Positions 1-64,000 of a stretch of 64,000 nt of DNA are shown one piece after another. The notes beneath the pieces were generated by a model that was given only the letters and a program-made list of their open reading frames with translations, had not been told where the DNA came from and did no database searches. A program made the translations under genes and the position numbers. Positions within the stretch are counted from its first letter, which is position 1. The number at the start of each line of letters is the position of its first letter. Origin of the DNA: Lentzea albida (GTDB lineage Bacteria > Actinomycetota > Actinomycetes > Mycobacteriales > Pseudonocardiaceae); assembly GCF_900111005.1 (NCBI RefSeq), contig NZ_FOFV01000005.1, positions 372,001 to 436,000 on the forward strand, given 5' to 3'.

Positions 1-702
1 CCGGACGACCCGATCGTCCTGCCGAACCTCGCCGGTGCCTCGCACATGCACGACTTCTTCGGCAACCACTCGACGAACGCCCGGTCCACCCAGCAGTCGC
101 TGGAGGGGCAGACCGGCAACTGCAACCCGGCCGCGGACATCTCGTCGTACTGGGTGCCGACGCTGTACCGGGACAACACGGCGATCGCACCGACCGGCGT
201 GACCTTCTACTACCTCGGTGAGGGCGTGAACAACCCGGCGGCGATCCAGCCGACGCCGTACGGGTTGAAGATCGTCGCGGGCAACGCGAAAGCCACGGGT
301 GATGCCGACAGCATCGCGCGCTGGTCCTGCCTGCACGCCGGGCACGTCAACCCGTCCAAGAACTTCGTGACCTGCCCCGCGGGCACGATGCTCGAGACCT
401 ACCTGGACTTCCCGCAGTGCTGGGACGGCCGGAACCTGGACTCGGCCGACCACAAGTCCCACATGTCCTACCCGGTCGCGGGCGGCTGCCCGTCGAGCCA
501 CCCAGTGTCCGTGCCGAAGCTGCGCATGGTGCTGAGGTATCCGGTGAACGGCAGCACCGCCGGACTCCGGCTCGCTTCCGGTACGGGACAGACGATGCAC
601 GGTGACTTCTTCAACGTGTGGCCGCGCGCCGAGATGGAGCGCCGCGTCCGCAACTGCATCAACGTGGTGATCAAGTGCGACCACAACGGCAACCACGGAT
701 GA
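1..702 (+). CDS. DUF1996 domain protein, 5' end outside window
   Basis: The frame is open from base 1 and ends in TGA at 700-702, so 233 residues are visible and the N-terminus, probably with a secretion signal, lies upstream. The visible start carries the HMHDFFGN stretch typical of DUF1996. DUF1996 proteins are extracellular, found in actinomycetes and fungi, often beside carbohydrate-binding modules; their biochemical role is not established. Paired Cys residues (for example around NCNP, CLHAG, CWDG, GGCPSS and the C-terminal NCIN/KCDH) fit a disulfide-bonded secreted protein. The stop overlaps the ATG of the next gene (ATGA), so the two are probably translationally coupled. Confidence 0.85.
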   Translation, partial: PDDPIVLPNLAGASHMHDFFGNHSTNARSTQQSLEGQTGNCNPAADISSYWVPTLYRDNTAIAPTGVTFYYLGEGVNNPAAIQPTPYGLKIVAGNAKATGDADSIARWSCLHAGHVNPSKNFVTCPAGTMLETYLDFPQCWDGRNLDSADHKSHMSYPVAGGCPSSHPVSVPKLRMVLRYPVNGSTAGLRLASGTGQTMHGDFFNVWPRAEMERRVRNCINVVIKCDHNGNHG

Positions 703-1154
703 AAGTGCTCCTGCTGGCAGGCCTTCTCGCGGCCTGCCAGCAGGCTCCACCCCCGCCACCGGCACCGGTCGCCCAGAACGGTTACGGCGCAACGGAACGG
801 GCATTCGTCGAGCTCGCCATCGCCACCGACGAGCAGGCCCTGAAGCTGCTCGACCTCACCGACCGGTCCGAGCTGAAGGAGAACCGGAACATCGAGCTGA
901 CCGAACTGAGGAAGCTGCTCGACGCGCCGTACGTGAACAACCACGCCGGGCACGACATGCCGGGCATGCCGACGGACGCCGAGATCCAGCTCGCCTCGAC
1001 CAGCCCGGACGCCCTGGACCAGTTCGTGCGCACCCACCTCACCGAGTCGCTCGAGGTCGTGCGCTCGGCGGGGTCCGCGATCACCCACCCGCCGACCGCC
1101 GAGGTCGTGAAGCTGATGGAGCGGCACCGCACGGCAGAGCTGGCGGCCGGGTGA
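699..1154 (+). CDS. DUF305-like lipoprotein, degenerate metal motif
   Basis: This 151-aa protein starts at ATG 699, which overlaps the DUF1996 stop and puts a lipoprotein signal (LLLAGLLAAC, lipobox LAAC) at the N-terminus; starts further upstream would bury it. A Pro-rich linker follows the lipid-anchored Cys. The rest resembles DUF305, a helical family with two four-helix repeats and HH metal or copper-linked motifs. GHDMPGMPTDAEI matches the family's usual MPGM segment. The canonical HHxxAI pair of the first half appears lost (LAIATDEQAL instead), so it may no longer bind metal. The stop overlaps the next gene's GTG. Confidence 0.7.
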   Translation: MKVLLLAGLLAACQQAPPPPPAPVAQNGYGATERAFVELAIATDEQALKLLDLTDRSELKENRNIELTELRKLLDAPYVNNHAGHDMPGMPTDAEIQLASTSPDALDQFVRTHLTESLEVVRSAGSAITHPPTAEVVKLMERHRTAELAAG

Positions 1155-2131
1155 AGCGCGTGACGCTGGAGGAGGTGGCTCGGGTGGCCGGGGTGTCGCG
1201 CGCGACGGCGTCGAGAGTCGTCAACGGCGCTTCCAGCGTCGACGAGTCGCTGCGCCACGCCGTGCAGAAGGCCATCTCCAGCACGGGGTACCTGCCGAAC
1301 ATCGCCGCGCGGTCGCTCGTGACGCGCCGGGCGGCCGCGATCGGCCTGCTGCTGCCCGACGAACGCCGCATGGACGGCGACCCGCACCTCGCGAGCGTCG
1401 TCAGCGGCGTGACGAGGGTCGTGCGACCGCTCGGCATCCACCTGGTGCTGATGATGACCGGCCCCGGCACGCGTGCGCAGGCGATGAGCGACCTGCGGTG
1501 CGGGCGGCTCGACGGCGTGATCCTCGTGCACACCGACCCGGCGGACCCGGTGCCGGGCGAGCTGATCGCGGCCGGGCTGCCGGTCGTGCTCGCCGGCCGC
1601 CCGCTCAAGCCGATGCCGATCACCTACGTCGACGTGAACCAGACCGCGGGGGCCGCGATGGCCGGGCGTCGCCTGAAGTCGTTGCGGTGCAGCAGGATCG
1701 CGACGATCACCGGACCCCAGGACACCCCGGCGGGCCAGGACCGGCTCGCCGGGTTCCTCGCCGAGGTGCCGGACGCCGTGGTCGTGCACGGGGACTTCAC
1801 CCGGCAGTCCGGGATCACCGCGATGCAGAAGCTCCTGCGCTGCTGCCCGGACGTCGACGGAGTGTTCATCGCCTCGGACCTGATGGCGAACGGCGCCATC
1901 CCCGTGCTGCACCGCAACGGTCGCAAGGTGCCGGACGACGTGGCGGTCGTCGGGTTCGACGACAGCAGCGCCGCGCTGACGTCCGAACCCGAGCTCACCA
2001 CGGTCCGGCAGCCGATCACCGACATGGCCGCGGAGATGGCGCGGCAGCTGCTGCGCCAGATCGCCGAGCCGCGCTCCCCCGCCACCTCGGTGGTCTTCGA
2101 GCCGACGCTGGTGGTGCGGGACAGCGGCTGA
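1151..2131 (+). CDS. LacI-family transcriptional regulator
   Basis: This is a 326-aa repressor-type protein. The N-terminal DNA-binding helix-turn-helix is clear (TLEEVARVAGVSRATASRVVNG, residues about 5-26), followed by the hinge helix and a periplasmic-binding-like sugar sensor domain ending in the usual RQPITDMA...LVVRDSG tail. The GTG start overlaps the lipoprotein stop (GTGA), so it is likely the third gene of a DUF1996-lipoprotein-LacI operon. That is an odd setting, since most LacI proteins sit beside sugar transporters or glycosidases. Its effector and target genes are unknown; genes upstream of the window may be the targets. It is convergent with the next gene, one base apart. Confidence 0.93.
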   Translation: MKRVTLEEVARVAGVSRATASRVVNGASSVDESLRHAVQKAISSTGYLPNIAARSLVTRRAAAIGLLLPDERRMDGDPHLASVVSGVTRVVRPLGIHLVLMMTGPGTRAQAMSDLRCGRLDGVILVHTDPADPVPGELIAAGLPVVLAGRPLKPMPITYVDVNQTAGAAMAGRRLKSLRCSRIATITGPQDTPAGQDRLAGFLAEVPDAVVVHGDFTRQSGITAMQKLLRCCPDVDGVFIASDLMANGAIPVLHRNGRKVPDDVAVVGFDDSSAALTSEPELTTVRQPITDMAAEMARQLLRQIAEPRSPATSVVFEPTLVVRDSG

Positions 2132-2132
2132 G

Positions 2133-2792
2133 TCAGCTCGTCCGCTGCCGGATCGGCATGTCGCGCGCGATCACCCACGTGCCGGCCAGCGCCACCACGA
2201 ACGACAGCACGAGGACCGCGGGCAGCGCCGAGCCGAACAGGTCGGGGGTGTCGTCGACGAACGGCAGGTTGCCCGACCCCGGCATCCGCAGCCGCGTCAC
2301 GACCACGAGCGCCAGCGCCACGGGCAGGACGAAGAGCCCGCCCCCGCCGTACCTGTCGAACGCGGCGGCGCAGAGCATCCCGACCGCGATCCACACCAGG
2401 TACATCAGGAAGTACGAGAGCTGGGCGCCGTGCTCGTCCGCACGCCAGTCCATGAGCGAGTAGATCCCGCCCTCGACGAGGAAGCCGAGCCATTCGGTCG
2501 CCGTCATCACGACCGCCAGCACGACGGAGAACGCCGATGCCGCAAGGAGGAACTCACGGCGCGTACGCCCGTGCGCCACGGCGACCGGCATCATGTTGTG
2601 GATCGCGTAGACGCCGATGAACAGCAGGAACCAGGGCCCGACCTGGGACGCGACGACGTTCCACGCGCTGATCTCGACGTCGCGGAAGATCGACACGACG
2701 AACGTGAGCGCCACGACGAACACGAACGCGCCGCCCGCGACCATCGCGCTGAACAGGCCGAGCGCCGCCGTCAGGCGACGGAAGATCTTCAC
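2133..2792 (-). CDS. ABC transporter-associated membrane protein
   Basis: A 219-aa integral membrane protein with about six hydrophobic segments (for example LGLFSAMVAGGAFVFVVALTFVV near the N-terminus and a last one before the charged C-terminal RDMPIRQRTS). The GTG start at 2792 overlaps the stop of the upstream ATPase gene (GTGA) and is preferred over longer in-frame starts that would lie inside that ATPase. It probably forms the permease of an ABC exporter with the ATPase. The family cannot be named from sequence, but a GntR(YtrA)-ATPase-membrane protein layout is common in Gram-positive envelope-stress or drug-export operons. Confidence 0.8.
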   Translation of the reverse strand: MKIFRRLTAALGLFSAMVAGGAFVFVVALTFVVSIFRDVEISAWNVVASQVGPWFLLFIGVYAIHNMMPVAVAHGRTRREFLLAASAFSVVLAVVMTATEWLGFLVEGGIYSLMDWRADEHGAQLSYFLMYLVWIAVGMLCAAAFDRYGGGGLFVLPVALALVVVTRLRMPGSGNLPFVDDTPDLFGSALPAVLVLSFVVALAGTWVIARDMPIRQRTS

Positions 2793-3667
2793 CGCTTGCC
2801 TCCGACCGGATCGGTGAGGTGCACGAACAGGTCCTGCAACGCGATCGGCCCGAGCTCCAGGCCGAGCCCGCGCGCCCGGATCAGCTGGTCGTCCTCCAGC
2901 GCCCCGTAGACCATCGCGGCCTTGGTGCGTCCCAGCGACTTCTCGCCGAGCACCGTCATCCCGGCGGTGAACTCGTCGACGTCGGAGGCGTTCCCGGTGA
3001 CCTCGGTGCCGCGCGAGCGCAGCACGTCGGCCTCCTCCTGCAGCACCAGCCGGCCGGCGTCGACGATCACGACCTCCTCCAGCAGCGAGGAGAGCTCCTC
3101 GATGAGGTGCGTCGAGATCATGATCGTGCGCGGGTGCGCCATGAAGTCGTGCAGCAGCGTGTCGTAGAACGCGTACCGCGTCGGCGTGTCCATGCCGAGG
3201 TGCGACTCGTCGAGCATGGTGAGCGGCGAGCGGCTGGCGAGCCCGATCACGACGCCGAGCGCGGACCGCTGCCCCAGCGAGAGCTCGCCGACCTTGGTCC
3301 TGAGCCCGATCTTGAACAGCTCGGTGAGCTCCAGCGCGTAGTCGTTGTCCCACGTGTCGCGCCAGGCGGCGCCGTACTCCAGCACGTGCGAGACCTTGTC
3401 GCCCTTGTCCGCGGCGTCGGCGGAGTGCCGGACCAGGCACACCCGGCGCATCGCGGCGGCGTTCTCGAAGACGGGCACGCCGTCGAGCTGAACGGTTCCT
3501 GAAGGCTTGCGGTACCCCGCGAGCGCCGACATCAGGCTGGTCTTGCCGGCGCCGTTGCGCCCCAGCAGCCCGTAGATCTTGTTGCCGGACAACGTGAAGC
3601 TCATGTCGTCGATGGCGGTCACGTCGCCGTAGCGGACCGTTAAGCCCTGCACCTCTACTCGCATCAC
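2789..3667 (-). CDS. ABC transporter ATP-binding protein
   Basis: This 292-aa single-domain ATPase has a Walker A (GLLGRNGAGKTS, about residues 33-44), an ABC signature in variant form (LSLGQRSALG), a Walker B ending in a catalytic carboxylate (TMLDESHLGMD) and the H-loop (MISTHL). The signature carries GQ followed by R, and LDES replaces the usual LDEP, which is common in YtrB/YxlF-type exporters. Two starts are possible, GTG 3667 or ATG 3664; the GTG overlaps the GntR stop. It is the middle gene of the GntR-ATPase-membrane operon and presumably energises the 2133-2792 product. Confidence 0.92.
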   Translation of the reverse strand: MMRVEVQGLTVRYGDVTAIDDMSFTLSGNKIYGLLGRNGAGKTSLMSALAGYRKPSGTVQLDGVPVFENAAAMRRVCLVRHSADAADKGDKVSHVLEYGAAWRDTWDNDYALELTELFKIGLRTKVGELSLGQRSALGVVIGLASRSPLTMLDESHLGMDTPTRYAFYDTLLHDFMAHPRTIMISTHLIEELSSLLEEVVIVDAGRLVLQEEADVLRSRGTEVTGNASDVDEFTAGMTVLGEKSLGRTKAAMVYGALEDDQLIRARGLGLELGPIALQDLFVHLTDPVGGKR

Positions 3668-4032
3668 ACGCCCCCGTTGTTCTCGTGCTGCTCGATCCGG
3701 CGGATGACCTCGGCGAGCGGGATGCCGATCGCCCGCGCCTCCGCGACCATCGGGTCCACGACCTCGCCGAAGAAGGTCTCCCGCCCCTGTGCCCGCAGCA
3801 TGTCGCGAGCCCGCGTGCTCACGAACATCCCGATCCCCCTCTTCTTGTAGAGCACCTGCTCGTCCACGAGCTGCTGGAACGCCTTCGCGGCCGTCGCCGG
3901 GTTGATCCGGTAGTAGGCGGCGTACTGGTTGGTCGACATGACCTGCTCGTCCGCCTTCAACGCCCCGCTGAGCACGTCCGCCTTGATCCGGTCGGCGATC
4001 TGCCGGTAGATCGGGCTCCGGTCGTCGAACAT
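3664..4032 (-). CDS. GntR-family regulator, YtrA type
   Basis: A 122-aa regulator with an N-terminal winged helix (SPIYRQIADRIKADVLSGAL; STNQYAAYYRINPATAAKAFQQLVDE) and only a short helical C-terminal tail, the size and shape of the YtrA subfamily. YtrA repressors generally control the ABC transporter genes they are cotranscribed with and respond to cell-wall-active compounds or an unknown ligand. The gene leads the operon 4032-2133 and a strong inverted repeat lies just upstream of its start, so autoregulation is likely. Confidence 0.9.
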   Translation of the reverse strand: MFDDRSPIYRQIADRIKADVLSGALKADEQVMSTNQYAAYYRINPATAAKAFQQLVDEQVLYKKRGIGMFVSTRARDMLRAQGRETFFGEVVDPMVAEARAIGIPLAEVIRRIEQHENNGGV

Positions 4033-4045
4033 GACCTAGTTCCTC

Positions 4046-4069
4046 GGTTCGTTACTCATGTAATGAACC
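4046..4069. promoter_or_regulatory. Palindromic operator of the GntR operon
   Basis: Arms GGTTCGTTAC and GTAATGAACC match at 9 of 10 positions around a TCAT centre. The site lies in the 65-bp gap between the divergent GntR gene and the membrane protein starting at 4098, the usual position and shape of a YtrA-type operator. It may govern both directions. Confidence 0.75.
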
Positions 4070-4097
4070 ATAGCAGTGGCGGGGTACGCTTGGCCAC

Positions 4098-4916
4098 GTG
4101 GTCGGGGTCGCGATCCTGTGCGCGGTTCTCGCGGCGGTGTGCAGCGCACTCGGCGCGATGTGGCAGCACGCCGGTGTGCGGGAGACGACCGACCTGAAGC
4201 TGACGTCGGCGTTGCAACTCGTGCGTTCACGCCGGTGGGTCCACGGGTTCCTGGTGCTCTTCGCGTGCGCGGTCCTGCAGGTCGTCGCGCTGTCGCTGGC
4301 CCCGGTCTCGGTGGTCGCGCCGCTGAACGCGCTGGCCATCCCGATCATCGCGGTGGTCCGCGCCCGCAGGCTGAGCGGGATGCTCGCCGCCGCGGTGCTG
4401 GTGGCCACGGTCGGGATCGTGGTGTTCGTGACCATCACGGCGGGCGAGGCGATTCCCACCGAGGTGACGCCGAAGGTCGCGTTGCAGGCCGGTCAACTCG
4501 TGGTCGCGGGCGTGCTGGTGTGCGTCGTCGCGGCGACGTTCACCGCGGGGGCCATCAGGGCGCTGGCGCTGTCCGTGGGCGCCGGCATCGCGTACGGGCT
4601 GGTCGCCGTGCTGGTCAGAGACGTCACGACGTCGCTGCCGGCACTCGAGTGGGTCTCGCTCGGCGGGCTCGTCGTCGCGTTCCTCACCGGCGCGTGGTTC
4701 ATCCAGCTCGGCTACGCCGCCGGGCCACCCGACCTCGTCGTGGCCGGTCAGACCGTCGTGAACCCGATCGTGGCGGCGTGGATCGGCATCAAGCTGCTCG
4801 GCGAGGGCACGGGCATGAGCGCGGTGGCGCAGGCCGGGCTGGTGGTGAGCGCGGTGGCCGCGGTGTCCGGCACCGTCGTGCTGGCCTACTACCACCGCGT
4901 GAAGGTCGAGGCATGA
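4098..4916 (+). CDS. DMT/EamA-like multi-spanning membrane protein
   Basis: A 272-aa protein made almost entirely of hydrophobic helices, about nine or ten, arranged as two similar halves (LAAVCSALGAMWQHAG near the start; a repeat of VVAPLNALAIPIIAVV-type and VVAGQTVVNPIVAAWIG-type segments). This resembles the drug/metabolite transporter superfamily and the actinobacterial DMT-related proteins with a conserved APxxALAxP motif. The substrate is unknown. The GTG start at 4098 is divergent from the GntR operon and shares its operator-containing gap. Confidence 0.75.
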   Translation: MVGVAILCAVLAAVCSALGAMWQHAGVRETTDLKLTSALQLVRSRRWVHGFLVLFACAVLQVVALSLAPVSVVAPLNALAIPIIAVVRARRLSGMLAAAVLVATVGIVVFVTITAGEAIPTEVTPKVALQAGQLVVAGVLVCVVAATFTAGAIRALALSVGAGIAYGLVAVLVRDVTTSLPALEWVSLGGLVVAFLTGAWFIQLGYAAGPPDLVVAGQTVVNPIVAAWIGIKLLGEGTGMSAVAQAGLVVSAVAAVSGTVVLAYYHRVKVEA

Positions 4917-4918
4917 CC

Positions 4919-4955
4919 TTGGTGGCACGCGAGAAATGCGCTCGCGTGCCACCAA
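4919..4955. terminator. Strong bidirectional hairpin terminator
   Basis: A perfect 15-bp stem (TTGGTGGCACGCGAG / CTCGCGTGCCACCAA) with a 7-nt loop AAATGCG lies between the convergent membrane protein gene and the MbtH gene. No T-tract follows, as is usual for actinobacterial hairpin terminators. Confidence 0.8.
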
Positions 4956-4984
4956 AGTAGGAGGACGCTCTTCCGCCGGCTACC

Positions 4985-5179
4985 TCACCGGATGGAGGCC
5001 GGACGCAGGTCCGTCCAGTTCTCCTCGACGTAGGCCAGGCACGCCTCGCGGCTCTCCTCGCCGAACACCTTGGTCCACCCGGCGGGCACCTCCGCGAACA
5101 CCGGCCACAGCGAGTGCTGCTCTTCTTCGTTGACCAGCACGAAGAAACGGCCCTGCGGGTCCTCGAACGGGTTGGTCAT
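4985..5179 (-). CDS. MbtH-like protein
   Basis: A 64-aa protein carrying the full MbtH signature: NPFED at the start, then [15 protein letters not shown] and VPAGW with the three conserved Trp-containing motifs. MbtH-like proteins are chaperone-like partners of NRPS adenylation domains, often in siderophore pathways. The start at ATG 5179 gives the standard family length. It follows the N-monooxygenase gene by 20 bp and is probably cotranscribed. No NRPS gene is in this window, so its partner enzyme lies elsewhere. Confidence 0.95.
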
Positions 5180-5199
5180 GACGGTCCTTCCTCGTGGAA

Positions 5200-6450
5200 C
5201 TACTTGACTGCCTGGAGCTTCGGTTCCGCCTGCTGCTGCGCGACCCCGCGCAGGACGGAGTCGAGGATCTCGCCGACGCGCACGGCGGTGTTGGAGAGCA
5301 GCGACGACGTGATGCCGTGCGTGTGTTCGGTGCCGCCCTGCAGGTAGATGCCGCCGCGTACGGTGTCGTCCGTGACGAGGCGGTAGTCGCGCGTCACCTT
5401 CAGCCGGCCGCGCTCGTCGCGTTCGAGGTGGCGGCCGAGGTCGCCGAGCAACCCGGCGGGGTTCGCCGGCCGGTAGCCGGTGGCGTAGACGATCACGTCG
5501 GCGTCGATCGGCAACTGCCCGCCGTCGGCGAGCGACTCGACGACGCACTTGCCGTCGGAGGTCACGTCGGTGAGCCTGGAGGTGTTGTGCAGCAACAACC
5601 TCTGCCTGCCGACGACCTTCTCCCGGTACACCCGCCGGTACAGCTCCTCGATGAGGTCGCCGTCGACCACGCCGTAGTTCGTGTTGGCGTGGTAGCCCAT
5701 GAGCCTGGCCTTGACGTCCTCGGGCGCGGCGTAGAAGTCGTCCACCGCGGCGGGGTCGAAGATCCGGTTCGCGAACGAGCTGTCGTCGGCGGGGCTGTAG
5801 CCGTACCGCGCGAACACGCCGTGCACCTCGGCCCGCGGGAACCGGTCGTGGAAGAACGCCACGGCCTCGGCCGCGCTCTGCCCGGCGCCGACCACGACGA
5901 CCTGGCGCGGGTCCTCCAGTGTGTCGACGCGCGTGAGCAGGTCCTTGTTGTGCCAGATCCGCTCGCCCGGCTCGATGCCGTCCGGCAGGTTGGCCTCGAG
6001 ACCGGTCGCCAGCACCAGGTTGCGCGTCCTGACCTGCTGGTTCCCCGCGGTGAACTCGAACCCGTCGCCGGTCGCGCGGACCTCGGAGACCTCCGCGCCG
6101 TACGAGACGTGGTGCTCGACCCGTTCCGCGGCCCACTCGAAGTAGTCGTGGAACTCCTTGCGCAGCGGGAAGAGGTTCTTGTGGTTGACGAAGTCGATCA
6201 GCCGCCCGCGGTCGCGCAGGTAGCAGAGGAAGCTGAAGGCGCTGGTGGGGTTGCGCAGGGTGACGAGATCCTTGAGGAACGAGACCTGCATCGTCGCGTC
6301 CTCGAGCAGCATCCCCCGGTGCCAGCCGAACCGCGGCTGCTTCTCGAAGAAGCGGGCTCTGACGGGGAGTTCGTGTTCCTCCACGGCGATCGCGAGAGCG
6401 AGGTTGGACGGGCCGAACCCCACTCCGGCCAGGTCTAACACCGGTTCCAT
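5200..6450 (-). CDS. L-ornithine/L-lysine N-monooxygenase (siderophore)
   Basis: This 416-aa flavoprotein belongs to the SidA/PvdA/IucD family, which N-hydroxylates the side-chain amine of ornithine or lysine for hydroxamate siderophores using FAD and NADPH. Visible are the N-terminal FAD site ([12 protein letters not shown]), the early conserved W-H stretch ([15 protein letters not shown]), the NADPH site ([12 protein letters not shown]) and the C-terminal ATGYRPANP motif. ATG 6450 is chosen because GGAGAGG sits 6 nt upstream. Its substrate, ornithine or lysine, cannot be fixed by eye. With mbtH downstream and an iron-box-like palindrome upstream it looks like an iron-repressed siderophore operon. 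Confidence 0.93.
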
Positions 6451-6497
6451 CGCGATCCTCTCCTGGCACTCCACGCTGGCGTAAAGTAACCCTAACT

Positions 6498-6519
6498 TAA
6501 CTAAGGCATGCCTTAGCTA
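6498..6519. promoter_or_regulatory. Iron-box-like palindrome (IdeR/DmdR type)
   Basis: The 16-bp perfect palindrome CTAAGGCATGCCTTAG (6501-6516) sits about 50 bp upstream of the N-monooxygenase start, in a locally AT-rich stretch. It resembles the TTAGG...CCTAA boxes bound by DtxR/IdeR/DmdR iron repressors, though the centre differs from the textbook 19-mer. The target gene type supports iron control. Confidence 0.6.
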
Positions 6520-6626
6520 GTACATTCGGACGTGATCCACGTCGCTGGAGCGCGAGAACGGTCGTACGCGAGCGCCGCTCGACTCGGATTCAAGCCGTGA
6601 ACAGGCGCGAAGAGGCGGAAATGGAA

Positions 6627-6675
6627 CCGGCCCGGCCGTCGTGGGGGCGCGGAGATTCCACGACGGCCGGGCCGG
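6627..6675 (-). terminator. Long hairpin terminator of GH1 operon
   Basis: A perfect 18-bp GC-rich stem (6627-6644 with 6658-6675) and a 13-nt loop end just 10 bp past the beta-glucosidase stop. It separates that operon from the siderophore promoter region. Confidence 0.85.
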
Positions 6676-6685
6676 AATTCAGGGG

Positions 6686-8014
6686 TCAGTGGCGGGTGAT
6701 CAAATCCCGGAACCACCGCGCGCTCTGCTTGAGCGTCCGCTCCTGGGTCTCGTAGTCGACGTGCACGATGCCGAACCGCTTGCCGTACCCGTAGCCCCAC
6801 TCGAAGTTGTCCATCAACGACCAGGCCAGGTAGCCGCGCACGTCCGCGCCGGCCCGCACCGCGGCGGCCACGGCGGCGATGTGCGACCTCAGGTAGTCCA
6901 CGCGGTCGGCGTCGGCGACGTGGCCGTCCACCACGTCCAGGTCGTCGAAGGCCGCGCCGTTCTCGGTGATCACCATCGGCACGCCGTAGTCCTCGTGCAG
7001 GCGCACCAGCAACGACGTGAAGCCCTCCGGCACGATCTCCCAGCCCATCGCGGTGACCGGGCGGCCCTGCGGCACCACCTCGGACACGTGCGGGTCGTCG
7101 GTCGCCCTGCGCACGTGCGAGGTGTAGTAGTTCACGCCGAACACGTCCAGCGGCGTCGAGATGACCTCCAGGTCGCCCGGACGCACCGGCAGTTCGGCAC
7201 CTCGCGCGGCGACGTCGGCCAGCACGTCCTCCGGATAACGCCCGTGCACCAGCGGATCCAGGTAGATCCGGGTGCCGAACCCGTCGGCGCGGCGGGCCGC
7301 GTCCACGTCACGCGGGTCGTCGGACGCCGCGCTGTGCGTGCCCATGTTCAGCGTGATGCCGAGCGACGCCACGTTGCGCGAACGGAGCTCCTGCGCCGCC
7401 AGCCCGTGTGCGAGCAGGAGGTGGTGCGTGGCACGCATGGACTCGGCGAAGTTCGTGCGGCCCGGCGCGTGCCTGCCGGTGTCGTAGCCGAGCACCGCCG
7501 AGCACCACGGCTCGTTCAGCGTCGTCCACGTCGGCACGCGGTCGCCCAGCGCGTCGTGCACCAGGCCCGCGAACTCGGCGAACCGGTACGCGGTGTCGCG
7601 GTGGGGCCAGCCGCCCGCGTCCTCCAGCTCCTGCGGCAGGTCCCAGTGGTAGAGCGTGAGCCACGGGTCGACGCCCTTGTCCAGCAACTCGTCGACGAGC
7701 CGGGAGTAGAAGTCGACGCCCTTGCGGTTCACCGGGCCGCGGCCGCCGGGCTGGATGCGCGGCCACGACACGGAGAACCGGTACTTGTCGACGCCCAGAC
7801 CGGCGATCAACGCCACGTCGGACGGCATGCGGTGGTAGTGGTCGCAGGCCACGTCGCCGGTCTCGCCGTTCACGACGGCGCCGGGACGGCGGGAGAAGGT
7901 GTCCCAAATGGACAGGGTTCGGCCGTCCTCGTCCCACGCGCCCTCGATCTGGTACGCCGAAGTCGCGACGCCCCAGAAGAAGTCGGCGGGCAGCCCCGCG
8001 GTCACGTCAGACAT
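6686..8014 (-). CDS. GH1 family beta-glucosidase
   Basis: A 442-aa, single-domain, cytoplasmic glycoside hydrolase family 1 enzyme (no signal peptide), of normal family length. The general acid/base Glu is in TLNEP (E168) and the nucleophile Glu in ITENG (E351); FFWGVATSAYQIEG and the YHWDLP segment are also family hallmarks. It cleaves beta-linked glucosides such as cellobiose after uptake. ATG 8014 overlaps the end of the ATPase gene by 8 bp; an in-frame GTG at 8020 is also possible. It is the last gene of the importer operon, and its location explains what the transporter likely brings in. Confidence 0.95.
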   Translation of the reverse strand: MSDVTAGLPADFFWGVATSAYQIEGAWDEDGRTLSIWDTFSRRPGAVVNGETGDVACDHYHRMPSDVALIAGLGVDKYRFSVSWPRIQPGGRGPVNRKGVDFYSRLVDELLDKGVDPWLTLYHWDLPQELEDAGGWPHRDTAYRFAEFAGLVHDALGDRVPTWTTLNEPWCSAVLGYDTGRHAPGRTNFAESMRATHHLLLAHGLAAQELRSRNVASLGITLNMGTHSAASDDPRDVDAARRADGFGTRIYLDPLVHGRYPEDVLADVAARGAELPVRPGDLEVISTPLDVFGVNYYTSHVRRATDDPHVSEVVPQGRPVTAMGWEIVPEGFTSLLVRLHEDYGVPMVITENGAAFDDLDVVDGHVADADRVDYLRSHIAAVAAAVRAGADVRGYLAWSLMDNFEWGYGYGKRFGIVHVDYETQERTLKQSARWFRDLITRH

Positions 8015-8963
8015 GCACACCCTCCAGCCAGCACGCGACGCGCCGGGTCTCCTCGACGTTCTCGAGCGACGGCACCCGCTCGCCGCACACGTCCATCGCC
8101 GACGGGCACCGCGGGTGGAACGGGCAGCCGGACGGCATCGAGCGCAGGTCCGGCGGTGAGCCCGGGATGCCCTTCAGCTCACGGCGGGGACCGCGCAGCG
8201 CCGGGAACGACCCCAGCAACCCCTTGCTGTACGGGTGCTTCGCCGCCCGGTAGATCTCGCCCGCCGGCGCCTCCTCGACCACGCGCCCGCCGTACATGAT
8301 CGCGATGCGGTCGGAGAACTCCACCAGCAGCGAGATGTCGTGGGTGATGAAGATGACCGAGAACCCCAGGGTCTCGCGCAGCCTCATCATCTGGCCGAGG
8401 ATCTGCCGCTGCACCACCACGTCGAGCGCGGTCGTCGGCTCGTCCATGATGACGATCTCGGGTTCCAGCGCGAGCGCCATCGCGATCATCACGCGTTGCC
8501 GCATGCCGCCGGAGAGCTGGTGCGGGTACGCCCCCAGCCGGTCGGCCGGGATGCCCACCAGCCCGAGCAGCTCGCGGGCACGGGCCGTGCGCTCCGGCCG
8601 CTTCATCTGCGGCCGGTGGGTGCGCAGGACGTCGTCGAGCTGCGTGGCGACCGAGATCACCGGGTTCAGGGCGTTCATCGCGCCCTGGAACACGATGGAG
8701 ATCTCGCTCCACCGCAGGACCTGGAGTTCCTTGTCGCTGAGCGACAGCAGGTCCTTGCCCTTGAAGAAAACCTCGCCCGACGGCACGTGTCCCGGCGGTT
8801 GCAGCAGGCGCGTCGCCGCATAGGCCAAAGTGGACTTGCCGCTGCCGCTCTCCCCCGCGAGGCCGAGCACCTCGCCCTTGTTCAGCGTCAGCGAGACGTT
8901 GTGCACGGCGCGGAGCTTGCCGTAGTCGACCGAGAGATCGCGGATCTCCAGCACCGGGCTCAT
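8007..8963 (-). CDS. Dpp/Opp-type ABC importer ATPase (DppD-like)
   Basis: This 318-aa ATPase has Walker [10 protein letters not shown], signature LSGGMRQRV, Walker B IVIMDEPTTALD, and the oligopeptide-type C-terminal extension with a four-Cys-like CPFHPRCPSAMDVC motif typical of Dpp/Opp ATPases. ATG 8963 overlaps the upstream permease stop (ATGA). It is one of two ATPases of a family-5 importer; here the operon ends with a GH1 glucosidase, so the substrate is more likely a beta-oligosaccharide than a peptide. Confidence 0.93.
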   Translation of the reverse strand: MSPVLEIRDLSVDYGKLRAVHNVSLTLNKGEVLGLAGESGSGKSTLAYAATRLLQPPGHVPSGEVFFKGKDLLSLSDKELQVLRWSEISIVFQGAMNALNPVISVATQLDDVLRTHRPQMKRPERTARARELLGLVGIPADRLGAYPHQLSGGMRQRVMIAMALALEPEIVIMDEPTTALDVVVQRQILGQMMRLRETLGFSVIFITHDISLLVEFSDRIAIMYGGRVVEEAPAGEIYRAAKHPYSKGLLGSFPALRGPRRELKGIPGSPPDLRSMPSGCPFHPRCPSAMDVCGERVPSLENVEETRRVACWLEGVHV

Positions 8964-9778
8964 GCGCGCACCTTCCGCAGCCGGGGATTCGCGTACTCGT
9001 CGATCCCGAAGTTGATCAGCGCCAGCGCCGTGCCCAGCAACGCGATGCACAGGCCAGCGGGGACGAACCACCACCACGCGCCCAGGCCGAGCGCCTGGTT
9101 GCTCTGCGCCCAGAACAGGATCGTGCCCCAGTTCCAGGTCGAGAGCGAGATGACGCCGACGAACGACAGCGTGATCTGGAGCATGACCGCGAAGATCACC
9201 GTGCCGACGAAGCCGGACGCGATCACCGCCATCAGGTTCGGCAGCACCTCGAACACGATGATGCGCCAGGTCGACTCACCGGACGCCCGCGCGGCCTCCA
9301 CGAAGTCCCTGCGGCGCAACGACATCGTCTGGGCGCGGAGCACACGGGCTCCCCACGCCCACGCGGTCAGCGAGATCACCGCGGCGATCAGCACGGTGTC
9401 GGCGGACGGCAGCATCGAGGCCACGATGATGATCAGCGGCAACGCCGGGATCACCAGGAACACGTTGGCCAGCATGGACAACGCCTCGTCGGCCGCGCCG
9501 CCGAGGAACCCCGAGGTGACGCCGACGAGGATCGACAGCAGCGTCGCGAGCACACCGCACACCAGCCCGACGACCATCACTCCCCTGGTGCCCACGAGCA
9601 CCTGGGAGAAGATGTCCTGCCCGGTCATGGTCGTGCCGAACCAGTGCGAGCCCGACGGCGGCGACAGCAGGTCGTCGCTCATCGCGGACGGGTCGTACGG
9701 CGCGATCCACGAGCCGATGACCGCGATCAGCGTGAAGAAGGCCAGGATGCCCAGGCCCAGTTTGGTCTTGAAGTTCAC
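8960..9778 (-). CDS. Dpp/Opp-type ABC importer permease (DppC-like)
   Basis: A 272-aa inner-membrane permease with an N-terminal helix (LGILAFFTLIAVIGSWIAPYDP), the usual HWFGTTMTGQDIFSQVLVGTR segment and the BPD_transp_1 domain containing the EAA-like loop (DFVEAARASGESTWRIIVFEVLPN). The GTG start at 9778 lies 2 bp after the preceding permease stop. It pairs with the 9781-10761 product to form the channel. Confidence 0.92.
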   Translation of the reverse strand: MNFKTKLGLGILAFFTLIAVIGSWIAPYDPSAMSDDLLSPPSGSHWFGTTMTGQDIFSQVLVGTRGVMVVGLVCGVLATLLSILVGVTSGFLGGAADEALSMLANVFLVIPALPLIIIVASMLPSADTVLIAAVISLTAWAWGARVLRAQTMSLRRRDFVEAARASGESTWRIIVFEVLPNLMAVIASGFVGTVIFAVMLQITLSFVGVISLSTWNWGTILFWAQSNQALGLGAWWWFVPAGLCIALLGTALALINFGIDEYANPRLRKVRA

Positions 9779-9780
9779 CG

Positions 9781-10761
9781 TCAGCCCTCCCGCCGGGTGC
9801 GCGGGTCCAGCAGCAGGTAGCCGATGTCCGCGAGCAGGTTCGCCACCAGCACCGCCAGTGTGATCACCAGGAACACGCCCTGCATCAACGGGTAGTCCTT
9901 CGCGCCGATGCCCTGGAACAGCACGTAACCGAGGCCCGGGTAGGAGAACACCATCTCGACCAGCAGGGCGCCGCCGACGATGAAGCCCAGCGACAGCGCG
10001 AAACCGGAGATCGACGGCAGCACGGCGTTGCGCGCGGCGTAGGCGAACATGATCCGCTTCTGCGTGAGCCCCTTGGCCCGCGCGACGAGCACGTAGTCCT
10101 CGGCCGTCACGGTCACCATCATGTTGCGCATGCCGAGGATCCAGCCGGCGACCGAGCTGATGACGATCGTGATGCCGGGCAGCACGGCGTGCTCCAGGAC
10201 GCTGCCGATGAACTCGCCGGAGAACTCGGGCACGAGCCCCGGCGCGTAGCCGCCGGACGCCGGGAACAACGGCCAGGTCACGGAGAACAGCGAGATCGCG
10301 ATCAGGCCGAGCCAGAAGTACGGGATCGACGACAGGAACGTCGTCATCGGGATGAGGTTGTCCATCCACGACCCGCGTTTCCAGCCCGCGTACACCCCCA
10401 GCAACGTGCCGAGGACGAACGCGATGACCGTGGTGACGCCGACCAGCCCGAGCGTCCACGGCAGCGACTGGCTGAGCACGTCCGCGACCGGAGTCGGGAA
10501 GAACGTGAAGGACAGCCCGAGGTCGCCTTGGAGCAGCGAGCCCCAGTAGTCGACGTACTGCTGCCAGATCGACTTGTTGTCGTCGAGGCCGAACAGGATG
10601 TAGAGCGACGCCATCGCGTCGCTGTTGAGCCGGCCACCGAGCTTGGTGATCATGGCCTGCACGGGGTCACCGGGGAGCAGGCGCGGCAGCAGGAAGTTGG
10701 CCGTGATCGCCGCCCAGAGGGTGACGAGGTAGAACACGGCACGGCGGAGCAGGAACGTCAT
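9781..10761 (-). CDS. Dpp/Opp-type ABC importer permease (DppB-like)
   Basis: A 326-aa permease beginning with [31 protein letters not shown], the classic DppB N-terminal helix and PGDP motif, followed by the transport domain with the EAA loop ([29 protein letters not shown]). ATG 10761 overlaps the stop of the ATPase gene upstream (ATGA), which rules out the longer start inside it. Confidence 0.93.
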
Positions 10762-11678
10762 GCCGCCGCCTCCACGTACAGCCAGCACGCCGCCCAGTGC
10801 CCGTAGGAGTCGACGTCGGTGCGCGGGGGCGCCTCGGTCCAGCAGCGGGACTGCACCTTCGGGCAGCGCGGCGCGAACTGGCAGCCGGTCGAGACCTGCG
10901 TGACCTCCTCCGGTGGTGCGTCCAGCGCCATCACCGACCGTTCGGGGTCGGGCGCCGACTCGATCAGCAGCTGCGTGTACGGGTGCGCGGGCCGCTGCGT
11001 CACGGTCTCGCTGTCACCGCCCTCGACGATCTGCCCGCCGTACATCACGAACGTCTCGTCCGCGAAGTAGCGCGCCGACGCGATGTCGTGCGTGATGTAG
11101 AGGACGGCGAGCTTGAGCCGTTCCTTGAGGTCCAGCAACAGGTTCAGCACGCCGAGCCGGATCGAGACGTCCAACATGGACACCGGCTCGTCGGCGAGCA
11201 GCACCTCGGGGTGCGCGGCGAGCGCGCGGGCGATCGCGACGCGCTGCCGCTGACCGCCCGAGAGCTCGTGCGGGTACCTGCCGGCGAAGTCCGCGGGCAG
11301 GTTCACCCTCTCGAGCAGTTCCTCCACCGTCTCCGACCGCTTGTGGATCTTGAGCGGCCGGGTCAGGTGGTAGCGGATCGTGTGGACCGGGTTGAGCGAT
11401 GCGAAGGGGTCCTGGAACACCATCTGGACCTTGCGCCGGTACTCCCGGACCCTCCGCACCTTCTCGCCGTCCAGCAGGATCTCGCCGGAGGTGGGTTCCA
11501 CGAGCCGCGCGAGCAGCTTCGCCACCGTCGACTTGCCTGATCCGGATTCGCCGACGAGGGCGGTCACGCGCCCGCGGCGCAGGACGATGGAGACGTCCTG
11601 CACCGCGCGCACGCGCTTGTAGGTCTTGACCAGACCCTTCGCTTCAAGCGCTGCCTCGAAATCAGGCACTGTGTTCAT
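10758..11678 (-). CDS. Dpp/Opp-type ABC importer ATPase (DppF-like)
   Basis: This 306-aa ATPase has Walker [11 protein letters not shown], signature [15 protein letters not shown], Walker [13 protein letters not shown] and the C-terminal [14 protein letters not shown] Cys motif of oligopeptide-type ATPases. It is the second ATPase of the importer, lies 4 bp after the binding-protein gene, and carries the DppF-like [11 protein letters not shown] segment. Confidence 0.93.
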
Positions 11679-11682
11679 GGTT

Positions 11683-13326
11683 CTACGACCCCGCGGGCTT
11701 CAGCTTCATGACGATCTGCAGTGCGTTGGGCAGCGTCGCCTGCGGCGGACCGTACGGGTCCTCCTCGGACGGCCAGCCGACCCAGCTCTTCGTGCTGTAC
11801 TCCGCACCGATCGGACCGGCGGAGGTCGGGATCATCGGCACCTGCTCGACCATGATCTTCTGCAGCACCGCGAGGCTCTTGGCGCGGCCCGCGTCGTCGG
11901 TGGCGTTCGCGTACTCGGCCAGCGCCGCGGTCGCCTCGGGACTGTTGTAACGCCCGAAGTTGACCGCCGCGGTCTGCCCGATCGGCTTGATCTCCGCGCC
12001 GTCCATGATGTTCTGGTACATCTCGTACGGCGTCGCGCCGGTGTTGGTCCAGCGCAGCGAACCCTGGAACGCGCCGTTGGCGAAGTCGGTCGTCCACGCG
12101 TCCGCGGTCTGCGTGCGCACGGTCGCCTCGATGCCGATCTTCTTCAGGTCGCCCTTGATGATGTCGAGCACCGTCAGGTAGTCCGACCAGCCGGACGGGT
12201 TCGTGAGCTCGATCGTGACGGGCTTGCCGTCCGGGGCCTGGAGCACGTCGCCCGCGTACTTGAAGCCGGCGGCCGTGAGCTTGGCCTTGGCGCCCTCGAC
12301 GTCGATCTTGAACTTCGCGTCCTTGTACTCCGGCGCGAGGAACGAGTCACCGGCGGGCAACGGCATGCCGGTCTTCGACTCGAGCTTCGGGAAGAGCTTG
12401 GCCTCACCCTTGACGAAGATCGCCTCGCGGTCGATCACGTCGCTCATCGCCGAGCGCAGCGCGGGGTTGTCGAACGGCGCGATCGTCGTGTTCAGCCACA
12501 GGCCGTGGATGCCGAGACCGGCCGGGAACCAGAGCTTGTGGTTCGCCGGGTCCTTGTCGACGTAGAGCTTCTGGTAGTCCGGGATGAAGACGTACGACCA
12601 CTGGCTCGCACCCGACGCCAGCGCCGTCGTCTGCGCCGTGTTGTCGTTGTACGAGGTGTACTGGATCTCCGGGACCTTGGGCAGCTCCTGCCAGTACTCG
12701 GCACGCCGCGCGATCGTGACCGTCTGCGAGGTGAACGACTTCAGCTCGTACGGCCCGGTGCCGACGGGCTTCGGGTTCGTGTAGGTCGTCGGGTCCTGGA
12801 CGGTGCTCCAGATGTGCTGCGGGATCACCATCGCGCTGATGACCTTGTTGCGGTTCACGAACTGCGGGCTCGCGAACGTGACCTCGACCTTGCCGTCCGG
12901 CGTCGCCGTCGCGGTCTCGACCTTGAGCGAGTCGCGGTTGTTGAGCGCCGGCCACTTCTTCAGGATCTCGTACGAGAAGGCGACGTCGGCAGCCGTGAGC
13001 GGCTTGCCGTCGGACCACTTCACGTTCTCCCGGATCGTGAAGGTGACCTTCTTGTAGTCGGGCGTCCAGTCCCACTTCGTCGCGAGCCACGGCACCGGGT
13101 CCTGGGCCGGGCGCGTGTTGTTCACGAACGCCAGCGGCTCGTAGATCTGGTAGCGGTAGCCCAGCGACCCCGCCGCCGACGTGGGCAGGAACGGGTTGTG
13201 GTTCTCGGTCAGCGGCCCGTTGGGCATGCCCACGGTCAACACACCGGAGGCCTTCGAAGCACCACCGGAGGAGCAACCCGTCGCCGCGAGCGCCAGTGCC
13301 AACGCGACGATGATCGTTCTGCGCAT
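11683..13326 (-). CDS. Family-5 solute-binding lipoprotein of ABC importer
   Basis: A 547-aa secreted lipoprotein (signal [18 protein letters not shown], lipidated Cys about residue 18) of the SBP_bac_5 family, with [22 protein letters not shown] and the IGIEATVRT-type C-terminal lobe. Family members bind peptides, nickel or, in several bacteria, cello- and beta-oligosaccharides. It is the first gene of the operon, directly downstream of a LacI gene and a LacI-type operator, and the last gene is a GH1 glucosidase, so a beta-glucoside ligand is the best inference. Confidence 0.92.
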
Positions 13327-13347
13327 GGGGGAATCTCCCGATACGGA

Positions 13348-13369
13348 GCATGAGAGCGCTCTCTCATGC
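13348..13369. promoter_or_regulatory. LacI/CebR-like operator upstream of importer operon
   Basis: Perfect arms GCATGAGAG and CTCTCATGC flank CGCT; the core TGAGAGCGCTCTC closely matches the TGGGAGCGCTCCCA operators of CebR-type LacI repressors. It sits 22-43 bp upstream of the binding-protein start and is the likely control point of the whole operon. Confidence 0.75.
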
Positions 13370-13441
13370 GTACGGCGAACTCGCCAGACCGCATGCGGTG
13401 GCCTGGCGTGTTCGTTTCAGTTGTGGTGGAGCAGGGTGGGT

Positions 13442-14437
13442 CTAGGGCGCGGATTCGCGCACGATCAACGAGGTCGGCAGCACCAGCGGGTGGTCGGGCA
13501 TCGGCTGTCCCTCGAGCGTGGAGAGCAGCATCCGCGCGGCGGCGGCACCCATCTCCTGCAGCGGCTGGCGGATCGTCGTCAGCCGGGGTTCGGTGTGTCC
13601 CGCGACCGGGACGTCGTCGAAACCGACCACGGACACGTCACCGGGGACGGTCCTGCCGGATTCCCGCAGCGCCCGCAGCACCCCGACCGCCGAGAGGTCG
13701 TTCTGCGCGAACACGGCGTCGAAGGGAATTCCACTCGCCACGAGCTTGTCCACGGCGACTTCACCACCTTCCGTGGTGAAGTCGCCGTCGACGACGAGGT
13801 CCGGGTGCAGCGTCAGGCCCGCTTCCGCCAAAGCGAGCCGGAACCCGTCCAGCCTCGCCTGAGTGCACCCGAAGTGCGGTGGCCCGGTGACGACGGCGAA
13901 CCTGCGGCGGCCTGCCGCGACGAGGTGCCGGGCGACATCCGCGCCTCCCTGCCGGTTCGTCGTCGTCACCGAGGGGAACTCCGGGTGCGAACCGCGGTCG
14001 TCGATCATGACGACCGGCAGCCCGGCCCGGTAGAGCGTGGAGATGTAGTGCAGCGCGTCCGGCGGCTCGACGACCAGCAGGCCGTCGAAGGCGTTGGCGG
14101 ACACGTGGTTCGCGAACTGGTTCAACGACTCGGGCCCGCGGTTGAGCGTGTAGAGCAACAACCCGTACCCGTCGGCCTCGAGGGTGTCGACGATGCCTTG
14201 CAGCACCTCGCCCATCCACGGCCACGTGAGCGAAGGGGCCAGCATCGCGACGGTCCGGGTCCGGCCCCGCGCGAGCCCGACGGCGCGGGCACTGGGCACG
14301 TACCCGATCTCGTCGATGACCTTGCGAACGCGCTGCGCCGTGGAGGCGTCCACGTCCGGCTTGCCGTTCAGCACGCGTGACACGGTCGCTTTGGACACCT
14401 GGGCGCGTTGGGCGACCTCTGCGATCGTGACACGCAT
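13442..14437 (-). CDS. LacI-family repressor of beta-glucoside operon
   Basis: A 331-aa LacI regulator: helix-turn-helix VTIAEVAQRAQVSKATVSRVLNG at the N-terminus, hinge, then a sugar-binding domain ending with RQPLQEMGAAAARMLL...LIVRES. It resembles CebR/BxlR-type regulators of cellobiose or beta-glucoside use. The gene reads in the same direction as the importer operon, 115 bp upstream of it, with an operator in between, so it likely represses the importer and glucosidase until a beta-glucoside is present. Confidence 0.93.
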   Translation of the reverse strand: MRVTIAEVAQRAQVSKATVSRVLNGKPDVDASTAQRVRKVIDEIGYVPSARAVGLARGRTRTVAMLAPSLTWPWMGEVLQGIVDTLEADGYGLLLYTLNRGPESLNQFANHVSANAFDGLLVVEPPDALHYISTLYRAGLPVVMIDDRGSHPEFPSVTTTNRQGGADVARHLVAAGRRRFAVVTGPPHFGCTQARLDGFRLALAEAGLTLHPDLVVDGDFTTEGGEVAVDKLVASGIPFDAVFAQNDLSAVGVLRALRESGRTVPGDVSVVGFDDVPVAGHTEPRLTTIRQPLQEMGAAAARMLLSTLEGQPMPDHPLVLPTSLIVRESAP

Positions 14438-14462
14438 GCCGAACTTCCTTCCGCCGCCTCCT

Positions 14463-14486
14463 GGAACCGGTTCCGTAACCGGTTCC
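14463..14486. promoter_or_regulatory. Tandem AACCGGTTCC palindromes upstream of LacI gene
   Basis: GGAACCGGTTCC (14463-14474) is a perfect palindrome, followed directly by a second AACCGGTTCC copy (14477-14486). The pair lies 26-49 bp upstream of the LacI gene start, the right place for autoregulation or a second regulator. Confidence 0.55.
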
Positions 14487-14550
14487 GACGAGGTGTGACG
14501 CAGTCAACAGCCCGCTCCCGTCTTTAGTCAAGACTCTTGCCGGAAGTTCG

Positions 14551-14564
14551 TGAGAGCGTTTCCA
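14551..14564. promoter_or_regulatory. cre-like LacI-type site in divergent region
   Basis: TGAGAGCGTTTCCA shares the TGAGAGCG core of the 13351 operator and fits a LacI/CcpA-type cre pattern at 13 of 14 positions. It lies between the LacI gene and the divergent MOSC gene. Confidence 0.4.
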
Positions 14565-14701
14565 CAACTCGGATCGTCTCCGCAGGTAGAGCACCGCCTG
14601 GAGCCCCGAAATGAGACTCCTTGATCGATTCGCGGTTACCAGATCCCCTGCTCCATTCGGAGCAACCGTTGCGTCTCAACCGATCGTGCACAATCGGAGG
14701 C

Positions 14702-15241
14702 ATGGGGGTTGTCACTGCGGTGAGCCGCAACGAGGAGTACACGTTCACGAAGCCCACCCGCCCGAGCATCACGCTGCTCGCGGGCCTGGGCGTGGAAGGC
14801 GACGTCCACCAGGGCGTCACGGTCAAGCACAGGTCCCGCGTGGCCCAGGACCCGACCCAGCCGAACCTGCGCCAGGTCCACCTGATCCACGCGGAGCTCT
14901 TCGACGAACTCGACGCCAAGGGCTTCTCCGTCGCGCCGGGTGAGATCGGCGAGAACATCACCACCCGAGGCATCGACCTGCTGGCCCTGCCCACCGGCAC
15001 CCGCCTGCACCTCGGCCCCGAGGCCGTGGTGGAGGTGACGGGCCTGCGCAATCCGTGCCTGCAGATCGACCGCTTCGCGAAGGGCCTCCTGAAGGAGGTC
15101 GTGGGCAAGGGCCCGGACGGCGAGCTGGTGCGGCGCGCGGGGATCATGTCGATCGTGCTGGTGGGCGGCGTGGTCAGCCCGGGTGACGAGATCCGGGTGG
15201 AGCTGCCGGCGGAACCGCACCGGCCGCTGGAGAAGGTGTAG
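14702..15241 (+). CDS. MOSC domain protein
   Basis: A 179-aa stand-alone MOSC domain protein. It shows GLGVEGDVHQG, PGEIGENITTRGIDL, and the NPCLQI segment with the Cys that in MOSC proteins coordinates molybdenum cofactor sulfur. Family members handle sulfur or bind Moco, for example in N-hydroxylated substrate reduction (YiiM/mARC-like). ATG 14702 is preceded by GGAGG and gives the normal length. It is divergent from the LacI operon and has no obvious functional partner here. Confidence 0.88.
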   Translation: MGVVTAVSRNEEYTFTKPTRPSITLLAGLGVEGDVHQGVTVKHRSRVAQDPTQPNLRQVHLIHAELFDELDAKGFSVAPGEIGENITTRGIDLLALPTGTRLHLGPEAVVEVTGLRNPCLQIDRFAKGLLKEVVGKGPDGELVRRAGIMSIVLVGGVVSPGDEIRVELPAEPHRPLEKV

Positions 15242-15299
15242 CCCCGGGGCCGCGACAGGCGCGGCAGATGGGTGGGCGCCTCCGCTGGGACCGGCGTCC

Positions 15300-15545
15300 C
15301 CCCACGCACGCAGGTCCGGCGCGCGGTACCACCCGCGGCCGCCCACCCGAGCCCACCACGCACGCAAGCCTGGCGCGCGGTACCAACCGCACTCGCCAAC
15401 GCAAAGCGACCCGCACTCAGGCCCGGCGCGGTGCCAACCGCACTCGCCCACCCAAGCCCCACGCACGCAAGCTCGGCGCGCGGTGCCAACCGGACAGCCG
15501 CACGCACAAAGCCGACCACGCATCCAGCCTGGCGTGGCGATGCGC
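15300..15545. repeat. Degenerate tandem repeat, about 50-54 bp x 4-5
   Basis: A unit of the form CACGCACGCAAGCCTGGCG then CGCGGTACCAACCGC then CTCGCCCACC recurs with period 51-54 bp (GGTACC/GGTGCC landmarks at about 15325, 15379, 15430 and 15482, with a decayed fifth unit near 15533). All frames across it give low-complexity Pro/Arg/Thr-rich peptides, so I see no gene in 15242-15597. Confidence 0.65.
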
Positions 15546-15597
15546 AGCGAGCCGTCCGAACCATCACGCGATGGGAGCCGCTGCACACCTGCACTGG

Positions 15598-15721
15598 CGA
15601 TTGGGGCTTTACCTTGAGGGGGCGGGGTGCTACCTCACTGGCACGGCCGGGCGCTTTTCAGCCCGGCCCTTTTCCGGCCGTCACAGCACCCCGCCAGAGG
15701 CTCAAGGTCAAGCCCCAATCG
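15598..15721. repeat. 124-bp nested hairpin element
   Basis: Outer arms CGATTGGGGCTTTACCTTGAG (15598-15618) and its complement at 15701-15721 pair with one mismatch. A second stem GGCGGGGTGCT (15621-15631) pairs with 15685-15695, and inner stems GGCCGGGC/GCCCGGCC and ACGGCCGG/CCGGCCGT compete in the tip. It could be a MITE-like repeat, a structured RNA or a terminator after the MOSC gene. Confidence 0.7.
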
Positions 15722-15851
15722 CACCCCAAACTCGTCAAGACCCGCGCAAGCAGGCCACGCACCGCGACCCGACCAACAAAACGCGACCCACCCCCGCCCA
15801 AACCGGCACGAGCCCACACAAGCCGACCCGACCCCAGAAACGCGACCAGCC

Positions 15852-16583
15852 CTAATCCCCGAAGTGATCGTCCAAGATCACCGAAATGGTCCGAGGCGCC
15901 TCCACCACGGCCAAATGCGCCGCCTCCCCCACCACGTACAACTCGGAATCCACCAACTCATCAGCGATCCGCCGCACCAACTCAGTAGGCGTGGCATGAT
16001 CCTGCGCAGCGGCGATCACCACGGTGGGCACGTCGATCTTCACCAGATCCGCCCGCAGATCCATGTCCCGCACCGCCTCCAGACACGAGACGTACGACGA
16101 CAGGTCCACCCCCAGCAGCCCGTCCCGGAACCGCTCCACCACCCCGGCCGAACACCCCGGCGTGAACCACCGCGCCACCACGGAGTCGACCACGGCCGGC
16201 ATGCCGCCGGCGCGCAGCAGGGCAAGCCGCGACTCCAGCCGCCCCTTGTCCGGCACCCACGCGGTGGTGCACACCAGCGCCAGCCGCGAGATCCGGTCGG
16301 TGTGCGCGGCCAGCCACATGCCGACCATGCCGCCGAGCGACACACCGCAGTAGTACACCTGGCGCAATCCCAAGTGGTCCAACAGTTCCACGACGTCGGC
16401 GGCGAGGTCCTCGATCGTGCACGGGCCCGGGACGGGCTCGCTGTCGCCGTGGCCGCGGTGGTCGAAGCGCAGCAGGCGGAACGGGAGCGCGAAGTCCCGC
16501 CAAAGTGAGGTGGTCGTGCCGAGTGCGTTGCCGAGTACCAGAACCGGCGCGTCGTCCGGCCCGGTCAGCGTGTGCGCGAGCAC
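15852..16583 (-). CDS. Alpha/beta hydrolase, 3-oxoadipate enol-lactonase-like
   Basis: A 243-aa alpha/beta hydrolase with the nucleophile elbow CGVSLGG, catalytic Asp in AAAQDHATP and His in GEAAHLAVVEAP. FDHRGHGDS and the overall size fit PcaD-type 3-oxoadipate enol-lactonases, which open the lactone in the beta-ketoadipate pathway. No other pca genes are near, so a related esterase or lactonase role is possible. GTG 16583 is chosen because GAGGAGGTGA precedes it by 4 nt; longer starts add an Arg-rich shadow stretch. Confidence 0.75.
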   Translation of the reverse strand: MLAHTLTGPDDAPVLVLGNALGTTTSLWRDFALPFRLLRFDHRGHGDSEPVPGPCTIEDLAADVVELLDHLGLRQVYYCGVSLGGMVGMWLAAHTDRISRLALVCTTAWVPDKGRLESRLALLRAGGMPAVVDSVVARWFTPGCSAGVVERFRDGLLGVDLSSYVSCLEAVRDMDLRADLVKIDVPTVVIAAAQDHATPTELVRRIADELVDSELYVVGEAAHLAVVEAPRTISVILDDHFGD

Positions 16584-16768
16584 GGCGTCACCTCCTCGCA
16601 AGGCCCCGACAGCAGCGAGTCTGCCTGGGCTTTTCCCGGCTCGCACGATGAACGGGCCACGAACCGCGTGACGCCCGCGCCACCGGTCGTACGACGATCC
16701 GCCCTGCGGAGCACGCGCGGGACCGGCGCGCATCCGCCATCAATCGCAACCACCGGTCTGGCCCCCCG

Positions 16769-16785
16769 CCGTAACACCGTTACGG
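16769..16785. promoter_or_regulatory. Small palindrome upstream of MEDS gene
   Basis: CCGTAAC-acc-GTTACGG lies about 50 bp upstream of the MEDS-ATPase start in the 250-bp gap between it and the divergent hydrolase gene. It may be an operator; no other strong signal was seen in the gap. Confidence 0.35.
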
Positions 16786-16833
16786 GGAGCAGAATGGTGG
16801 ATTGCCGCAACCGCCTATCGCACCGGGAAGCCG

Positions 16834-17730
16834 ATGAACTCCGTTGCCCCGTTCGCACACGAAGCCCTGTTCTACCGGGATGAGGCCGACTTCCTCTCCG
16901 GTACGGCGAGATTCGTCGCGGACGGCGTGGACCACGGCGAGCCGGTGCTGGTCGCGGTGCCCGAGGCGAGCATCGCCCCGTTGCGCGAACGGCTGGGCCC
17001 CCTCGCCGACCAGGTGCACTTCATCGACATGACCGAGGCCGGCCGCAACCCCGGGCGGATCATCCCCGGTGTGCTGATGGCCTTCAGCGCCAGCACGCAG
17101 CAGCGGTTCCGCATGATCGGCGAGCCGATGTGGCCCGGCCGCACCGAGCTCGAGTACCCGGCGTGCGTCCAGCACGAGGTGTTGATCAACACGGCGTTCG
17201 AGGGCAGGGAGGGCGTCATCCTCTGCCCGTACGACGCGACGGCGCTGCCCGGCCACGTGCTGCAGGACGCGCGGCGCACCCATCCCGTGGTGATCGACGG
17301 CGAGCGGCGCGTCGCCAGTGAGTGGTACACCGACCCGTCGGCGTTGACCGACCTCTACAACGTGCCGTTGCCGCCGCCTCCGCTCGGCGCAGAGGAGCAC
17401 CCGTTCTCCGTCGGCACGCTCGCGCACATGCGCAAGCTCGTGTCGGCCTACGCGCAGGGGCTGCGCCACGAACAGGCCGAGGACCTGGTGCTGGCGGTGA
17501 ACGAGCTCGCGACGAACAGCATCCTGCACGCGTCGGGTCGCGGGGTGCTGCGGATGTGGCGCGAGGGCGACGCCGTGGTGTGCGAGGTGAGCGACACGGG
17601 CACCGGTTTCCCGCCCTCGTTCACCGGCCTGTCCGGCTTCGGGATCGTGATGGTGAACCTGTTGTGTGACCTGGTTCGCACCCACACGAGTCACAGCGGT
17701 ACCACCGTTCGAGTGTACTTGGGGCGGTAG
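16834..17730 (+). CDS. MEDS domain - histidine-kinase-like ATPase regulator
   Basis: A 298-aa cytoplasmic protein with two modules. Residues 1-170 match the MEDS (MEthanogen/methylotroph, DcmR Sensory) domain (HEALFYRDEADFLSGTARFV, LCPYD). Residues 195-298 are a GHKL ATPase like anti-sigma kinases RsbW/SpoIIAB (LAVNELATNSILHASGRG as N-box, VSDTGTGFP as G1, GFGIVMV as G2). No phosphoacceptor His domain is present. Such proteins (RsbA-like) act in partner-switching control of stress sigma factors in actinomycetes. Its sigma factor or antagonist is not in the window. Confidence 0.85.
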   Translation: MNSVAPFAHEALFYRDEADFLSGTARFVADGVDHGEPVLVAVPEASIAPLRERLGPLADQVHFIDMTEAGRNPGRIIPGVLMAFSASTQQRFRMIGEPMWPGRTELEYPACVQHEVLINTAFEGREGVILCPYDATALPGHVLQDARRTHPVVIDGERRVASEWYTDPSALTDLYNVPLPPPPLGAEEHPFSVGTLAHMRKLVSAYAQGLRHEQAEDLVLAVNELATNSILHASGRGVLRMWREGDAVVCEVSDTGTGFPPSFTGLSGFGIVMVNLLCDLVRTHTSHSGTTVRVYLGR

Positions 17731-17791
17731 GGAGTCGCCGCCATCTCATCGCAATGCGCACGACACGCGGACCTGTTTTCCTTGCACAGCT

Positions 17792-19090
17792 ATGACAGAC
17801 GACCTCTCCCCCCTCGACATCGCTTTCCTCGCAATGGAGGGCGACAGCAACCCGCTGCACCTCGGCGCGGTCGCGACCTTCGCACCGTCCACTCCGGTGC
17901 ATCCGGCCCGCATCGCCGCCGTCCTCTGCGAACGGGCGCAAGAGATTCCGCGACTGCGGCAACGCGCCCGCACGTCGTTGCTCGGCGGCGCGCGCTGGGT
18001 GGAGGACCCCGGTTTCGCGCCCGAGGACCACGTCTTCACCCACCACGTCCGCGGTCGCGACCGGTTCGCCACGCTGGTCTCGCACCTCATGGCGCAGCCG
18101 CTCGACCTCGCGCGCCCGCCGTGGGAGCTGCACGTGATCACGGGGCTCGCGGGCGGGAGGTTCGCAGTCGTCGCGAAGCTGCACCACTCGTTGTGCGACG
18201 GCATGAAGGCCGTCGGCCTGGGGATTCAGCTCTTCGACCCGTCCCGGCTGTCCATTCCGGACGTTCCGGAGCCGATCACCAGGTCGATCATCCCGTCCCT
18301 CCCGTCGCTGCGCGGGATCAAGGACACGATCGACATCGCGTCGAGCGTGCTGATGAACACGCGCCCGCCGACGTTGAACTCGCCGGTGCTCACCGCGTCC
18401 ACCCGGCCACGCCGCGTGGTGATGTCGCGCGTGGATCTCGCCGAGGTGCACCGGATCCGGCGCGAGCACGGCGGCACGGTGAACGACGTGCTGCTCGCCC
18501 TCGTCACGGGTGCCTTGCGCCACTGGCTTTCCGCGCACGGCAGCGCGGGCCCCGACTCGGTCGTGCGCGCGCTCATCCCGGTTAACCAGCGCTCACGCTC
18601 GGGTGACGGCGCCGCGGGCAACCAGATCTCCGGCTTCCTCGTCCCGCTGCCCGTCGGAGAGGCGGACCCGGCGGAACGGCTGCGGATCGTCCGTGCGCAG
18701 ATGGAGTCCGCGAAGGCGGCGGGCCCCGACCGGGGCGCGGGCGCACTGCCGTTGCTCGCCGACAAGGTGCCGCCACTGGTGCACCGCCTGGCCGCGCCCG
18801 TGATGGGCCGCTGCGCTCCACTGCTGTTCGACACGCTCGTGACGTCGGTGCCGCTGCCGTCCGTGCCGCTCGCCCTCGACGGCGCGTCGCTGTGCGAGAT
18901 GTACCCGGTCGCGCCCGTCGCGCCGGGTCACGCGGTCGGCATCGCGTTGTCCGTCTACCGGTCCTCGGTGCACGTCTGCCTGAACACGAACCAGTCGTGG
19001 ATGTCGGACGCGCACTGGCTCGACGGCGTGCTGCGCCGGGAGCTCGCGGCACTGCAGAAGACCCGCGAGCTGGTGGGTTTGCCGAGGTAG
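17792..19090 (+). CDS. Wax ester synthase/diacylglycerol acyltransferase
   Basis: A 432-aa WS/DGAT-family acyltransferase, which uses acyl-CoA to make triacylglycerols or wax esters at the membrane and in lipid bodies. The catalytic HHxxxDG motif is present (KLHHSLCDGM), as are PLDLARPPWELHVI, NDVLLALVTGALR and the C-terminal GHAVGIALSVYRSSVHVCLN and NQSW motifs. ATG 17792 starts directly at the MTDDLSPLDIAFL motif. A longer in-frame start would run back into the previous gene. A HAD phosphatase gene follows 22 bp later. Confidence 0.93.
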   Translation: MTDDLSPLDIAFLAMEGDSNPLHLGAVATFAPSTPVHPARIAAVLCERAQEIPRLRQRARTSLLGGARWVEDPGFAPEDHVFTHHVRGRDRFATLVSHLMAQPLDLARPPWELHVITGLAGGRFAVVAKLHHSLCDGMKAVGLGIQLFDPSRLSIPDVPEPITRSIIPSLPSLRGIKDTIDIASSVLMNTRPPTLNSPVLTASTRPRRVVMSRVDLAEVHRIRREHGGTVNDVLLALVTGALRHWLSAHGSAGPDSVVRALIPVNQRSRSGDGAAGNQISGFLVPLPVGEADPAERLRIVRAQMESAKAAGPDRGAGALPLLADKVPPLVHRLAAPVMGRCAPLLFDTLVTSVPLPSVPLALDGASLCEMYPVAPVAPGHAVGIALSVYRSSVHVCLNTNQSWMSDAHWLDGVLRRELAALQKTRELVGLPR

Positions 19091-19112
19091 GGGCGCGGGC
19101 ACACCTGTTCTC

Positions 19113-19778
19113 ATGAGCAACACCGTGGTCCTCGACGTGGACGGAACCCTGGTCGACACCAACTACCACCACACGGTGGCGTGGCTGCGCGCCTTCCGCA
19201 GCGTGGACGTCACCGTGCCCGGATGGCGCGTGCACCGCGCGATCGGGATGGGCGGCGACAAGTTGGTGGCCGCCGTGGCGGGCGACAAGGTCGAGCGGGA
19301 CCACGGCGACGAGTTGCGCACGGCGTGGGAAAACTACTTCGACGAGATGCTGCACGAGATCCAGCCGCTGGAGGGCGCGCACCGCCTCGTCCGCGCCGCG
19401 ACCGACCTCGGCCTCGCCGTCGTGCTCGCGAGCTCCGGCAAGAGCAAGCACGTCGAGCACTACCTGAAGCTGCTCGACCCCGGCGACGTCGCGTGGACCA
19501 CCTCGGACGACGTCGACGACAGCAAGCCGGCGCCGGACCTGATCGAGGTGGCGCTGCGCGAGGTGAACGGCGAGCGCGCGGTCGTGATCGGCGACTCGGT
19601 GTGGGACTGCGAGGCCGCGAAGCGCGCCGGACTGCCGTCGATCGGGCTGCTGACCGGCGGGTTCGGGGAGGACGAGCTGATCGACCGCGGGGCGTCGGCG
19701 GTGTACCCGGACCTGGACACGCTGCGGGCGGAGCTGTCGGACCTGCCCTTCGCCGTGGTGGAGGAGCCGAAGGCCTGA
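19113..19778 (+). CDS. HAD-family phosphatase
   Basis: A 221-aa haloacid-dehalogenase-like hydrolase with all four motifs: DVDGTLVDT (motif I, nucleophile and acid Asp), ASSGKS (II), the Lys of DSKPAPD (III) and VIGDSVWDCEAA (IV). The helical cap between I and II is of the phosphoglycolate/beta-phosphoglucomutase type. The substrate cannot be named. It lies 22 bp downstream of the WS/DGAT gene on the same strand and could act on a lipid phosphate such as phosphatidate, but that is only context. Confidence 0.9.
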   Translation: MSNTVVLDVDGTLVDTNYHHTVAWLRAFRSVDVTVPGWRVHRAIGMGGDKLVAAVAGDKVERDHGDELRTAWENYFDEMLHEIQPLEGAHRLVRAATDLGLAVVLASSGKSKHVEHYLKLLDPGDVAWTTSDDVDDSKPAPDLIEVALREVNGERAVVIGDSVWDCEAAKRAGLPSIGLLTGGFGEDELIDRGASAVYPDLDTLRAELSDLPFAVVEEPKA

Positions 19779-19788
19779 CGGTCTGGGC

Positions 19789-21051
19789 CTACGGCAGGGG
19801 GACCTGGGACGGCGTCGGCAGCTCGGAAGGCTTCCCGCGGTCCTTCTTCCGCTCCTTGCTCGCTTGGGTCGTCTCCTCGGCCGGTTCCACCGTGGTCTCC
19901 ACCACCACAGAGGTCGACGTCGACACCACGGCCCCGGCCCCCGGCACCGCCACCCCGGGCAGCCCCGGCGCCTCCGAGGAACCGGACGGCGTCTGCACCA
20001 CCGTCACCGTGGACGGGGTCACCGTCACGACACGGGTCTGCTCGTCGGGCGCGACCGTCCGGTCTGCGGCGGGGGCCTCGCCGCCGGAGAGGTTCACGAC
20101 CCCCACGGCGGCCATCGCGCCGACGGCGACGGCGGCGGCCGCGATCGCCACGCGCCTGCCACGCCGCGACCGGGGCTCGGGCACGACCACGTCCGGGGCG
20201 ACGGGCGCGTCCGGCAGCAGTGCCGGCAACCCGCGGCTGGCCTCGAAGGCGACCTGCAGCGACTCCGCGCAGCGGGCGGCGGACGGACGGCGCGCGGGGT
20301 CCATGTCCGTCATCGCCGCCAGCAGCGACTCCCACGCGGGCGGAAGGTCGACCGGGATTCTCGGCGACCTCGCCAGCCGGGCGAGCGCGGCCTCGGCGTC
20401 GCCGCCGGGGTACTCGGTCCGCCCGGTCAGGCACTCCAGCAGCACCAGACCCAGCGAGTAGACGTCGGCGGCGGGGCCCACCTCGGCGCCGCGGACCTGC
20501 TCCGGCGACAGGTAGCCGGCGGTGCCGACCAGCACGCCGGACGTCGTCACCCGCGTCACCTCGGCCACCAGGGCGAGGCCGAAGTCCGCCAGGTAGGCCT
20601 GCTTCTCGGTGTCGTCGAGCAGGATGTTGGACGGCTTGATGTCGCGGTGCACGACGCCCAGGCCGTGCACGTGGTCCAGGACGGCCGCGATCTGGCTGCC
20701 GACCCGCGCGACGAACCGGGGCGGCAGCGGTTCGCGCATGCGCTGGCGCAGCGTGCCGCCGGTGATCTCGCGCATCACGAAGTACGGGCGGCGCGACACG
20801 GTGCCTGAGGCGTACACCGGGATGATGCCGGGACATTCCAGGGAGACCAGCATCGTGGCCTCGCGCTGCAGGCGAAGTTCGTCGTCGGGCAGGCCGGGGC
20901 CGGTGAACACCTTGACGGCGACCGAGGACGTGGTCGAACGGTCGTACGCGCGGTAGACCTCGGCCATCCCACCTGAGCCGAGCAGCGAGCCGAGCACGTA
21001 GCGGTCGTCGACCACCGCTCCCGTCAGGTCACCGTCCCAGCGCTCGCTCAT
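19789..21051 (-). CDS. Membrane Ser/Thr protein kinase, PknB family, no PASTA
   Basis: A 420-aa Hanks-type kinase. The N-terminal kinase domain has GSGGMAEVY (P-loop), VAVKVF (ATP Lys), HRDIKPSN (catalytic loop), DFGLA and GTAGYLSPEQ (activation segment end). One transmembrane helix (VAIAAAAVAVGAMAAVGVVNL) follows, then a low-complexity Thr/Val/Pro-rich extracellular tail of about 100 residues without PASTA repeats. ATG 21051 gives the MSERWDG start. It is convergent with the HAD gene and stands alone, so its substrate is unknown. Confidence 0.93.
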   Translation of the reverse strand: MSERWDGDLTGAVVDDRYVLGSLLGSGGMAEVYRAYDRSTTSSVAVKVFTGPGLPDDELRLQREATMLVSLECPGIIPVYASGTVSRRPYFVMREITGGTLRQRMREPLPPRFVARVGSQIAAVLDHVHGLGVVHRDIKPSNILLDDTEKQAYLADFGLALVAEVTRVTTSGVLVGTAGYLSPEQVRGAEVGPAADVYSLGLVLLECLTGRTEYPGGDAEAALARLARSPRIPVDLPPAWESLLAAMTDMDPARRPSAARCAESLQVAFEASRGLPALLPDAPVAPDVVVPEPRSRRGRRVAIAAAAVAVGAMAAVGVVNLSGGEAPAADRTVAPDEQTRVVTVTPSTVTVVQTPSGSSEAPGLPGVAVPGAGAVVSTSTSVVVETTVEPAEETTQASKERKKDRGKPSELPTPSQVPLP

Positions 21052-21124
21052 GGGCCTCCGCATCGTCGCACCGGCAAAGCTATCGGGTCGCGTGGAATCT
21101 CGGCTACCCGGTCGAACCTGACGT

Positions 21125-22360
21125 TCACACGACGATCAGCCCGGCTTCGATCTCCCGGACCACCGCCACGTCCCGTTCCAGCTGGTCGGCGTCGGTCGTC
21201 GCCAGCACTACCGAACCCAACGACGTCCACAGGTCATCGGTACGCGGAACCATGGAACCTTCCCGATACGCCAGCGCATCGCTCTGGTAACTCGGCAGAA
21301 GTGAGGCGAGCTCACCAAAACGCACCGAGTTGCCGAGCTCGCCGGCCGCGGGCGACGACACGTAGACCGACTTCACGTGCTGGCGCCGCGAGTACCGGCG
21401 GGCCGAGTCGCCGTCCACGCGGTGGCGCACCATCCGCGTGATCTGGTTCTCGCCCGTGCCGAGCAGCGCCAGGTGCTGCTGTTCGGCGCCGGCGAGCCGC
21501 GCGCCGATCTCGATCAACCGGGGCCCGGCGGGCGTGACCATGACCGCCACGTGGGCCGGTCCGTTGCGGACGCCGGTCGCGTCGAGCACCTCGCGGACGT
21601 AGTCGGACAGCACGCCGACCACGGGGTCGCCGGACTCGACGAGCGTGTTCGACAGGTAGATGCCGAGCCGGTCGCCGCGCCGTTCCTTGGCGTAGCGCCA
21701 GACCGCGACCAGTCCGTGGTCGCCGTCGATCGAGTAGGTGTCGACCTCGTACTCGGTGCCCACCGCGAGTTCCTGCACGAGCACCTTGTCGTTGCGGACG
21801 TTCCTCTCGTTAACGCGGCCGAGGACGTGGTGGAACTTGGCGCGCCAGTCTTCACCCGGTTCGGCGACGAGCACGTCCCCCGCACCGCCGCAGTTCTGCG
21901 ACTTCAGCACGAAGGGCGAGTTCTCGAGGCCCTCGCGGCGCAGCCAGGCGGCCACCTCGTCGACGCGGTCCGAGCTGATCTGGCGCAGGTGCGGCACGTC
22001 GGCGGCGCGCAACGCCACGCCCATCTGCCACTTGTCGCTGCGCGCGGACGACAGCCTCAGGACGTTCGACCGGCCCGGTGCGATGAGCTCGGACAACGTC
22101 TCCGCGGCCTCCACGCCGGACTCGGCGCCCGCCACGACGGCGATCGGGTCGTGCACGGCCAGTTTCGCGGCGAGCTCGTCGAGGTCGTGCAGCACGTGGA
22201 CCTCGTGGTGGTCATCCGGGTTCCACGTCGGCGCGAGCCACGGGGACGGCCTGCCCGCCGTCAGGACGGCGATCGCGCCGACACCTCGCCGCGCGAACGC
22301 GGGGGCGATGCCCCGGCCTTCCGAGAACGGATCCACCACCACGACGCTGCGACCGGCCAC
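21125..22360 (-). CDS. ATP-grasp ligase
   Basis: A 411-aa ATP-grasp enzyme. The N-terminal Rossmann-like part (SVVVVDPFSEGRGIAPAF) is followed by an ATP-grasp core with FVLKSQNCGGAGDV (phosphate-binding loop), VQELAVGTEYEVDTYS and VMVTPAGPRLIEIGARLAGAEQQ (metal-binding Glu and Arg). The layout matches amino acid or dipeptide ligases of the carnosine-synthase/BacD kind, which form amide bonds through acyl-phosphates. The substrate is unknown. It lies downstream of an A-factor-receptor-like TetR gene, so it may make a signal-controlled small metabolite. Confidence 0.85.
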   Translation of the reverse strand: MAGRSVVVVDPFSEGRGIAPAFARRGVGAIAVLTAGRPSPWLAPTWNPDDHHEVHVLHDLDELAAKLAVHDPIAVVAGAESGVEAAETLSELIAPGRSNVLRLSSARSDKWQMGVALRAADVPHLRQISSDRVDEVAAWLRREGLENSPFVLKSQNCGGAGDVLVAEPGEDWRAKFHHVLGRVNERNVRNDKVLVQELAVGTEYEVDTYSIDGDHGLVAVWRYAKERRGDRLGIYLSNTLVESGDPVVGVLSDYVREVLDATGVRNGPAHVAVMVTPAGPRLIEIGARLAGAEQQHLALLGTGENQITRMVRHRVDGDSARRYSRRQHVKSVYVSSPAAGELGNSVRFGELASLLPSYQSDALAYREGSMVPRTDDLWTSLGSVVLATTDADQLERDVAVVREIEAGLIVV

Positions 22361-22453
22361 CGCTGCCCTCCCCTGCGCGACTCCGCTGAACGCAGGAACA
22401 CAACAGGGCCGGAGCGAGCAGGCATTCCTGTCTCGATTGGGACGAGACGACCG

Positions 22454-23071
22454 TCACTCGAACCGCAGCCGCTCCCGGACCGCGGCGGTCACGAGGCAGC
22501 CGGAGGTGGCGCGCCACAACCGGCCCAGCCGGACGCCGAGGTCGGTGCCCCCGGTCAGCGCCTGCGCCACGAACTGCAGCCCGAGCAGTTCCGCCACGAC
22601 CTGCTCGGCCGCGTGCCGCACGTTCACCTCGGGCCTGAGCTCACCGCGCTCGCGCGCGAGCGACAGCAGGTCCCGCACGACGGTGACCCAGCCGATCACC
22701 TGCGCGGCGGCCGCGACGTCGAAGAACACGGCCTCCCGCAAGAGCTTCGCGCTCACCCGCACGGTCAGGTCGGTCTCGAGCCTGCGGACGAACTCGAACG
22801 ACATCGCGATCAACGCCTGCACCGGCGACGGCTCGACGGCGAGCACCTCGTCGCGCAACCGGTGCCACAGCAGGGACTGCTCCTCGATGATGGCGACGCC
22901 GAGCGCCTCCTTGGAACGGAAGTGGCAATACAACGCGCCTTTCGACACGTCGGCCCTCGAACACACCGCGGTGAGGCTGGACCTGGCGAAACCCTCGCGG
23001 TCGAACACCTCCGCGGCGGCATGCAGCAACTTGGCCCTGGTACGGGACGATCTCTCACGGTTGACGCTCAT
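22454..23071 (-). CDS. TetR regulator, gamma-butyrolactone receptor-like
   Basis: A 205-aa TetR protein with helix-turn-helix SSLTAVCSRADVSKGALYCHFRSKEAL and a C-terminal domain that resembles ArpA/ScbR-type receptors (VRVSAKLLREAVFF; LLGLQFVAQALTGGTDLGVRLGRLW). Such receptors derepress secondary metabolite or morphogenesis genes on binding gamma-butyrolactones or related signals. ATG 23071 overlaps the upstream NTF2-like gene's stop (ATGA). No AfsA-type synthase is in the window. The true ligand is unproven; pseudo-receptors of this family bind antibiotics. Confidence 0.8.
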   Translation of the reverse strand: MSVNRERSSRTRAKLLHAAAEVFDREGFARSSLTAVCSRADVSKGALYCHFRSKEALGVAIIEEQSLLWHRLRDEVLAVEPSPVQALIAMSFEFVRRLETDLTVRVSAKLLREAVFFDVAAAAQVIGWVTVVRDLLSLARERGELRPEVNVRHAAEQVVAELLGLQFVAQALTGGTDLGVRLGRLWRATSGCLVTAAVRERLRFE

Positions 23072-23487
23072 GCCTGGGTCCGCGCGACTCCTGTGGCGAC
23101 GGCCGTGGCCAGTGTGTCCGGCAGCTGCCAGCACTGCTCGATCTCCCCCAGGTGAACGGAGAGCACCACGACGAAACGCACATCCACCCGCAGAGCAGAG
23201 GCGAGAACCCGCCAGCGCGCCGAACACACCACGGCCGCGTCTCCTCCGTCGACGATCACCTGGCGAGCCGAGAGCCGTTCCAGGCAGAACGTGGCGAACA
23301 GGGTCAGGAACTGGGACTCGACCTCCCTGCGGGTGCGCAGGCCGGTGGTCCAGCAGACGCCGTTGGGGTCGGGCGCCTCCCATTCCACGGTCGGTGCGCA
23401 CAGTCGCGCTATACCCGCTGCGTCCTGCGCCGCGAGCCGCGCAAGAAACACCTGCACCACTTCGACCGTCGAGAGCACTTTATCCAC
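23068..23487 (-). CDS. SnoaL/NTF2-fold protein
   Basis: A 139-aa cone-shaped NTF2-like protein (VVQVFLARLAAQDAAGIARLCAPTVEWEAP start, SARWRVLASALRVDVRFVVVLSVHLGEIEQCW end) of the SnoaL-like group, which includes polyketide cyclases and many small-molecule isomerases and binding proteins. No catalytic residues can be assigned. It heads the operon with the TetR receptor and ATP-grasp genes, an uncommon trio that suggests a role in signal or metabolite formation. Confidence 0.75.
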   Translation of the reverse strand: MDKVLSTVEVVQVFLARLAAQDAAGIARLCAPTVEWEAPDPNGVCWTTGLRTRREVESQFLTLFATFCLERLSARQVIVDGGDAAVVCSARWRVLASALRVDVRFVVVLSVHLGEIEQCWQLPDTLATAVATGVARTQA

Positions 23488-23686
23488 CTTCTCGTCCTGG
23501 TCATTGCTGTCGCAACGATCACGGTGTTGTCACACTAGTCAGAGCCCCATAATGCGAGAACGCACACCCCATTGGCCCAGCTCCGTTTCCCCCAAACATC
23601 CGATCAGACGATTCCCGCGGTACAAGAAATTTCAACGACCACCGGTATCACCGCAATGCACGGATCGGAGATCCGCACTCTGCGGC

Positions 23687-24040
23687 ATGGTGGTGGACAC
23701 ACCCAGCACCCCACCGAAACGGAGCAGAACCGTGCTCAAGGCAGCCCAACCCGCCCACGAGCACCAGGACGTGCCGCCCATTACCTCGTTGATTCCGCAG
23801 GCCAGGCGGGAGCGAGGCCTGACCCAGCGCGAACTCGCGGACCTCTTGTGCGAGATCTCACACAATGACAGCGTGACCCGTGAGGAAGTGTCGCGATGGG
23901 AACGCGGTAAACGCATTCCTGGCCCCTACTGGCGCACCTTCCTCAGCGCCGCTCTCGACGTACCACACGCAGCGGTCGACCGTGCGGCGTTGATCGAACG
24001 GGAAACTCGCAGAGCCAGGACCGAAGACCCGTCCCGCTAG
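23687..24040 (+). CDS. XRE-family helix-turn-helix protein
   Basis: A 117-aa protein with a central XRE helix-turn-helix (SLIPQARRERGLTQRELADLLCE, then SVTREEVSRWERGKRIPGPYWRTFLSAALDV). The N-terminal 30 residues are Pro/Thr-rich and may be untranslated if GTG 23732 is used instead of ATG 23687. It is divergent from the NTF2-TetR-ATP-grasp operon and has three hairpins downstream. Target genes are unknown. Confidence 0.75.
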   Translation: MVVDTPSTPPKRSRTVLKAAQPAHEHQDVPPITSLIPQARRERGLTQRELADLLCEISHNDSVTREEVSRWERGKRIPGPYWRTFLSAALDVPHAAVDRAALIERETRRARTEDPSR

Positions 24041-24046
24041 CGGAGC

Positions 24047-24073
24047 GCGGGCAGCCGGCAGAGGACTGCCCGC
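24047..24073 (+). terminator. Hairpin after XRE gene
   Basis: GCGGGCAG (24047-24054) pairs with CTGCCCGC (24066-24073), 7 bp past the XRE stop. It is the first of three hairpins in a row. Confidence 0.5.
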
Positions 24074-24083
24074 CCGCGGGGAG

Positions 24084-24119
24084 GTGGCCCCCGGCAGCGG
24101 AGGAAAGGGGGCCACTTTC
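24084..24119 (+). terminator. Rho-independent terminator after XRE gene
   Basis: GTGGCCCCC (24084-24092) pairs with GGGGGCCAC (24107-24115) and is followed by TTTCT, the clearest intrinsic terminator of this cluster. Confidence 0.8.
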
Positions 24120-24148
24120 TCCGCAAGGCCCTGGTTGCGAGGACCTTT

Positions 24149-24178
24149 GGCCCCGTGTGCCACAGTGCACACGGGGCC
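24149..24178. terminator. Third hairpin, before lamin-tail gene
   Basis: A perfect 12-bp stem GGCCCCGTGTGC / GCACACGGGGCC with loop CACAGT, ending 12 bp before the GTG of the next gene. It could be a terminator or a structure in the 5' end of the downstream mRNA. Confidence 0.6.
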
Positions 24179-24190
24179 AGACTGCGTCTT

Positions 24191-24706
24191 GTGACACCCC
24201 TCGGAAACACCCTCGCAACACTGCTGTTCGCCGTCGGCACGGTCGGTGGTGGCCCGGGGGTCTCCCCGATCAAGGTGAACGAGATAGCACTCGGGGCCGC
24301 CGGATTCGTCGAGCTGCGCAACACCGGCAGCGCCGCGGCAGACATCGGAGGATGGACGATCGAGACATGCGAGGACGGCATCATGCGAATCCTCGCCGCC
24401 ATCCCACCCAACACCGCCCTACCAGCGGGCGAATACTTTGTGATTGTCGGATCCGGGTTCAGCGGAACCATGCCGCCCGGACTCCTGGTGGACGCCGTCC
24501 ACGGAACAGGCGTCATAGCCAGAAACCGGACAGGCGCGCACATCGACAGCATCGGCCTGAGCTCGCACTCGCCGTGCCGCGAAGACGATCCCGCGGCACC
24601 GTGCGCCGATTCCTCGCTCGGCCGTGATACGGCTTCCCGCGACACGAATCACAACTCGACCGACTTCACCTGCCAGATTCCGTCTCCCGGCGAAAACAAC
24701 CCGTAA
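24191..24706 (+). CDS. Secreted lamin-tail domain protein (1)
   Basis: A 171-aa protein from GTG 24191 with a hydrophobic N-terminus (PLGNTLATLLFAVGTVGGG) that could be a signal peptide. A bacterial lamin-tail (LTD) domain follows (KVNEIALGAAGFVELRNTG...DIGGWTIE; LPAGEYFVIVGSGF). LTD domains are Ig-like beta-sandwiches in exported proteins, often attached to nucleases or other extracellular enzymes; here the domain stands alone. The region has weaker GC bias than its neighbours. An earlier ATG at 24155 lies within a hairpin. It is followed 133 bp later by a second LTD protein. Confidence 0.65.
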   Translation: MTPLGNTLATLLFAVGTVGGGPGVSPIKVNEIALGAAGFVELRNTGSAAADIGGWTIETCEDGIMRILAAIPPNTALPAGEYFVIVGSGFSGTMPPGLLVDAVHGTGVIARNRTGAHIDSIGLSSHSPCREDDPAAPCADSSLGRDTASRDTNHNSTDFTCQIPSPGENNP

Positions 24707-24839
24707 CCTGAATGAAATGGCCCCTTTCGGACCCGAACAGTCGAGAGCAGAGTCAGTTCCAGCGGCACGACAGGCCATCCCGACAAGCCAGTCAGCCGTT
24801 TATGAGAAAGTCCGAAACATTTCTCGAAGGGACAGGACA

Positions 24840-25475
24840 ATGCGTCGACTGCTGAGTGGCGCCACCGCACTCGCGATCGCGGGCACCATCGCGCTCACGG
24901 GTCTGGCGAGCGCCGCCGAGGAGCCGGAGGCTCCCGAGGTCATGCAGCTTCCGGTAGCGCTGATCAACGAGGTCTCCGCGATGGGCCCCAACGGGCCGCT
25001 CGACGAGGCCATCGAGATCATCAACACCTCGTCGCAGCAGCTTGACCTGAACAACTGGGTCATCCGGATCTACAACCAGCGCAACGAGGTCATCCAGACG
25101 ATTCCGCTGGTCGACGTGACCGGTGAGTCGGTCGTGCTGGCGCCGAGCGGCAACGTCGGCAGCACGCTCGTGCTGACCGGTGCCGAGTTCTCCGGCACCG
25201 TGACCAGCCCGAACGTCCTGCCCGTGCGCTTCCTCGGTGAGGAGGGCATCCCGGTCCACGGTGGTGTCGCGGTGTTCGGCAGCGCCGCGCCGAACGCCTT
25301 CAAGGTCGACGGTGTCGCGTTCTCGTCGGCGGTGTCCGCCGCCAAGGAGGGCGTGCACGCGCAGCCCGAGAACCAGCGCACGGCGCAGCTCAACGGTTCC
25401 AACACGCGGAACCTGCTGAACCAGGACACGAACAACAACCAGCGCGACTTCTCGTTGCAGGAGCGCACCTTCTGA
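24840..25475 (+). CDS. Secreted lamin-tail domain protein (2)
   Basis: A 211-aa exported protein. ATG 24840 gives a classical signal peptide (MRRLLSGATALAIAGTIALTG, cleavage after ASA). A lamin-tail domain follows (LINEVSAMGPNGPLDEAIEIIN, QLDLNNWVIRIYNQR, VLTGAEFSG) and an Asn-rich end (RNLLNQDTNNNQRDF). The closing NxDTN-x-NxxDF motif resembles that of the preceding protein (RDTNHNSTDF), suggesting a tandem duplication. A good terminator follows. Confidence 0.8.
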   Translation: MRRLLSGATALAIAGTIALTGLASAAEEPEAPEVMQLPVALINEVSAMGPNGPLDEAIEIINTSSQQLDLNNWVIRIYNQRNEVIQTIPLVDVTGESVVLAPSGNVGSTLVLTGAEFSGTVTSPNVLPVRFLGEEGIPVHGGVAVFGSAAPNAFKVDGVAFSSAVSAAKEGVHAQPENQRTAQLNGSNTRNLLNQDTNNNQRDFSLQERTF

Positions 25476-25512
25476 TCGACAAGATCTGATCTTCCAAGCG
25501 GGTGCACAGGAC

Positions 25513-25547
25513 GTGCCCGGGTCGTTGTTCCTCGACGGCCCGGGCAC
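25513..25547 (+). terminator. Terminator after second lamin-tail gene
   Basis: GTGCCCGGG (25513-25521) pairs with CCCGGGCAC (25539-25547), followed by TTCTCTCTTG. Confidence 0.75.
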
Positions 25548-25656
25548 TTCTCTCTTGTGGCGCGAAGTCGCCAACGGCGACCAGCCGCCGCTTTTTCCTG
25601 TTTCCCAACGATTTGCGGCCCCTCATCCTGCTGTGACTGATCACCGAGGAGGCGCC

Positions 25657-28600
25657 GTGATTCGACAGGTTCTGGCACTTGCCATCACAGCGGCCGCAGT
25701 GGCCGCGCCACCGGCGTCCGCCGCCCCGGCGACGTCGGCCCCGCCGCGGACGTCCGAGACGTCACATCGGATCACGCTCATCACCGGCGACGTCGTCGAC
25801 TACACCGAACGCTCGGACGGTCGCGAGGTCGTCCAGATCCAGGCTGCGCCAAGGGAAGGCGAACCTCCGATCTTCCACACGATGACGACGGACAAAGGTC
25901 TGCACGTCTACCCGTCCGACGCGATCGGCGCCATCACCTCGGGCACCGTCGAACGCTCCCTCTTCAACGTCACGGATCTGGTCCGCACCGGCCAGTCCGA
26001 CGAACGGGCCACCACCGTCCCCGTTCTCGTCACCGGCGGTGTCCTCGCCGGCGCGCACACCAGGATCAGCAGCATCAACGCTTCCGGCGTCCACGTGGAG
26101 AAGACCAGGGCGCGGGAGTTCTGGCGGTCACTGGACACGAGCGCGAAGTCCGGTGTGCGGGTGCGCTACGACCGCCCGATCCGTCTCGCGCTCGACCAGA
26201 CCACGAAACAGGTCGGTGCTCCCTCCGCCTGGCAGGCGGGCCTGAACGGCAGGGGCGTCAGCGTCGCCGTCGTCGACACCGGCATCGACGCGGGACATCC
26301 CGACGTCGCCGGGAAGATCACCGCGGCGGAGAACTTCTCCGACGAACCCGACGTGGTGGACCGGCACGGCCACGGCACGCACGTCGCGTCGATCATCGCG
26401 GGCACCGGGCAGGCCTCGGCGGGCCGGTACCAGGGCGTCGCTCCCGCCGCGGACATCATCGTGGCCAAGGTGTTCAACGCGGCGGGAGAGGCGGACACGT
26501 CGCAGGTGATGGCCGGGATCGAGTGGGCGGCGCGGTCCGGAGCCAAGATCATCAACCTCAGCCTCGGCGGTGCCGTCACGGACGGCACCGACGAGCTGAG
26601 CGCGCTGGTGGACCAGCTCTCCGCCGACACCGGCGCGCTGTTCGTGGTGGCGGCGGGCAACAACGGCCCGGCCGGCCGCTCGGTGACCTCGCCCGGCGCG
26701 GCGACCTCCGCGCTCACCGTCGGTGCGGTCGACCGGCAGGACAGGCCGGCTCCGTTCAGCAGCACCGGCCCGCGCATCGGCGACGCCCACGCGAAGCCCG
26801 AGATCAACGCTCCCGGCGTCGGCGTCGTCGCGGCCCGCGCCGCCGAGACCGGCATGGGTGCCCCTGTCAACGACCGCTACACCGCCGCGTCAGGCACGTC
26901 GATGGCCACGCCGCACGTCGCCGGCGCCGCCGCGCTGCTGGCGCAGCAGCACCCGGAGTGGAACGGCGAAACGCTGAAGAACGCGCTCGTCACCAGCGCG
27001 ACCGACGTCGGCATGCCCTGGTACGAGCAGGGCGCCGGCCGGCTCGACGTGACACGGGCGATCACCCAGAAGGCCACCGGCACCGCGGCGGCGAACTTCG
27101 GGCGCTACGAACGCGGCCCGCGAGGGGTCCTCACCCGAGAACTCGAGTACGTCAACGACTCCGACGCGGCGCTGACCCTCGACCTCGCCGCGACGGTGAG
27201 GGGCTGGGACGGGAAGTCCACGACGGGGTTCCAGCTCAGCACGGGCAAACTGACCGTCGCTGCTCGCTCCAAGGCCACGGCGGTGCTCACCCTCGACCCC
27301 GAGGTCGGCCCCGCGGGCGTGTACGGCGGCGTCGTCGTCGCCACCGGTCAGGGGGTGTCCCTCCGCACCCCCGTCGCCGTGTACGAGGCGCCTCGGACGT
27401 TCCCGGTGTCGGTGCACGTCCGCGACGCCGCCGGCAGGCCACCGGCCCCCGCTTTCGGCCAGCTGATCGACGACTCCAACGGCGGCGACGACGTCAACGA
27501 CCCGTTCGACGACACCGTCAGCTATGTGTTCGACGTCGTCGACGGCGAAGGCATCGCGAACGTGCCGACCGGCAGGTACTCCGCGCTGAGCTGGGCGACG
27601 GAGAACAGCGCGGGCACCCGCCGCTGGTCCGCGCTCGCCGCACCGGAGCTGACCGTCACCGGCGCCGCGGAGGTCTCGCTCGACGCGCAGAGGACCGTGC
27701 CGATCGAGGTCGTGCCTCCCGGCCCGGCCGAACAGCGGGACCGCACCGTCGCGATGCGCCGCGTGCTGCCCGCCGAGGGCGGGAGAGCGCCTTTGATCAC
27801 CGAGATGACCGCCGCACTCGGTTCGGCTCCGTGGGAGGTGCGCGCCACACCCGCCGCCGCCTCGAAGCGAGGTGCGATCTCGTTGCAGGACAACGTGACG
27901 CTGCAGACGGCCACCGTCACGGCGACGTCCGGCGGCCGGACGCTCAGGACCGACGGCGACGTGGGCGTGCTGACCGCGAAGTGGTCCGGTGACCGCGACC
28001 TCGCGATCGGGGGCGACGCGGCCCTGGTGAAGATCAAGCCGGACACCCCGGCCGCGATGGTCAAGGCCGCGAACGCCGCCGCGTCGGCCGCGGCACAGCA
28101 GGGGAAGAAGGCGGTTCTGTCCTATGTGGACTCCCCAGGCGCCCTCGCGCTCACCGGGCTGTCGAGCGTCGCGCTGCCGTCGTTGAGCATCAGCAACGCC
28201 GAGGGCGAGTTCCTGGTGGGTCAGAAGGCGGTGCGGCTGAGCGTCGCACGGAGTCCGGAAGCGGTGTTCAACCTCAGCTACCTGGACGCGAACGGCATCC
28301 CCGCGGACCACCGCCGGGTCGTCGACCCGGCCGCGCTCGTGCAGCGCAGGACCGCCTACCACGCCGAGAAGCCCGGGTTGACCGCGCAGAAGTCGTGGTA
28401 CCCGTTCCCCACCGGTCTCTGGCAGTCGATGATCATGCGCGGTACCTCGTTCACCCCACCGGCCGCGTGGACCGAGTACATCGGCCCCGGCGACGACCGC
28501 ATCGTCTGGAAGCGTTCGGTGACGCTGAGCGGCACCGACGCCCAGGGCCAGCGGGCGGCCATGACCATGTTCCAGGAGAACGTGTTCCGCACCGGCCAGC

Positions 28601-29400
28601 CACCAGGGGTCGAACGCTGGTTCGCCGGGCCGATGCACAGCACGGTGATCGACCTGCAGTCCGACCACCCGGCCCGCTACCCGGCCTCCGGCACCGCGTG
28701 GCGGCAGCTCTGCTCCCACTGCCGTGCGGGCGACACGTTCGTCCCGGCGCTGCAGTGGACGGACGACACGCCCGGCCATTACACGAACCCCTACCAGAAC
28801 AGCAAGTACTTCACCACGACCAAGGTCCGTCTCTTCCGGGGAACCGAGGAGATCCCCGCCGACCAGGAACCACTGGCGTTCTACCCCACGTTCACGATGC
28901 TCCCGGAAAAGGCCACCTACCGGCTCGAGGCGGTCGAGACCCACGCACCGGGAGCCGTCGCGGGCGCCGTCAACCCGGTCCTGTTCACCTCGGCACCGCG
29001 AACGGACACCACGTGGACGTTCCAGTCCTACCGTTCGCTCAACCCGGCACCACGCGGCTACTCCTGCCACGCGCAGGCGACCAGTTGCCAGTTCCAGCCG
29101 CTGATCCGCCTCCGCCACGACCTGCCACTCGACCTCACGAACTCGGCACCGGCGGGCGAACCGTTCGTCTGGCACGTGCACGCCACGAACAGCGCACCCG
29201 TGACCGTGGTGAAGGTGCAGTGGTCGGCGGACGGTGCGACCTGGCACCAGGCGGCGGTCCAGCCGAGCGGAGACCGGTGGCAGGCCACGATCGACAAGCC
29301 CAGCGGTGACGTGTGGTTGCGCACCGAGGCCAGGGACGGCGCCGGGAACACCGTCACGCAGACCGTCCAGAAGGCGTTCCGGACTCACTCCGGCGGCTGA
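25657..29400 (+). CDS. Large secreted subtilisin-like serine protease
   Basis: A 1247-aa exported peptidase S8. GTG 25657, preceded by GAGGAGG, gives a signal peptide (RQVLALAITAAAVAAPPASA). A propeptide of about 170 residues follows, then the catalytic domain with Asp207 (VAVVDTGID), His239 (HGHGTHVAS), the oxyanion Asn in VAAGNNGP and Ser415 (SGTSMATPHVAGAAALL). The remaining roughly 750 residues form beta-rich C-terminal regions, including a last Ig-like module (VTVVKVQWSADGATWHQA). This layout is common for Streptomyces-type extracellular proteases of 1100-1300 residues. Its 3' end overlaps the convergent regulator gene by 16 bp. Confidence 0.95.
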   Translation: MIRQVLALAITAAAVAAPPASAAPATSAPPRTSETSHRITLITGDVVDYTERSDGREVVQIQAAPREGEPPIFHTMTTDKGLHVYPSDAIGAITSGTVERSLFNVTDLVRTGQSDERATTVPVLVTGGVLAGAHTRISSINASGVHVEKTRAREFWRSLDTSAKSGVRVRYDRPIRLALDQTTKQVGAPSAWQAGLNGRGVSVAVVDTGIDAGHPDVAGKITAAENFSDEPDVVDRHGHGTHVASIIAGTGQASAGRYQGVAPAADIIVAKVFNAAGEADTSQVMAGIEWAARSGAKIINLSLGGAVTDGTDELSALVDQLSADTGALFVVAAGNNGPAGRSVTSPGAATSALTVGAVDRQDRPAPFSSTGPRIGDAHAKPEINAPGVGVVAARAAETGMGAPVNDRYTAASGTSMATPHVAGAAALLAQQHPEWNGETLKNALVTSATDVGMPWYEQGAGRLDVTRAITQKATGTAAANFGRYERGPRGVLTRELEYVNDSDAALTLDLAATVRGWDGKSTTGFQLSTGKLTVAARSKATAVLTLDPEVGPAGVYGGVVVATGQGVSLRTPVAVYEAPRTFPVSVHVRDAAGRPPAPAFGQLIDDSNGGDDVNDPFDDTVSYVFDVVDGEGIANVPTGRYSALSWATENSAGTRRWSALAAPELTVTGAAEVSLDAQRTVPIEVVPPGPAEQRDRTVAMRRVLPAEGGRAPLITEMTAALGSAPWEVRATPAAASKRGAISLQDNVTLQTATVTATSGGRTLRTDGDVGVLTAKWSGDRDLAIGGDAALVKIKPDTPAAMVKAANAAASAAAQQGKKAVLSYVDSPGALALTGLSSVALPSLSISNAEGEFLVGQKAVRLSVARSPEAVFNLSYLDANGIPADHRRVVDPAALVQRRTAYHAEKPGLTAQKSWYPFPTGLWQSMIMRGTSFTPPAAWTEYIGPGDDRIVWKRSVTLSGTDAQGQRAAMTMFQENVFRTGQPPGVERWFAGPMHSTVIDLQSDHPARYPASGTAWRQLCSHCRAGDTFVPALQWTDDTPGHYTNPYQNSKYFTTTKVRLFRGTEEIPADQEPLAFYPTFTMLPEKATYRLEAVETHAPGAVAGAVNPVLFTSAPRTDTTWTFQSYRSLNPAPRGYSCHAQATSCQFQPLIRLRHDLPLDLTNSAPAGEPFVWHVHATNSAPVTVVKVQWSADGATWHQAAVQPSGDRWQATIDKPSGDVWLRTEARDGAGNTVTQTVQKAFRTHSGG

Positions 29401-30386
29401 GTCGGTGGTAGCAGGGAACCGGCACCTCGAGCCGCGGCGCGCAGACCCGCCTGGAAACGGGTCTGCGCGCCCAACTCCTCCATCAGCCGCTGCAGGCGGC
29501 GCTGGAACGTCCGATAGCTCAGCCCGAGCTGCTTGGCGATGCTCCGGTCCGGCAGCCCGGTGGCCAGCAACGCGAGCAGCCGCGCGTCCTCGATCAACAC
29601 CTCGCTGCTCGCGGGCCGGCCCGGCAGGGACAGCGGCACCGCGTCCTCCCACAGCGTGGCGAACAGTGCTCCGAGCGAGTCGAGCAACGCCGACCGGTAC
29701 ACGATCACCGCGCTCTCCAGCGTCGTCTCGGTGCTGTGCAGCGGGATGAGCCCCAGATGACCGTCCGCCAGGATCATCTTCGTCGGCGCGACGGCGACGA
29801 CCCGCGCCTCCTCCCCCAGCGACAGCCCCATCTCCAGGTCGGCGCGCAGGTCGTGCAGCTCGAGCGCCCGGCGCTCGTAGATCCCGCGGAACCGCACGCC
29901 GCGGTTCAGCAGCTCCTCCTCCACCGGGTGCAACGACGTGGGAGCCTTGGCGTAGGGCGGCTTGTCGACGAAGCGGACCTCGTGCCGGGCGGTGCGCATG
30001 ACCTGGTCGACGCGCCGCGAGATCGCCTCGGCGCCGTGCACGACCTCGACGAGATCGGCGGGCGCGCGCACCCCGGCCGCGCGTTCGTACCGGGCCTGCA
30101 GCTCCCCGGCCAGCACCCGGTCGCGGCGCAGGTCGTCCTCCCTGCGCAGGAAGTGCACGGCCAGCGCGACGTCCGGAGCCACCGCGATGTACAGCCCGTC
30201 AACCTCGTGGACGAACCCGAGGTCCGTCAACGACCTCAGCGCGGCGCGGACGGTCCGGTCCGCCAGATCTGTCGCGAGGCAGAGCTCGGTGACACCGAGC
30301 TGGTAGGAGCTCACCAGCGCCTCGTAGACCTTGTGTTCAGCCGGACGCAATCCGAGCACGCAGGCCAGTATGCCGACTTCCGGCAC
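29385..30386 (-). CDS. TrmB/LuxR-type HTH regulator
   Basis: About 333 residues (GTG 30386; the exact start is uncertain). The N-terminal winged helix is TrmB-like (EHKVYEALVSSYQLGVTELCLATDLADRTVRAALRSLTDLGFV), a central region may sense a ligand or phospholipid-like signal, and the C-terminus is a LuxR-type helix-turn-helix (LLATGLPDRSIAKQLGLSYRTFQRRLQRLMEELGA). Such regulators are frequent in actinomycetes beside secreted proteases and natural product genes. It is convergent with the subtilase gene and lies 31 bp downstream of the MarR gene. Confidence 0.85.
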   Translation of the reverse strand: MPEVGILACVLGLRPAEHKVYEALVSSYQLGVTELCLATDLADRTVRAALRSLTDLGFVHEVDGLYIAVAPDVALAVHFLRREDDLRRDRVLAGELQARYERAAGVRAPADLVEVVHGAEAISRRVDQVMRTARHEVRFVDKPPYAKAPTSLHPVEEELLNRGVRFRGIYERRALELHDLRADLEMGLSLGEEARVVAVAPTKMILADGHLGLIPLHSTETTLESAVIVYRSALLDSLGALFATLWEDAVPLSLPGRPASSEVLIEDARLLALLATGLPDRSIAKQLGLSYRTFQRRLQRLMEELGAQTRFQAGLRAAARGAGSLLPPTQPPE

Positions 30387-30417
30387 GGGGTGGCGCGGGG
30401 CCGGAAACGGGGCGGCC

Positions 30418-30876
30418 TCACTCCCCGACGAGGTGCTCCTGCAGGTCGTCCACGAAACGGCTGAGCAGCCGGCCGAACGTCGCCCTGTCCTCCTCCGACC
30501 AGTCGGCGATCGCGTCACCGAACCAGCCGAAGATCGCCTCCAGGTAGCGCCCCGCCACCCCGGAGCCCTGGTCCGTCAGTTCGACCAGACGCGCGCGCTG
30601 GTCGTCCGGGTCGACCACGCGGCGGACCAGGCTGGCCCGCTCCAGTTCGTGCAGGTGCCTTGTGACGTGCGGACCGACGACCTGCATCCGCGCGGCGATC
30701 TCCCCCACCCGCAGTGGCTGACCGGCCATGCGCAGCGTGACGAGCACGGTGAGGCCAGGCCGGTCGATCTGCACGCCGACGTGCTCCACCGCCCGCTCGA
30801 CCAGCCGGCTCCGGTTGAGCACGGTGCCCAGTCGCATCAGTTGCGGCAGCATCGCCGCGGGGTCCAGCGCGCTCAT
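30418..30876 (-). CDS. MarR-family regulator
   Basis: A 152-aa winged-helix protein (LTVLVTLRMAGQPLRVGEIAARMQVVGPHVTRHLHELERASLVRRVVDPDDQRARLVELTDQG), the standard MarR fold and length. Two near-identical palindromes lie in the 108-bp gap between this gene and the divergent FAD monooxygenase, so it most likely represses both itself and that enzyme and releases when the monooxygenase substrate, probably an aromatic or antibiotic, appears. Confidence 0.93.
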   Translation of the reverse strand: MSALDPAAMLPQLMRLGTVLNRSRLVERAVEHVGVQIDRPGLTVLVTLRMAGQPLRVGEIAARMQVVGPHVTRHLHELERASLVRRVVDPDDQRARLVELTDQGSGVAGRYLEAIFGWFGDAIADWSEEDRATFGRLLSRFVDDLQEHLVGE

Positions 30877-30890
30877 CTCACACCTTACTT

Positions 30891-30905
30891 ACCTAACTTA
30901 GGTAT
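30891..30905. promoter_or_regulatory. MarR operator site 1
   Basis: ACCTAACTTAGGTAT: a 13-bp palindrome (ACCTAA-c-TTAGGT) 15 bp upstream of the MarR start, likely covering its promoter or start region. Confidence 0.8.
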
Positions 30906-30956
30906 ACGCTTGCCCTGTTCGCGTTCACGGTAGCGATCATCGCGCCGCGAAAAAGG

Positions 30957-30973
30957 ATACCTAAGTTAGTTAT
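30957..30973. promoter_or_regulatory. MarR operator site 2
   Basis: ATACCTAAGTTAGTTAT shares the 13-mer ATACCTAAGTTAG with the complement of site 1 and ends 11 bp before the monooxygenase ATG, just upstream of its GGAGG. It would block that gene's transcription when occupied. Confidence 0.8.
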
Positions 30974-30984
30974 CTGGAGGGACG

Positions 30985-32130
30985 ATGGGTTCGATCCTGA
31001 TCTCCGGGGCCAGCATCGCCGGCCCCGCGCTCGCGTTCTGGCTGCGGCGGCGCGGCCACGACGTCACCGTGGTCGAGAAGTCGCACGCCCTGCGCGGCGG
31101 CGGGTACCCGATCGACATCCGCGGCACCGCGGTGACCGTCGTCGAGCGGATGGGCCTGCTCCCCCGCCTGCGCGAGGCCCACGTCGACACCCGCCGGTTC
31201 ACGTTCGTGGACGCCGAGGGCGGCCGGGTCGCGTCGATCCGGCCCGAGTCGCTCATCGGCGACACCGGAGGTGACCTCGAAATCCGGCGCGGTGACCTGG
31301 CCGAGATCCTCTACGAGGTCGTGCGCGACGACGTGGAGTTCCTCTTCGGCGACAGCATCATCGCGCTGGAGGAGCACGCCGGCGGTGTCGAGGTGACGTT
31401 GCGCAGCGGCCTGCGGCGCACCTACGACCACGTGGTCGGCGCGGACGGGCTGCACTCGGCCGTGCGCGAGCTGACGTTCGGGCCGGAGGAGCGGTTCCAC
31501 CGCTACCTCGGCTACTGCTTCGCGGGCTTCACGCTGCCGAACCACCTCGGCCTGGAGCACGAGGCGTTGCTGTGGAACGAACCCGGCCGCGCCGCGGCGC
31601 TGTACGCGGTGGGGGCGGAGAAGACCGTCCACGGCTTCCTGAGCTTCACGCGAGACGAGGCCCCGTTCGGCGCGTTCCGGGACCCTCAGGCCCAGCGCGA
31701 CCTCGTGGCGTCGGTGTTCGCCGGTGACGGCTGGGAGGTGCCCGGGATGGTGAAGGCCATGCGGGAGGCGGACGACCTGTTCTTCGACACGGTCAGCCAG
31801 ATCCGCATGCCGCGCTGGTCGTCCGGCCGCGTCGTGCTGACCGGGGACGCCGCGCACGCGCCGTCGTTCCTGACCGGGCAGGGCTCCAGCCTCGCGCTGG
31901 TCGGTGCCTACGTCCTGGCGGGCACCATGGACGACTTCGCGGAGTACGAGCGGCTGCTCCGGCCGTTCGTCGAGGCGAACCAGAACCTGGTCGACGTCGG
32001 CGACGCGGAACTGTTCCCCGGTACGGCCGAAGCCCTGGCCGCGCGCAACGCCGCCCTGCGTGCGCGCGAGACGGTGCCCGCCGAGGCGCGGCCCGAACAC
32101 TCCGCGATGACGCTCCCCGACTTCGGCTAG
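30985..32130 (+). CDS. FAD-dependent aromatic monooxygenase (PHBH-fold)
   Basis: A 381-aa group A flavin monooxygenase with the N-terminal FAD motif GASIAGPALAFWLRRRGHDVTVVEK, the DG motif (VVGADGLHSAVRE) and the GD motif (RVVLTGDAAHAPSFLTGQGSSLAL). Relatives hydroxylate phenols, polyketides or inactivate antibiotics such as tetracycline and rifampicin; the substrate is not evident. ATG 30985 has GGAGG 4 nt upstream. It is divergent from, and probably repressed by, the MarR protein. The stop codon lies in the left arm of a long inverted repeat. Confidence 0.92.
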   Translation: MGSILISGASIAGPALAFWLRRRGHDVTVVEKSHALRGGGYPIDIRGTAVTVVERMGLLPRLREAHVDTRRFTFVDAEGGRVASIRPESLIGDTGGDLEIRRGDLAEILYEVVRDDVEFLFGDSIIALEEHAGGVEVTLRSGLRRTYDHVVGADGLHSAVRELTFGPEERFHRYLGYCFAGFTLPNHLGLEHEALLWNEPGRAAALYAVGAEKTVHGFLSFTRDEAPFGAFRDPQAQRDLVASVFAGDGWEVPGMVKAMREADDLFFDTVSQIRMPRWSSGRVVLTGDAAHAPSFLTGQGSSLALVGAYVLAGTMDDFAEYERLLRPFVEANQNLVDVGDAELFPGTAEALAARNAALRARETVPAEARPEHSAMTLPDFG

Positions 32131-32237
32131 TGGTGTGGCGCAGAAGGTGGCCGGGGGATTTCGCGGTCAGACGGGTGGATCGTGGCGCCCTGCTGGGCCC
32201 GCATCACCTCGCCGACCTCCTGCGACGCACCACTAGC
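32126..32237. repeat. 112-bp element with 23-bp imperfect terminal inverted repeats
   Basis: GCTAGTGGTG...AGGT at 32126-32148 matches the complement of 32215-32237 at 20 of 23 positions; the ends are GCTAGTGGTG and CACCACTAGC. It encloses the stop of the monooxygenase gene and 66 bp of unrelated sequence. It could be a MITE relic or a hairpin terminator. Confidence 0.55.
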
Positions 32238-32292
32238 TACACAACAGGTTCTCCACAGGCGACTCACAGGAAGCAGCCGCACTCTGAGTCGC

Positions 32293-33102
32293 ATGACCGA
32301 CAACCACGACCGCGGCCTCCAGTTCGACCTCGCCACGCTCATCGGGCGCAGGCGGGCGTTGTCGCTGCTCGGCGGCGCAGGCCTCACGCTCGTGGCCTGC
32401 GCCCCGTCGACCACCACCGCGACGTCGACCACCACCACCGGCTCGTCCACGACCACCACGACCGCCGACGGCTCGCCGCTGGAGGCGATCCCCGAGGAGA
32501 CCGCCGGGCCCTACCCCGGCGACGGTTCCAACGGACCGAACGCGCTGACGCAGAGCGGCATCGTGCGTTCGGACATCCGCTCCAGCTTCGGGTCCTCGAC
32601 CCGCACGGCCGAGGGCGTGCAGTTGACCATCGACCTGACGGTCAAGAAGGAGGACGGCAGCGCGTTCACCGGCGCCGCGGTGTACCTGTGGCACTGCGAC
32701 ATCAACGGCGACTACTCGATGTACTCGGACCGCGTGAAGGACGAGAACTTCCTGCGCGGCGTCCAGGAGGCCGACTCCTCCGGCAGGCTGAAGTTCGTCA
32801 GCGTGTTCCCCGGCGCTTACTCGGGGCGCTGGCCGCACATCCACTTCGAGGTCTACCCGAGCCTCGCCGAGGCGACCAAGGCGGGCAACAAGATCACGAC
32901 CTCGCAGCTCGCGTTGCCCGAGACGACGTGCAAGGAGGTCTACGGCACGACCGGCTACACGCAGAGCGTCCGGAACATGTCGCGGACCTCGCTGGAGCAG
33001 GACATGGTGTTCCGCGACGGCGTGGACGAGCAGATGGCCACGATGTCGGGCAACGCCCAGTCCGGCTACACCGCCTCACTGGCCTTCGCGGTGCAGGGCT
33101 AG
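32293..33102 (+). CDS. Secreted intradiol ring-cleavage dioxygenase-like lipoprotein
   Basis: A 269-aa protein with a twin-Arg-like N-region (GRRRALSLL), hydrophobic core and lipobox LVAC, so it is exported and anchored. A Thr/Ser linker leads to an intradiol dioxygenase domain (AAVYLWHCDINGDYSMYS; RWPHIHFEVY), with the HIH pair and Tyr residues that bind non-haem Fe(III). Cytoplasmic relatives open catechol or protocatechuate rings; exported ones are widespread in actinomycetes with poorly known substrates, possibly lignin- or plant-derived catechols. The 3' end overlaps the PucR gene by 27 bp. Confidence 0.88.
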   Translation: MTDNHDRGLQFDLATLIGRRRALSLLGGAGLTLVACAPSTTTATSTTTTGSSTTTTTADGSPLEAIPEETAGPYPGDGSNGPNALTQSGIVRSDIRSSFGSSTRTAEGVQLTIDLTVKKEDGSAFTGAAVYLWHCDINGDYSMYSDRVKDENFLRGVQEADSSGRLKFVSVFPGAYSGRWPHIHFEVYPSLAEATKAGNKITTSQLALPETTCKEVYGTTGYTQSVRNMSRTSLEQDMVFRDGVDEQMATMSGNAQSGYTASLAFAVQG

Positions 33103-34335
33103 CCACAGCTCCGCGCGCAGGCCCGGTGAGTCGAGCGAGCGTCCCAGTGCCTGCTCGGCCTTCCGCACCCGGTTCCTCAGGGTGTGGCGGTGCACGCCGA
33201 GCTGTGCGGCCGCCGGGTCCCAGGCGCCGTGGTGGGTCAGCCAGACCCGCAGCGTCTCGCGGGTCTCGGGGTCGAGCGGCCTGAGCAACGCGTCCGCGAA
33301 CCCTTCCGGGACCTCGAGGCTGCCCGCGAGGTCCTCGAACCGGCGCACCCCCGCTTGACGTGCCTGGCGGGCCTCGCGGTAGCCCCGCGCGACGCCGGTG
33401 ACGTCCACTTCGGACGATGCGAAGCCGTCGAAGTGCTGTGCCAGCACGACGATCCGGCCCTCGTGCTCGGCCCAGAACCCGTCTGCGGGCGGCTCGTCGG
33501 TGAGGAAGACGCGGAAGCGCTCGGGCAGGCCGTCGACCGGGATCCCGTTCAGCAGCAACCGGAACTGGCCCGCGCGCAGCTCGCGGTGCGCCGCGTCGAC
33601 GGCGTCGTTCTGCGCCAGGGCGAGGGTGAGCAGCGAGGCCGCGGTGTTCACGATGCCCGGATCCGGGTTCGCGGCACCGACCGCCAGCACACCCCGGGCA
33701 CGGCTGCCGAGCACCTGCAGGAACACGTGCACGCCGTCGAGCTCGAACGCGGCGCTGGCGAGTCCGCCCGCGGTCCTCAGCCGGGCGAGCTCGCCGGTCA
33801 GGTCGGGGACGAGGCGCGGGTTGTGCGCGTGGACGGGCTCCCCCGCCGCGTCGAGCAGCACGACCCAGCCGTCGACCCACTGCCCGAGCCGCCGCACCAC
33901 ACCGGCCACACCACCCCGCACGGCCGCCCGGCTCAACGCCCGTTGCGCCTCGCTCATCCGAGTCAGTGCCGCGTACTCGTCCGCGGCGAGGGCCTTCGAC
34001 ACCGCCTTGCTGATGGCGATGAACGGCACCTCGCGCGGCACCTCGACCAGGCCCAGCCCAGCCCCGGCGGCCGCTTCCACCAGCTCGGGCGGCACGACGT
34101 CGTGGCCCAGTCCCGTGCCGAAGCCGAGCCCGACCACGCCCGCGCGCACGAGCCGTTCGACGTACTCGGCGCCGACCACGGCCAGTCCCGTCGTCAGGAG
34201 CAGCTCGCCGCCCTCCAGGAACGGCGTGGGGTCCGCGAGCTCGGTGCCGTGCACCCAGCCGACGGGTCTCGACACGTCCCCGGCCAGCACCGGGAGCCGC
34301 AGCGTCCGGGCCAGGTCCCGCAGCGCGATGGGCAT
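33076..34335 (-). CDS. PucR-family transcriptional regulator
   Basis: A 419-aa regulator with the PucR N-terminal sensory domain (LPVLAGDVSRPVGWVHGTELADPTPFLEGGELLLTTGL), a middle GGDEF-like region and a C-terminal HTH_30 (LRVWLTHHGAWDPAAAQLGVHRHTLRNRVRKAEQALG). PucR proteins often activate nitrogen-compound catabolism. The gene is divergent from the 4-aminobutyrate aminotransferase/aldehyde dehydrogenase pair with an 81-bp gap, so it probably controls that pathway, as GABA-linked PucR activators do in other actinobacteria. Confidence 0.93.
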   Translation of the reverse strand: MPIALRDLARTLRLPVLAGDVSRPVGWVHGTELADPTPFLEGGELLLTTGLAVVGAEYVERLVRAGVVGLGFGTGLGHDVVPPELVEAAAGAGLGLVEVPREVPFIAISKAVSKALAADEYAALTRMSEAQRALSRAAVRGGVAGVVRRLGQWVDGWVVLLDAAGEPVHAHNPRLVPDLTGELARLRTAGGLASAAFELDGVHVFLQVLGSRARGVLAVGAANPDPGIVNTAASLLTLALAQNDAVDAAHRELRAGQFRLLLNGIPVDGLPERFRVFLTDEPPADGFWAEHEGRIVVLAQHFDGFASSEVDVTGVARGYREARQARQAGVRRFEDLAGSLEVPEGFADALLRPLDPETRETLRVWLTHHGAWDPAAAQLGVHRHTLRNRVRKAEQALGRSLDSPGLRAELWLALHREGQ

Positions 34336-34416
34336 GTGCCAGTTTGTACAACCTCGACCGCGAAGATCGCCATTTCAGCCACTGCGCGCCGCGTTGACCA
34401 GGGCCATGCTGAGCAC

Positions 34417-35700
34417 ATGACCCGACTGCGCACCGCGATCCCCGGTCCCAAGTCGCTGGAACTCCAGGCGCGGCGCAAGGGCGCCGTCGCCACCGGAGTC
34501 GGCTCGACGCTGCCCGTCTACATCGAGTCCGCCGACGACGGCCTGCTCGTCGACGTCGACGGCAACCAGCTCATCGACCTCGGCTCCGGCATCGCGGTGA
34601 CGAACGCGGGCAACCCCGCGCCCGCCGTCGCCGAGGCGGTGCACGCGCAGATCGACAGGTTCAGCCACACCTGTTTCATGATCACGCCGTACGAGAGCTA
34701 CCTCGAGGTCTGCGAGGCGTTGAACGAGCTCACGCCGGGCGAGCACGAGAAGCGGTCGGTGCTGTTCAACTCCGGCGCGGAGGCCGTCGAGAACGCGGTC
34801 AAGATCGCCCGCCACGTCACCGGCAGGCAGGCCGTCGTGGTGTTCGACCACGGCTACCACGGCCGCACCAACCTCACGATGGCGTTGACGGCCAAGAACA
34901 TGCCGTACAAGCACCGGTTCGGACCGTTCGCGCCCGAGGTCTACCGCGTGCCGGGGTCCTACCCGCTGCACGACGGCCTGACCGGTGCCGAAGCCGCGGC
35001 CAGGGCGATCGCGGCGATCGAGAAGCAGGTCGGCGCGGACAACACCGCCGCCCTCGTGATCGAGCCGATCCAGGGCGAGGGCGGGTTCGTCGAGCCCGCC
35101 GAGGGCTTCCTGCCGGCGATCGCGCAGTGGTGCCGTGACCGCGGCGTGCTGTTCGTCGCCGACGAGATCCAGACGGGCTTCTGCCGCACCGGCTCGTGGT
35201 TCGCGCTCGACCACGAGGGCGTGGTGCCGGACCTGATCACCACGGCCAAGGGCATCGCGGGCGGCCTGCCGCTCGCCGCCGTGACCGGTCGCGCCGAGAT
35301 CATGGACGCCGTGCACGTCGGCGGCCTCGGCGGCACTTACGGCGGCAACCCGGTGGCCTGCGCCGCCGCTCTGGGCGCCATCCGCACGATGCGCGAGCGC
35401 GACCTCAACGCGGCCGCCCGCCGCATCGAGGAGACGGTGCTCGGCAGGCTCCGGGCGATCGCGGAGAAGACCGACGTCATCGCGGACATCCGCGGCCGCG
35501 GCGCGATGCTCGCCATCGAGTTCACCGAACGCACGCCCGACATCGCCGCACGCGTCGCGAAGGCGTGCCACGAACAGGGTGTCGTCGTGCTGACGTGCGG
35601 CACCTACGGCAACGTGATCCGCTTGCTGCCACCGTTGGTCATCCCGGACGACCTGCTCGCCGAAGGTCTCGACGTGCTCGAAGGAGCCCTGCTCGCATGA
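34417..35700 (+). CDS. gabT: 4-aminobutyrate aminotransferase
   Basis: A 427-aa class III PLP aminotransferase. The PLP Lys278 is in LITTAKGIAGGLPL; SGAEAVENAVKIAR, FDHGYHGRTNLTMALT and the VADEIQTGFCRTG pocket are typical for GabT, which turns 4-aminobutyrate and 2-oxoglutarate into succinate semialdehyde and glutamate. ATG 34417 is used because it gives the family N-terminus (PGPKSLELQARRKGAVATG). The stop overlaps the aldehyde dehydrogenase start (ATGA), which would oxidise the product. Confidence 0.92.
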   Translation: MTRLRTAIPGPKSLELQARRKGAVATGVGSTLPVYIESADDGLLVDVDGNQLIDLGSGIAVTNAGNPAPAVAEAVHAQIDRFSHTCFMITPYESYLEVCEALNELTPGEHEKRSVLFNSGAEAVENAVKIARHVTGRQAVVVFDHGYHGRTNLTMALTAKNMPYKHRFGPFAPEVYRVPGSYPLHDGLTGAEAAARAIAAIEKQVGADNTAALVIEPIQGEGGFVEPAEGFLPAIAQWCRDRGVLFVADEIQTGFCRTGSWFALDHEGVVPDLITTAKGIAGGLPLAAVTGRAEIMDAVHVGGLGGTYGGNPVACAAALGAIRTMRERDLNAAARRIEETVLGRLRAIAEKTDVIADIRGRGAMLAIEFTERTPDIAARVAKACHEQGVVVLTCGTYGNVIRLLPPLVIPDDLLAEGLDVLEGALLA

Positions 35701-37007
35701 TCGACTTCCACACCGCCACCGACGTCGAGAACGCCGTCGCGAAGGCTTCCGCCGTCGCTCCCGAACTCGCCGCGCTGCCCGCGCACCGCCGCGCGTCCGC
35801 TCTGGACCACGTCTCGCGCCGGCTGGCCGAGCGCGCCGAGGAGTTCGCGCAGGCCATCAACGACGACTCGGGCAAGCCGCTGAAGTGGGCGCGGGTCGAG
35901 GTGACCCGCGCGATCTCCACGTTCCGCTGGGCGGCCGAGGAGGCGCGCCGGTTCTCCGGCGAGTTGCAGCGCCTCGACACCGACCCGTCCGCCGAGGGTC
36001 GCCTCGCGCTGGTCCGCCGGGTGCCGCGCGGCCCGGTGCTGGGCATCGCACCGTTCAACTTCCCGCTGAACCTGGTGGCGCACAAGGTGGCGCCGGCCAT
36101 CGCCGTCGGCGCCCCCATCGTGCTGAAGCCCGCGCCCGCCACGCCGAAGGTCGCATTTCTGCTCGCCGACCTGCTCGCCGAGACGGACCTGCCGGACGGC
36201 GCGTTCGCGGTCCTGCACCTGTCCAATGAGGACACCGCCGCGCTGGTCGAGGACCCGCGCCTGCCCGTGGTGTCGTTCACCGGCTCCGGCCCGGTCGGCT
36301 GGGGCATCAAGGACCGCGTGCCGCGCAAGCACGTGACGCTCGAACTCGGCGGCAACGCGGCCGCGATCGTCGCGCCGGACTGGCAGGACGTCGAGTTCGC
36401 GGCACAGCGCATCGCCACGTTCGCGATGTACCAGGCGGGCCAGTCGTGCATCTCGGTGCAGCGCGTCTTCGTGCACACCGACCTGTACGACGCGGTCTCG
36501 GAGGCCGTGGTGCGGCACGTAGCCAAGCTCGACGTGGCGGGCGACGTCGGCCCGTTGATCAACGACGCCGCCGCGGACCGCGTCGAGGAGTGGGTGCGCG
36601 AGGCGTCGGCCACGGTCCTCACCGGCGGGACCCGCAACGGCCGCACCTACGCGCCGACCGTGCTGACGGACGTGCCGGAGGACTCGAAGGTCAACGCCGA
36701 GGAGGTCTTCGGCCCGGTCGTGACGCTCACCCGCGTCGACAGCGTCGAGGAGGCGTTCGACCGCGTGAACGCGTCCCGCTACGGCCTGCAGGCGGGCGTG
36801 TTCACCACGGACGTGCGACTCGCTTTCCGCGCCGCGCAACGACTCCAGGTCGGCGGCGTGATCGTCGGCGACGTGCCGAGCTACCGCGCGGACCAGATGC
36901 CGTACGGCGGCGTGAAGGAGTCCGGCACCGGCCGCGAGGGCCTGCGCGCGGCCATGGAGGACATGACCGAACCGCGCGTGCTCGTCCTGACCGGCCTGGA
37001 GCTGTGA
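35697..37007 (+). CDS. Aldehyde dehydrogenase, succinate-semialdehyde type
   Basis: A 436-aa ALDH-superfamily enzyme with the catalytic Cys in YQAGQSCISVQR, the general-base Glu in VTLELGGNAAAIV, and the NAD(P)-site loops (FNFPLNLVAHKVAPAIAVGAPIVLKP; SFTGSGPVGWGIKD). It is somewhat shorter than usual (450-500) because the N-terminus begins directly with the helical region. Placement next to gabT suggests succinate semialdehyde oxidation to succinate. The sequence alone cannot exclude another aldehyde. Confidence 0.9.
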   Translation: MIDFHTATDVENAVAKASAVAPELAALPAHRRASALDHVSRRLAERAEEFAQAINDDSGKPLKWARVEVTRAISTFRWAAEEARRFSGELQRLDTDPSAEGRLALVRRVPRGPVLGIAPFNFPLNLVAHKVAPAIAVGAPIVLKPAPATPKVAFLLADLLAETDLPDGAFAVLHLSNEDTAALVEDPRLPVVSFTGSGPVGWGIKDRVPRKHVTLELGGNAAAIVAPDWQDVEFAAQRIATFAMYQAGQSCISVQRVFVHTDLYDAVSEAVVRHVAKLDVAGDVGPLINDAAADRVEEWVREASATVLTGGTRNGRTYAPTVLTDVPEDSKVNAEEVFGPVVTLTRVDSVEEAFDRVNASRYGLQAGVFTTDVRLAFRAAQRLQVGGVIVGDVPSYRADQMPYGGVKESGTGREGLRAAMEDMTEPRVLVLTGLEL

Positions 37008-37064
37008 CCCCCGCGCTCCTCCGACGCGCGAGGCGCACTTGACCTTGACTGCGATGATCTGCAC

Positions 37065-38027
37065 GTGGCCGTCACGATCAGGGATGTCGCTCGCCAGGCT
37101 CAGGTCTCCGTCTCGACGGTGTCGCGCGCGCTCAGCGCACCGGGCCTGGTGAAGGAGGCCACCCGCCAACGCGTCCTGGAGGTCGTCGCCGGCCTCGGCT
37201 ACCAGCCGAACCGCGCGGCGCGCAGCCTGATCACCGGCCGCACCGGCAACCTCGGCATCGTGGTGCCCGACCTGCTCAACCCATTCTTCCCGTCGGTCCT
37301 GCGGGGAGTGCAGACGAGGGCGGGCGAGGCGGGCACCTCGGTGTTCTTCACCGACAGCAGGGAAGACCCCGACACCGAGGCGCAGCTGGTGCGCACGATG
37401 TCGGCGCAGGTAGACGGCGTGGTCCTGTGCGCCTCACTGCTCTCCGACGACACCATCGCCGAACTGGCGGCACTCACCCCGCTGGTGCTCATCAACCGCA
37501 TCGTGCCGGGCGTCTCGTCGGTCCTGATGGACAGCGCCTCGGGCATGGACCAGGTCGTCACGCACCTGGAAGCGTTGGGCCACAAGCACCACGTCTACCT
37601 CGGCGGCCCGGCGGCGGCGTGGTCGAACAACCGCAGGATCCAGGGCCTGGCAGGCCGAGCGCACCTGCTCGGCTCGTTCGACCCGAACTTCGACGGCGGC
37701 TACCGGGCAGCGGAACAGGCGCTCAAAACGGGCGCGACGGCGTTCATCGCCTACAACGACCTCATCGCCCTGGGCGCACTCGCCCACCTCGCGGAACGCG
37801 GCATCAAGGTGCCGGACGAGATCAGCGTGACGGGCTTCGACGACATCCTCTACGCCACCATGTGCTCCCCGCCGCTGACGACGGTCCACATGCCGACGGA
37901 AACCGCGGGCGAGGTCGCCGTTGACCTGCTCGCCACTCTCCTCGACGGAGGACCCGCCGAGCACCGGGAACTCCCGACGACACTCGTAGTGCGTGGAAGC
38001 ACGGCCAAACCTCGGATGTCGGTCTGA
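37065..38027 (+). CDS. LacI-family transcriptional regulator
   Basis: A 320-aa LacI protein: VTIRDVARQAQVSVSTVSRALSAPG at the N-terminus and a sugar-binding-type domain (LGIVVPDLLNPFFPSVLRGVQ) ending in TTVHMPTETAGEVAVDLL. It follows the aldehyde dehydrogenase by 57 bp on the same strand; whether it is cotranscribed with gabT is unclear. No adjacent sugar operon is present, so targets may be distant. Confidence 0.93.
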   Translation: MAVTIRDVARQAQVSVSTVSRALSAPGLVKEATRQRVLEVVAGLGYQPNRAARSLITGRTGNLGIVVPDLLNPFFPSVLRGVQTRAGEAGTSVFFTDSREDPDTEAQLVRTMSAQVDGVVLCASLLSDDTIAELAALTPLVLINRIVPGVSSVLMDSASGMDQVVTHLEALGHKHHVYLGGPAAAWSNNRRIQGLAGRAHLLGSFDPNFDGGYRAAEQALKTGATAFIAYNDLIALGALAHLAERGIKVPDEISVTGFDDILYATMCSPPLTTVHMPTETAGEVAVDLLATLLDGGPAEHRELPTTLVVRGSTAKPRMSV

Positions 38028-38340
38028 CTCCCGGCAGCAAGACCGGAACCTGACGAAGACCCTGCCCGCCGACCACGGGTAGGACGGATCTCTCAGGCGT
38101 GAATCACCCATTCGACGCGACCGCATTCATCACGGTGAACACACGACCACGTCGAGTGATCTCTAGTCGTACCCGCGAACGTGCCCGTCCTCGTCGGCGA
38201 GAATGTCGTAGCCATCCATGCGAAGCTCCTTCCAGCACTAGTCGACCAACAAACAGTAGAGCCTCAGCCGCGTCCTGTGGAGTGAATTTACGCCGCAACC
38301 GGGGTAGTCAACGCTAACCCAAAGGAGTCGCAGGGACACC
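38028..38340. other. 313-bp intergenic region with one candidate small ORF
   Basis: No conserved gene is visible between the LacI and CAP-domain genes. GC content is lower than around it. One short, well-initiated ORF lies on the minus strand (38163-38219); otherwise the stretch holds the promoter region of the CAP gene. Confidence 0.5.
38163..38219 (-). CDS. Candidate 18-aa small peptide
   Basis: ATG at 38219, a strong GGAAGGAG Shine-Dalgarno 6 nt before it, and a TAG stop at 38163-38165 give MDGYDILADEDGHVRGYD. The peptide is acidic with no known motif. The ribosome site is better than expected by chance, but no coding-bias argument is possible at this length. It might be a leader peptide or noise. 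Confidence 0.3.
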   Translation of the reverse strand: MDGYDILADEDGHVRGYD

Positions 38341-38853
38341 ATGCTCATCGCAATCGTGACAGCCACAGCCCTGCTCCTCCCCACACCTCCCACCAGCACC
38401 GATCCAGTAGCCACCACGGTGCACACCATCAACGCTCTCCGCGCAATGCACGGCGCGCCACCCCTCTCACTCGATTCCGAAGTGTCAAGAACGGCGCAAG
38501 AATGGGCGGACCACCTCCAGTCCACAAACCGATTCGAACACCGACCTCACAACCCCTACGGCGAGAACCTCTACGAGACCGGCCACAACCGATCAATCGA
38601 TTCAGCGGCAGCCGACGCCCTCGAAGACTGGTACCGCGAATCCCGCCGCTACGACTACTCCGAGGAGATGACGCAGTCGAACCTCGACCTCTCACTCCTG
38701 CACTTCACCGCGATGGTGTGGAAGTCGTCCGATCGGGTGGGCGTGGGCCTGGCCCAGGGCCGCAACGGCACCTACGTGGTGGTCAACTTCGCGGCACGCG
38801 GCAACACGCTGAACCGCTTCCGGGCGAACGTGCACCCACCGACCGAGGGCTGA
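38341..38853 (+). CDS. Secreted CAP/SCP-domain protein
   Basis: A 170-aa exported protein: signal peptide LIAIVTATALLLPTPP, then a CAP (SCP/PR1) domain with INALRAMHGAPPLSLDSEVSRTAQEWADHL, the CAP-1 region (HFTAMVWKSSDRVGVG) and GTYVVVNF. The two His and Glu residues of the cavity appear present (RPHNPYGENLYE; HFTAMVWK). Bacterial CAP proteins are extracellular; roles proposed in other systems include lipid binding and proteolysis. ATG 38341 follows an AAAGGAG. Confidence 0.85.
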   Translation: MLIAIVTATALLLPTPPTSTDPVATTVHTINALRAMHGAPPLSLDSEVSRTAQEWADHLQSTNRFEHRPHNPYGENLYETGHNRSIDSAAADALEDWYRESRRYDYSEEMTQSNLDLSLLHFTAMVWKSSDRVGVGLAQGRNGTYVVVNFAARGNTLNRFRANVHPPTEG

Positions 38854-39025
38854 GGGGGCGGGCGGGACAGGAGGGGGTTGGCGACAGCCGCGACGCCGCA
38901 GGCGAGCCGTCCTCAGCAAAGAGGTACCGCCACCGCAACCACACTACGAAACAGGCAGCCGCTCTACGCAGCAGGCGTGCCATCAACCCGCTATCGGCGC
39001 TACCCCCTGATCAGATTGCCGGGGT

Positions 39026-39042
39026 CTGGGGCAGAGCCCCAG
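39026..39042 (-). terminator. Short GC hairpin CTGGGGC-AGA-GCCCCAG
   Basis: A perfect 7-bp stem with a 3-nt loop lies about 50 bp past the stop of the minus-strand gene 39090-39608. This palindrome type is a common repeated hairpin in high-GC actinomycetes. The surrounding 38854-39089 holds no gene. Confidence 0.55.
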
Positions 39043-39089
39043 GGGAAGCACGCAAGGCGACCAGGCCGCCCGCAGAAGCGGCCACCCCC

Positions 39090-39608
39090 TCACCGCAACC
39101 CAGCAGTCTCCGTAACCGCCCTCAAAGCCGCCACCACAGCAGAAAACGGCGGCAGCCCAGGCCTCCCACCAGCCCCAGCCCCAGGCCCATCCCCCAACCA
39201 CCGCACCCCACCCCCATCAATCCGGGAGGGCGGCAAAGGCACCAACGTCCCCAACCGATGAGTAAGGGCTCCCCGAGCCCGCAACCGAATCAGGTTCACC
39301 TGAGAGGCGGAATCCGCGGACTCGGTGAGAAGCAACCACCTCTCCGCACGCCCAGCGGCAGGCAACACCACCACAGGCCCACCAAGCAGCCGCACGGACA
39401 GGTACTGCTGCACCTCAGCCCCGACCCCGGCCGGCATCTCCACAGCGGACACCACGGCATCGGTGGTCAGCAGCAACCGGTTCTCCGACCGCAACACCAA
39501 CCACCCCCACTCCGCATACCGCTCCAAAGCACCAGAAAACGTCTCAAGCCGCGGCAGGACCTCCGACGACAGGGCCTCGGACGGCAGTACTCCCTCAGGC
39601 GAGCTCAT
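39090..39608 (-). CDS. Hypothetical protein (172 aa)
   Basis: ATG 39608 follows GAGGGTGAG. The product, about 172 aa, has an ordered first two thirds (LPRLETFSGALERYAEWGWLVLRSENRLLLTTDAV; RAERWLLLTESADSASQVNLIRLRARGALTHRLG) and a Gly/Pro-rich linker before a short C-terminal helix (PFSAVVAALRAVTETAGLR). No signal peptide or transmembrane segment. I do not recognise the family. The plus-strand shadow over this stretch is low-complexity, so the minus frame is the better call. Codon use fits a real gene. Confidence 0.65.
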   Translation of the reverse strand: MSSPEGVLPSEALSSEVLPRLETFSGALERYAEWGWLVLRSENRLLLTTDAVVSAVEMPAGVGAEVQQYLSVRLLGGPVVVLPAAGRAERWLLLTESADSASQVNLIRLRARGALTHRLGTLVPLPPSRIDGGGVRWLGDGPGAGAGGRPGLPPFSAVVAALRAVTETAGLR

Positions 39609-39725
39609 CGATCTCACCCTCACTCATCTCGGTGCGATGTAACTCCGATCACACGATTTGACTACCCACCACCACAAAACTCACTATCGGCGCGCCATCG
39701 TCACACTCGAACGGGGCTGGAGCAC

Positions 39726-41045
39726 GTGAGTCACCTGCGGGAACGGCATGTCACCATGATCGCGCTGGGTGGCGTGATCGGAGCCGGTCTGTTCGTCGGG
39801 ACCGGGGCGGGCATCGCGCTCGCCGGGCCGGCGGTCCTGATCTCCTTCGCGTTCGCCGGGCTCCTGGCGCTCCTCGTCCTGCGCATGCTCGGCGAGATGG
39901 CGGCCGAGCACCCGAGTGGCGGCGCGTTCTCGGTGCACGCGGAGAAGGCGATCGGGCCGTGGGCCGGGTTCACGGTCGGCTGGACCTACTGGGCCGCGGT
40001 GGGTGTCGTGCTCGCCGTCGAGGCGACCGGGGCGGCGAAGATCGCGTCAGGCTGGGTCCCCGCGGTGCCGCAGTGGACGTGGGTGCTCATCTTCATGTCG
40101 GCGCTGACCGCGGTGAACCTCGTGAACGTGCGCAGCTTCGGCGAGTTCGAGTTCTGGTTCGCGGGGCTCAAGGTCGCCGCGATCGTGCTCTTCCTGCTGC
40201 TCGGCCTCGCGGCCATAGCGGGCATCGGGTTCGACTCCCCCGGCACCGAGAACCTGGAGGACTTCCTGCCCAACGGGTGGGGCGGCGTGGTGGCCGGTTT
40301 CATGGTCACCGTGTTCGCGTTCGGCGGGCTGGAGGTCGTCACGATCGCCGCCGCGGACGCCGAAGACCCGAAGCAGGCCGTCAAGAAGGCCGTGCGGACG
40401 TCCATGACGCGGCTGCTGGTCTTCTACCTCGGCTCGATGGCGGTGGTGGTGACCCTGCTGCCGTGGAACGACTCCGAGGTCGGCGCGAGCCCGTACGTCG
40501 CCGTGCTCAACCGGCTCGGCATCCCCGCGGCCGGGCAGATCATGAACGTCGTCATCTTCGTGGCGCTGCTGAGCGCCATCAACGCCACCCTCTACGGCGC
40601 CGCGCGCATGCTCAGCTCGCTCGCCGAGCGCGGTGAGGCGCCGAAAGCCTTGCTGAACAAGAAGAACGGGGTTCCGCGCAACGCCGTGCTCGCGTCGGTC
40701 GCGTTCGGATTCTTCTCCGTGCTGCTCAACTACCTGTGGCCGGACACGGTGTTCCTGCTGCTGCTCAACGCCGTGGGCTCGGCCCTGCTCGTCGTCTGGG
40801 CGTTCATCGCCGTCTCGCAGATCCGGCTGCGCCGCGACACCCCGAACCCGGCCGTTCCCATGTGGGGCTACCCGTACCTGTCCTGGCTGGCGCTGGCGGC
40901 GATCGTCACGGTCATCGTGCTGATGCTCAGTGACGAGCAGGCCCGCGTCCAGATCCTGTCCACGGGCGTGCTCGTCGCCGCCATCGCGGCGGTGGCGCTC
41001 ATCAGGTCAGCGGTCCGCCGCAACGGGGAGAAGATCAGTCGGTGA
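39726..41045 (+). CDS. APC-family amino acid permease
   Basis: A 439-aa integral membrane protein with about 12 helices, starting HVTMIALGGVIGAGLFVGTGAGI, the consensus substrate-site motif of amino acid/polyamine/organocation permeases (AroP/GabP/ProY type). Further family segments include FAFGGLEVVTIAAADAEDPKQAVKKAVRT. GTG 39726 is preceded by GGAG. It could import GABA or another amino acid for the nearby gabT pathway, but the two are separated by several genes. Convergent overlap of 11 bp with the next gene. Confidence 0.9.
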   Translation: MSHLRERHVTMIALGGVIGAGLFVGTGAGIALAGPAVLISFAFAGLLALLVLRMLGEMAAEHPSGGAFSVHAEKAIGPWAGFTVGWTYWAAVGVVLAVEATGAAKIASGWVPAVPQWTWVLIFMSALTAVNLVNVRSFGEFEFWFAGLKVAAIVLFLLLGLAAIAGIGFDSPGTENLEDFLPNGWGGVVAGFMVTVFAFGGLEVVTIAAADAEDPKQAVKKAVRTSMTRLLVFYLGSMAVVVTLLPWNDSEVGASPYVAVLNRLGIPAAGQIMNVVIFVALLSAINATLYGAARMLSSLAERGEAPKALLNKKNGVPRNAVLASVAFGFFSVLLNYLWPDTVFLLLLNAVGSALLVVWAFIAVSQIRLRRDTPNPAVPMWGYPYLSWLALAAIVTVIVLMLSDEQARVQILSTGVLVAAIAAVALIRSAVRRNGEKISR

Positions 41046-41559
41046 TGTTCTTCAGCCGGTAGGCCTTGTACTTCGTGTCCGTCAGGCCGTACGTGAGCGC
41101 GCGGTGGTCGGTGCCGTGGCCGCCGCGCTGTTCGTAGGCCAGGTACTGCGACCTGTCGTCCGCAGTCCACTTCTCGAAGATCACGACGTGCCGGAAGTCG
41201 TCGCCGGGTTCGTCGACCGGGTCGATGAGGAGATCACCCGGCCGCAGATCGGCGACCTCGATCGGCGTGGTGTATTCGTCGGTGGCGAGAACAACGGTGT
41301 TCGGACCGCCCTGGGGATTCGCATTGTCCAGCAGGGCGGCCATCGAGACGAAACCCGAACAGTCCTGCCGGTACCCGTCCGCCCAGTACTCCGTCATGCT
41401 GTACGGCACCTGCGCACCGCCGTTCGCGGTCAGCCACGTCGCAGCCCTTTGGAGCAGCTCACCCCTGCTGATCTGCGCTTCCGGCGCCGCGGACGCCGCA
41501 GGAGCACCCACGAGGACGAGCGCGAAGAATGCGGTGATCAACCCTGAAATGAATTTCAC
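41035..41559 (-). CDS. Secreted NlpC/P60-like hydrolase
   Basis: A 174-aa exported protein: GTG 41559 follows AGGGGGAA and gives a signal peptide (FISGLITAFFALVLVGAPAASA). The domain shows a Cys-peptidase core like NlpC/P60 or CHAP enzymes: DCSGFVSMA (Cys nucleophile) and DDFRHVVIF (His), with PGDLLIDP before the His. Such enzymes usually cut peptidoglycan stem peptides; substrate unknown. Confidence 0.78.
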   Translation of the reverse strand: MKFISGLITAFFALVLVGAPAASAAPEAQISRGELLQRAATWLTANGGAQVPYSMTEYWADGYRQDCSGFVSMAALLDNANPQGGPNTVVLATDEYTTPIEVADLRPGDLLIDPVDEPGDDFRHVVIFEKWTADDRSQYLAYEQRGGHGTDHRALTYGLTDTKYKAYRLKNITD

Positions 41560-41663
41560 GGCTTCCCCCTGCATCGATAAGAGCGGATTTCGCAGCTCCA
41601 ACCGAACACAGGCGAGAAGTGGAGGTCAAGAACACCAGCGGGTAAACCACCCACACCGGCGAA

Positions 41664-41921
41664 CTAGGCCGAGCGGCTCTGCGGGCTCAGCAGTTCGTTG
41701 ATGGAATCGAGCGAGATCCCGAGGGCGCCGGCGAGCGCGGCGATGGTGAAGAACGACGGCGTGGGTGCGCGTCCGGTCTCGATCTTGCGCACGGTCTCGG
41801 CGGACAGGCCCGCGCGGGCCGCGATCTCGACCATGCTCTCGTCACCGCGGGCGTCCCGCAGCAACTGACCGAGCCGCCTGCCGCGATCCCGTTCCAGTGA
41901 CGTCAGGGGGATGCGCACCAT
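41664..41921 (-). CDS. Small XRE-family HTH protein
   Basis: An 85-aa single-domain Cro/CI-type DNA-binding protein (LGQLLRDARGDESMVEIAARAGLSAETVRKIETGRAPTPSFFTIAALAGALG). ATG 41921 is the start; the longer reading frame upstream is not supported. It has no ligand domain and is likely an autoregulator or global binding protein; such mini-XRE proteins are common in this genus group. Confidence 0.85.
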   Translation of the reverse strand: MVRIPLTSLERDRGRRLGQLLRDARGDESMVEIAARAGLSAETVRKIETGRAPTPSFFTIAALAGALGISLDSINELLSPQSRSA

Positions 41922-42018
41922 GCCTGCGGATTCTACGCGAACCAGACGCTCGGGGTGACGTGAGAAAAGTCCGTTGCACGGCCCCGCGATCACGACATAG
42001 GTTCGAAGTACACAAGAG

Positions 42019-42180
42019 AGGAGGTGGTCCGAAGTTGTATAGCTACAGGACTCGTGAGGTGGCTGTCCGCTAGGACCGCCTTTGGTGACGCCTAGTCGTA
42101 AACCCAGGCAGCCACCCGACCCCCGGACTTCGAGCGCTGGTCCCGCTCGGCCTGCTCGCGCAGGAGTCGTCCGGGGGTTG
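42019..42180 (+). ncRNA. Candidate leader/small RNA with 12-codon ORF and two hairpins
   Basis: A near-perfect Shine-Dalgarno (AGGAGGTGG, 42019-42027) precedes TTG 42035, opening a 12-aa ORF ending TAG at 42073. Two hairpins follow end to end: GGTGGCTG/CAGCCACC (42058-42065 with 42109-42116) and a 12-bp stem (42117-42128 with 42169-42180). The first stem overlaps the end of the mini-ORF, as in attenuators. There is no downstream gene on this strand, so it may be a stand-alone RNA. Confidence 0.4.
42117..42180. terminator. 12-bp-stem hairpin, terminator for udgX side and/or small RNA
   Basis: CGACCCCCGGAC pairs with GTCCGGGGGTTG (two positions are G-T pairs) around a 40-nt loop that can fold further. 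It ends 19 bp past the udgX stop. Confidence 0.6.
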
Positions 42181-42198
42181 TCCCGTTTCCGGGCCCTG

Positions 42199-42837
42199 TC
42201 AGGCCTGCGCAACCGCCTTCTGGACGGCCACGAGGTCCGCCACGAACGCGTCGAACGACTCGCGGAAGTCCTCCGCCCGCACCACCGAGGACGGGTGCAC
42301 CGTCACCCCGACCCGCAGCCCGTCGTGCTCCAGCACCTCACCCCGGTGCTCGGTCAGCTTGAACGACGGCCCGAGCACGGCCTTGGCCGCCACGGCGCCC
42401 AGCACGACGACGAGCCGGGGCTCCACCACCCGGATCTCCTCGCGCAACCACGGGAAGCACGCCACGACCTCGCCACGCCGGGGCGTCTGGTGGATCCGGC
42501 GCTTGCCCCGCTCGACGAACCTGAAGTGCTTCACCGCGTTCGTCAGGTACGTCTTCGCCCGGTCGATGCCGGCGGCGTCCAGCGCCTTGTCCAGCAACCG
42601 CCCGGCGGGCCCGACGAACACGTGGCCCTCGGTGTCCTCGCGGTCACCGGGGCACTCCCCCACCATCATCAGCTTCGCGGGCACCGGCCCCTCGCCGAAC
42701 ACGGTCTGTGAGGCGTCGCGGTACAGATCGCAGCCGCGGCACCCGGCGGCCGCCGAACGCAACGCCGCCCAGTCCTTCCCCTCGGGGACGAACTGGGCGG
42801 CGCCGGTGTCCTGGCTACTTGTCCGAGCGGAAGGCAT
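42199..42837 (-). CDS. udgX: UdgX-type uracil-DNA glycosylase
   Basis: A 212-aa family-4-like uracil-DNA glycosylase of the UdgX subgroup, which forms a covalent bond with the uracil site. The UdgX marks are all visible: motif A GECPGDREDxxGxxFVGPAG, NAVKHF (His in place of the second Fe-S Cys seen in family 4), the insertion loop KRRIH (H116 as the bonding residue), VACFPWL, and VTVHPSSVVR. N-terminal CRGC helps hold the iron-sulfur cluster. The start lies inside the end of csbD; its expression would be coupled to csbD. Confidence 0.93.
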   Translation of the reverse strand: MPSARTSSQDTGAAQFVPEGKDWAALRSAAAGCRGCDLYRDASQTVFGEGPVPAKLMMVGECPGDREDTEGHVFVGPAGRLLDKALDAAGIDRAKTYLTNAVKHFRFVERGKRRIHQTPRRGEVVACFPWLREEIRVVEPRLVVVLGAVAAKAVLGPSFKLTEHRGEVLEHDGLRVGVTVHPSSVVRAEDFRESFDAFVADLVAVQKAVAQA

Positions 42838-42994
42838 CCTTGACCTTCTCGCCGGCCTGCTTCAGAGCGCCCTTGGCCTGCTCCGCGCGGCCCTCGGCCT
42901 GCCACTGCTCGTTGTCCGTGGCGTCGCCGACAGCTTCCTTGGCGCGGCCCTTGAGCTCCTCAGCCTTGTTGCTGATCTTGTCGTCGGCACCCAT
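42815..42994 (-). CDS. CsbD-family stress protein
   Basis: A 59-aa CsbD-like protein (DDKISNKAEELKGRAKEAVGDATDNEQWQAEG...AEQAKGALKQAGEKVKDAF), a highly charged, disordered-to-helical general-stress protein. ATG 42994 with GAAGGAG upstream. It overlaps udgX by 23 bp. CsbD genes are classic sigma-B targets, and a GTTT-N15-GGGTAA promoter is found upstream here. Confidence 0.93.
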   Translation of the reverse strand: MGADDKISNKAEELKGRAKEAVGDATDNEQWQAEGRAEQAKGALKQAGEKVKDAFRSDK

Positions 42995-43034
42995 GGATCA
43001 GGCTCCTTCACTAGCGGTCGACTACGTTGTTCGG

Positions 43035-43059
43035 TTACCCGGCGAGCACGGTCTGAAAC
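43035..43059 (-). promoter_or_regulatory. Sigma-B/F-type promoter of csbD-udgX
   Basis: On the minus strand GTTT (43059-43056) and GGGTAA (43040-43035) are separated by 15 bp, the pattern used by stress sigma factors of the SigB/SigF group. The gap from the -10 element to the csbD ATG is about 40 bp. Confidence 0.65.
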
Positions 43060-43213
43060 AGTTGATAAGGTGATCACTCGCGGTTGAGAACCCAGCCGCA
43101 AGCCGTTGTGACGGCTTGCTCTGGGTGTGCCCGCCCTTCGCAATGCGCTTCCAGAGCAGTCGTCCGTCGCATCGGCATGCCGCTGTGACCGAACGACGCG
43201 AAAGGAGCCGGCG

Positions 43214-43558
43214 GTGTCGTCCGCGAGAATCACCGCCCTCGAGGCCGAGGTGGCGGGGCTGCGCAAAGCTCTGGTGTCCCGGACAGTCATCGGGCAGGCC
43301 ACGGGCCTGATCGCCGCACGCAAACCCTGCACACCCCAGCAGGCGTTCCAGCTGCTGGTGCACATATCCCAGCACCACAACATCAAGCTGCACGTCGCCG
43401 CCGACCGGTTGGTAGCGGCGTTCGTGCAAGCGCACCTCGGACGGCCCGTCGACCTGGCCGACCAGATGCTGTGGGATCACGTCGACGCGACCACCGCGAA
43501 CGATTCCGGTGAGAGCGACGACGGGATCGCCGAGGAGGTCAGCAGCACGTCTCCCTGA
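43214..43558 (+). CDS. ANTAR-domain RNA-binding regulator
   Basis: A 114-aa protein from GTG 43214 (AAAGGAG upstream). A coiled-coil (ITALEAEVAGLRKAL) leads to an ANTAR domain (SRTVIGQATGLIAARKPCTPQQAFQLLVHISQHHNIKLHVAADRLVA), which binds paired hairpins in nascent RNA to prevent termination. No GAF or receiver domain is attached. The last 82 bp overlap the 3' end of treZ on the opposite strand. Confidence 0.85.
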   Translation: MSSARITALEAEVAGLRKALVSRTVIGQATGLIAARKPCTPQQAFQLLVHISQHHNIKLHVAADRLVAAFVQAHLGRPVDLADQMLWDHVDATTANDSGESDDGIAEEVSSTSP

Positions 43559-45150
43559 GGCAGTGGGACGGGGGACGTGCCGAGGTTCACCACCACGCGG
43601 GTCGTACCGCGGTGCAGCACCAGGCACTCCCCGTCCTGTTCGACCACGAACCTGTCCAACCGCGGATCGGCCAGCTCCGGGCGGGAGCGCCGCAACGCGA
43701 TCAACGCGCGGTAGGTGTCCAGGACGACGCCGTGATCCCCTTCGCGCACCTCGTCCCAGCGCAGCCGCGAGTTCTCGACGGTCTGCGGGGACATCGGGTC
43801 CGGAACGTCCGATTCTCCCCATCCGTGCCGGGAGAACTCACGCCGCCTGCCGGTCCGGACGGCCTCGGCGAGGCCCGGGTCCGGGAACGACGCGAAGAAC
43901 TGCCAGGGCGTCGAGGCCGCCCACTCCTCCCCCATGAAGATCATGGGCGTGTAGGGCGAGCACAGCACGATTGCCGCCGCACACAACAACTTCCCCGTCG
44001 ACACGGACGCGGTCAGCCGGTCGCCGGTGGCGCGGTTGCCGATCTGGTCGTGGTTCTGGCTGTACGCGAGGAACCGGTAGCCGGGGATCAGCGCCGTGTC
44101 GACCGGCTTGCCGTGGTGCTTCTCCCGGAACGACGACCAGGTGCCGGCGTGGAAGAACACCTCCTCCAGCGTGTTCTTCAACGCCCCTGGCGCCGCGAAG
44201 TCCTCGTAGTAGCCGAAGGTCTCGCCGGTCAGCGCGACGTGCAGGGCGTGGTGCAGGTCGTCGGACCACTGCGCCTGCAGGCCGTAGCCGCCGCCTTCCC
44301 GTGCCGTCACGAGCTTGGCGTCGTTCAGGTCGGACTCGGCGATCAGCGTGAGCGGGCGGCCCAGCGACGCCGAGAGCGCGTCCACCTCGACGGCCATCTC
44401 CTCGAGGACGTGCACCGCCCGCTGGTCCGCCAGCGCGTGCACGGCGTCGAGCCGCAGCCCGTCGACGTGGAAGTCCCGCAGCCACTGCAGCGCGTTGTCG
44501 AGGACGTACCGGCGCACCTCGTCGGAACCCGGTCCGTCGAGGTTCAGGCCGGGGCCCCAGTCGTTGCGCCCGGCGAAGTACGGCCCGAACTTGTCGAGGT
44601 AGGCGCCGGACGGCCCGAGGTGGTTGTAGACCACGTCGAGCAGCACGGCGAGCCCTCGGGCGTGGCAGGCGTCGACGAACCGCTTGAACCCGTCGGGACC
44701 GCCGTACGGCTCGTGGACGGCACCCCACAGGACGCCGTCGTAGCCCCAGCCCTCGACCCCGTCGAAGCTGTTGACCGGCATGACCTCGACGAACGTGATG
44801 CCGAGGTCCACCAGGTGGTCCAGCCTGCCGATGGCGGCGTCGAACGTGCCCTCCGGCGTGAACGTGCCGATGTGCAGCTCGTAGATCACGCCGCCCTGCA
44901 GCGGGCGGCCGGTCCACGCACCGTCGGTCCACTCGAAGTCGTGCCGGTAGACGCGGGAGGCCTCGTGCACACCGGCGGGTTGCCACAGCGACCGGGGATC
45001 CGGGTACGCCTTGCCCTCGATGACGAACGCGTAGTCGGTGCCCTCCGCGTCGGAGAGCCACCAGTCGCCGTCGCGCTTCATCTCGTGGTCGACGCCGTCG
45101 ACCCGCACGTGCACCGACTCGGGCGCCGGCGCCCAGACGGAGAAGCTCAC
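43477..45150 (-). CDS. treZ: Malto-oligosyltrehalose trehalohydrolase (TreZ)
   Basis: A 557-aa GH13 enzyme that releases trehalose from maltooligosyl-trehalose. An N-terminal CBM48-like region (SFSVWAPAPESVHVRVDG) precedes the catalytic domain with nucleophile Asp in GLRLDAVHAL, acid Glu in LIAESDLND and the NHDQIGNR Asp. PYTPMIFMGEEWAASTPW is a TreZ hallmark. GTG 45150 overlaps the treY stop (GTGA). It runs with treY and glgX to make trehalose from glycogen/malto-oligosaccharides (osmoprotection). Confidence 0.95.
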   Translation of the reverse strand: MSFSVWAPAPESVHVRVDGVDHEMKRDGDWWLSDAEGTDYAFVIEGKAYPDPRSLWQPAGVHEASRVYRHDFEWTDGAWTGRPLQGGVIYELHIGTFTPEGTFDAAIGRLDHLVDLGITFVEVMPVNSFDGVEGWGYDGVLWGAVHEPYGGPDGFKRFVDACHARGLAVLLDVVYNHLGPSGAYLDKFGPYFAGRNDWGPGLNLDGPGSDEVRRYVLDNALQWLRDFHVDGLRLDAVHALADQRAVHVLEEMAVEVDALSASLGRPLTLIAESDLNDAKLVTAREGGGYGLQAQWSDDLHHALHVALTGETFGYYEDFAAPGALKNTLEEVFFHAGTWSSFREKHHGKPVDTALIPGYRFLAYSQNHDQIGNRATGDRLTASVSTGKLLCAAAIVLCSPYTPMIFMGEEWAASTPWQFFASFPDPGLAEAVRTGRRREFSRHGWGESDVPDPMSPQTVENSRLRWDEVREGDHGVVLDTYRALIALRRSRPELADPRLDRFVVEQDGECLVLHRGTTRVVVNLGTSPVPLPQGDVLLTSSAIPSSLSPESFAVVAST

Positions 45151-47224
45151 TGATCCCCCTGCACGAGCAGCGCTACCGGATAGGTGTCGAGCAACGAGGC
45201 CAGGTCCTCGGTCGCCGGCCGTCCCGTAATGACGTCCGTCCACTTCGCACCTGGCAACGGCAGAACCGTGTCCTGCCAGCCCTTCTGCTCCAGCCCGACC
45301 GGCAGCCGCGTGGCCACCGTGATCACGCCGGAGCGCTGGAACGCCAGCACGTGCTCGGCCGCGGGGCCTTCCGCGCGCAGCGGCCGGTACCCGTGCAGGC
45401 CGCGCTTGCGGACCTGCAACGCCTTGTGGACCACGAGGAGCTTGGCCGCTCCCGAGTCGTCGACCTCCGGCAGCCAGCCGGATTCGAGGCGCTCCAACAG
45501 GTCCCTGCGCACCTCGTAGTCGACCGGGCGGCGGTTGTCCGGGTCGACGAGCGAGAAGTCCCACAGCTCGGTGCCCTGGTACACGTCCGGCACGCCGGGC
45601 GCGGTGAGCTGGACGAGCTTCTGCCCCAGCGAGTTGACCCAGCCGGGCGCCTTGATCCGTTCGGCGAAGGAGGCGACCTCGGGCTCGTTCAACGCCTTCG
45701 CGGGCCACGCGGCCACCTCGGCGTCGAAGTCCTCGTTCCGGTCGACCCACGACGTCTTGATCTTCGCCTCGCGCGACGCCTTCTCGAGGTACGCGCCCAG
45801 GCGTTCCTCGGTGAGCGGCCACGCGCCGACGACCGACTGCCACGCCAGGCGGTTCAGCGTCGGCTCGGAGATGCCGTACTTCCCGGTCATCGCGGCCTCG
45901 AACGCCAGGTACTCGTCCGGGATCTCGGCCAGCACCGCGAGCCGCGCCCGGACGTCCTCCGCGCGCTTGGTGTCGTGCGTCGACAGGGCGGTCATGGCGA
46001 GCGGCTCCGCGGCCTCGCGCCGTGCGGCCCGCTGGTGGAACTCGTCCACCGACAGGCCGAACCGGTCCGGCGAGCCGCCGACCTCGTTGAGCGCCACGAA
46101 GTTCGTGTACCGGTAGAACGCCGTGTCCTCGGTGCCCTTGGCGACGACCATGCCGGAGGTCTGCTGGATCCTCGTGGCCAGCTCGCCGTGCGGGTCGGCG
46201 CGGACCTGCTCGTCCAGCGCCCGCACGGCAGGCGACTTGCTCAGCCTGACCGCCGTCTCCCAGTACCGCAGGCCTTCCGGCAGGTACGACCGGTACACCG
46301 GGAAGTTGACCATGACCTCGGCGACGGCCTTGCAGGCGTCCTCGAACTCCACGCCCTGCACGAGCCGCGCGATCCGGCGCACCTCGGCCACCAGGATCGA
46401 GTCCGCGACCTGTTGCCGCGACGAGTGCTCGACCTCGTGGAAGTTGCCCGCGAACGCGTCCGTCAGCGGGAGGAACACGCCGCAGACCTCGCGCAACGCG
46501 TCGTACCCCGTCGTGCCGTCGACCGGCCAGCTCTGCGGCAGCTCCTCGTCCGGGCCGAGGATCTTCTCCACGACCAGCCAGCCGTCGAAGTGCTCGCGCA
46601 GCCGCCGGAAGTACCCGCCGGGGTCGGCGAGCCCGTCCGGGTGGTCGATGCGCAACCCCGTGACACCCCAGGACAGCACCGCGCGGTGCGTCGCCTCGAA
46701 CACCTCCGGGTCCTCGACCCGGATGGCGGCCAGCTCGGTGATGTCGAAGAACCTGCGGTAGTTCAGCTCGGTGTTGCCGCGCCGCCAGTTCGCCTTGACG
46801 TAGTGCTCGTGCACCTCGTCCTCGGCGTCCTCCGCGAGCACGGGCAGCAGCACCTTGCCCGAGGACCAGTCGATGTCGAAGTACCGCGCGTACTTCGAGG
46901 CCTGCCCGTGTTCGAGGACGTCCTCCCACCACGGGTTCGGCACGACCATGTGGTTCGGCACGATGTCGACGACCAGGCCGAGGTCGAGCTCCCGCAGTCT
47001 CTTCTGCAGCTCTTCCCTGCCCTCGTCACCGCCCAGCTCGGGCCGCGCGCGGGTCGGGTCCACGACGTCGTAGCCGTGCGTGGACCCCTCCCGCGCGTCG
47101 AGCATCGGCGACGCGTACAGCGCGCCGACGCCCAGGCGCGCCAGGTAGTCCGCGACGGCCGTGGCGTCGGCGAAGGTGAAGGACGGGGTGAACTGGACGC
47201 GGTACGTCGAGGACGGCGCGCCCA

Positions 47225-47225
<1 letters not shown>
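45147..47225 (-). CDS. treY: Malto-oligosyltrehalose synthase (TreY)
   Basis: A 692-aa GH13 enzyme that isomerises the reducing end of malto-oligosaccharide to a trehalose unit. Start MGAPSSTYRVQFTPSFTFADA is the family N-terminus; GLRIDHPDGLADP carries the nucleophile Asp, VEKILGPDEELP the acid Glu, and ALSTHDTKRAEDVRARL the third Asp with TreY-specific TKR. It is shorter than the usual 750-820 residues, mostly in the C-terminal half, yet all catalytic blocks are intact. Start and stop codons overlap both neighbours. Confidence 0.95.
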
Positions 47226-49351
<2,126 letters not shown>

Positions 49352-49523
49352 AAACGGCGGACTACCCGTCGACCCTATCCACCTAACCCTGGTCTGGCAT
49401 CACACTCGCGTGTGCAAGAACGCAGCGCCGCGCGACGACTCCCGGCACGGCTGAGGGGCGCGCGGCAGCGCCCGGGCCCTCGCCGGACCGGGCACGCTCC
49501 GGCAGGCCTGAGTTCGACGTGCT

Positions 49524-49541
49524 CCGGTGGACGACCACCGG
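49524..49541 (-). terminator. Hairpin after the 101-aa gene
   Basis: CCGGTGG-ACGA-CCACCGG lies 7 bp past the stop of the minus-strand gene 49548-49853. Confidence 0.55.
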
Positions 49542-49547
49542 CAGCGG

Positions 49548-49853
49548 TCAGACCGCTCCGTGTGCCAGCACCAACTGCCCACGTGCGGCCATGAGCAACG
49601 TCCGCGCCTCCTGGATCTCCACGTACTTCAGGTGTTCACAAGCGGCCTCCGCGCACGCCAGCGCGTGCTGCAGGGCGGGGTTGTCCTCCACCACGGGACC
49701 TGCGTCCCGCAGCGCGTCACGCAGTGATTCCTCCGCGCGCCGTGCCCCGGCCACCGGGTCGCCGAGCGCGGTCGGCCTCACCGAGGCGAGGACCTGCTCG
49801 ACTGCCAGTTCCAGCACGCCGGTCGGTCTCCGCGTGCTCACGGCTGAACTCAT
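49548..49853 (-). CDS. Hypothetical helical protein (101 aa)
   Basis: ATG 49853 follows GGAGGTGG. The product is mostly Ala/Leu/Glu-rich helix (GVLELAVEQVLASVRPTALG; GARRAEESLRDALRDAG; PALQHALACAEAACEHLKYVEIQEARTLLMAARGQL) with two Cys, no signal peptide. It resembles small regulatory or chaperone-like helical proteins, but I do not recognise a family. It lies between treX and malQ genes on the same strand without close spacing. Confidence 0.6.
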   Translation of the reverse strand: MSSAVSTRRPTGVLELAVEQVLASVRPTALGDPVAGARRAEESLRDALRDAGPVVEDNPALQHALACAEAACEHLKYVEIQEARTLLMAARGQLVLAHGAV

Positions 49854-49947
49854 GTGTAACGCCACCTCCAAGAACGTTCGTCTTCCGCCGTCGGGTGACG
49901 GCCCCACACTACTCCACAGGTCTATGACCTGCTGTTACGCAAAAGTT

Positions 49948-51759
49948 TCACTTTTCTCGGTTGCGCAGCGGCCGGGTGATCTCGCGGACGCGCGGGAAGA
50001 ATTCGTCCAGCGGTACCGGCAGGGGAATTCTCCAGTTCGGGTGCTCGTCGATCGTGCCGGGCACGTTCGGCTGCCGGGTCTCCCTCAGTGCGTCCTGGGG
50101 TGAGGTCAGGACCAACGCGCAGGGTGCCTGCGCGAGCAGTTCGTGGGCGCCCTCGACCCTGTCCGAGGCCTTGATGCCCTCCTGCCGCATCAGCTCGTCG
50201 AAGTCGGGGCCGTCCTCGCCCGCGAAGAACGTCGCCGCGGTGGGCAGGTCGTGGGTGGAGATGCTCGCCATCTGGTTGGGATTCCACTGCGACGGCGGGA
50301 TCAGCGGGTGGCCCTCGGCGTAGTAGTCGCGCTGGAAGTAGAGGACGGCGCTGGTGAGCATGCCGTTCTCCTGCAACGTCTTCGTGACGACGGGCTCGAC
50401 CGTGCCGAGGTCCTCGCCGACCACCACCGCGCCCGCCCGGTACGCCTCCAGGGCGAGCACGCCGAGCATCGCGTCGGCGTCGTAGTAGACGTAGGTGCCG
50501 CGCGACGGCGGCTCGCCCGGCGGGATCCACCAGAGCCGCCAGAGCCCGGCGACGTGGTCGATGCGGATGCCGTCCGCGTGCTGCAGGACGCTGCGCAGCA
50601 CCTGCCGGAACGGCCGGTAGCCGGTCTCGGCGAGCTTGTCCGGGCGCCACGGCGGCAGGCCCCAGCCCTGGCCGTCCGCGCTGAACGCGTCGGGCGGCGC
50701 GCCGACCGTGACGCCGATGGCGAACGCCTCCGGGTCGGCGAACGTGTCCGCGCCGCCGGGCGCGACGCCCACCGGGAGGTCGTGGATGACGCCGACGGCC
50801 ATGCCGGCCTCGTGCGCGGCGATCCGGACGTCCTGGAGCTGGCGGGTGCAGAGGTGCTGGACCCAGGCGTGGAACGCGACCCGTTCGGGTGAGGCGTCGG
50901 CGCGGTCCTCAGGCCACTCGCGCCAGTCGGGGCCGTGGACCTCGGCGAGCGCGCAGTAGGTCGCGAACTTCTCCAGCTCGGCGTCCATCTCGACCTCGCC
51001 GCCGGGGAACAGCAGCTCCAGCGCCTGCTTCTTCGCCTCCCACACGGCGTCGTAGTCGATCAGGTCCTCGTTGCGCGGCCGCAGGTCGCGGATCAGCTGC
51101 CGGGTGCGCGGGCAGGCCTGCAGGAACTCGGCGGTGTCGGTGACGCGCAGGTACAGCGGGTTGGCGAAGCGGCGGCTGGTCGGCGAGTAGGGCGAGCGCT
51201 CGACCGGGTGGGTCAGGCTCGGCGCCTGCACGGGGTTGACCAGCACGACGCCGGCGTCGAGCTCGAGGCTGCTGCGCCGGGCGATCGTCGCGAGGTCGGC
51301 GAAGTCGCCCATCCCCCACGAGTCCTTCGAGCGCGCGGCGTAGAGCTGCAGCATCCAGCCCCACGTGTGCGGGACCTCGGGCAGCGTGCGGGGCGCGACG
51401 GCGAGCGTGACGGTCTGGTCGGCGGTGACGACGCGGTGCCAGCCGAGCGGGACCGAGTCGGGCAGGTGCCGTTCGACGGCGAACGACGTGCCGTCCTCCA
51501 GCTCGACGGTCGCGGGGCCGTGCAGGTCGTACGTCTCGTACTCGCGGAGGACGATCGTCGGCGGGAGCTTCTGCTCGGCCCGCCTGCGTTCGACCTCGGC
51601 GAGCTCGCGGGCGATCGAGTCCTCAGTGGACGCGTCGACTCCGAACTGGGCGAGCACCTTGACGACGACCTCGGTGTCGACGACGGCCTCTTGCTGGTCC
51701 GCATTCTCGTACCGAGTGGCGACGCCCCAAGCGTCCGCCAGCCGCGCCAACTGCTCCAC
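49948..51759 (-). CDS. malQ: 4-alpha-glucanotransferase (amylomaltase)
   Basis: A 603-aa GH77 disproportionating enzyme that moves glucan chains between malto-oligosaccharides. The N-terminal region of about 130 residues typical of actinobacterial MalQ is present; catalytic residues are the nucleophile Asp in DGIRIDHVAGLWRLWW, Glu in VVGEDLGTVE and Asp in ISTHDLPTAATFF. Near treXYZ it would supply longer chains for trehalose synthesis. ATG 51759. Confidence 0.95.
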   Translation of the reverse strand: MEQLARLADAWGVATRYENADQQEAVVDTEVVVKVLAQFGVDASTEDSIARELAEVERRRAEQKLPPTIVLREYETYDLHGPATVELEDGTSFAVERHLPDSVPLGWHRVVTADQTVTLAVAPRTLPEVPHTWGWMLQLYAARSKDSWGMGDFADLATIARRSSLELDAGVVLVNPVQAPSLTHPVERSPYSPTSRRFANPLYLRVTDTAEFLQACPRTRQLIRDLRPRNEDLIDYDAVWEAKKQALELLFPGGEVEMDAELEKFATYCALAEVHGPDWREWPEDRADASPERVAFHAWVQHLCTRQLQDVRIAAHEAGMAVGVIHDLPVGVAPGGADTFADPEAFAIGVTVGAPPDAFSADGQGWGLPPWRPDKLAETGYRPFRQVLRSVLQHADGIRIDHVAGLWRLWWIPPGEPPSRGTYVYYDADAMLGVLALEAYRAGAVVVGEDLGTVEPVVTKTLQENGMLTSAVLYFQRDYYAEGHPLIPPSQWNPNQMASISTHDLPTAATFFAGEDGPDFDELMRQEGIKASDRVEGAHELLAQAPCALVLTSPQDALRETRQPNVPGTIDEHPNWRIPLPVPLDEFFPRVREITRPLRNREK

Positions 51760-51864
51760 GAGTACAAGCTATGTCACAGCGGGCGCCGCATTACCAGAGC
51801 AAATGGTCACTGGTCACCCGATGGGTGCAGGGCTGTTCGGAGGCATGCGCGGAGTTGCATTCCA

Positions 51865-52290
51865 TCAAACATCCGATGGGTCACCCGGAATCGCGACGAC
51901 GGCCTCGACCTCGACCAGGAAATCGGGCCCGAACAAAGCCGCCACCTGAACGAGCGTGCTGGCCGGGTTGGGCACGTTCCCCAGTGCGGGCCGCAGGATT
52001 TCATCCCGCACGTCACGAATGGTCTGCACCTCCCGCGCGTCGAGCACGAACCAGGTGAACTTCACGACATCCGACCAGTCAGCGCCAAACCTCAACATGA
52101 CGTGATGAAGATTGCTCAACGCCTGCCGCGTCTGGGCGGCGAGGTCGTCGACCCCGACCACGCAGCCCTGGGCGTCGACCGCGACCTGCCCGGAGACGAA
52201 GGCGAGCCTGCCGGTGACCGTCACGGCGTGGGCGTAGCCGGGGGTGGTCGGCAGTTCGGCGATCTCGGTCAGGCGCTCTTCGACGGGCAT
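51865..52290 (-). CDS. RidA/YjgF-family protein
   Basis: A 141-aa Rid-superfamily protein (RLAFVSGQVAVDAQGCVVG; QTRQALSNLHHVMLRFGADWSDVVKFTWFVLD; VPNPASTLVQVAALFGPDFLVEVEAVVAIP). RidA proteins hydrolyse reactive enamines/imines from PLP enzymes; the conserved Arg of RidA (TRxTVEV) is replaced here by ASTLVQV, so it may belong to another Rid subgroup. The start at ATG 52290 removes a basic shadow extension. Confidence 0.85.
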   Translation of the reverse strand: MPVEERLTEIAELPTTPGYAHAVTVTGRLAFVSGQVAVDAQGCVVGVDDLAAQTRQALSNLHHVMLRFGADWSDVVKFTWFVLDAREVQTIRDVRDEILRPALGNVPNPASTLVQVAALFGPDFLVEVEAVVAIPGDPSDV

Positions 52291-52449
52291 GGCGTCACAG
52301 TACTTCGGGCGGGCACGGCACCAACCCGCGCGCCGTAGGCCGTCAGGCCAGGCGCCCACACCACGAATCGTCGAGCCCCTGGCATCCCGCGCGGCCGTCG
52401 AGACCGGCGCCCCCGCACCGCCGACCGTCGAACCCCCAGCGCCCGCACC

Positions 52450-53379
52450 TCACCCCGCCGCGGCGACCGGTCCGCTCGAGTTCCTCACGACCAGCCGCAG
52501 CGGGTGCTCCGCCGGCTCGATCTCCCCGCCCCTGATCAGCGTGAACAGGTCCGCGACGGCCCGCTCGCCCTGCTCCTTCGCCGCCCCCTCGACGGCGGTC
52601 AGCCCGACCACGCGGGTCAGTTCCTGCCCGTCCAGCGACACGATCGACACCTCGTCCGGCACCGCGCGCCCGTCGCGCTGCACGCGCAGGAAGATCCCCA
52701 CCGCCGCGGCGCCGTTCGAGCTGATCACGGCCGTCGGCAGGCGTTCGCCGTCGAGCAGCACGTCGACCACCTGCTCGCCGCCGTCCACGGTCGGCGAGCA
52801 CCACACCGTCCACTCCGGACGGACCTGCAGCCCGGCGGAGATCAGGATCTCGTCGTAGCCCTCGTCCTCGCCGTCGGACAGCACCAGGGCCACGTCGCGG
52901 TGGCCGAGGGACACGACGTGCGACACGGCGGTCTGCAGGGCGTGGCGGAGGTCGGTGTCGTCGACCGTCACGTGCGGGACTTCCAGCGACTCCAGCGCGG
53001 CCCGCTCGGCGGCGGACATCGTGAGCGACAGCAGCAGCACGCCGTCCACGCGGCGGCCCAGCGGCAGCTCGTCGAAGAACTTCGCCCGCGCGCCGGCGTC
53101 GCCCAGGACGTAGAGCAGCACGTCGTACCCCGCCTGCCGCAGCGCGCCCTCCGCGCCCGCGAGCACCGGGCTCACCTCGGACGTCAGCACCGCGATGGCG
53201 TACCGGCGGCCACCGGCCAGCGAGGAGGCGTCGCGTGCGATCGCGTACTTCATCCGCCGCGCGACGTCGCTCACGTGCTGCCGGGTCGCCTCGGACACGC
53301 CCGGTTCGCCCCGCAGGGCGCGCGATACGGTCGCAGCGGACACCCCTGCGGCCTTGGCCACGTCGGACATGCTGGTCAC
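52450..53379 (-). CDS. LacI-family transcriptional regulator
   Basis: A 309-aa LacI protein with helix-turn-helix MSDVAKAAGVSAATVSRALRGEPG and a periplasmic-binding-type sensor domain ending in TAVEGAAKEQGERAVADLF...LRLVVRNSSG. GTG 53379 is the likely start (ATG 53370 is the alternative). It is divergent from the peroxiredoxin gene by only 22 bp, so leaderless transcription and shared promoter control are likely. Effector unknown. Confidence 0.9.
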   Translation of the reverse strand: MTSMSDVAKAAGVSAATVSRALRGEPGVSEATRQHVSDVARRMKYAIARDASSLAGGRRYAIAVLTSEVSPVLAGAEGALRQAGYDVLLYVLGDAGARAKFFDELPLGRRVDGVLLLSLTMSAAERAALESLEVPHVTVDDTDLRHALQTAVSHVVSLGHRDVALVLSDGEDEGYDEILISAGLQVRPEWTVWCSPTVDGGEQVVDVLLDGERLPTAVISSNGAAAVGIFLRVQRDGRAVPDEVSIVSLDGQELTRVVGLTAVEGAAKEQGERAVADLFTLIRGGEIEPAEHPLRLVVRNSSGPVAAAG

Positions 53380-53401
53380 GGCCCGAGCGTATTGGAGATC
53401 C

Positions 53402-53851
53402 ATGAAGCCCGGCGACCTCGCCCCCGACTTCTCCCTGCCCGACCAGGACGGCACCGAGCGCAAGCTGTCCGCGCTGCTCGAGAACGGCCCGGTCGTGCTC
53501 TTCTTCTACCCCGCCGCGATGACGTCCGGGTGCACCGCGCAGAGCTGTCACTTCCGCGACCTGGCCAAGGAGTTCGAGGAGGCGGGCGCCCAGCGCGTCG
53601 GGATCTCGATGGACGACGTGGCGAAGCAGAAGCAGTTCGCCGAGCTGAACGGCTTCGACTACCCGCTGCTCTCCGACGTGGCCGGTGAGGTCGCGGAGCA
53701 GTTCGGGGTGAAGCGCCGGTTCGGGATCACGCCGGTCAAGCGGCACACGTTCGTCATCGGCACCGACCGGAAGGTCATCGAGGTGGTCAAGAGCGAGTTC
53801 AGCATGAACTCGCACGCGGACAAGGCGCTGGCGGCGCTCAGGAGTCGGTGA
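53402..53851 (+). CDS. bcp: Bcp-type peroxiredoxin
   Basis: A 149-aa thiol peroxidase that reduces hydroperoxides. The peroxidatic Cys is C44 in PAAMTSGCTAQSCHF, with C49 as the nearby resolving Cys of Bcp/PrxQ, and the start MKPGDLAPDFSLPDQDG is characteristic. ATG 53402 lies 22 bp from the divergent LacI start and its GGAG overlaps that promoter region. The 3' end overlaps the next gene by 14 bp. Confidence 0.94.
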   Translation: MKPGDLAPDFSLPDQDGTERKLSALLENGPVVLFFYPAAMTSGCTAQSCHFRDLAKEFEEAGAQRVGISMDDVAKQKQFAELNGFDYPLLSDVAGEVAEQFGVKRRFGITPVKRHTFVIGTDRKVIEVVKSEFSMNSHADKALAALRSR

Positions 53852-54320
53852 TCGTCAGCACGCCGTAGGGCCCGGAGGCCTTGCCCTCGCGCACGGGGGT
53901 GCGGGCGATCGTGTACTTGCCGTGCACCTCGGCGCCGTCCGGGCCCGCCACGACCACGAGCACCACGGGCTTCGCCGGGGCGCCGGCCGGCACCTCGACG
54001 GTCCGGGTCCACGGCAGCGTCACGTCCTGCTCGGTGTGGACGGACGTGCCGGCGGTCGCGGTCACGGAGAACGCCTTCCCGGCGCCCGTCACCTCGAACA
54101 CGACGACCTGGGCGGATGGCACCGGCGGTTCGGACGGCATCACATGCGGCTCGATGGAGCCGTAGGTCCGCTCCAGCATGTTCTGGACGTGGTTGCCGAA
54201 GGCGAGCGCGCCCAGGACCAGCGGCACGGCGACCAGCGGCACCACCCACAGCCACCTCGACGACCTCGGTGGTTCGTGCAGCGGCGGCGCGATGCCGAAC
54301 TCGATCGGCTTCTTGTCCAC
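53838..54320 (-). CDS. Membrane-anchored MmpS-like protein
   Basis: A 160-aa protein from GTG 54320 with a cytosolic Pro-rich N-terminus, one transmembrane helix (WLWVVPLVAVPLVLGALAFG) and an exported beta-rich domain (VVVFEVTGAGKAFSVTATAG...VTLPWTRTVEVPAGAPAKPVVLVVVAG). That pattern matches the MmpS family, small partners of MmpL exporters of lipids and siderophores in mycobacteria-related actinobacteria. No mmpL gene is in view, so the assignment is moderate. Confidence 0.6.
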   Translation of the reverse strand: MDKKPIEFGIAPPLHEPPRSSRWLWVVPLVAVPLVLGALAFGNHVQNMLERTYGSIEPHVMPSEPPVPSAQVVVFEVTGAGKAFSVTATAGTSVHTEQDVTLPWTRTVEVPAGAPAKPVVLVVVAGPDGAEVHGKYTIARTPVREGKASGPYGVLTITDS

Positions 54321-54362
54321 GGTTCCCCCCCGTTCGAGAAGTCGATCTCACGCCGCCGGTCG

Positions 54363-54932
54363 TCACCGCAGCCCGGCCAGCACGAAGTCGGCGATCTCCT
54401 CCGCCAGCCGGCCAGGGGTCTTCGGCCCGTCCGGCCGGAACCACATCGGCAGCTGGTTCACCACGCCCAGCGCAATCCGCACCACCGTGTCGGCGGGCAC
54501 GACGGAGCTGAACTCGCCGTCGGCCTGCCCCTTCTCGATCACCGCGAGGAACGTCTCGTGGTAGCGCCGCCGTTCGGCGCGGAAGTCGGTCATCCGCTCC
54601 TCGCCGAGCCGGTGCAGCTCGCGGACGAACACCGCAGTCTCGTCGACCCGTTCCGCGGTCGACGAGACGAGCGACGCGAGGATCTCGCGCACCGTCTCGC
54701 CGGCGGGCAGGCCGAGGCCGATGATCCGGTCCATGTCGGCGGACTGGGCCGTGATCAGCAGCCGGTAGATCTCGAAGAGCAGGTCGTCCTTCGAGCGGAA
54801 GTAGTGGTACAGCGCGCCCTTGGTGATCCCGGCGGCGTTGACGATCTCCTGCACCGAGGTCGCGTCGTAGCCCTGCGACGCGAACAGGCGCACGGCCGCG
54901 TCGATGATCTTCTGCTCGGTCGCGCCGGCCAC
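54363..54932 (-). CDS. TetR-family regulator
   Basis: A 189-aa TetR protein: HTH TSVQEIVNAAGITKGALYHYFRSKDDLLFEIY, helical C-terminal domain with LAEEIADFVLAGL end. It follows the LLM oxidoreductase by 2 bp in the same direction, so the two form an operon, and the palindrome TACCGACCGGTCGGTA upstream of that operon is its likely operator. Confidence 0.92.
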   Translation of the reverse strand: MAGATEQKIIDAAVRLFASQGYDATSVQEIVNAAGITKGALYHYFRSKDDLLFEIYRLLITAQSADMDRIIGLGLPAGETVREILASLVSSTAERVDETAVFVRELHRLGEERMTDFRAERRRYHETFLAVIEKGQADGEFSSVVPADTVVRIALGVVNQLPMWFRPDGPKTPGRLAEEIADFVLAGLR

Positions 54933-54934
54933 CG

Positions 54935-55885
54935 CTAGGCCTTCGGTGCCAGTGCGCGCACCTGCTCGACCTGGTCACCGCCGGTCGGGAGGAGCGCGAT
55001 GATCGGCGTGTCGACGCCGTTGGCCTGGTACTCGGCGACCCGTGAGCGGCACTCGTCGATCGACCCGTGCACGACGAGCGCGTCCACGACCGCGTCCGGG
55101 ATCGCCTTCGACGCGGCCTTGCGGTCGCCCGCCGCCCACGCCTCGTGCATCGGGCGCAGCACCTCGCCGCGGCCCAGCCAGTCGTGGAACGCCGCGTACG
55201 CGGGCACGGTCAGGTACGTGCTGATCAGCATGCGGCCCAGCGCCCGCGCGGCGTCGGCGTCCTCGGTCGGGCAGACGAAGATCCGTGCCGCGAGCTCCGC
55301 CTCGCCCAGCTCGGCCCGCACCTGCGCGACGTCGGACGCGGCGAGCCAGTTGGTGATGGCGCCGTCGGCCTCGCGTCCGGCCAGGCGCAGCATGTTCGGG
55401 CGCAGCGCTGCGAGCATGATCGGCACCTTCTCCGCAGGCGGGCGCTCCAGCTTGAAGCCCTTCACCGAGAAAGTGTCGTAGTCGGCGCTGACCTTCTCCC
55501 CCGCCAGCGCGGCCTTCAGGAAGCGCAACGTGTCGCGCGTGCGCTTGAACGGCTCCTCGAACGGGATGGCGTTCCAGCGCTGCACGATCGCGGGCGAGGA
55601 CGAGCCGATGCCCAGCACGAAGCGCCCGCCGGTCACCTCGGCGAGCGTCGCGGCCGTCATCGCCAGCGTGGCGGGCCCGCGCGTGTAGACCGGCGCGATC
55701 GCCGTCCCGAAGCGCAGCTCGTCCGACCACTGCGCGGCCAGGGCCAGCGGCGTGAACGCGTCGGTGCCGGTCGTCTCGGCCGACCACACGTCCGTGTAGC
55801 CGAGCCCGGCGAGCTCGGACACCAGCGCGCGGTGCTCCAGCACCGGCACACCGATCAACGGCAGCGTGATACCCCAACGAGCCAT
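54935..55885 (-). CDS. LLM-class (F420-type) oxidoreductase
   Basis: A 316-aa luciferase-like monooxygenase/oxidoreductase (MARWGITLPLIGVP; GYTDVWSAETTGTDAFTPLALAA; FGTAIAPVYTRGPATLAMTAATLAEVTGGRFVLGIGSSSP). Many actinobacterial members use coenzyme F420 rather than FMN; the cofactor cannot be settled by eye. ATG 55885. Directly upstream of the TetR gene and downstream of an operator. Its substrate may be in the aromatic pathway of the next genes. Confidence 0.88.
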   Translation of the reverse strand: MARWGITLPLIGVPVLEHRALVSELAGLGYTDVWSAETTGTDAFTPLALAAQWSDELRFGTAIAPVYTRGPATLAMTAATLAEVTGGRFVLGIGSSSPAIVQRWNAIPFEEPFKRTRDTLRFLKAALAGEKVSADYDTFSVKGFKLERPPAEKVPIMLAALRPNMLRLAGREADGAITNWLAASDVAQVRAELGEAELAARIFVCPTEDADAARALGRMLISTYLTVPAYAAFHDWLGRGEVLRPMHEAWAAGDRKAASKAIPDAVVDALVVHGSIDECRSRVAEYQANGVDTPIIALLPTGGDQVEQVRALAPKA

Positions 55886-55925
55886 GAACGCCTCCAAGCA
55901 GCTGCTGTGTGCTTGGGCGCCACCC

Positions 55926-55941
55926 TACCGACCGGTCGGTA
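55926..55941. promoter_or_regulatory. TetR operator palindrome
   Basis: TACCGACCGGTCGGTA is a perfect 16-bp palindrome 41 bp before the LLM gene start, at the end of the O-methyltransferase gene. ACCGACCGGTCGGT-type sites are typical for autoregulating TetR repressors. Confidence 0.8.
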
Positions 55942-55952
55942 TGCTCACAACC

Positions 55953-56609
55953 TCACTTCTTGCGGGCCATCGTCAGGCCGTCCGCGATCGGCACCAGCAC
56001 CGACTCCACGCGCGAGTCGGAGCGCACGAACCTGTTGAAGGCGTCGATCGCGGCCGCGTTGCCCTCCGGCTGCTCGTCGGCCGCCTCCCCGTAGTAGAGC
56101 GTGTTGTCGGCGAGCAGCAGCCCGCCCTGCCGGACGCGCGGCACGAGCAGCTCCCAGTAGTGGACGTACCCGACCTTGTCCGCGTCGATGAACACCAGGT
56201 CGACGACCGGCTCCTCCGGCAGCTCGGCCAGCGTCTGCGCCGCGGCGCCGATCCGCAGGTCGATCTTGTCCCGCACGCCGGCCGCGTGCCACGCCTCCTC
56301 GGCGATCGCGGTCCACTCGTCCGAGAGGTCGCAGGTGATGACCTTCCCGGACGCGGGGAGCGCCTGCGCGAACGCCAGCGTGGAGTACCCGGTGTACGTG
56401 CCGACCTCGACCACGGTCTGCGCGCCGGTGAGCTTGACCAGCAGGGACAGCAGCACCGCCTGCTCGTGCGGGATCTGCATCTCCGCCGAGTCGCCGAGCT
56501 CGGCCGTGCGGGCGATGAGCTTCTCCTGCACGGCGCTCGGCTGGCCCGCCTGCTCGCGCACGTAGCGGTAGATCTGCGGGGTCATGACCACGGTCTTGAA
56601 GTCGTTCAC
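55953..56609 (-). CDS. O-methyltransferase, caffeoyl-CoA OMT family
   Basis: A 218-aa SAM-dependent methyltransferase of the CCoAOMT/catechol OMT group. SAM-site motif VVEVGTYTGYSTLAFAQALP; metal-binding region VFIDADKVGYVHYWELLVPRVRQGGLLLADNTLYYG. Family members methylate vicinal diols on catechol-type rings. GTG 56609 follows GAGAAGG. It lies 13 bp from the 56623 gene stop in the same direction, making it the third gene after the ammonia-lyase and the unknown 252-aa protein. Confidence 0.92.
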   Translation of the reverse strand: MNDFKTVVMTPQIYRYVREQAGQPSAVQEKLIARTAELGDSAEMQIPHEQAVLLSLLVKLTGAQTVVEVGTYTGYSTLAFAQALPASGKVITCDLSDEWTAIAEEAWHAAGVRDKIDLRIGAAAQTLAELPEEPVVDLVFIDADKVGYVHYWELLVPRVRQGGLLLADNTLYYGEAADEQPEGNAAAIDAFNRFVRSDSRVESVLVPIADGLTMARKK

Positions 56610-56622
56610 GCGCGGCCTTCTC

Positions 56623-57381
56623 TCATAGGTGGGTGGTGAACGTCCTGAGTGTCTCTCCGCACGCGGGGCTGAGCGGGTGTTTCGCGAGGTCGTGACCGAT
56701 CGCGGACAAGACGGCGGCGCGGTGCGCGTGGTAGCGGCTCACGCACACGTTCTCCCGGCTCACGAGGAAGAACTCGTCGAACCGGGCGCGTTCGGCGTCG
56801 GTGGTCTCCATGCGCGCACGACCGGACTCGCGCAGCAGCGACGGGCCGTCGGGCACGAGTTTGCGCATGACCTCCATGTGTGCCACCAGGTTCGCCTTGC
56901 TCGCGACGGAGAGCGGTTCGGCCGCCACGGGCCCCAGCGCGGCGCGCGCCCGGCGCAGCAGGGCGGGCAGTGGTTCGTAGTCACGTGCCCACCGGCCGCT
57001 GAACGCCGGGTCGAACGCCATCATCATCGGCCGGATGACGTCCTCGTACACCTCGCGGGAACAACTGCCCGAATAGGCGAGCATCACCGAGTACGCGTCG
57101 TATCCAAGCGCAGCGCGGCGGACCAGCTGCGAATCAGGCTCGTGTATCAGCCGATCGAGTGAATCCGCGAGGAACTTCCACACCAGGAACGCGCCGTGGT
57201 GGCCGAGGAACCACCGGTGCACGGCCAGTTCCACCGGGTCGTCCGGGGTGTGGATGGCGAACCGCGTCCGGAAGCAGCCGTCCGCGCACGGGATCAGTTC
57301 CGCACCCGGCATCGGCAGTCGCAGGACGGGCAGGTCGACCCAGGTGTGCCCCCACGCGGGAAGGCAGGCGGGAGCGCTCAT
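56623..57381 (-). CDS. Unknown protein (252 aa), possible heme-type tyrosine hydroxylase
   Basis: A 252-aa cytoplasmic protein with helical character. Notable blocks: VELAVHRWFLGHHGAFLVWKFLADSLDRL, SVMLAYSGSCSREVYEDVIRPMMMAFDPAFSGRWARDY, ENVCVSRYHAHRAAVLSAIGHDLA. From memory these recall heme-dependent aromatic oxygenases that hydroxylate tyrosine (LmbB2/Orf13/SfmD-like), but I cannot confirm it. His-rich helices fit heme binding. Start overlaps the lyase stop (ATGA), and a catechol O-methyltransferase follows, which would fit a ring hydroxylase making a catechol. Confidence 0.45.
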   Translation of the reverse strand: MSAPACLPAWGHTWVDLPVLRLPMPGAELIPCADGCFRTRFAIHTPDDPVELAVHRWFLGHHGAFLVWKFLADSLDRLIHEPDSQLVRRAALGYDAYSVMLAYSGSCSREVYEDVIRPMMMAFDPAFSGRWARDYEPLPALLRRARAALGPVAAEPLSVASKANLVAHMEVMRKLVPDGPSLLRESGRARMETTDAERARFDEFFLVSRENVCVSRYHAHRAAVLSAIGHDLAKHPLSPACGETLRTFTTHL

Positions 57382-58889
57382 CGCCGACCCTCCACTTCGG
57401 ACGCCACGGTGTCGAGCAGGTCCGCGACGCGGGCGAGGGTCGTGTCCAGCGGGCGGTCCTCCACGATCGGCGGCACCTGCTCGGCGATCCGGTCGAACAC
57501 GGCCGCGAGCCGGGGCGCACGCGGCGGGCGCGCGCCGACGTGCACGGCCTGGCGCAACCCGACGGCGAGGGCGGCGTGCAGGTAGCGCAGCAGCTTCGCC
57601 TGGTCGAGCGCGGTGAACGCGGCCTGCGTGCCGAACGGGACGACGTCCTGGTTGTGCAGGTTCGTCGGCAGGCTCTGCACCGACGCGGGCGCGGCGGCCC
57701 TGCGCATCGCGGCGACGGTCGCCGTCGCGCCGATCTGCACACCTTGCAGCGCGTGGTGCTGACCGGGCAGCGGACTGAGCATCGGCGGCAAACCGTTGGT
57801 GCGGTGTGGATCCACCAACAGGTCGAGTTGCCGTTCGGCCAGGTTGCCCAGCTGCACGAGGGCGACGTTGAGCTGGTCGGCAGCGAAAGCGCTGGGCTGG
57901 CCGAAGAAGTTGCCGCCGTGCACGACCTCACCGGTCTCGGGGAAGAACAGCGGGTTGTCGCTCACGCCGTTGAGGTCGCGGCGCACCACCTCGTCCGCGT
58001 GCCGCACGCTCGTGCCGGCCGCGCCGATCAGCTGTGGCGTGCAACGGATGCTGTAGGGCTCCTGCAGCGGGCGCTCGCCGGAAGGCCTGCTCCCCTCGAG
58101 CCATGACCTGATGGACGCACCCGTTTCAGCGACGTCCGGATGCCCGAACGCGGCCAGTAGTCCAACCGACGTGAACTCGGTGCCGCAGCCGAGGACGTCG
58201 GTCAGCAACGCGGACAGCAACTCCGCGGTGCTCCGCGCGCGAACCGCCTGCGCCACAGCGAGTCCGAGTGCTGCGGCGGTCACCGAAATGCCGTTGACCA
58301 ACGCGAGCGCGTCGCGACCGTCCAACACGAGTCGCGTTAGGCCGGATCGTGCAAGCGCTTCCCCGGCGGTCGTCAGCCGTCCTTGGAAGAAGGCGTTCCC
58401 GTTACCGCGCAACGCATGTGCCACGTACGCGAGCGGTTGGAGATCACCACTCGCACCGACTGACCCCAAACGTGGTACCGCTGGGGCGAAATCGGTGTCC
58501 AGCATGGCAGTCAGCGACGCCACGACCTGCTCGGACACTCCGGATCGCCCCTGTGACAACGAGAAGAGCCGCGCGAGGACGGCGGCTCTGGCGATGGCGG
58601 GCGGCAGCAGTTCACCGTGGCCGACGATGTGGTGCAGGATCGTGTTGTCGCTCTGAGCGGCGCCGTCGGCACGGCCCTCGAACTCAACGAGCGGGCCGAA
58701 ACCCGTTGTGACACCGTAGATGGCGCGACCGGACGCGCTGATCTCGAGCACGAACTCGCGGCAGCGCCGCACGCGGTCGAGCACGTCCTGCGGGAACTCG
58801 ACGCGGATCCGGTCGCGGGCGAGCTCGAGCTGTGCCGGTTCGAGGTGTGCGGCCAGGTTCAGGGCAGCAGGGGATGTTCCGACAGGCAT
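57378..58889 (-). CDS. MIO-type aromatic amino acid ammonia-lyase/aminomutase
   Basis: A 503-aa enzyme of the HAL/PAL/TAL family. The MIO cofactor arises from A146-S147-G148 (GSVGASGDLQPLAY), and the catalytic Tyr58 is in IYGVTTGFGPL. At the substrate-selectivity site it has His-His (H86-H87 in ILHHIVGHG); HAL enzymes carry S-H, tyrosine lyases H-L, phenylalanine lyases F-L, so Tyr or a relative is likelier than His. Ammonia-lyase (coumarate/caffeate) and 2,3-aminomutase (beta-tyrosine) activity cannot be told apart. AGGAGG precedes ATG 58889. Confidence 0.88.
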   Translation of the reverse strand: MPVGTSPAALNLAAHLEPAQLELARDRIRVEFPQDVLDRVRRCREFVLEISASGRAIYGVTTGFGPLVEFEGRADGAAQSDNTILHHIVGHGELLPPAIARAAVLARLFSLSQGRSGVSEQVVASLTAMLDTDFAPAVPRLGSVGASGDLQPLAYVAHALRGNGNAFFQGRLTTAGEALARSGLTRLVLDGRDALALVNGISVTAAALGLAVAQAVRARSTAELLSALLTDVLGCGTEFTSVGLLAAFGHPDVAETGASIRSWLEGSRPSGERPLQEPYSIRCTPQLIGAAGTSVRHADEVVRRDLNGVSDNPLFFPETGEVVHGGNFFGQPSAFAADQLNVALVQLGNLAERQLDLLVDPHRTNGLPPMLSPLPGQHHALQGVQIGATATVAAMRRAAAPASVQSLPTNLHNQDVVPFGTQAAFTALDQAKLLRYLHAALAVGLRQAVHVGARPPRAPRLAAVFDRIAEQVPPIVEDRPLDTTLARVADLLDTVASEVEGRR

Positions 58890-58956
58890 GACGCCTCCTG
58901 TGGATTGGGGGCCACTCGCGACGATCCCCGGTGAGCTGCCAGGGAGGAAGGGCCTT

Positions 58957-59100
58957 ATGTACGCACTAAACGAGGAAAATTTCTCAGCTGCGAAGCGGCT
59001 CGCTCAAGCCGCCGGAGAGGTGATCGAACTCTCCGCGCACGATTCGCCCCAAAAGATCGCCGCACTGCTCCACCGGGGTGAACACGGCTCGCGGCGCTGA
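58957..59100 (+). CDS. Small hypothetical protein (47 aa)
   Basis: ATG 58957 after AGGGAGGAAG encodes a 47-aa helical peptide (LNEENFSAAKRLAQAAGEVIELSAHDSPQKIAALLHRG). It is divergent from the lyase gene with only 67 bp between the two starts. No family recognised; good ribosome site, fair chance of being real. Confidence 0.45.
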   Translation: MYALNEENFSAAKRLAQAAGEVIELSAHDSPQKIAALLHRGEHGSRR

Positions 59101-59185
59101 GACCTCGCCCACACCGAGGTCCGCCGATGTCCTTGCACGCCAAGGATTACGCCGAACGCCCACGCGGCGCCGGTGATCGAAGAGC

Positions 59186-60635
59186 TCACTTCTGGGTGTC
59201 CTTCAGCAGGCGGCGGAGGACCTTGCCGGACACGGACTTCGGAATCTCATGCACGAAGACAACTTGGCGCACCTTCTTGTACGGCGCCACCTCCGCCGCC
59301 ACGAAGGCCATCAGTTCCTCCGCCGTCACATCGCCTTGCGTCACCACGAACGCTTTCGGGATCTCCCCGTTAACTCGATCGGCCGCACCGATCACCGCGG
59401 CGTCCCGGACGGCGGGGTGGCGGCGCAGCACGGCCTCCAGTTCGGCCGGCGCCACCTGGTAGCCCCTTGTACTTGATCATCTCTTTGATCCGGTCCACGA
59501 CGTGGAACCGGCCGTTGTGGACGCGCACGAGGTCGCCGGTGCGCAACCAGCCGTCCACGAAGGCCTCTCGCGTGGCCTCGTCGTCACCCAGATAGCCGTC
59601 CATCACCTGGGGACCGCGCACGAGCATCTCGCCCTGCGCCGCGTCCGTCGTGGTGCCCGGCTCGACGACGCGCGCCTCCGTTCCGGGACAGAGCACCCCG
59701 ACGCTCGTGGGGTCGGATTCCACGTCGTCGTCGAATGTCTGGTGCGTGCCACCGGCTTCGGTGAGCCCGTAGCCCTGCCGCACGGGCGCCCCGAGCCTGC
59801 GTTCGGCTTCCTGCCGCACGGCGTCGTCGAGCGGTGCGGCACCGCAGAGGACGAGCTTGAGCCGGAGTTCCGGCACCGGGCCTTCGTGGTCCGCGATGGC
59901 GGCGGCGAGTGGCGGCACCAGGAACGCGCGCGTGATCTTGTGCTCCGCCAACCGGTTCAGGTAGGTGCCCGCGTCGCTCCTCGGCATGGTCACGAGGGTG
60001 GCGCCGCCGAGCAGGCCGGAGTTGAGGATGATCGTGAAGCCGTAGACGTGGAAGAACGGCAGGTTCGCGGCGAGCACGTCGGTCTCGTCGATGCGCCAGC
60101 CGGGCCTGTGCTGCTCCAGGTTCGCGACGAGCGCGCGGTGGCTCAGCCGCACGGCCTTCGTCAGACCCGTTGTGCCGCTGGAGAAGAGGACGACCGCGGT
60201 GCTCCGCGGGTTTCCCGGCGGGAGCGAATCGCCGTCGCCCGCGGGGAGGTCGTCGAGATCGAGCGTCGCGGTGACGTTCGCGAGTTCCTCGAGCCGCGCG
60301 ATCTCCGGCGGCGTGAGCATCGGGTTGATCAGCGCGGCCGTCGCGCCCGCGGCCATGACCGCGTGCAGGCCGACGGCGAACGCGGGCCGGTTGAGGCTCG
60401 CGATCGCGACCGTGTCACCGGGCCTGATCCCGTTGCGCACCAGGCCTTCCGCCGTGGTCTGGACCTGCCGGGCCAGCTCGGCGTACGTGAGCGACTCCCC
60501 CGTGACGGCGTCCACGAGGGCGACCTTGTCGTTGTGCCGTGCGCGTTCCAGAACGTGTTCGGGCACCGTGCGTTCGGGAACCGCCACCGCCGGCAGGGGG
60601 CTGCGGTAGATCACAGGCTCGGCTCCGGTCTCCAC
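59186..60635 (-). pseudogene. 4-coumarate-CoA ligase-like gene with frameshift
   Basis: An acyl/aryl-CoA ligase (ANL superfamily) read in two frames. Bases 60635-59467 encode the N-terminal part with FSSGTTGLTKAVRLSH (P-loop), GYGLTEAGGTHQ and GWLRTGDLV, up to KEMIKYKG. The 3' part (59455-59186) continues in another frame with APAELEAVLRRHPAVRDAAVIG and the active Lys (PKSVSGKVLRRLLKD). One extra G in a GGGG run (C run at 59463-59466) causes it; removing it restores KGYQVAPAE and about 482 residues, normal for the family. It is either a real knock-out or a sequencing error. Confidence 0.85.
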
Positions 60636-60710
60636 GCCGCCGCGCCTCGTGCACGGCGGCGTAGCCGGAGGTTATCGGGACTTCCCGTGATCGTGTGACC
60701 GAAAAACCGG

Positions 60711-61688
60711 TCAGAGGGTCACACCGCGCTCGGCCAGCCAGCCCACCGGGTTGATCTTCTGGCCGCCGGCGACCCACACCTCGAAGTGCAGGTGCGGCCC
60801 GGTCGACTGACCGCGGTTGCCGATCGTCGCGATCTGCTGCCCGGCCTTGACCTTCGCACCCTGCGGGACGTCGATGGTGTTCATGTGGCCGTAGACGGTG
60901 ATCGTGCCGTCCTCGTGCTGCACGCGCACCCACAACCCGAACCCGGACGCGGGCCCGGCCTCGATGACCGTGCCGTCCATGACGGCGACGATCGGCGTGC
61001 CGATGGCGTTCGCGATGTCGACACCGTTGTGGCTGGTGCCCCACCGCGCGCCGAACCCGGACGTGAACGAGCCCTGGGCGGGCCGCACGACCTTCGGGCG
61101 CTTCGCCTCCTCCTCGGCCGCGATGCGCGCGGCCTCGGCCTTGGCGGCCTCCTGGCGCTTCACGAACGCGCCCTCGGCGGACTTGATCGCCTCGGTGACG
61201 GTGAACTGCGCCTGGATCTGCTCTGCCTGCAGCAGCTTGCGCGTCTCGGACCCGGTGTCCACGGAGTGGATCGTCTGCGGGCCCTGCGGCGGCTGCGCGG
61301 TCATGGCCGCCGCGGCGAGGTTCTTGGTGGCCGCGACCGGCATGATCATCCGCTCGACGGGCCCGACCGTGGTGGCCGCCTGAGCGAACCCGGCGCCGGC
61401 CAACGCGCCTGCGGCGACGACCACCGCGACTGCCTTCTTGCGGTCCAGGTCCACTTTGGTGATGACGTCCACCAGCGGACCCTTCGCTCCTCGCAGGAGG
61501 GACTTCGTCTGTGACGACGAGCCCTCCGCACGATGCCGTGCCAAACCTGCCTCCATGCACTCGGGGGAGTTCGACGACCGCGCTTCGCCGGGCTTCGGGG
61601 GTCCTGGCTGCGGGCTTCGGGGGCCCGGTGTCGGACTGGACCGCTTCGGGGGGCGTTCCGTGTCCTTGCGGTTATCGAACCGTGACAT
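60711..61688 (-). CDS. M23 peptidase (LytM-type) with N-terminal membrane segment
   Basis: A 325-aa protein from ATG 61688: Pro/basic cytosolic head, one transmembrane or signal segment (AVAVVVAAGALAGAGFAQAA), a coiled-coil (FTVTEAIKSAEGAFVKRQEAAKAEAARIAAEEEAK) and a C-terminal M23 domain with zinc ligands in SHNGVDIANA (H, D) and GPHLHFEVW (HxH). It likely cuts peptidoglycan cross-bridges or acts as an activator of other hydrolases. A class A PBP gene lies further upstream on the same strand. Confidence 0.92.
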   Translation of the reverse strand: MSRFDNRKDTERPPKRSSPTPGPRSPQPGPPKPGEARSSNSPECMEAGLARHRAEGSSSQTKSLLRGAKGPLVDVITKVDLDRKKAVAVVVAAGALAGAGFAQAATTVGPVERMIMPVAATKNLAAAAMTAQPPQGPQTIHSVDTGSETRKLLQAEQIQAQFTVTEAIKSAEGAFVKRQEAAKAEAARIAAEEEAKRPKVVRPAQGSFTSGFGARWGTSHNGVDIANAIGTPIVAVMDGTVIEAGPASGFGLWVRVQHEDGTITVYGHMNTIDVPQGAKVKAGQQIATIGNRGQSTGPHLHFEVWVAGGQKINPVGWLAERGVTL

Positions 61689-62294
61689 GCGGCGCAGAAC
61701 GTAACCTCGCGTGACCGGCGCAGGCAAGCGAAGTGGGGGTTCAGGTGATTAGGCCCACTACTGGTCACTTTGGGTAATCGGTTGGTTTAGGGCATGGTCA
61801 AGGCGCTTTAGACCAATCCTCGCGTTGGCGTTTGTACTGGTCAGTCGCTTTATCGTGAAAGGTTTGCCTCGGCGGGAGTGGGGAAAGCGGGTCGCCGGGT
61901 GGCTACTTCGCGTGGCGGCGTCGTTTGGGCGCATTTGGCTCGATTGAGCGCGTTGGGGCGTTGTCGAGCCGGCGCCGGTCATCGCCGCTTCGCGACGATC
62001 GCGATTGGGGCTGAGTCACCACCGCTGCTCAGAGCCCGTGTAGGTAGGGACGGCTCGGCTTCGCCATTGCGTTGGTAGCCAGGTCCCGCCTCCCCTCGCC
62101 CTGCCGCGCCCACACCCCTGCGCCCCAGACGGCCGCGCCTCACACCACCCCCGCGCCCCCACGCCACAGCCTCCGCACACGTCCCCGCTGCGACCCACCT
62201 CTCCTCCGCCTCCGCCTCCACCTCTTTCCGCCCGCCCCGCCCCCTCTTCCCGCGCCGCCTCTCCCCCACCCCACTGCTCCTCGCCCACAGAAAA
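61689..62294. other. Non-coding region with AT-richer stretch and C-rich tract
   Basis: No gene is supported. About 61740-61870 is AT-richer than its surroundings and probably holds the promoter of the M23 gene. About 62075-62290 is strongly pyrimidine/C-rich on the plus strand; one stretch at 62231-62251 is a canonical G-quadruplex pattern on the minus strand. Confidence 0.6.
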
Positions 62295-62329
62295 GGGGCC
62301 GCCGGACGCACGTGGCGTCCGACGGCCCC
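62295..62329 (-). terminator. Intrinsic terminator of the PBP gene
   Basis: A 15-bp stem (62295-62309 with 62315-62329, one G-T pair) and loop ACGTG, followed on the minus strand by TTTTCTGTG. It starts 18 bp past the PBP stop. Confidence 0.9.
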
Positions 62330-62346
62330 TGGGCCGAGCTGCGTGA

Positions 62347-64000
62347 CTACTTGTACCGGGCGGCGGCAGGCGGCAGCGGAGCCACCGGCAGGCCCTCGTG
62401 GATCACCTTCATGGCGTTGAACCACGTCGGTGCGGCCACCTGGCCACCGAAGACGCCCTGCGAGCTACCGGGGCAGAGCCTGATCGGGCTCGCGCAGATG
62501 ACCTGCGGGTTGTTGCCGTCGGCGTAGGTCATGACGGCGCCCGCGAACTGCGGGGTCGCGGCCAGGAAGGCCACCGACTTGTGCTCCTCGGTGGTGCCCG
62601 TCTTGCCGATGGTGGGGCGGTTCCAGCCCGAGGCGGACGCTGCCGTGGCGGCGGTGCCGTTGCCCGTCGTGTCGTGCGACATGCCCTGGGCCAGGGAGGC
62701 GGCGAGGTCCGGGTTGATCGCTTCCTCGCAGGGCTTCTCCTTCAGCGGGATCGCCTTGCCGTAGCGGTCGAGGACCTGCTCCACCGGGGTCGGCGGGCAC
62801 CAGGTGCCCTTCGAGACGATGGTGGCGGCGACGTTCGCCAGCTCCAGGACGCTCGTGGCGCCGGGGCCGAGGGTGTACGAGCCCGCGTTGTTCTGCTTCG
62901 TCCAGTCGCCCTGGGACGGGCCGTTCGACTTGTCGGAGTTCAGGGGCTCGCCGCCGCGGTTGACGCCCTGCAGCGTCTCGCGCATGCCGAGTCGGTAGGC
63001 CATGTCGACGACGTTGTTGAGGCCCGCCTTCTCCTGCAGGATGATGAAGCCGGTGTTCGGCGAGGTCGCGAGGGCCTGGGTGAGCGACATCTTGTCCGCG
63101 TACTTGCCCGAGTTCTGCACCTTCCACGGCGCGCCGCCGTTGGGGTAGACCCTGGAGAAGTAGACGTCCGGCACGTCGATGGTCTTGTCGATGCCGGTGA
63201 GGTTGCGCTCGAGTGCCGCGGCCGCGGTGAAGATCTTGTTCACCGAGCCGGGGCCGAACGGCAGCACCTCCGCGGGCACGGGACGGGCGACCTGGCCGAG
63301 CTCGGCCTTGTTGCCGAAGTCGCGGGAGGCGACGAGGGCGCGCACGCGGTGCTTGTCGGTGCCGGGCTCGACGACGGACATGACGTTCGCGATGCCGTTC
63401 TGCGTCTTCGGCACCTGCTGCTCGGCCGACTCCTTGGCCGCCTTGGTGGCCTTCTGGTCGAGCGTGGTCTTGATCGTCAGGCCGCCGCGCTGCAGCTCCT
63501 TGTTCGTGATGCCGGCTTCGCGCAGGTAGTCGAGCAGGTAGGAGCAGAAGAAGCCGTAGATCGGGCCGTCACCGGCGCCGACGCAGCCCTTGGGCAGGAT
63601 CTGCAGGTCCTCGACGATGCCCAGCGGCTCGGCCTTGTACTCCTCGGCCTTCTTCTTCGCCTCGGTCTCGTCGGCACCGAACGCGCCGTTCTCGCGCATC
63701 TTGTCGATGACGATGTTGCGGCGCTCCAGCGCCTTCTCCGGGGAGGCTCCGGGGTTCAGCGACGACGGGCGGTTCGCGATCGCGGCGAGCAGCGCGGCCT
63801 GCGAGACCGTCAGCTTGTCCGCGGTCGTGTTGAAGTACGCCTTCGCGGCCGCGCCGACGCCGTAGGTCTGGTTGCCCAGCGGCACGATGTTGAGGTAGCC
63901 GGTGAGGATCTCTTCCTTGCTCATCTGCTGCTCGAGCTGCAACGCGACCCGCGCCTCGCGCATCTTGCGGCCGATCGTCGCCTCGGTGGCCTTCTCCCAG
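62347..64000 (-). CDS. Class A penicillin-binding protein, 5' end outside window
   Basis: The frame is open to the last base; about 550 C-terminal residues are visible. The end of the glycosyltransferase (GT51) domain is seen (RKMREARVALQLEQQMSKEEILTGYLNIVPLG...TYGVGAAAKAYFN). The transpeptidase domain has SxxK as GSVNK, SxN as SPN (LATSPNTGF) and KTG in IGKTGTTEEH. The enzyme polymerises and cross-links peptidoglycan at the outer face of the membrane. The Pro/Ala-rich C-terminus ends APLPPAAARYK. Confidence 0.95.
   Translation of the reverse strand, partial: WEKATEATIGRKMREARVALQLEQQMSKEEILTGYLNIVPLGNQTYGVGAAAKAYFNTTADKLTVSQAALLAAIANRPSSLNPGASPEKALERRNIVIDKMRENGAFGADETEAKKKAEEYKAEPLGIVEDLQILPKGCVGAGDGPIYGFFCSYLLDYLREAGITNKELQRGGLTIKTTLDQKATKAAKESAEQQVPKTQNGIANVMSVVEPGTDKHRVRALVASRDFGNKAELGQVARPVPAEVLPFGPGSVNKIFTAAAALERNLTGIDKTIDVPDVYFSRVYPNGGAPWKVQNSGKYADKMSLTQALATSPNTGFIILQEKAGLNNVVDMAYRLGMRETLQGVNRGGEPLNSDKSNGPSQGDWTKQNNAGSYTLGPGATSVLELANVAATIVSKGTWCPPTPVEQVLDRYGKAIPLKEKPCEEAINPDLAASLAQGMSHDTTGNGTAATAASASGWNRPTIGKTGTTEEHKSVAFLAATPQFAGAVMTYADGNNPQVICASPIRLCPGSSQGVFGGQVAAPTWFNAMKVIHEGLPVAPLPPAAARYK

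Follow-up and report, generated by a model that had tools for sequence, protein, structure and literature searches.

Which of the genes clustered around a MIO-type ammonia-lyase gene of Lentzea albida act together, and what would they make? The genes in question occupy positions 54363..60635 of a 64,000-nt stretch of Lentzea-type chromosome (the window; GCF_900111005.1, contig NZ_FOFV01000005.1, positions 372,001 to 436,000). An initial annotation had seen here a single set that could turn tyrosine or DOPA into a caffeate- or ferulate-type acid and activate it as an acyl group for a natural product. Reading the sequence again upheld the gene order, which on the minus strand runs CoA ligase, MIO lyase, 252-aa protein, O-methyltransferase (OMT), LLM oxidoreductase and TetR regulator, as well as the ATGA coupling of the lyase with the 252-aa protein. 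Our own reading, to which we assign a probability of roughly 0.64, is that the window carries a partly eroded five-function phenylpropanoid-type cassette that would lead from tyrosine via DOPA and caffeate to ferulate or isoferulate, and that comprises or adjoins the following features:

59370..60635, minus strand: N-terminal fragment of a 4CL-like aryl/acyl-CoA ligase (PF00501, 5.1e-72), about 391 homologous residues and then out of frame
59186..59455, minus strand: C-terminal domain of the ligase, in another frame (PF13193, 1.5e-21)
58984..~59082, minus strand: C-terminal remnant of an SDR, about 32 residues, 75% identical to the intact SDR at locus L033 (its residues 210-241)
58957..59100, plus strand: 47-aa ORF on the strand opposite the SDR remnant, an artefact in our judgement
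57378..58889, minus strand: MIO-type aromatic amino acid ammonia-lyase, predicted to be TAL-like (PF00221, 1.2e-128; His86, ASG 146-148, NQD 413-415)
56623..57381, minus strand: homologue of heme-dependent tyrosine 3-hydroxylases, 252 aa (R56-W57-x3-H61, H168)
55953..56609, minus strand: class I (catechol/caffeoyl-CoA type) O-methyltransferase (PF01596, 2.2e-53; PDB 5lhm, 1.8e-49)
55927..55940, no strand: palindromic operator of the LLM-TetR unit, apparently the cassette boundary (single match in 64 kb)
54935..55882, minus strand: LLM-class F420-dependent-type oxidoreductase (TIGR03841, 320.5 bits), a neighbour apparently outside the cassette
54363..54932, minus strand: TetR regulator, assigned to the LLM unit by the operator and its co-occurrence with LLM, likewise apparently outside the cassette

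Several minor candidates at the locus were discarded. The 47-aa divergent ORF was rejected as a functional gene (median dN/dS 1.19, n=12; no Pfam match), as was an RNA structure in the conserved leader upstream of the lyase (z of 0.08 to 0.78 in all four sequences folded, no better than shuffles). The leader motif occurs in the genome as one exact copy and four copies at one mismatch, compared with one for the reversed control. A scan for promoters and terminators returned 0 and 2, respectively, against 0.1 and 2.5 expected from shuffles, so that none stood above the shuffles, and the hydroxylase had no match among the PLSDB plasmids. Contig 17 of the same genome carries a second copy, with genes for ligase, lyase, hydroxylase and OMT.

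The lyase, hydroxylase and OMT form the core that is kept in the window and in Lentzea. Hydroxylase and lyase occur together in 23 of the 24 genomes of the genus, G023 being the sole genome with neither; this is the unbiased count, since the 20 related Lentzea-type loci used for comparison were found through the hydroxylase and for that reason all contain it. In these 20 loci and in the window, the neighbours of the hydroxylase are the lyase and the OMT. Median dN/dS values of 0.19, 0.36 and 0.19 for lyase, hydroxylase and OMT (n=20 each) indicate purifying selection, with the hydroxylase value above that of malQ (0.20), and the pairwise distances of the three genes correlate (r=0.83-0.88, n=24).

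The 252-aa protein, which had been taken as unknown, does have relatives: it is a homologue of the heme-dependent L-tyrosine hydroxylase PDB 7kqr (E=3.5e-23 with the single sequence, 2.6e-69 with a profile; 316 aa in the 7kqr chain), which we take to be SsTyrH, and it also matches PDB 8r2s. The earlier supposition that it hydroxylates the ring thus holds at family level, with tyrosine to DOPA as the family reaction. Its start overlaps the lyase stop in 21/21 loci (as ATGA here). LmbB2 is reported to make DOPA from tyrosine and to have an R90-W91-x3-H95 motif, and heme tyrosine hydroxylases are placed in the lincomycin, hormaomycin and pyrrolobenzodiazepine clusters (PMC3851162). The same motif is found in the window protein as R56-W57-x3-H61 and is invariant, as is H168, a putative heme ligand; both heme binding and the conversion of tyrosine to DOPA are predicted for this protein. 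Sequence family and motif are hence common to the window hydroxylase and to LmbB2/SsTyrH from lincomycin, anthramycin, hormaomycin and related pathways, whereas the genomic partners differ: LmbB2 is coupled with the extradiol dioxygenase LmbB1, while the lyase-linked branch is without LmbB1 and lies beside a MIO lyase and an OMT. No characterised enzyme of this branch was found. In the tree, a branch of length 1.36 separates the LmbB1-linked from the window-type hydroxylases; a single clade of lyase-linked hydroxylases is unsupported, with six changes of label.

Membership of the lyase in the MIO superfamily follows from its PF00221 match and the presence of Ala-Ser-Gly 146-148. Its His86 aligns with the position at which PDB sequences 2o6y and 2o78 differ; as we take 2o6y to be the Rhodobacter sphaeroides tyrosine ammonia-lyase (RsTAL) and 2o78 its H89F mutant, this is presumably the RsTAL His89 selectivity position. 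Histidine occupies it in 21/21 Lentzea-type and 31/31 other copies read, and NQD 413-415 agrees with the TAM and TAL entries, while 7tqr has EDH. The selectivity residues are therefore of TAL rather than HAL type, in support of the earlier suggestion that the set starts from tyrosine or DOPA. Superfamily, ASG, NQD and, in case of TAL, the selectivity histidine are shared with 2o6y and with 2qve, presumably a Streptomyces tyrosine aminomutase, but the window lyase falls below the curated cut-offs and would represent a subfamily apart from these enzymes: it scores under the cut-off for all eight NCBIfam models that it matches, among them HutH, tyrosine aminomutase and the TAL models FlxA (273/700 bits) and BagA/FevW (246/1000 bits). 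As no curated cut-off is reached and the best single PDB match is 7tqr, a probable histidine ammonia-lyase (1.5e-68), both the tyrosine/DOPA substrate and the outcome as lyase rather than mutase are putative. In case of the OMT, the catechol-type assignment was confirmed by PF01596, by 5lhm as best PDB match and by DADK/DN motifs at 142/168, presumably the metal site; in sequence it resembles the class I bacterial enzymes 5lhm/5log, presumably SafC from the saframycin gene cluster.

The grouping of these genes recurs outside the Lentzea group. From 69 stretches of 10-20 kb that were probed, eight that had been picked solely for their lyase (L089-L096) and three without a hydroxylase match (L068, L087, L088) were subtracted, leaving 58 other hydroxylase loci, 52 of them from one search (all places outside the Lentzea group) and 6 from another; L077, with its match at a contig end, was left out of the longer stretches. 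In 23 of the 58, a lyase and an OMT are both found no more than 6 kb from the hydroxylase, against about 0.5% per locus by chance (a crude estimate from 4 such lyases per 9.4 Mb). LmbB1 was matched in 28 of the 58 loci and in none of the 23, whilst five further loci have an OMT but no lyase; in the sampled genomes, lyase-linked hydroxylase loci are thus nearly as many as LmbB1-linked ones. The lyase-linked hydroxylases span nine genera of two families, in a sampling that leans to one family. A ligase is found in 21 of the 23 lyase-OMT cassettes (the other two gave no ligase match), and in 13 of these 21 a single alignment spans ligase and SDR, indicating a ligase-SDR fusion. Lyase, hydroxylase and OMT, usually with a ligase, therefore constitute a recurrent cassette.

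The full cassette would thus consist of CoA ligase, SDR, MIO ammonia-lyase, heme-dependent tyrosine hydroxylase and class I OMT. We propose that the heme hydroxylase would convert L-tyrosine to L-DOPA, that the lyase would release caffeate from DOPA and that the OMT would yield ferulate or isoferulate; intact copies would then form the CoA ester by the ligase, with the SDR contributing a redox step, and the activated acid would be used elsewhere. The substrates, order of steps, position of methylation, product and product use are what we infer from the observed gene content, homology, conservation, selection, recurrence and losses.

The strongest competitor, which we consider unlikely, reverses the first two steps: tyrosine would first be turned into 4-coumarate by the lyase, and the heme enzyme would act as a 4-coumarate 3-hydroxylase, an order known from Sam8/Sam5, where the hydroxylase is a different one. 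The histidine at the RsTAL His89 position would suit tyrosine, and the lyase gene precedes that of the hydroxylase. Eight loci carry a lyase from the same subfamily but gave no hydroxylase match in their stretch, the criterion by which they were selected; the lyase thus does not necessarily depend on DOPA. The lyase-linked and LmbB1-linked hydroxylases show consistent differences at five positions (window 62, 100, 133, 184 and 236), which, together with the long branch between the groups, suggest that the substrate of the former may differ. Against this, 17 positions, including R56, W57, H61, Y103, Y112, R117, D134, H168 and R209, are identical in 27/27 lyase-linked and 28/28 LmbB1-linked hydroxylases, which favours a shared amino-acid substrate.

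Less probable still is that the MIO enzyme is an aminomutase, with a beta-amino acid such as 3-methoxy-beta-tyrosine as product. With the window lyase as query, the tyrosine aminomutases 2qve and 2rjr do score a little better than the TAL entry 2o6y (7.7e-68 vs 5.6e-66), and some paralogous cassettes lie beside PKS genes. However, the tyrosine 2,3-aminomutase model TIGR03832 scores 285 bits against a cut-off of 501, the lyase of the paralogous locus L055 ranks a TAL entry above the aminomutases, and the one cassette ligase tested, that of L056, has 4-coumarate:CoA ligase (3a9u, 5bsm) as its top PDB match, which suits a cinnamate better.

Where our reading departs from the initial annotation is in the fate of the acid and in the extent of the set. 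The ligase extends past 59370, with its C-terminal AMP-binding domain running on in another frame to 59186, so that the gene is frameshifted in this record and lacks the one frame through both domains that is present in 14 of the 20 related loci (475-489 aa). The frameshift may be a real mutation or a sequencing error. The window fragment matches the acyl-CoA synthetase 7kyd first and 4-coumarate:CoA ligase second. Although the ligase is absent or decayed in 6/20 related loci, its dN/dS of 0.24 (n=14, where present) indicates that it is not merely decaying throughout. The SDR remnant, which had been missed, lies in the 0.3-kb gap before the lyase; the gap comparison covered the window and 19 of the 20 related loci, with a further SDR comparison to 10 cassette loci. 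A complete SDR lies between ligase and lyase in 13/20 related loci, and the intact L033 SDR matches PF00106. Overall, 10/20 related loci have lost ligase and/or SDR or retain them in decayed form, while lyase and OMT are present in 20/20. The supply of an activated acyl group from this locus is therefore not borne out: with the local ligase frameshifted and the SDR lost, the expected outcome would be a free methoxycinnamic acid, or activation by the ligase of another locus such as the contig 17 copy. Acyl supply is a better fit for the paralogous cassettes, since 11 of the 23 have a ketosynthase-like match in stretches of at most 20 kb (with identity of just 31-35% in 5 of these 11); no such match occurs in the 64-kb window or in the 20 Lentzea-type loci.

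It was likewise as a single pathway feeding acyl-CoA at this locus that LLM, TetR and ligase had been joined to lyase, hydroxylase and OMT, and we now regard this as very improbable. The genes are collinear, LLM and TetR follow the OMT in 20/20 related loci, and the L059 cassette also has an LLM (63%) nearby. However, the LLM oxidoreductase (cut-off of TIGR03841, 213.65 bits) has its own TetR and operator, as had been claimed: the palindrome ACCGACCGGTCGGT has one match in 64 kb allowing up to one mismatch, compared with an average of 0.07 in shuffles (at least one match in 7/100 shuffles). This operator is invariant in 17/17 loci (the window and 16 of the 20 related loci), LLM is present in 20/30 genomes without the hydroxylase, with no lyase, hydroxylase or OMT within 1.5 kb, TetR is still beside it in 5 of these, and LLM was detected in only 1 of the 23 other cassette loci. 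The LLM-TetR pair thus looks like a separate unit rather than part of the pathway, and the ligase, as described above, is frameshifted. Finally, a catabolic histidine ammonia-lyase locus is scarcely credible, in spite of HutH models giving the highest NCBIfam scores (358 bits, and 352 for TIGR01225) and of the 7tqr match: both scores are far below their cut-offs (524 and 539), NQD replaces EDH alongside His86, the gene overlaps a tyrosine-hydroxylase homologue, and a separate HutH above the curated cut-off (664 bits) on contig 39 of the same genome makes histidine-only activity of the window lyase unlikely.

A related route to caffeate is that of sam8/sam5 for saccharomicin in Saccharothrix espanaensis, also an actinobacterium of the Pseudonocardiaceae, to which we take Lentzea to belong. 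There, the hydroxylase is a 4-coumarate 3-hydroxylase of the flavin type acting after the lyase, whereas the hydroxylase adjoining the window lyase is a homologue of the heme tyrosine hydroxylases, and the cassette also includes OMT and SDR. Nothing on heme tyrosine hydroxylases together with ammonia-lyases was found in the open-licence literature by title and abstract start, which is weak evidence of novelty, and a search for Lentzea with caffeic acid gave a general review only.

Heme hydroxylases of this type are unusual and known from a few antibiotic pathways. The cassette, present almost throughout Lentzea, probably turns tyrosine into a plant-like phenol of the ferulic-acid type. More tentatively, and at slightly under even odds, much of the heme tyrosine hydroxylase family may serve a bacterial phenylpropanoid pathway in which the lyase is a true DOPA ammonia-lyase; as Lentzea keeps the three-gene core and repeatedly loses the CoA-activating genes, free methoxycinnamic acid itself would then be the selected product. 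Our findings point to a second set of heme tyrosine hydroxylases, tied to ammonia-lyases, methyltransferases and CoA ligases and in some cases beside polyketide synthases, and predict a plant-like caffeate/ferulate route in actinobacteria that would employ a heme hydroxylase. This would provide a genomic handle for polyketides built on such acids, and would place small hydroxylases on offer for caffeic and ferulic acid production.

All genes of the initial annotation lie on the minus strand of bases 372001–436000 of contig 19 (genome size 9.44 Mb), in a region whose G+C content of 68–71% falls inside the 65–73% range of the remaining window:

Starts 60635, minus strand: CoA ligase, N-terminal part; reading frame changes before the C-terminal domain
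Ends 59186, minus strand, in another frame: C-terminal AMP-binding domain of the ligase (PF13193)
58889–57378, minus strand: MIO ammonia-lyase (PF00221, 1.2e-128)
57381–56623, minus strand: 252-residue hydroxylase homologue (PDB homology)
56609–55953, minus strand: O-methyltransferase (OMT; PF01596, 2.2e-53)
To 54935, minus strand: LLM enzyme (TIGR03841, above cut-off)
54932–54363, minus strand: TetR regulator

The cassette is real and conserved. Of the 23 other genomes sharing the genus code, 22 carry the hydroxylase homologue (78–88% identity), and the same 22 carry the lyase (80–93%; in G002, one of these genomes, aligned over residues 1–447 only). A search of named genomes with the window hydroxylase returned 20 loci (19 from Lentzea, one from Nocardia sp. 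NRRL S-836), and at these loci, selected via the hydroxylase, lyase, OMT, LLM and TetR genes were found in 20/20. In all 21 copies the lyase stop overlaps the hydroxylase start; the overlap is 4 bases long in 12 of them and a single base in 9. Median dN/dS against the window was 0.19 for the lyase, 0.36 for the hydroxylase and 0.19 for the OMT, with values of 0.10 for LLM, 0.22 for TetR, 0.20 for the comparison gene malQ and 0.24 for the ligase fragment where present (n=14). Some 55 nt before the lyase start (within 58890–58985) are near-invariant in the window and 19 loci; folding gave no RNA structure signal, and this leader is perhaps a promoter or regulator site. A divergent ORF of 47 residues was rejected as a protein gene, showing no protein-level selection.

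The membership of the set required revision. The LLM-TetR pair, previously counted in, looks like a unit outside the cassette: it exhibits its own 14-bp palindromic putative operator, invariant in 17/17 aligned loci, of 30 selected hydroxylase-free genomes 20 encode the LLM enzyme at 59–83%, and only one of 23 other cassette loci (L059) has an LLM match. Within 1.5 kb of LLM in those genomes, TetR is adjacent in 5 and a similar palindrome is present in 6; none has the lyase, hydroxylase or OMT there. The grouping of lyase, hydroxylase and OMT stood, but a short-chain dehydrogenase (SDR) gene had been missed: its end aligns to the 0.3-kb stretch that separates the ligase and lyase genes. Full-length SDR copies exist at 13/20 loci (overlapping the ligase gene by 4 bases in one, L033), 6 loci and the window keep a partial remnant, and none was detected in L048, the remaining Lentzea-type locus. 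The window ligase is frameshifted in this record, through real mutation or sequencing error; single-open-frame copies exist in 14/20 related loci. Of the 20 loci, 10 retain an intact ligase together with an intact SDR, 4 have only the ligase intact, 3 only the SDR and 3 neither; therefore, the activation genes have been repeatedly lost and the core retained.

The 252-residue protein matched nothing in Pfam or NCBIfam. Its PDB matches were the heme-dependent L-tyrosine hydroxylases 7kqr (3.5e-23) and 8r2s (1.8e-22) and, more weakly, the 3-methyl-L-tyrosine peroxygenase 6vdp (E 0.005); a profile of 26 rows, including the window protein, gave 2.6e-69, 1.3e-68 and 1.9e-8, respectively. LmbB2, of the same family, converts tyrosine to DOPA, contains heme b and carries an R-W-x3-H motif (PMC3851162), and this motif is matched here by R56-W57-x3-H61. 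H168 is invariant. The earlier guess that this protein hydroxylates the ring is thus upheld at the family level, through homology to 7kqr/8r2s and the motif.

The best single PDB match of the lyase is 7tqr, a probable histidine ammonia-lyase. The lyase scores 352 against the HutH cut-off of 539, which another gene of the genome passes (664 bits, contig 39), and also misses the aminomutase and TAL equivalog cut-offs, which places it in a separate subfamily. Its ASG motif comprises residues 146–148, and NQD at 413–415 (12/12 copies compared) is as in TAL/TAM entries, unlike the EDH of 7tqr. His86, present in 21/21 Lentzea-type copies and 31/31 other copies read, aligns to the position where PDB sequences 2o6y and 2o78 differ. 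We take these to be RsTAL and its H89F mutant, and this position (RsTAL 89) presumably sets tyrosine preference. A further lyase of the subfamily (57%) lies in the same genome at 9386–10882 of L091 (G000:C29:156001–176000), adjoining apparent flavin monooxygenases and an AMP ligase (named by eye); no heme hydroxylase was matched in this 20-kb stretch, which may encode a flavin-based variant of the pathway. Lyase copies of 56–59% and similar length occur in at least 15 other genomes of the genus.

In profile searches, members of the hydroxylase family turned up in 64/390 genomes family-wide (E up to 1e-30) and in 10/394 drawn genomes class-wide (E up to 1e-10), own genome included in both, and neighbourhoods of up to 20 kb were compared. 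Setting the Lentzea group aside leaves 58 hydroxylase loci: the extradiol dioxygenase LmbB1 lies within 6 kb in 28, lyase plus OMT in 23, OMT only in 5 and none of these in 2; LmbB1 and lyase never occur together (0/58). A quick tree, with SH-aLRT as its only support measure, sets all 28 LmbB1-linked proteins apart by a branch supported at 100; the lyase-linked hydroxylases lie outside it, a single clade of the latter not being supported. Seventeen positions are the same in 27/27 lyase-linked and 28/28 LmbB1-linked proteins, and five (62, 100, 133, 184, 236) are consistently unlike between the groups. Judged by their codes, the 23 lyase-linked loci come from nine genera in two families; 21 have a ligase match (exceptions L083 and L105; L102 at 31% only), one alignment spans a ligase-SDR fusion in 13, and the Lentzea SDR, compared with 10 cassette loci, is 36–51% identical to their SDR parts. 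Pairwise distances of lyase, hydroxylase and OMT correlate (r 0.88, 0.86, 0.83; n=24; 0/2000 permutations as high for each), to which shared species history may contribute.

Several loci vary this arrangement. L053 (G000:C15) and L062 (G011:C26) contain hydroxylase, OMT and ligase-SDR fusion with no lyase match in the 20-kb stretch; the partner lyase may lie elsewhere in the genome. The homologue stands alone at L065 (G087:C12, 9282–10211) and with OMT only at L063 (G051:C7), neither having lyase or LmbB1 nearby, a possible third context of the family. At L056 (G001:C3), a thiamine-diphosphate enzyme (7797–9440) follows the cassette ligase, hinting at a further carbon-carbon step. The window's genome holds a second cassette, L054 (G000:C17:263001–283000), with ligase, lyase, OMT, a heme hydroxylase on the opposite strand, no SDR match and an acyltransferase-domain gene nearby.

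The route would run from tyrosine via DOPA and caffeate to ferulate or isoferulate, with a CoA ester and an SDR step to follow in complete copies. Alternatively, though less probably, the heme enzyme could act after the lyase as a 4-coumarate 3-hydroxylase. A plant enzyme with this activity contains heme and provides an analogy for this order. It is an ascorbate peroxidase (PMC6491607). The closest system described so far is Sam8/Sam5 of saccharomicin, in which the hydroxylase is of another kind (PMC3469384, PMC4557066). The open-licence literature searched yielded no paper linking the heme tyrosine hydroxylase family to an ammonia-lyase, and the cassette brings known enzyme kinds together in a way that is new as far as our searches extend. 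Ketosynthase-like matches are absent from the 64-kb window, the 20 Lentzea-type loci and the 28 LmbB1-linked loci, and occur in 11/23 lyase-linked loci, 5 of these at 31–35% identity and perhaps not modular PKS; the locus L057 has a clear KS-AT-KR-carrier-protein module. The proposal that the set supplies an acyl group for a natural product is a better match for the paralogous cassettes than for the eroded copy in the window.
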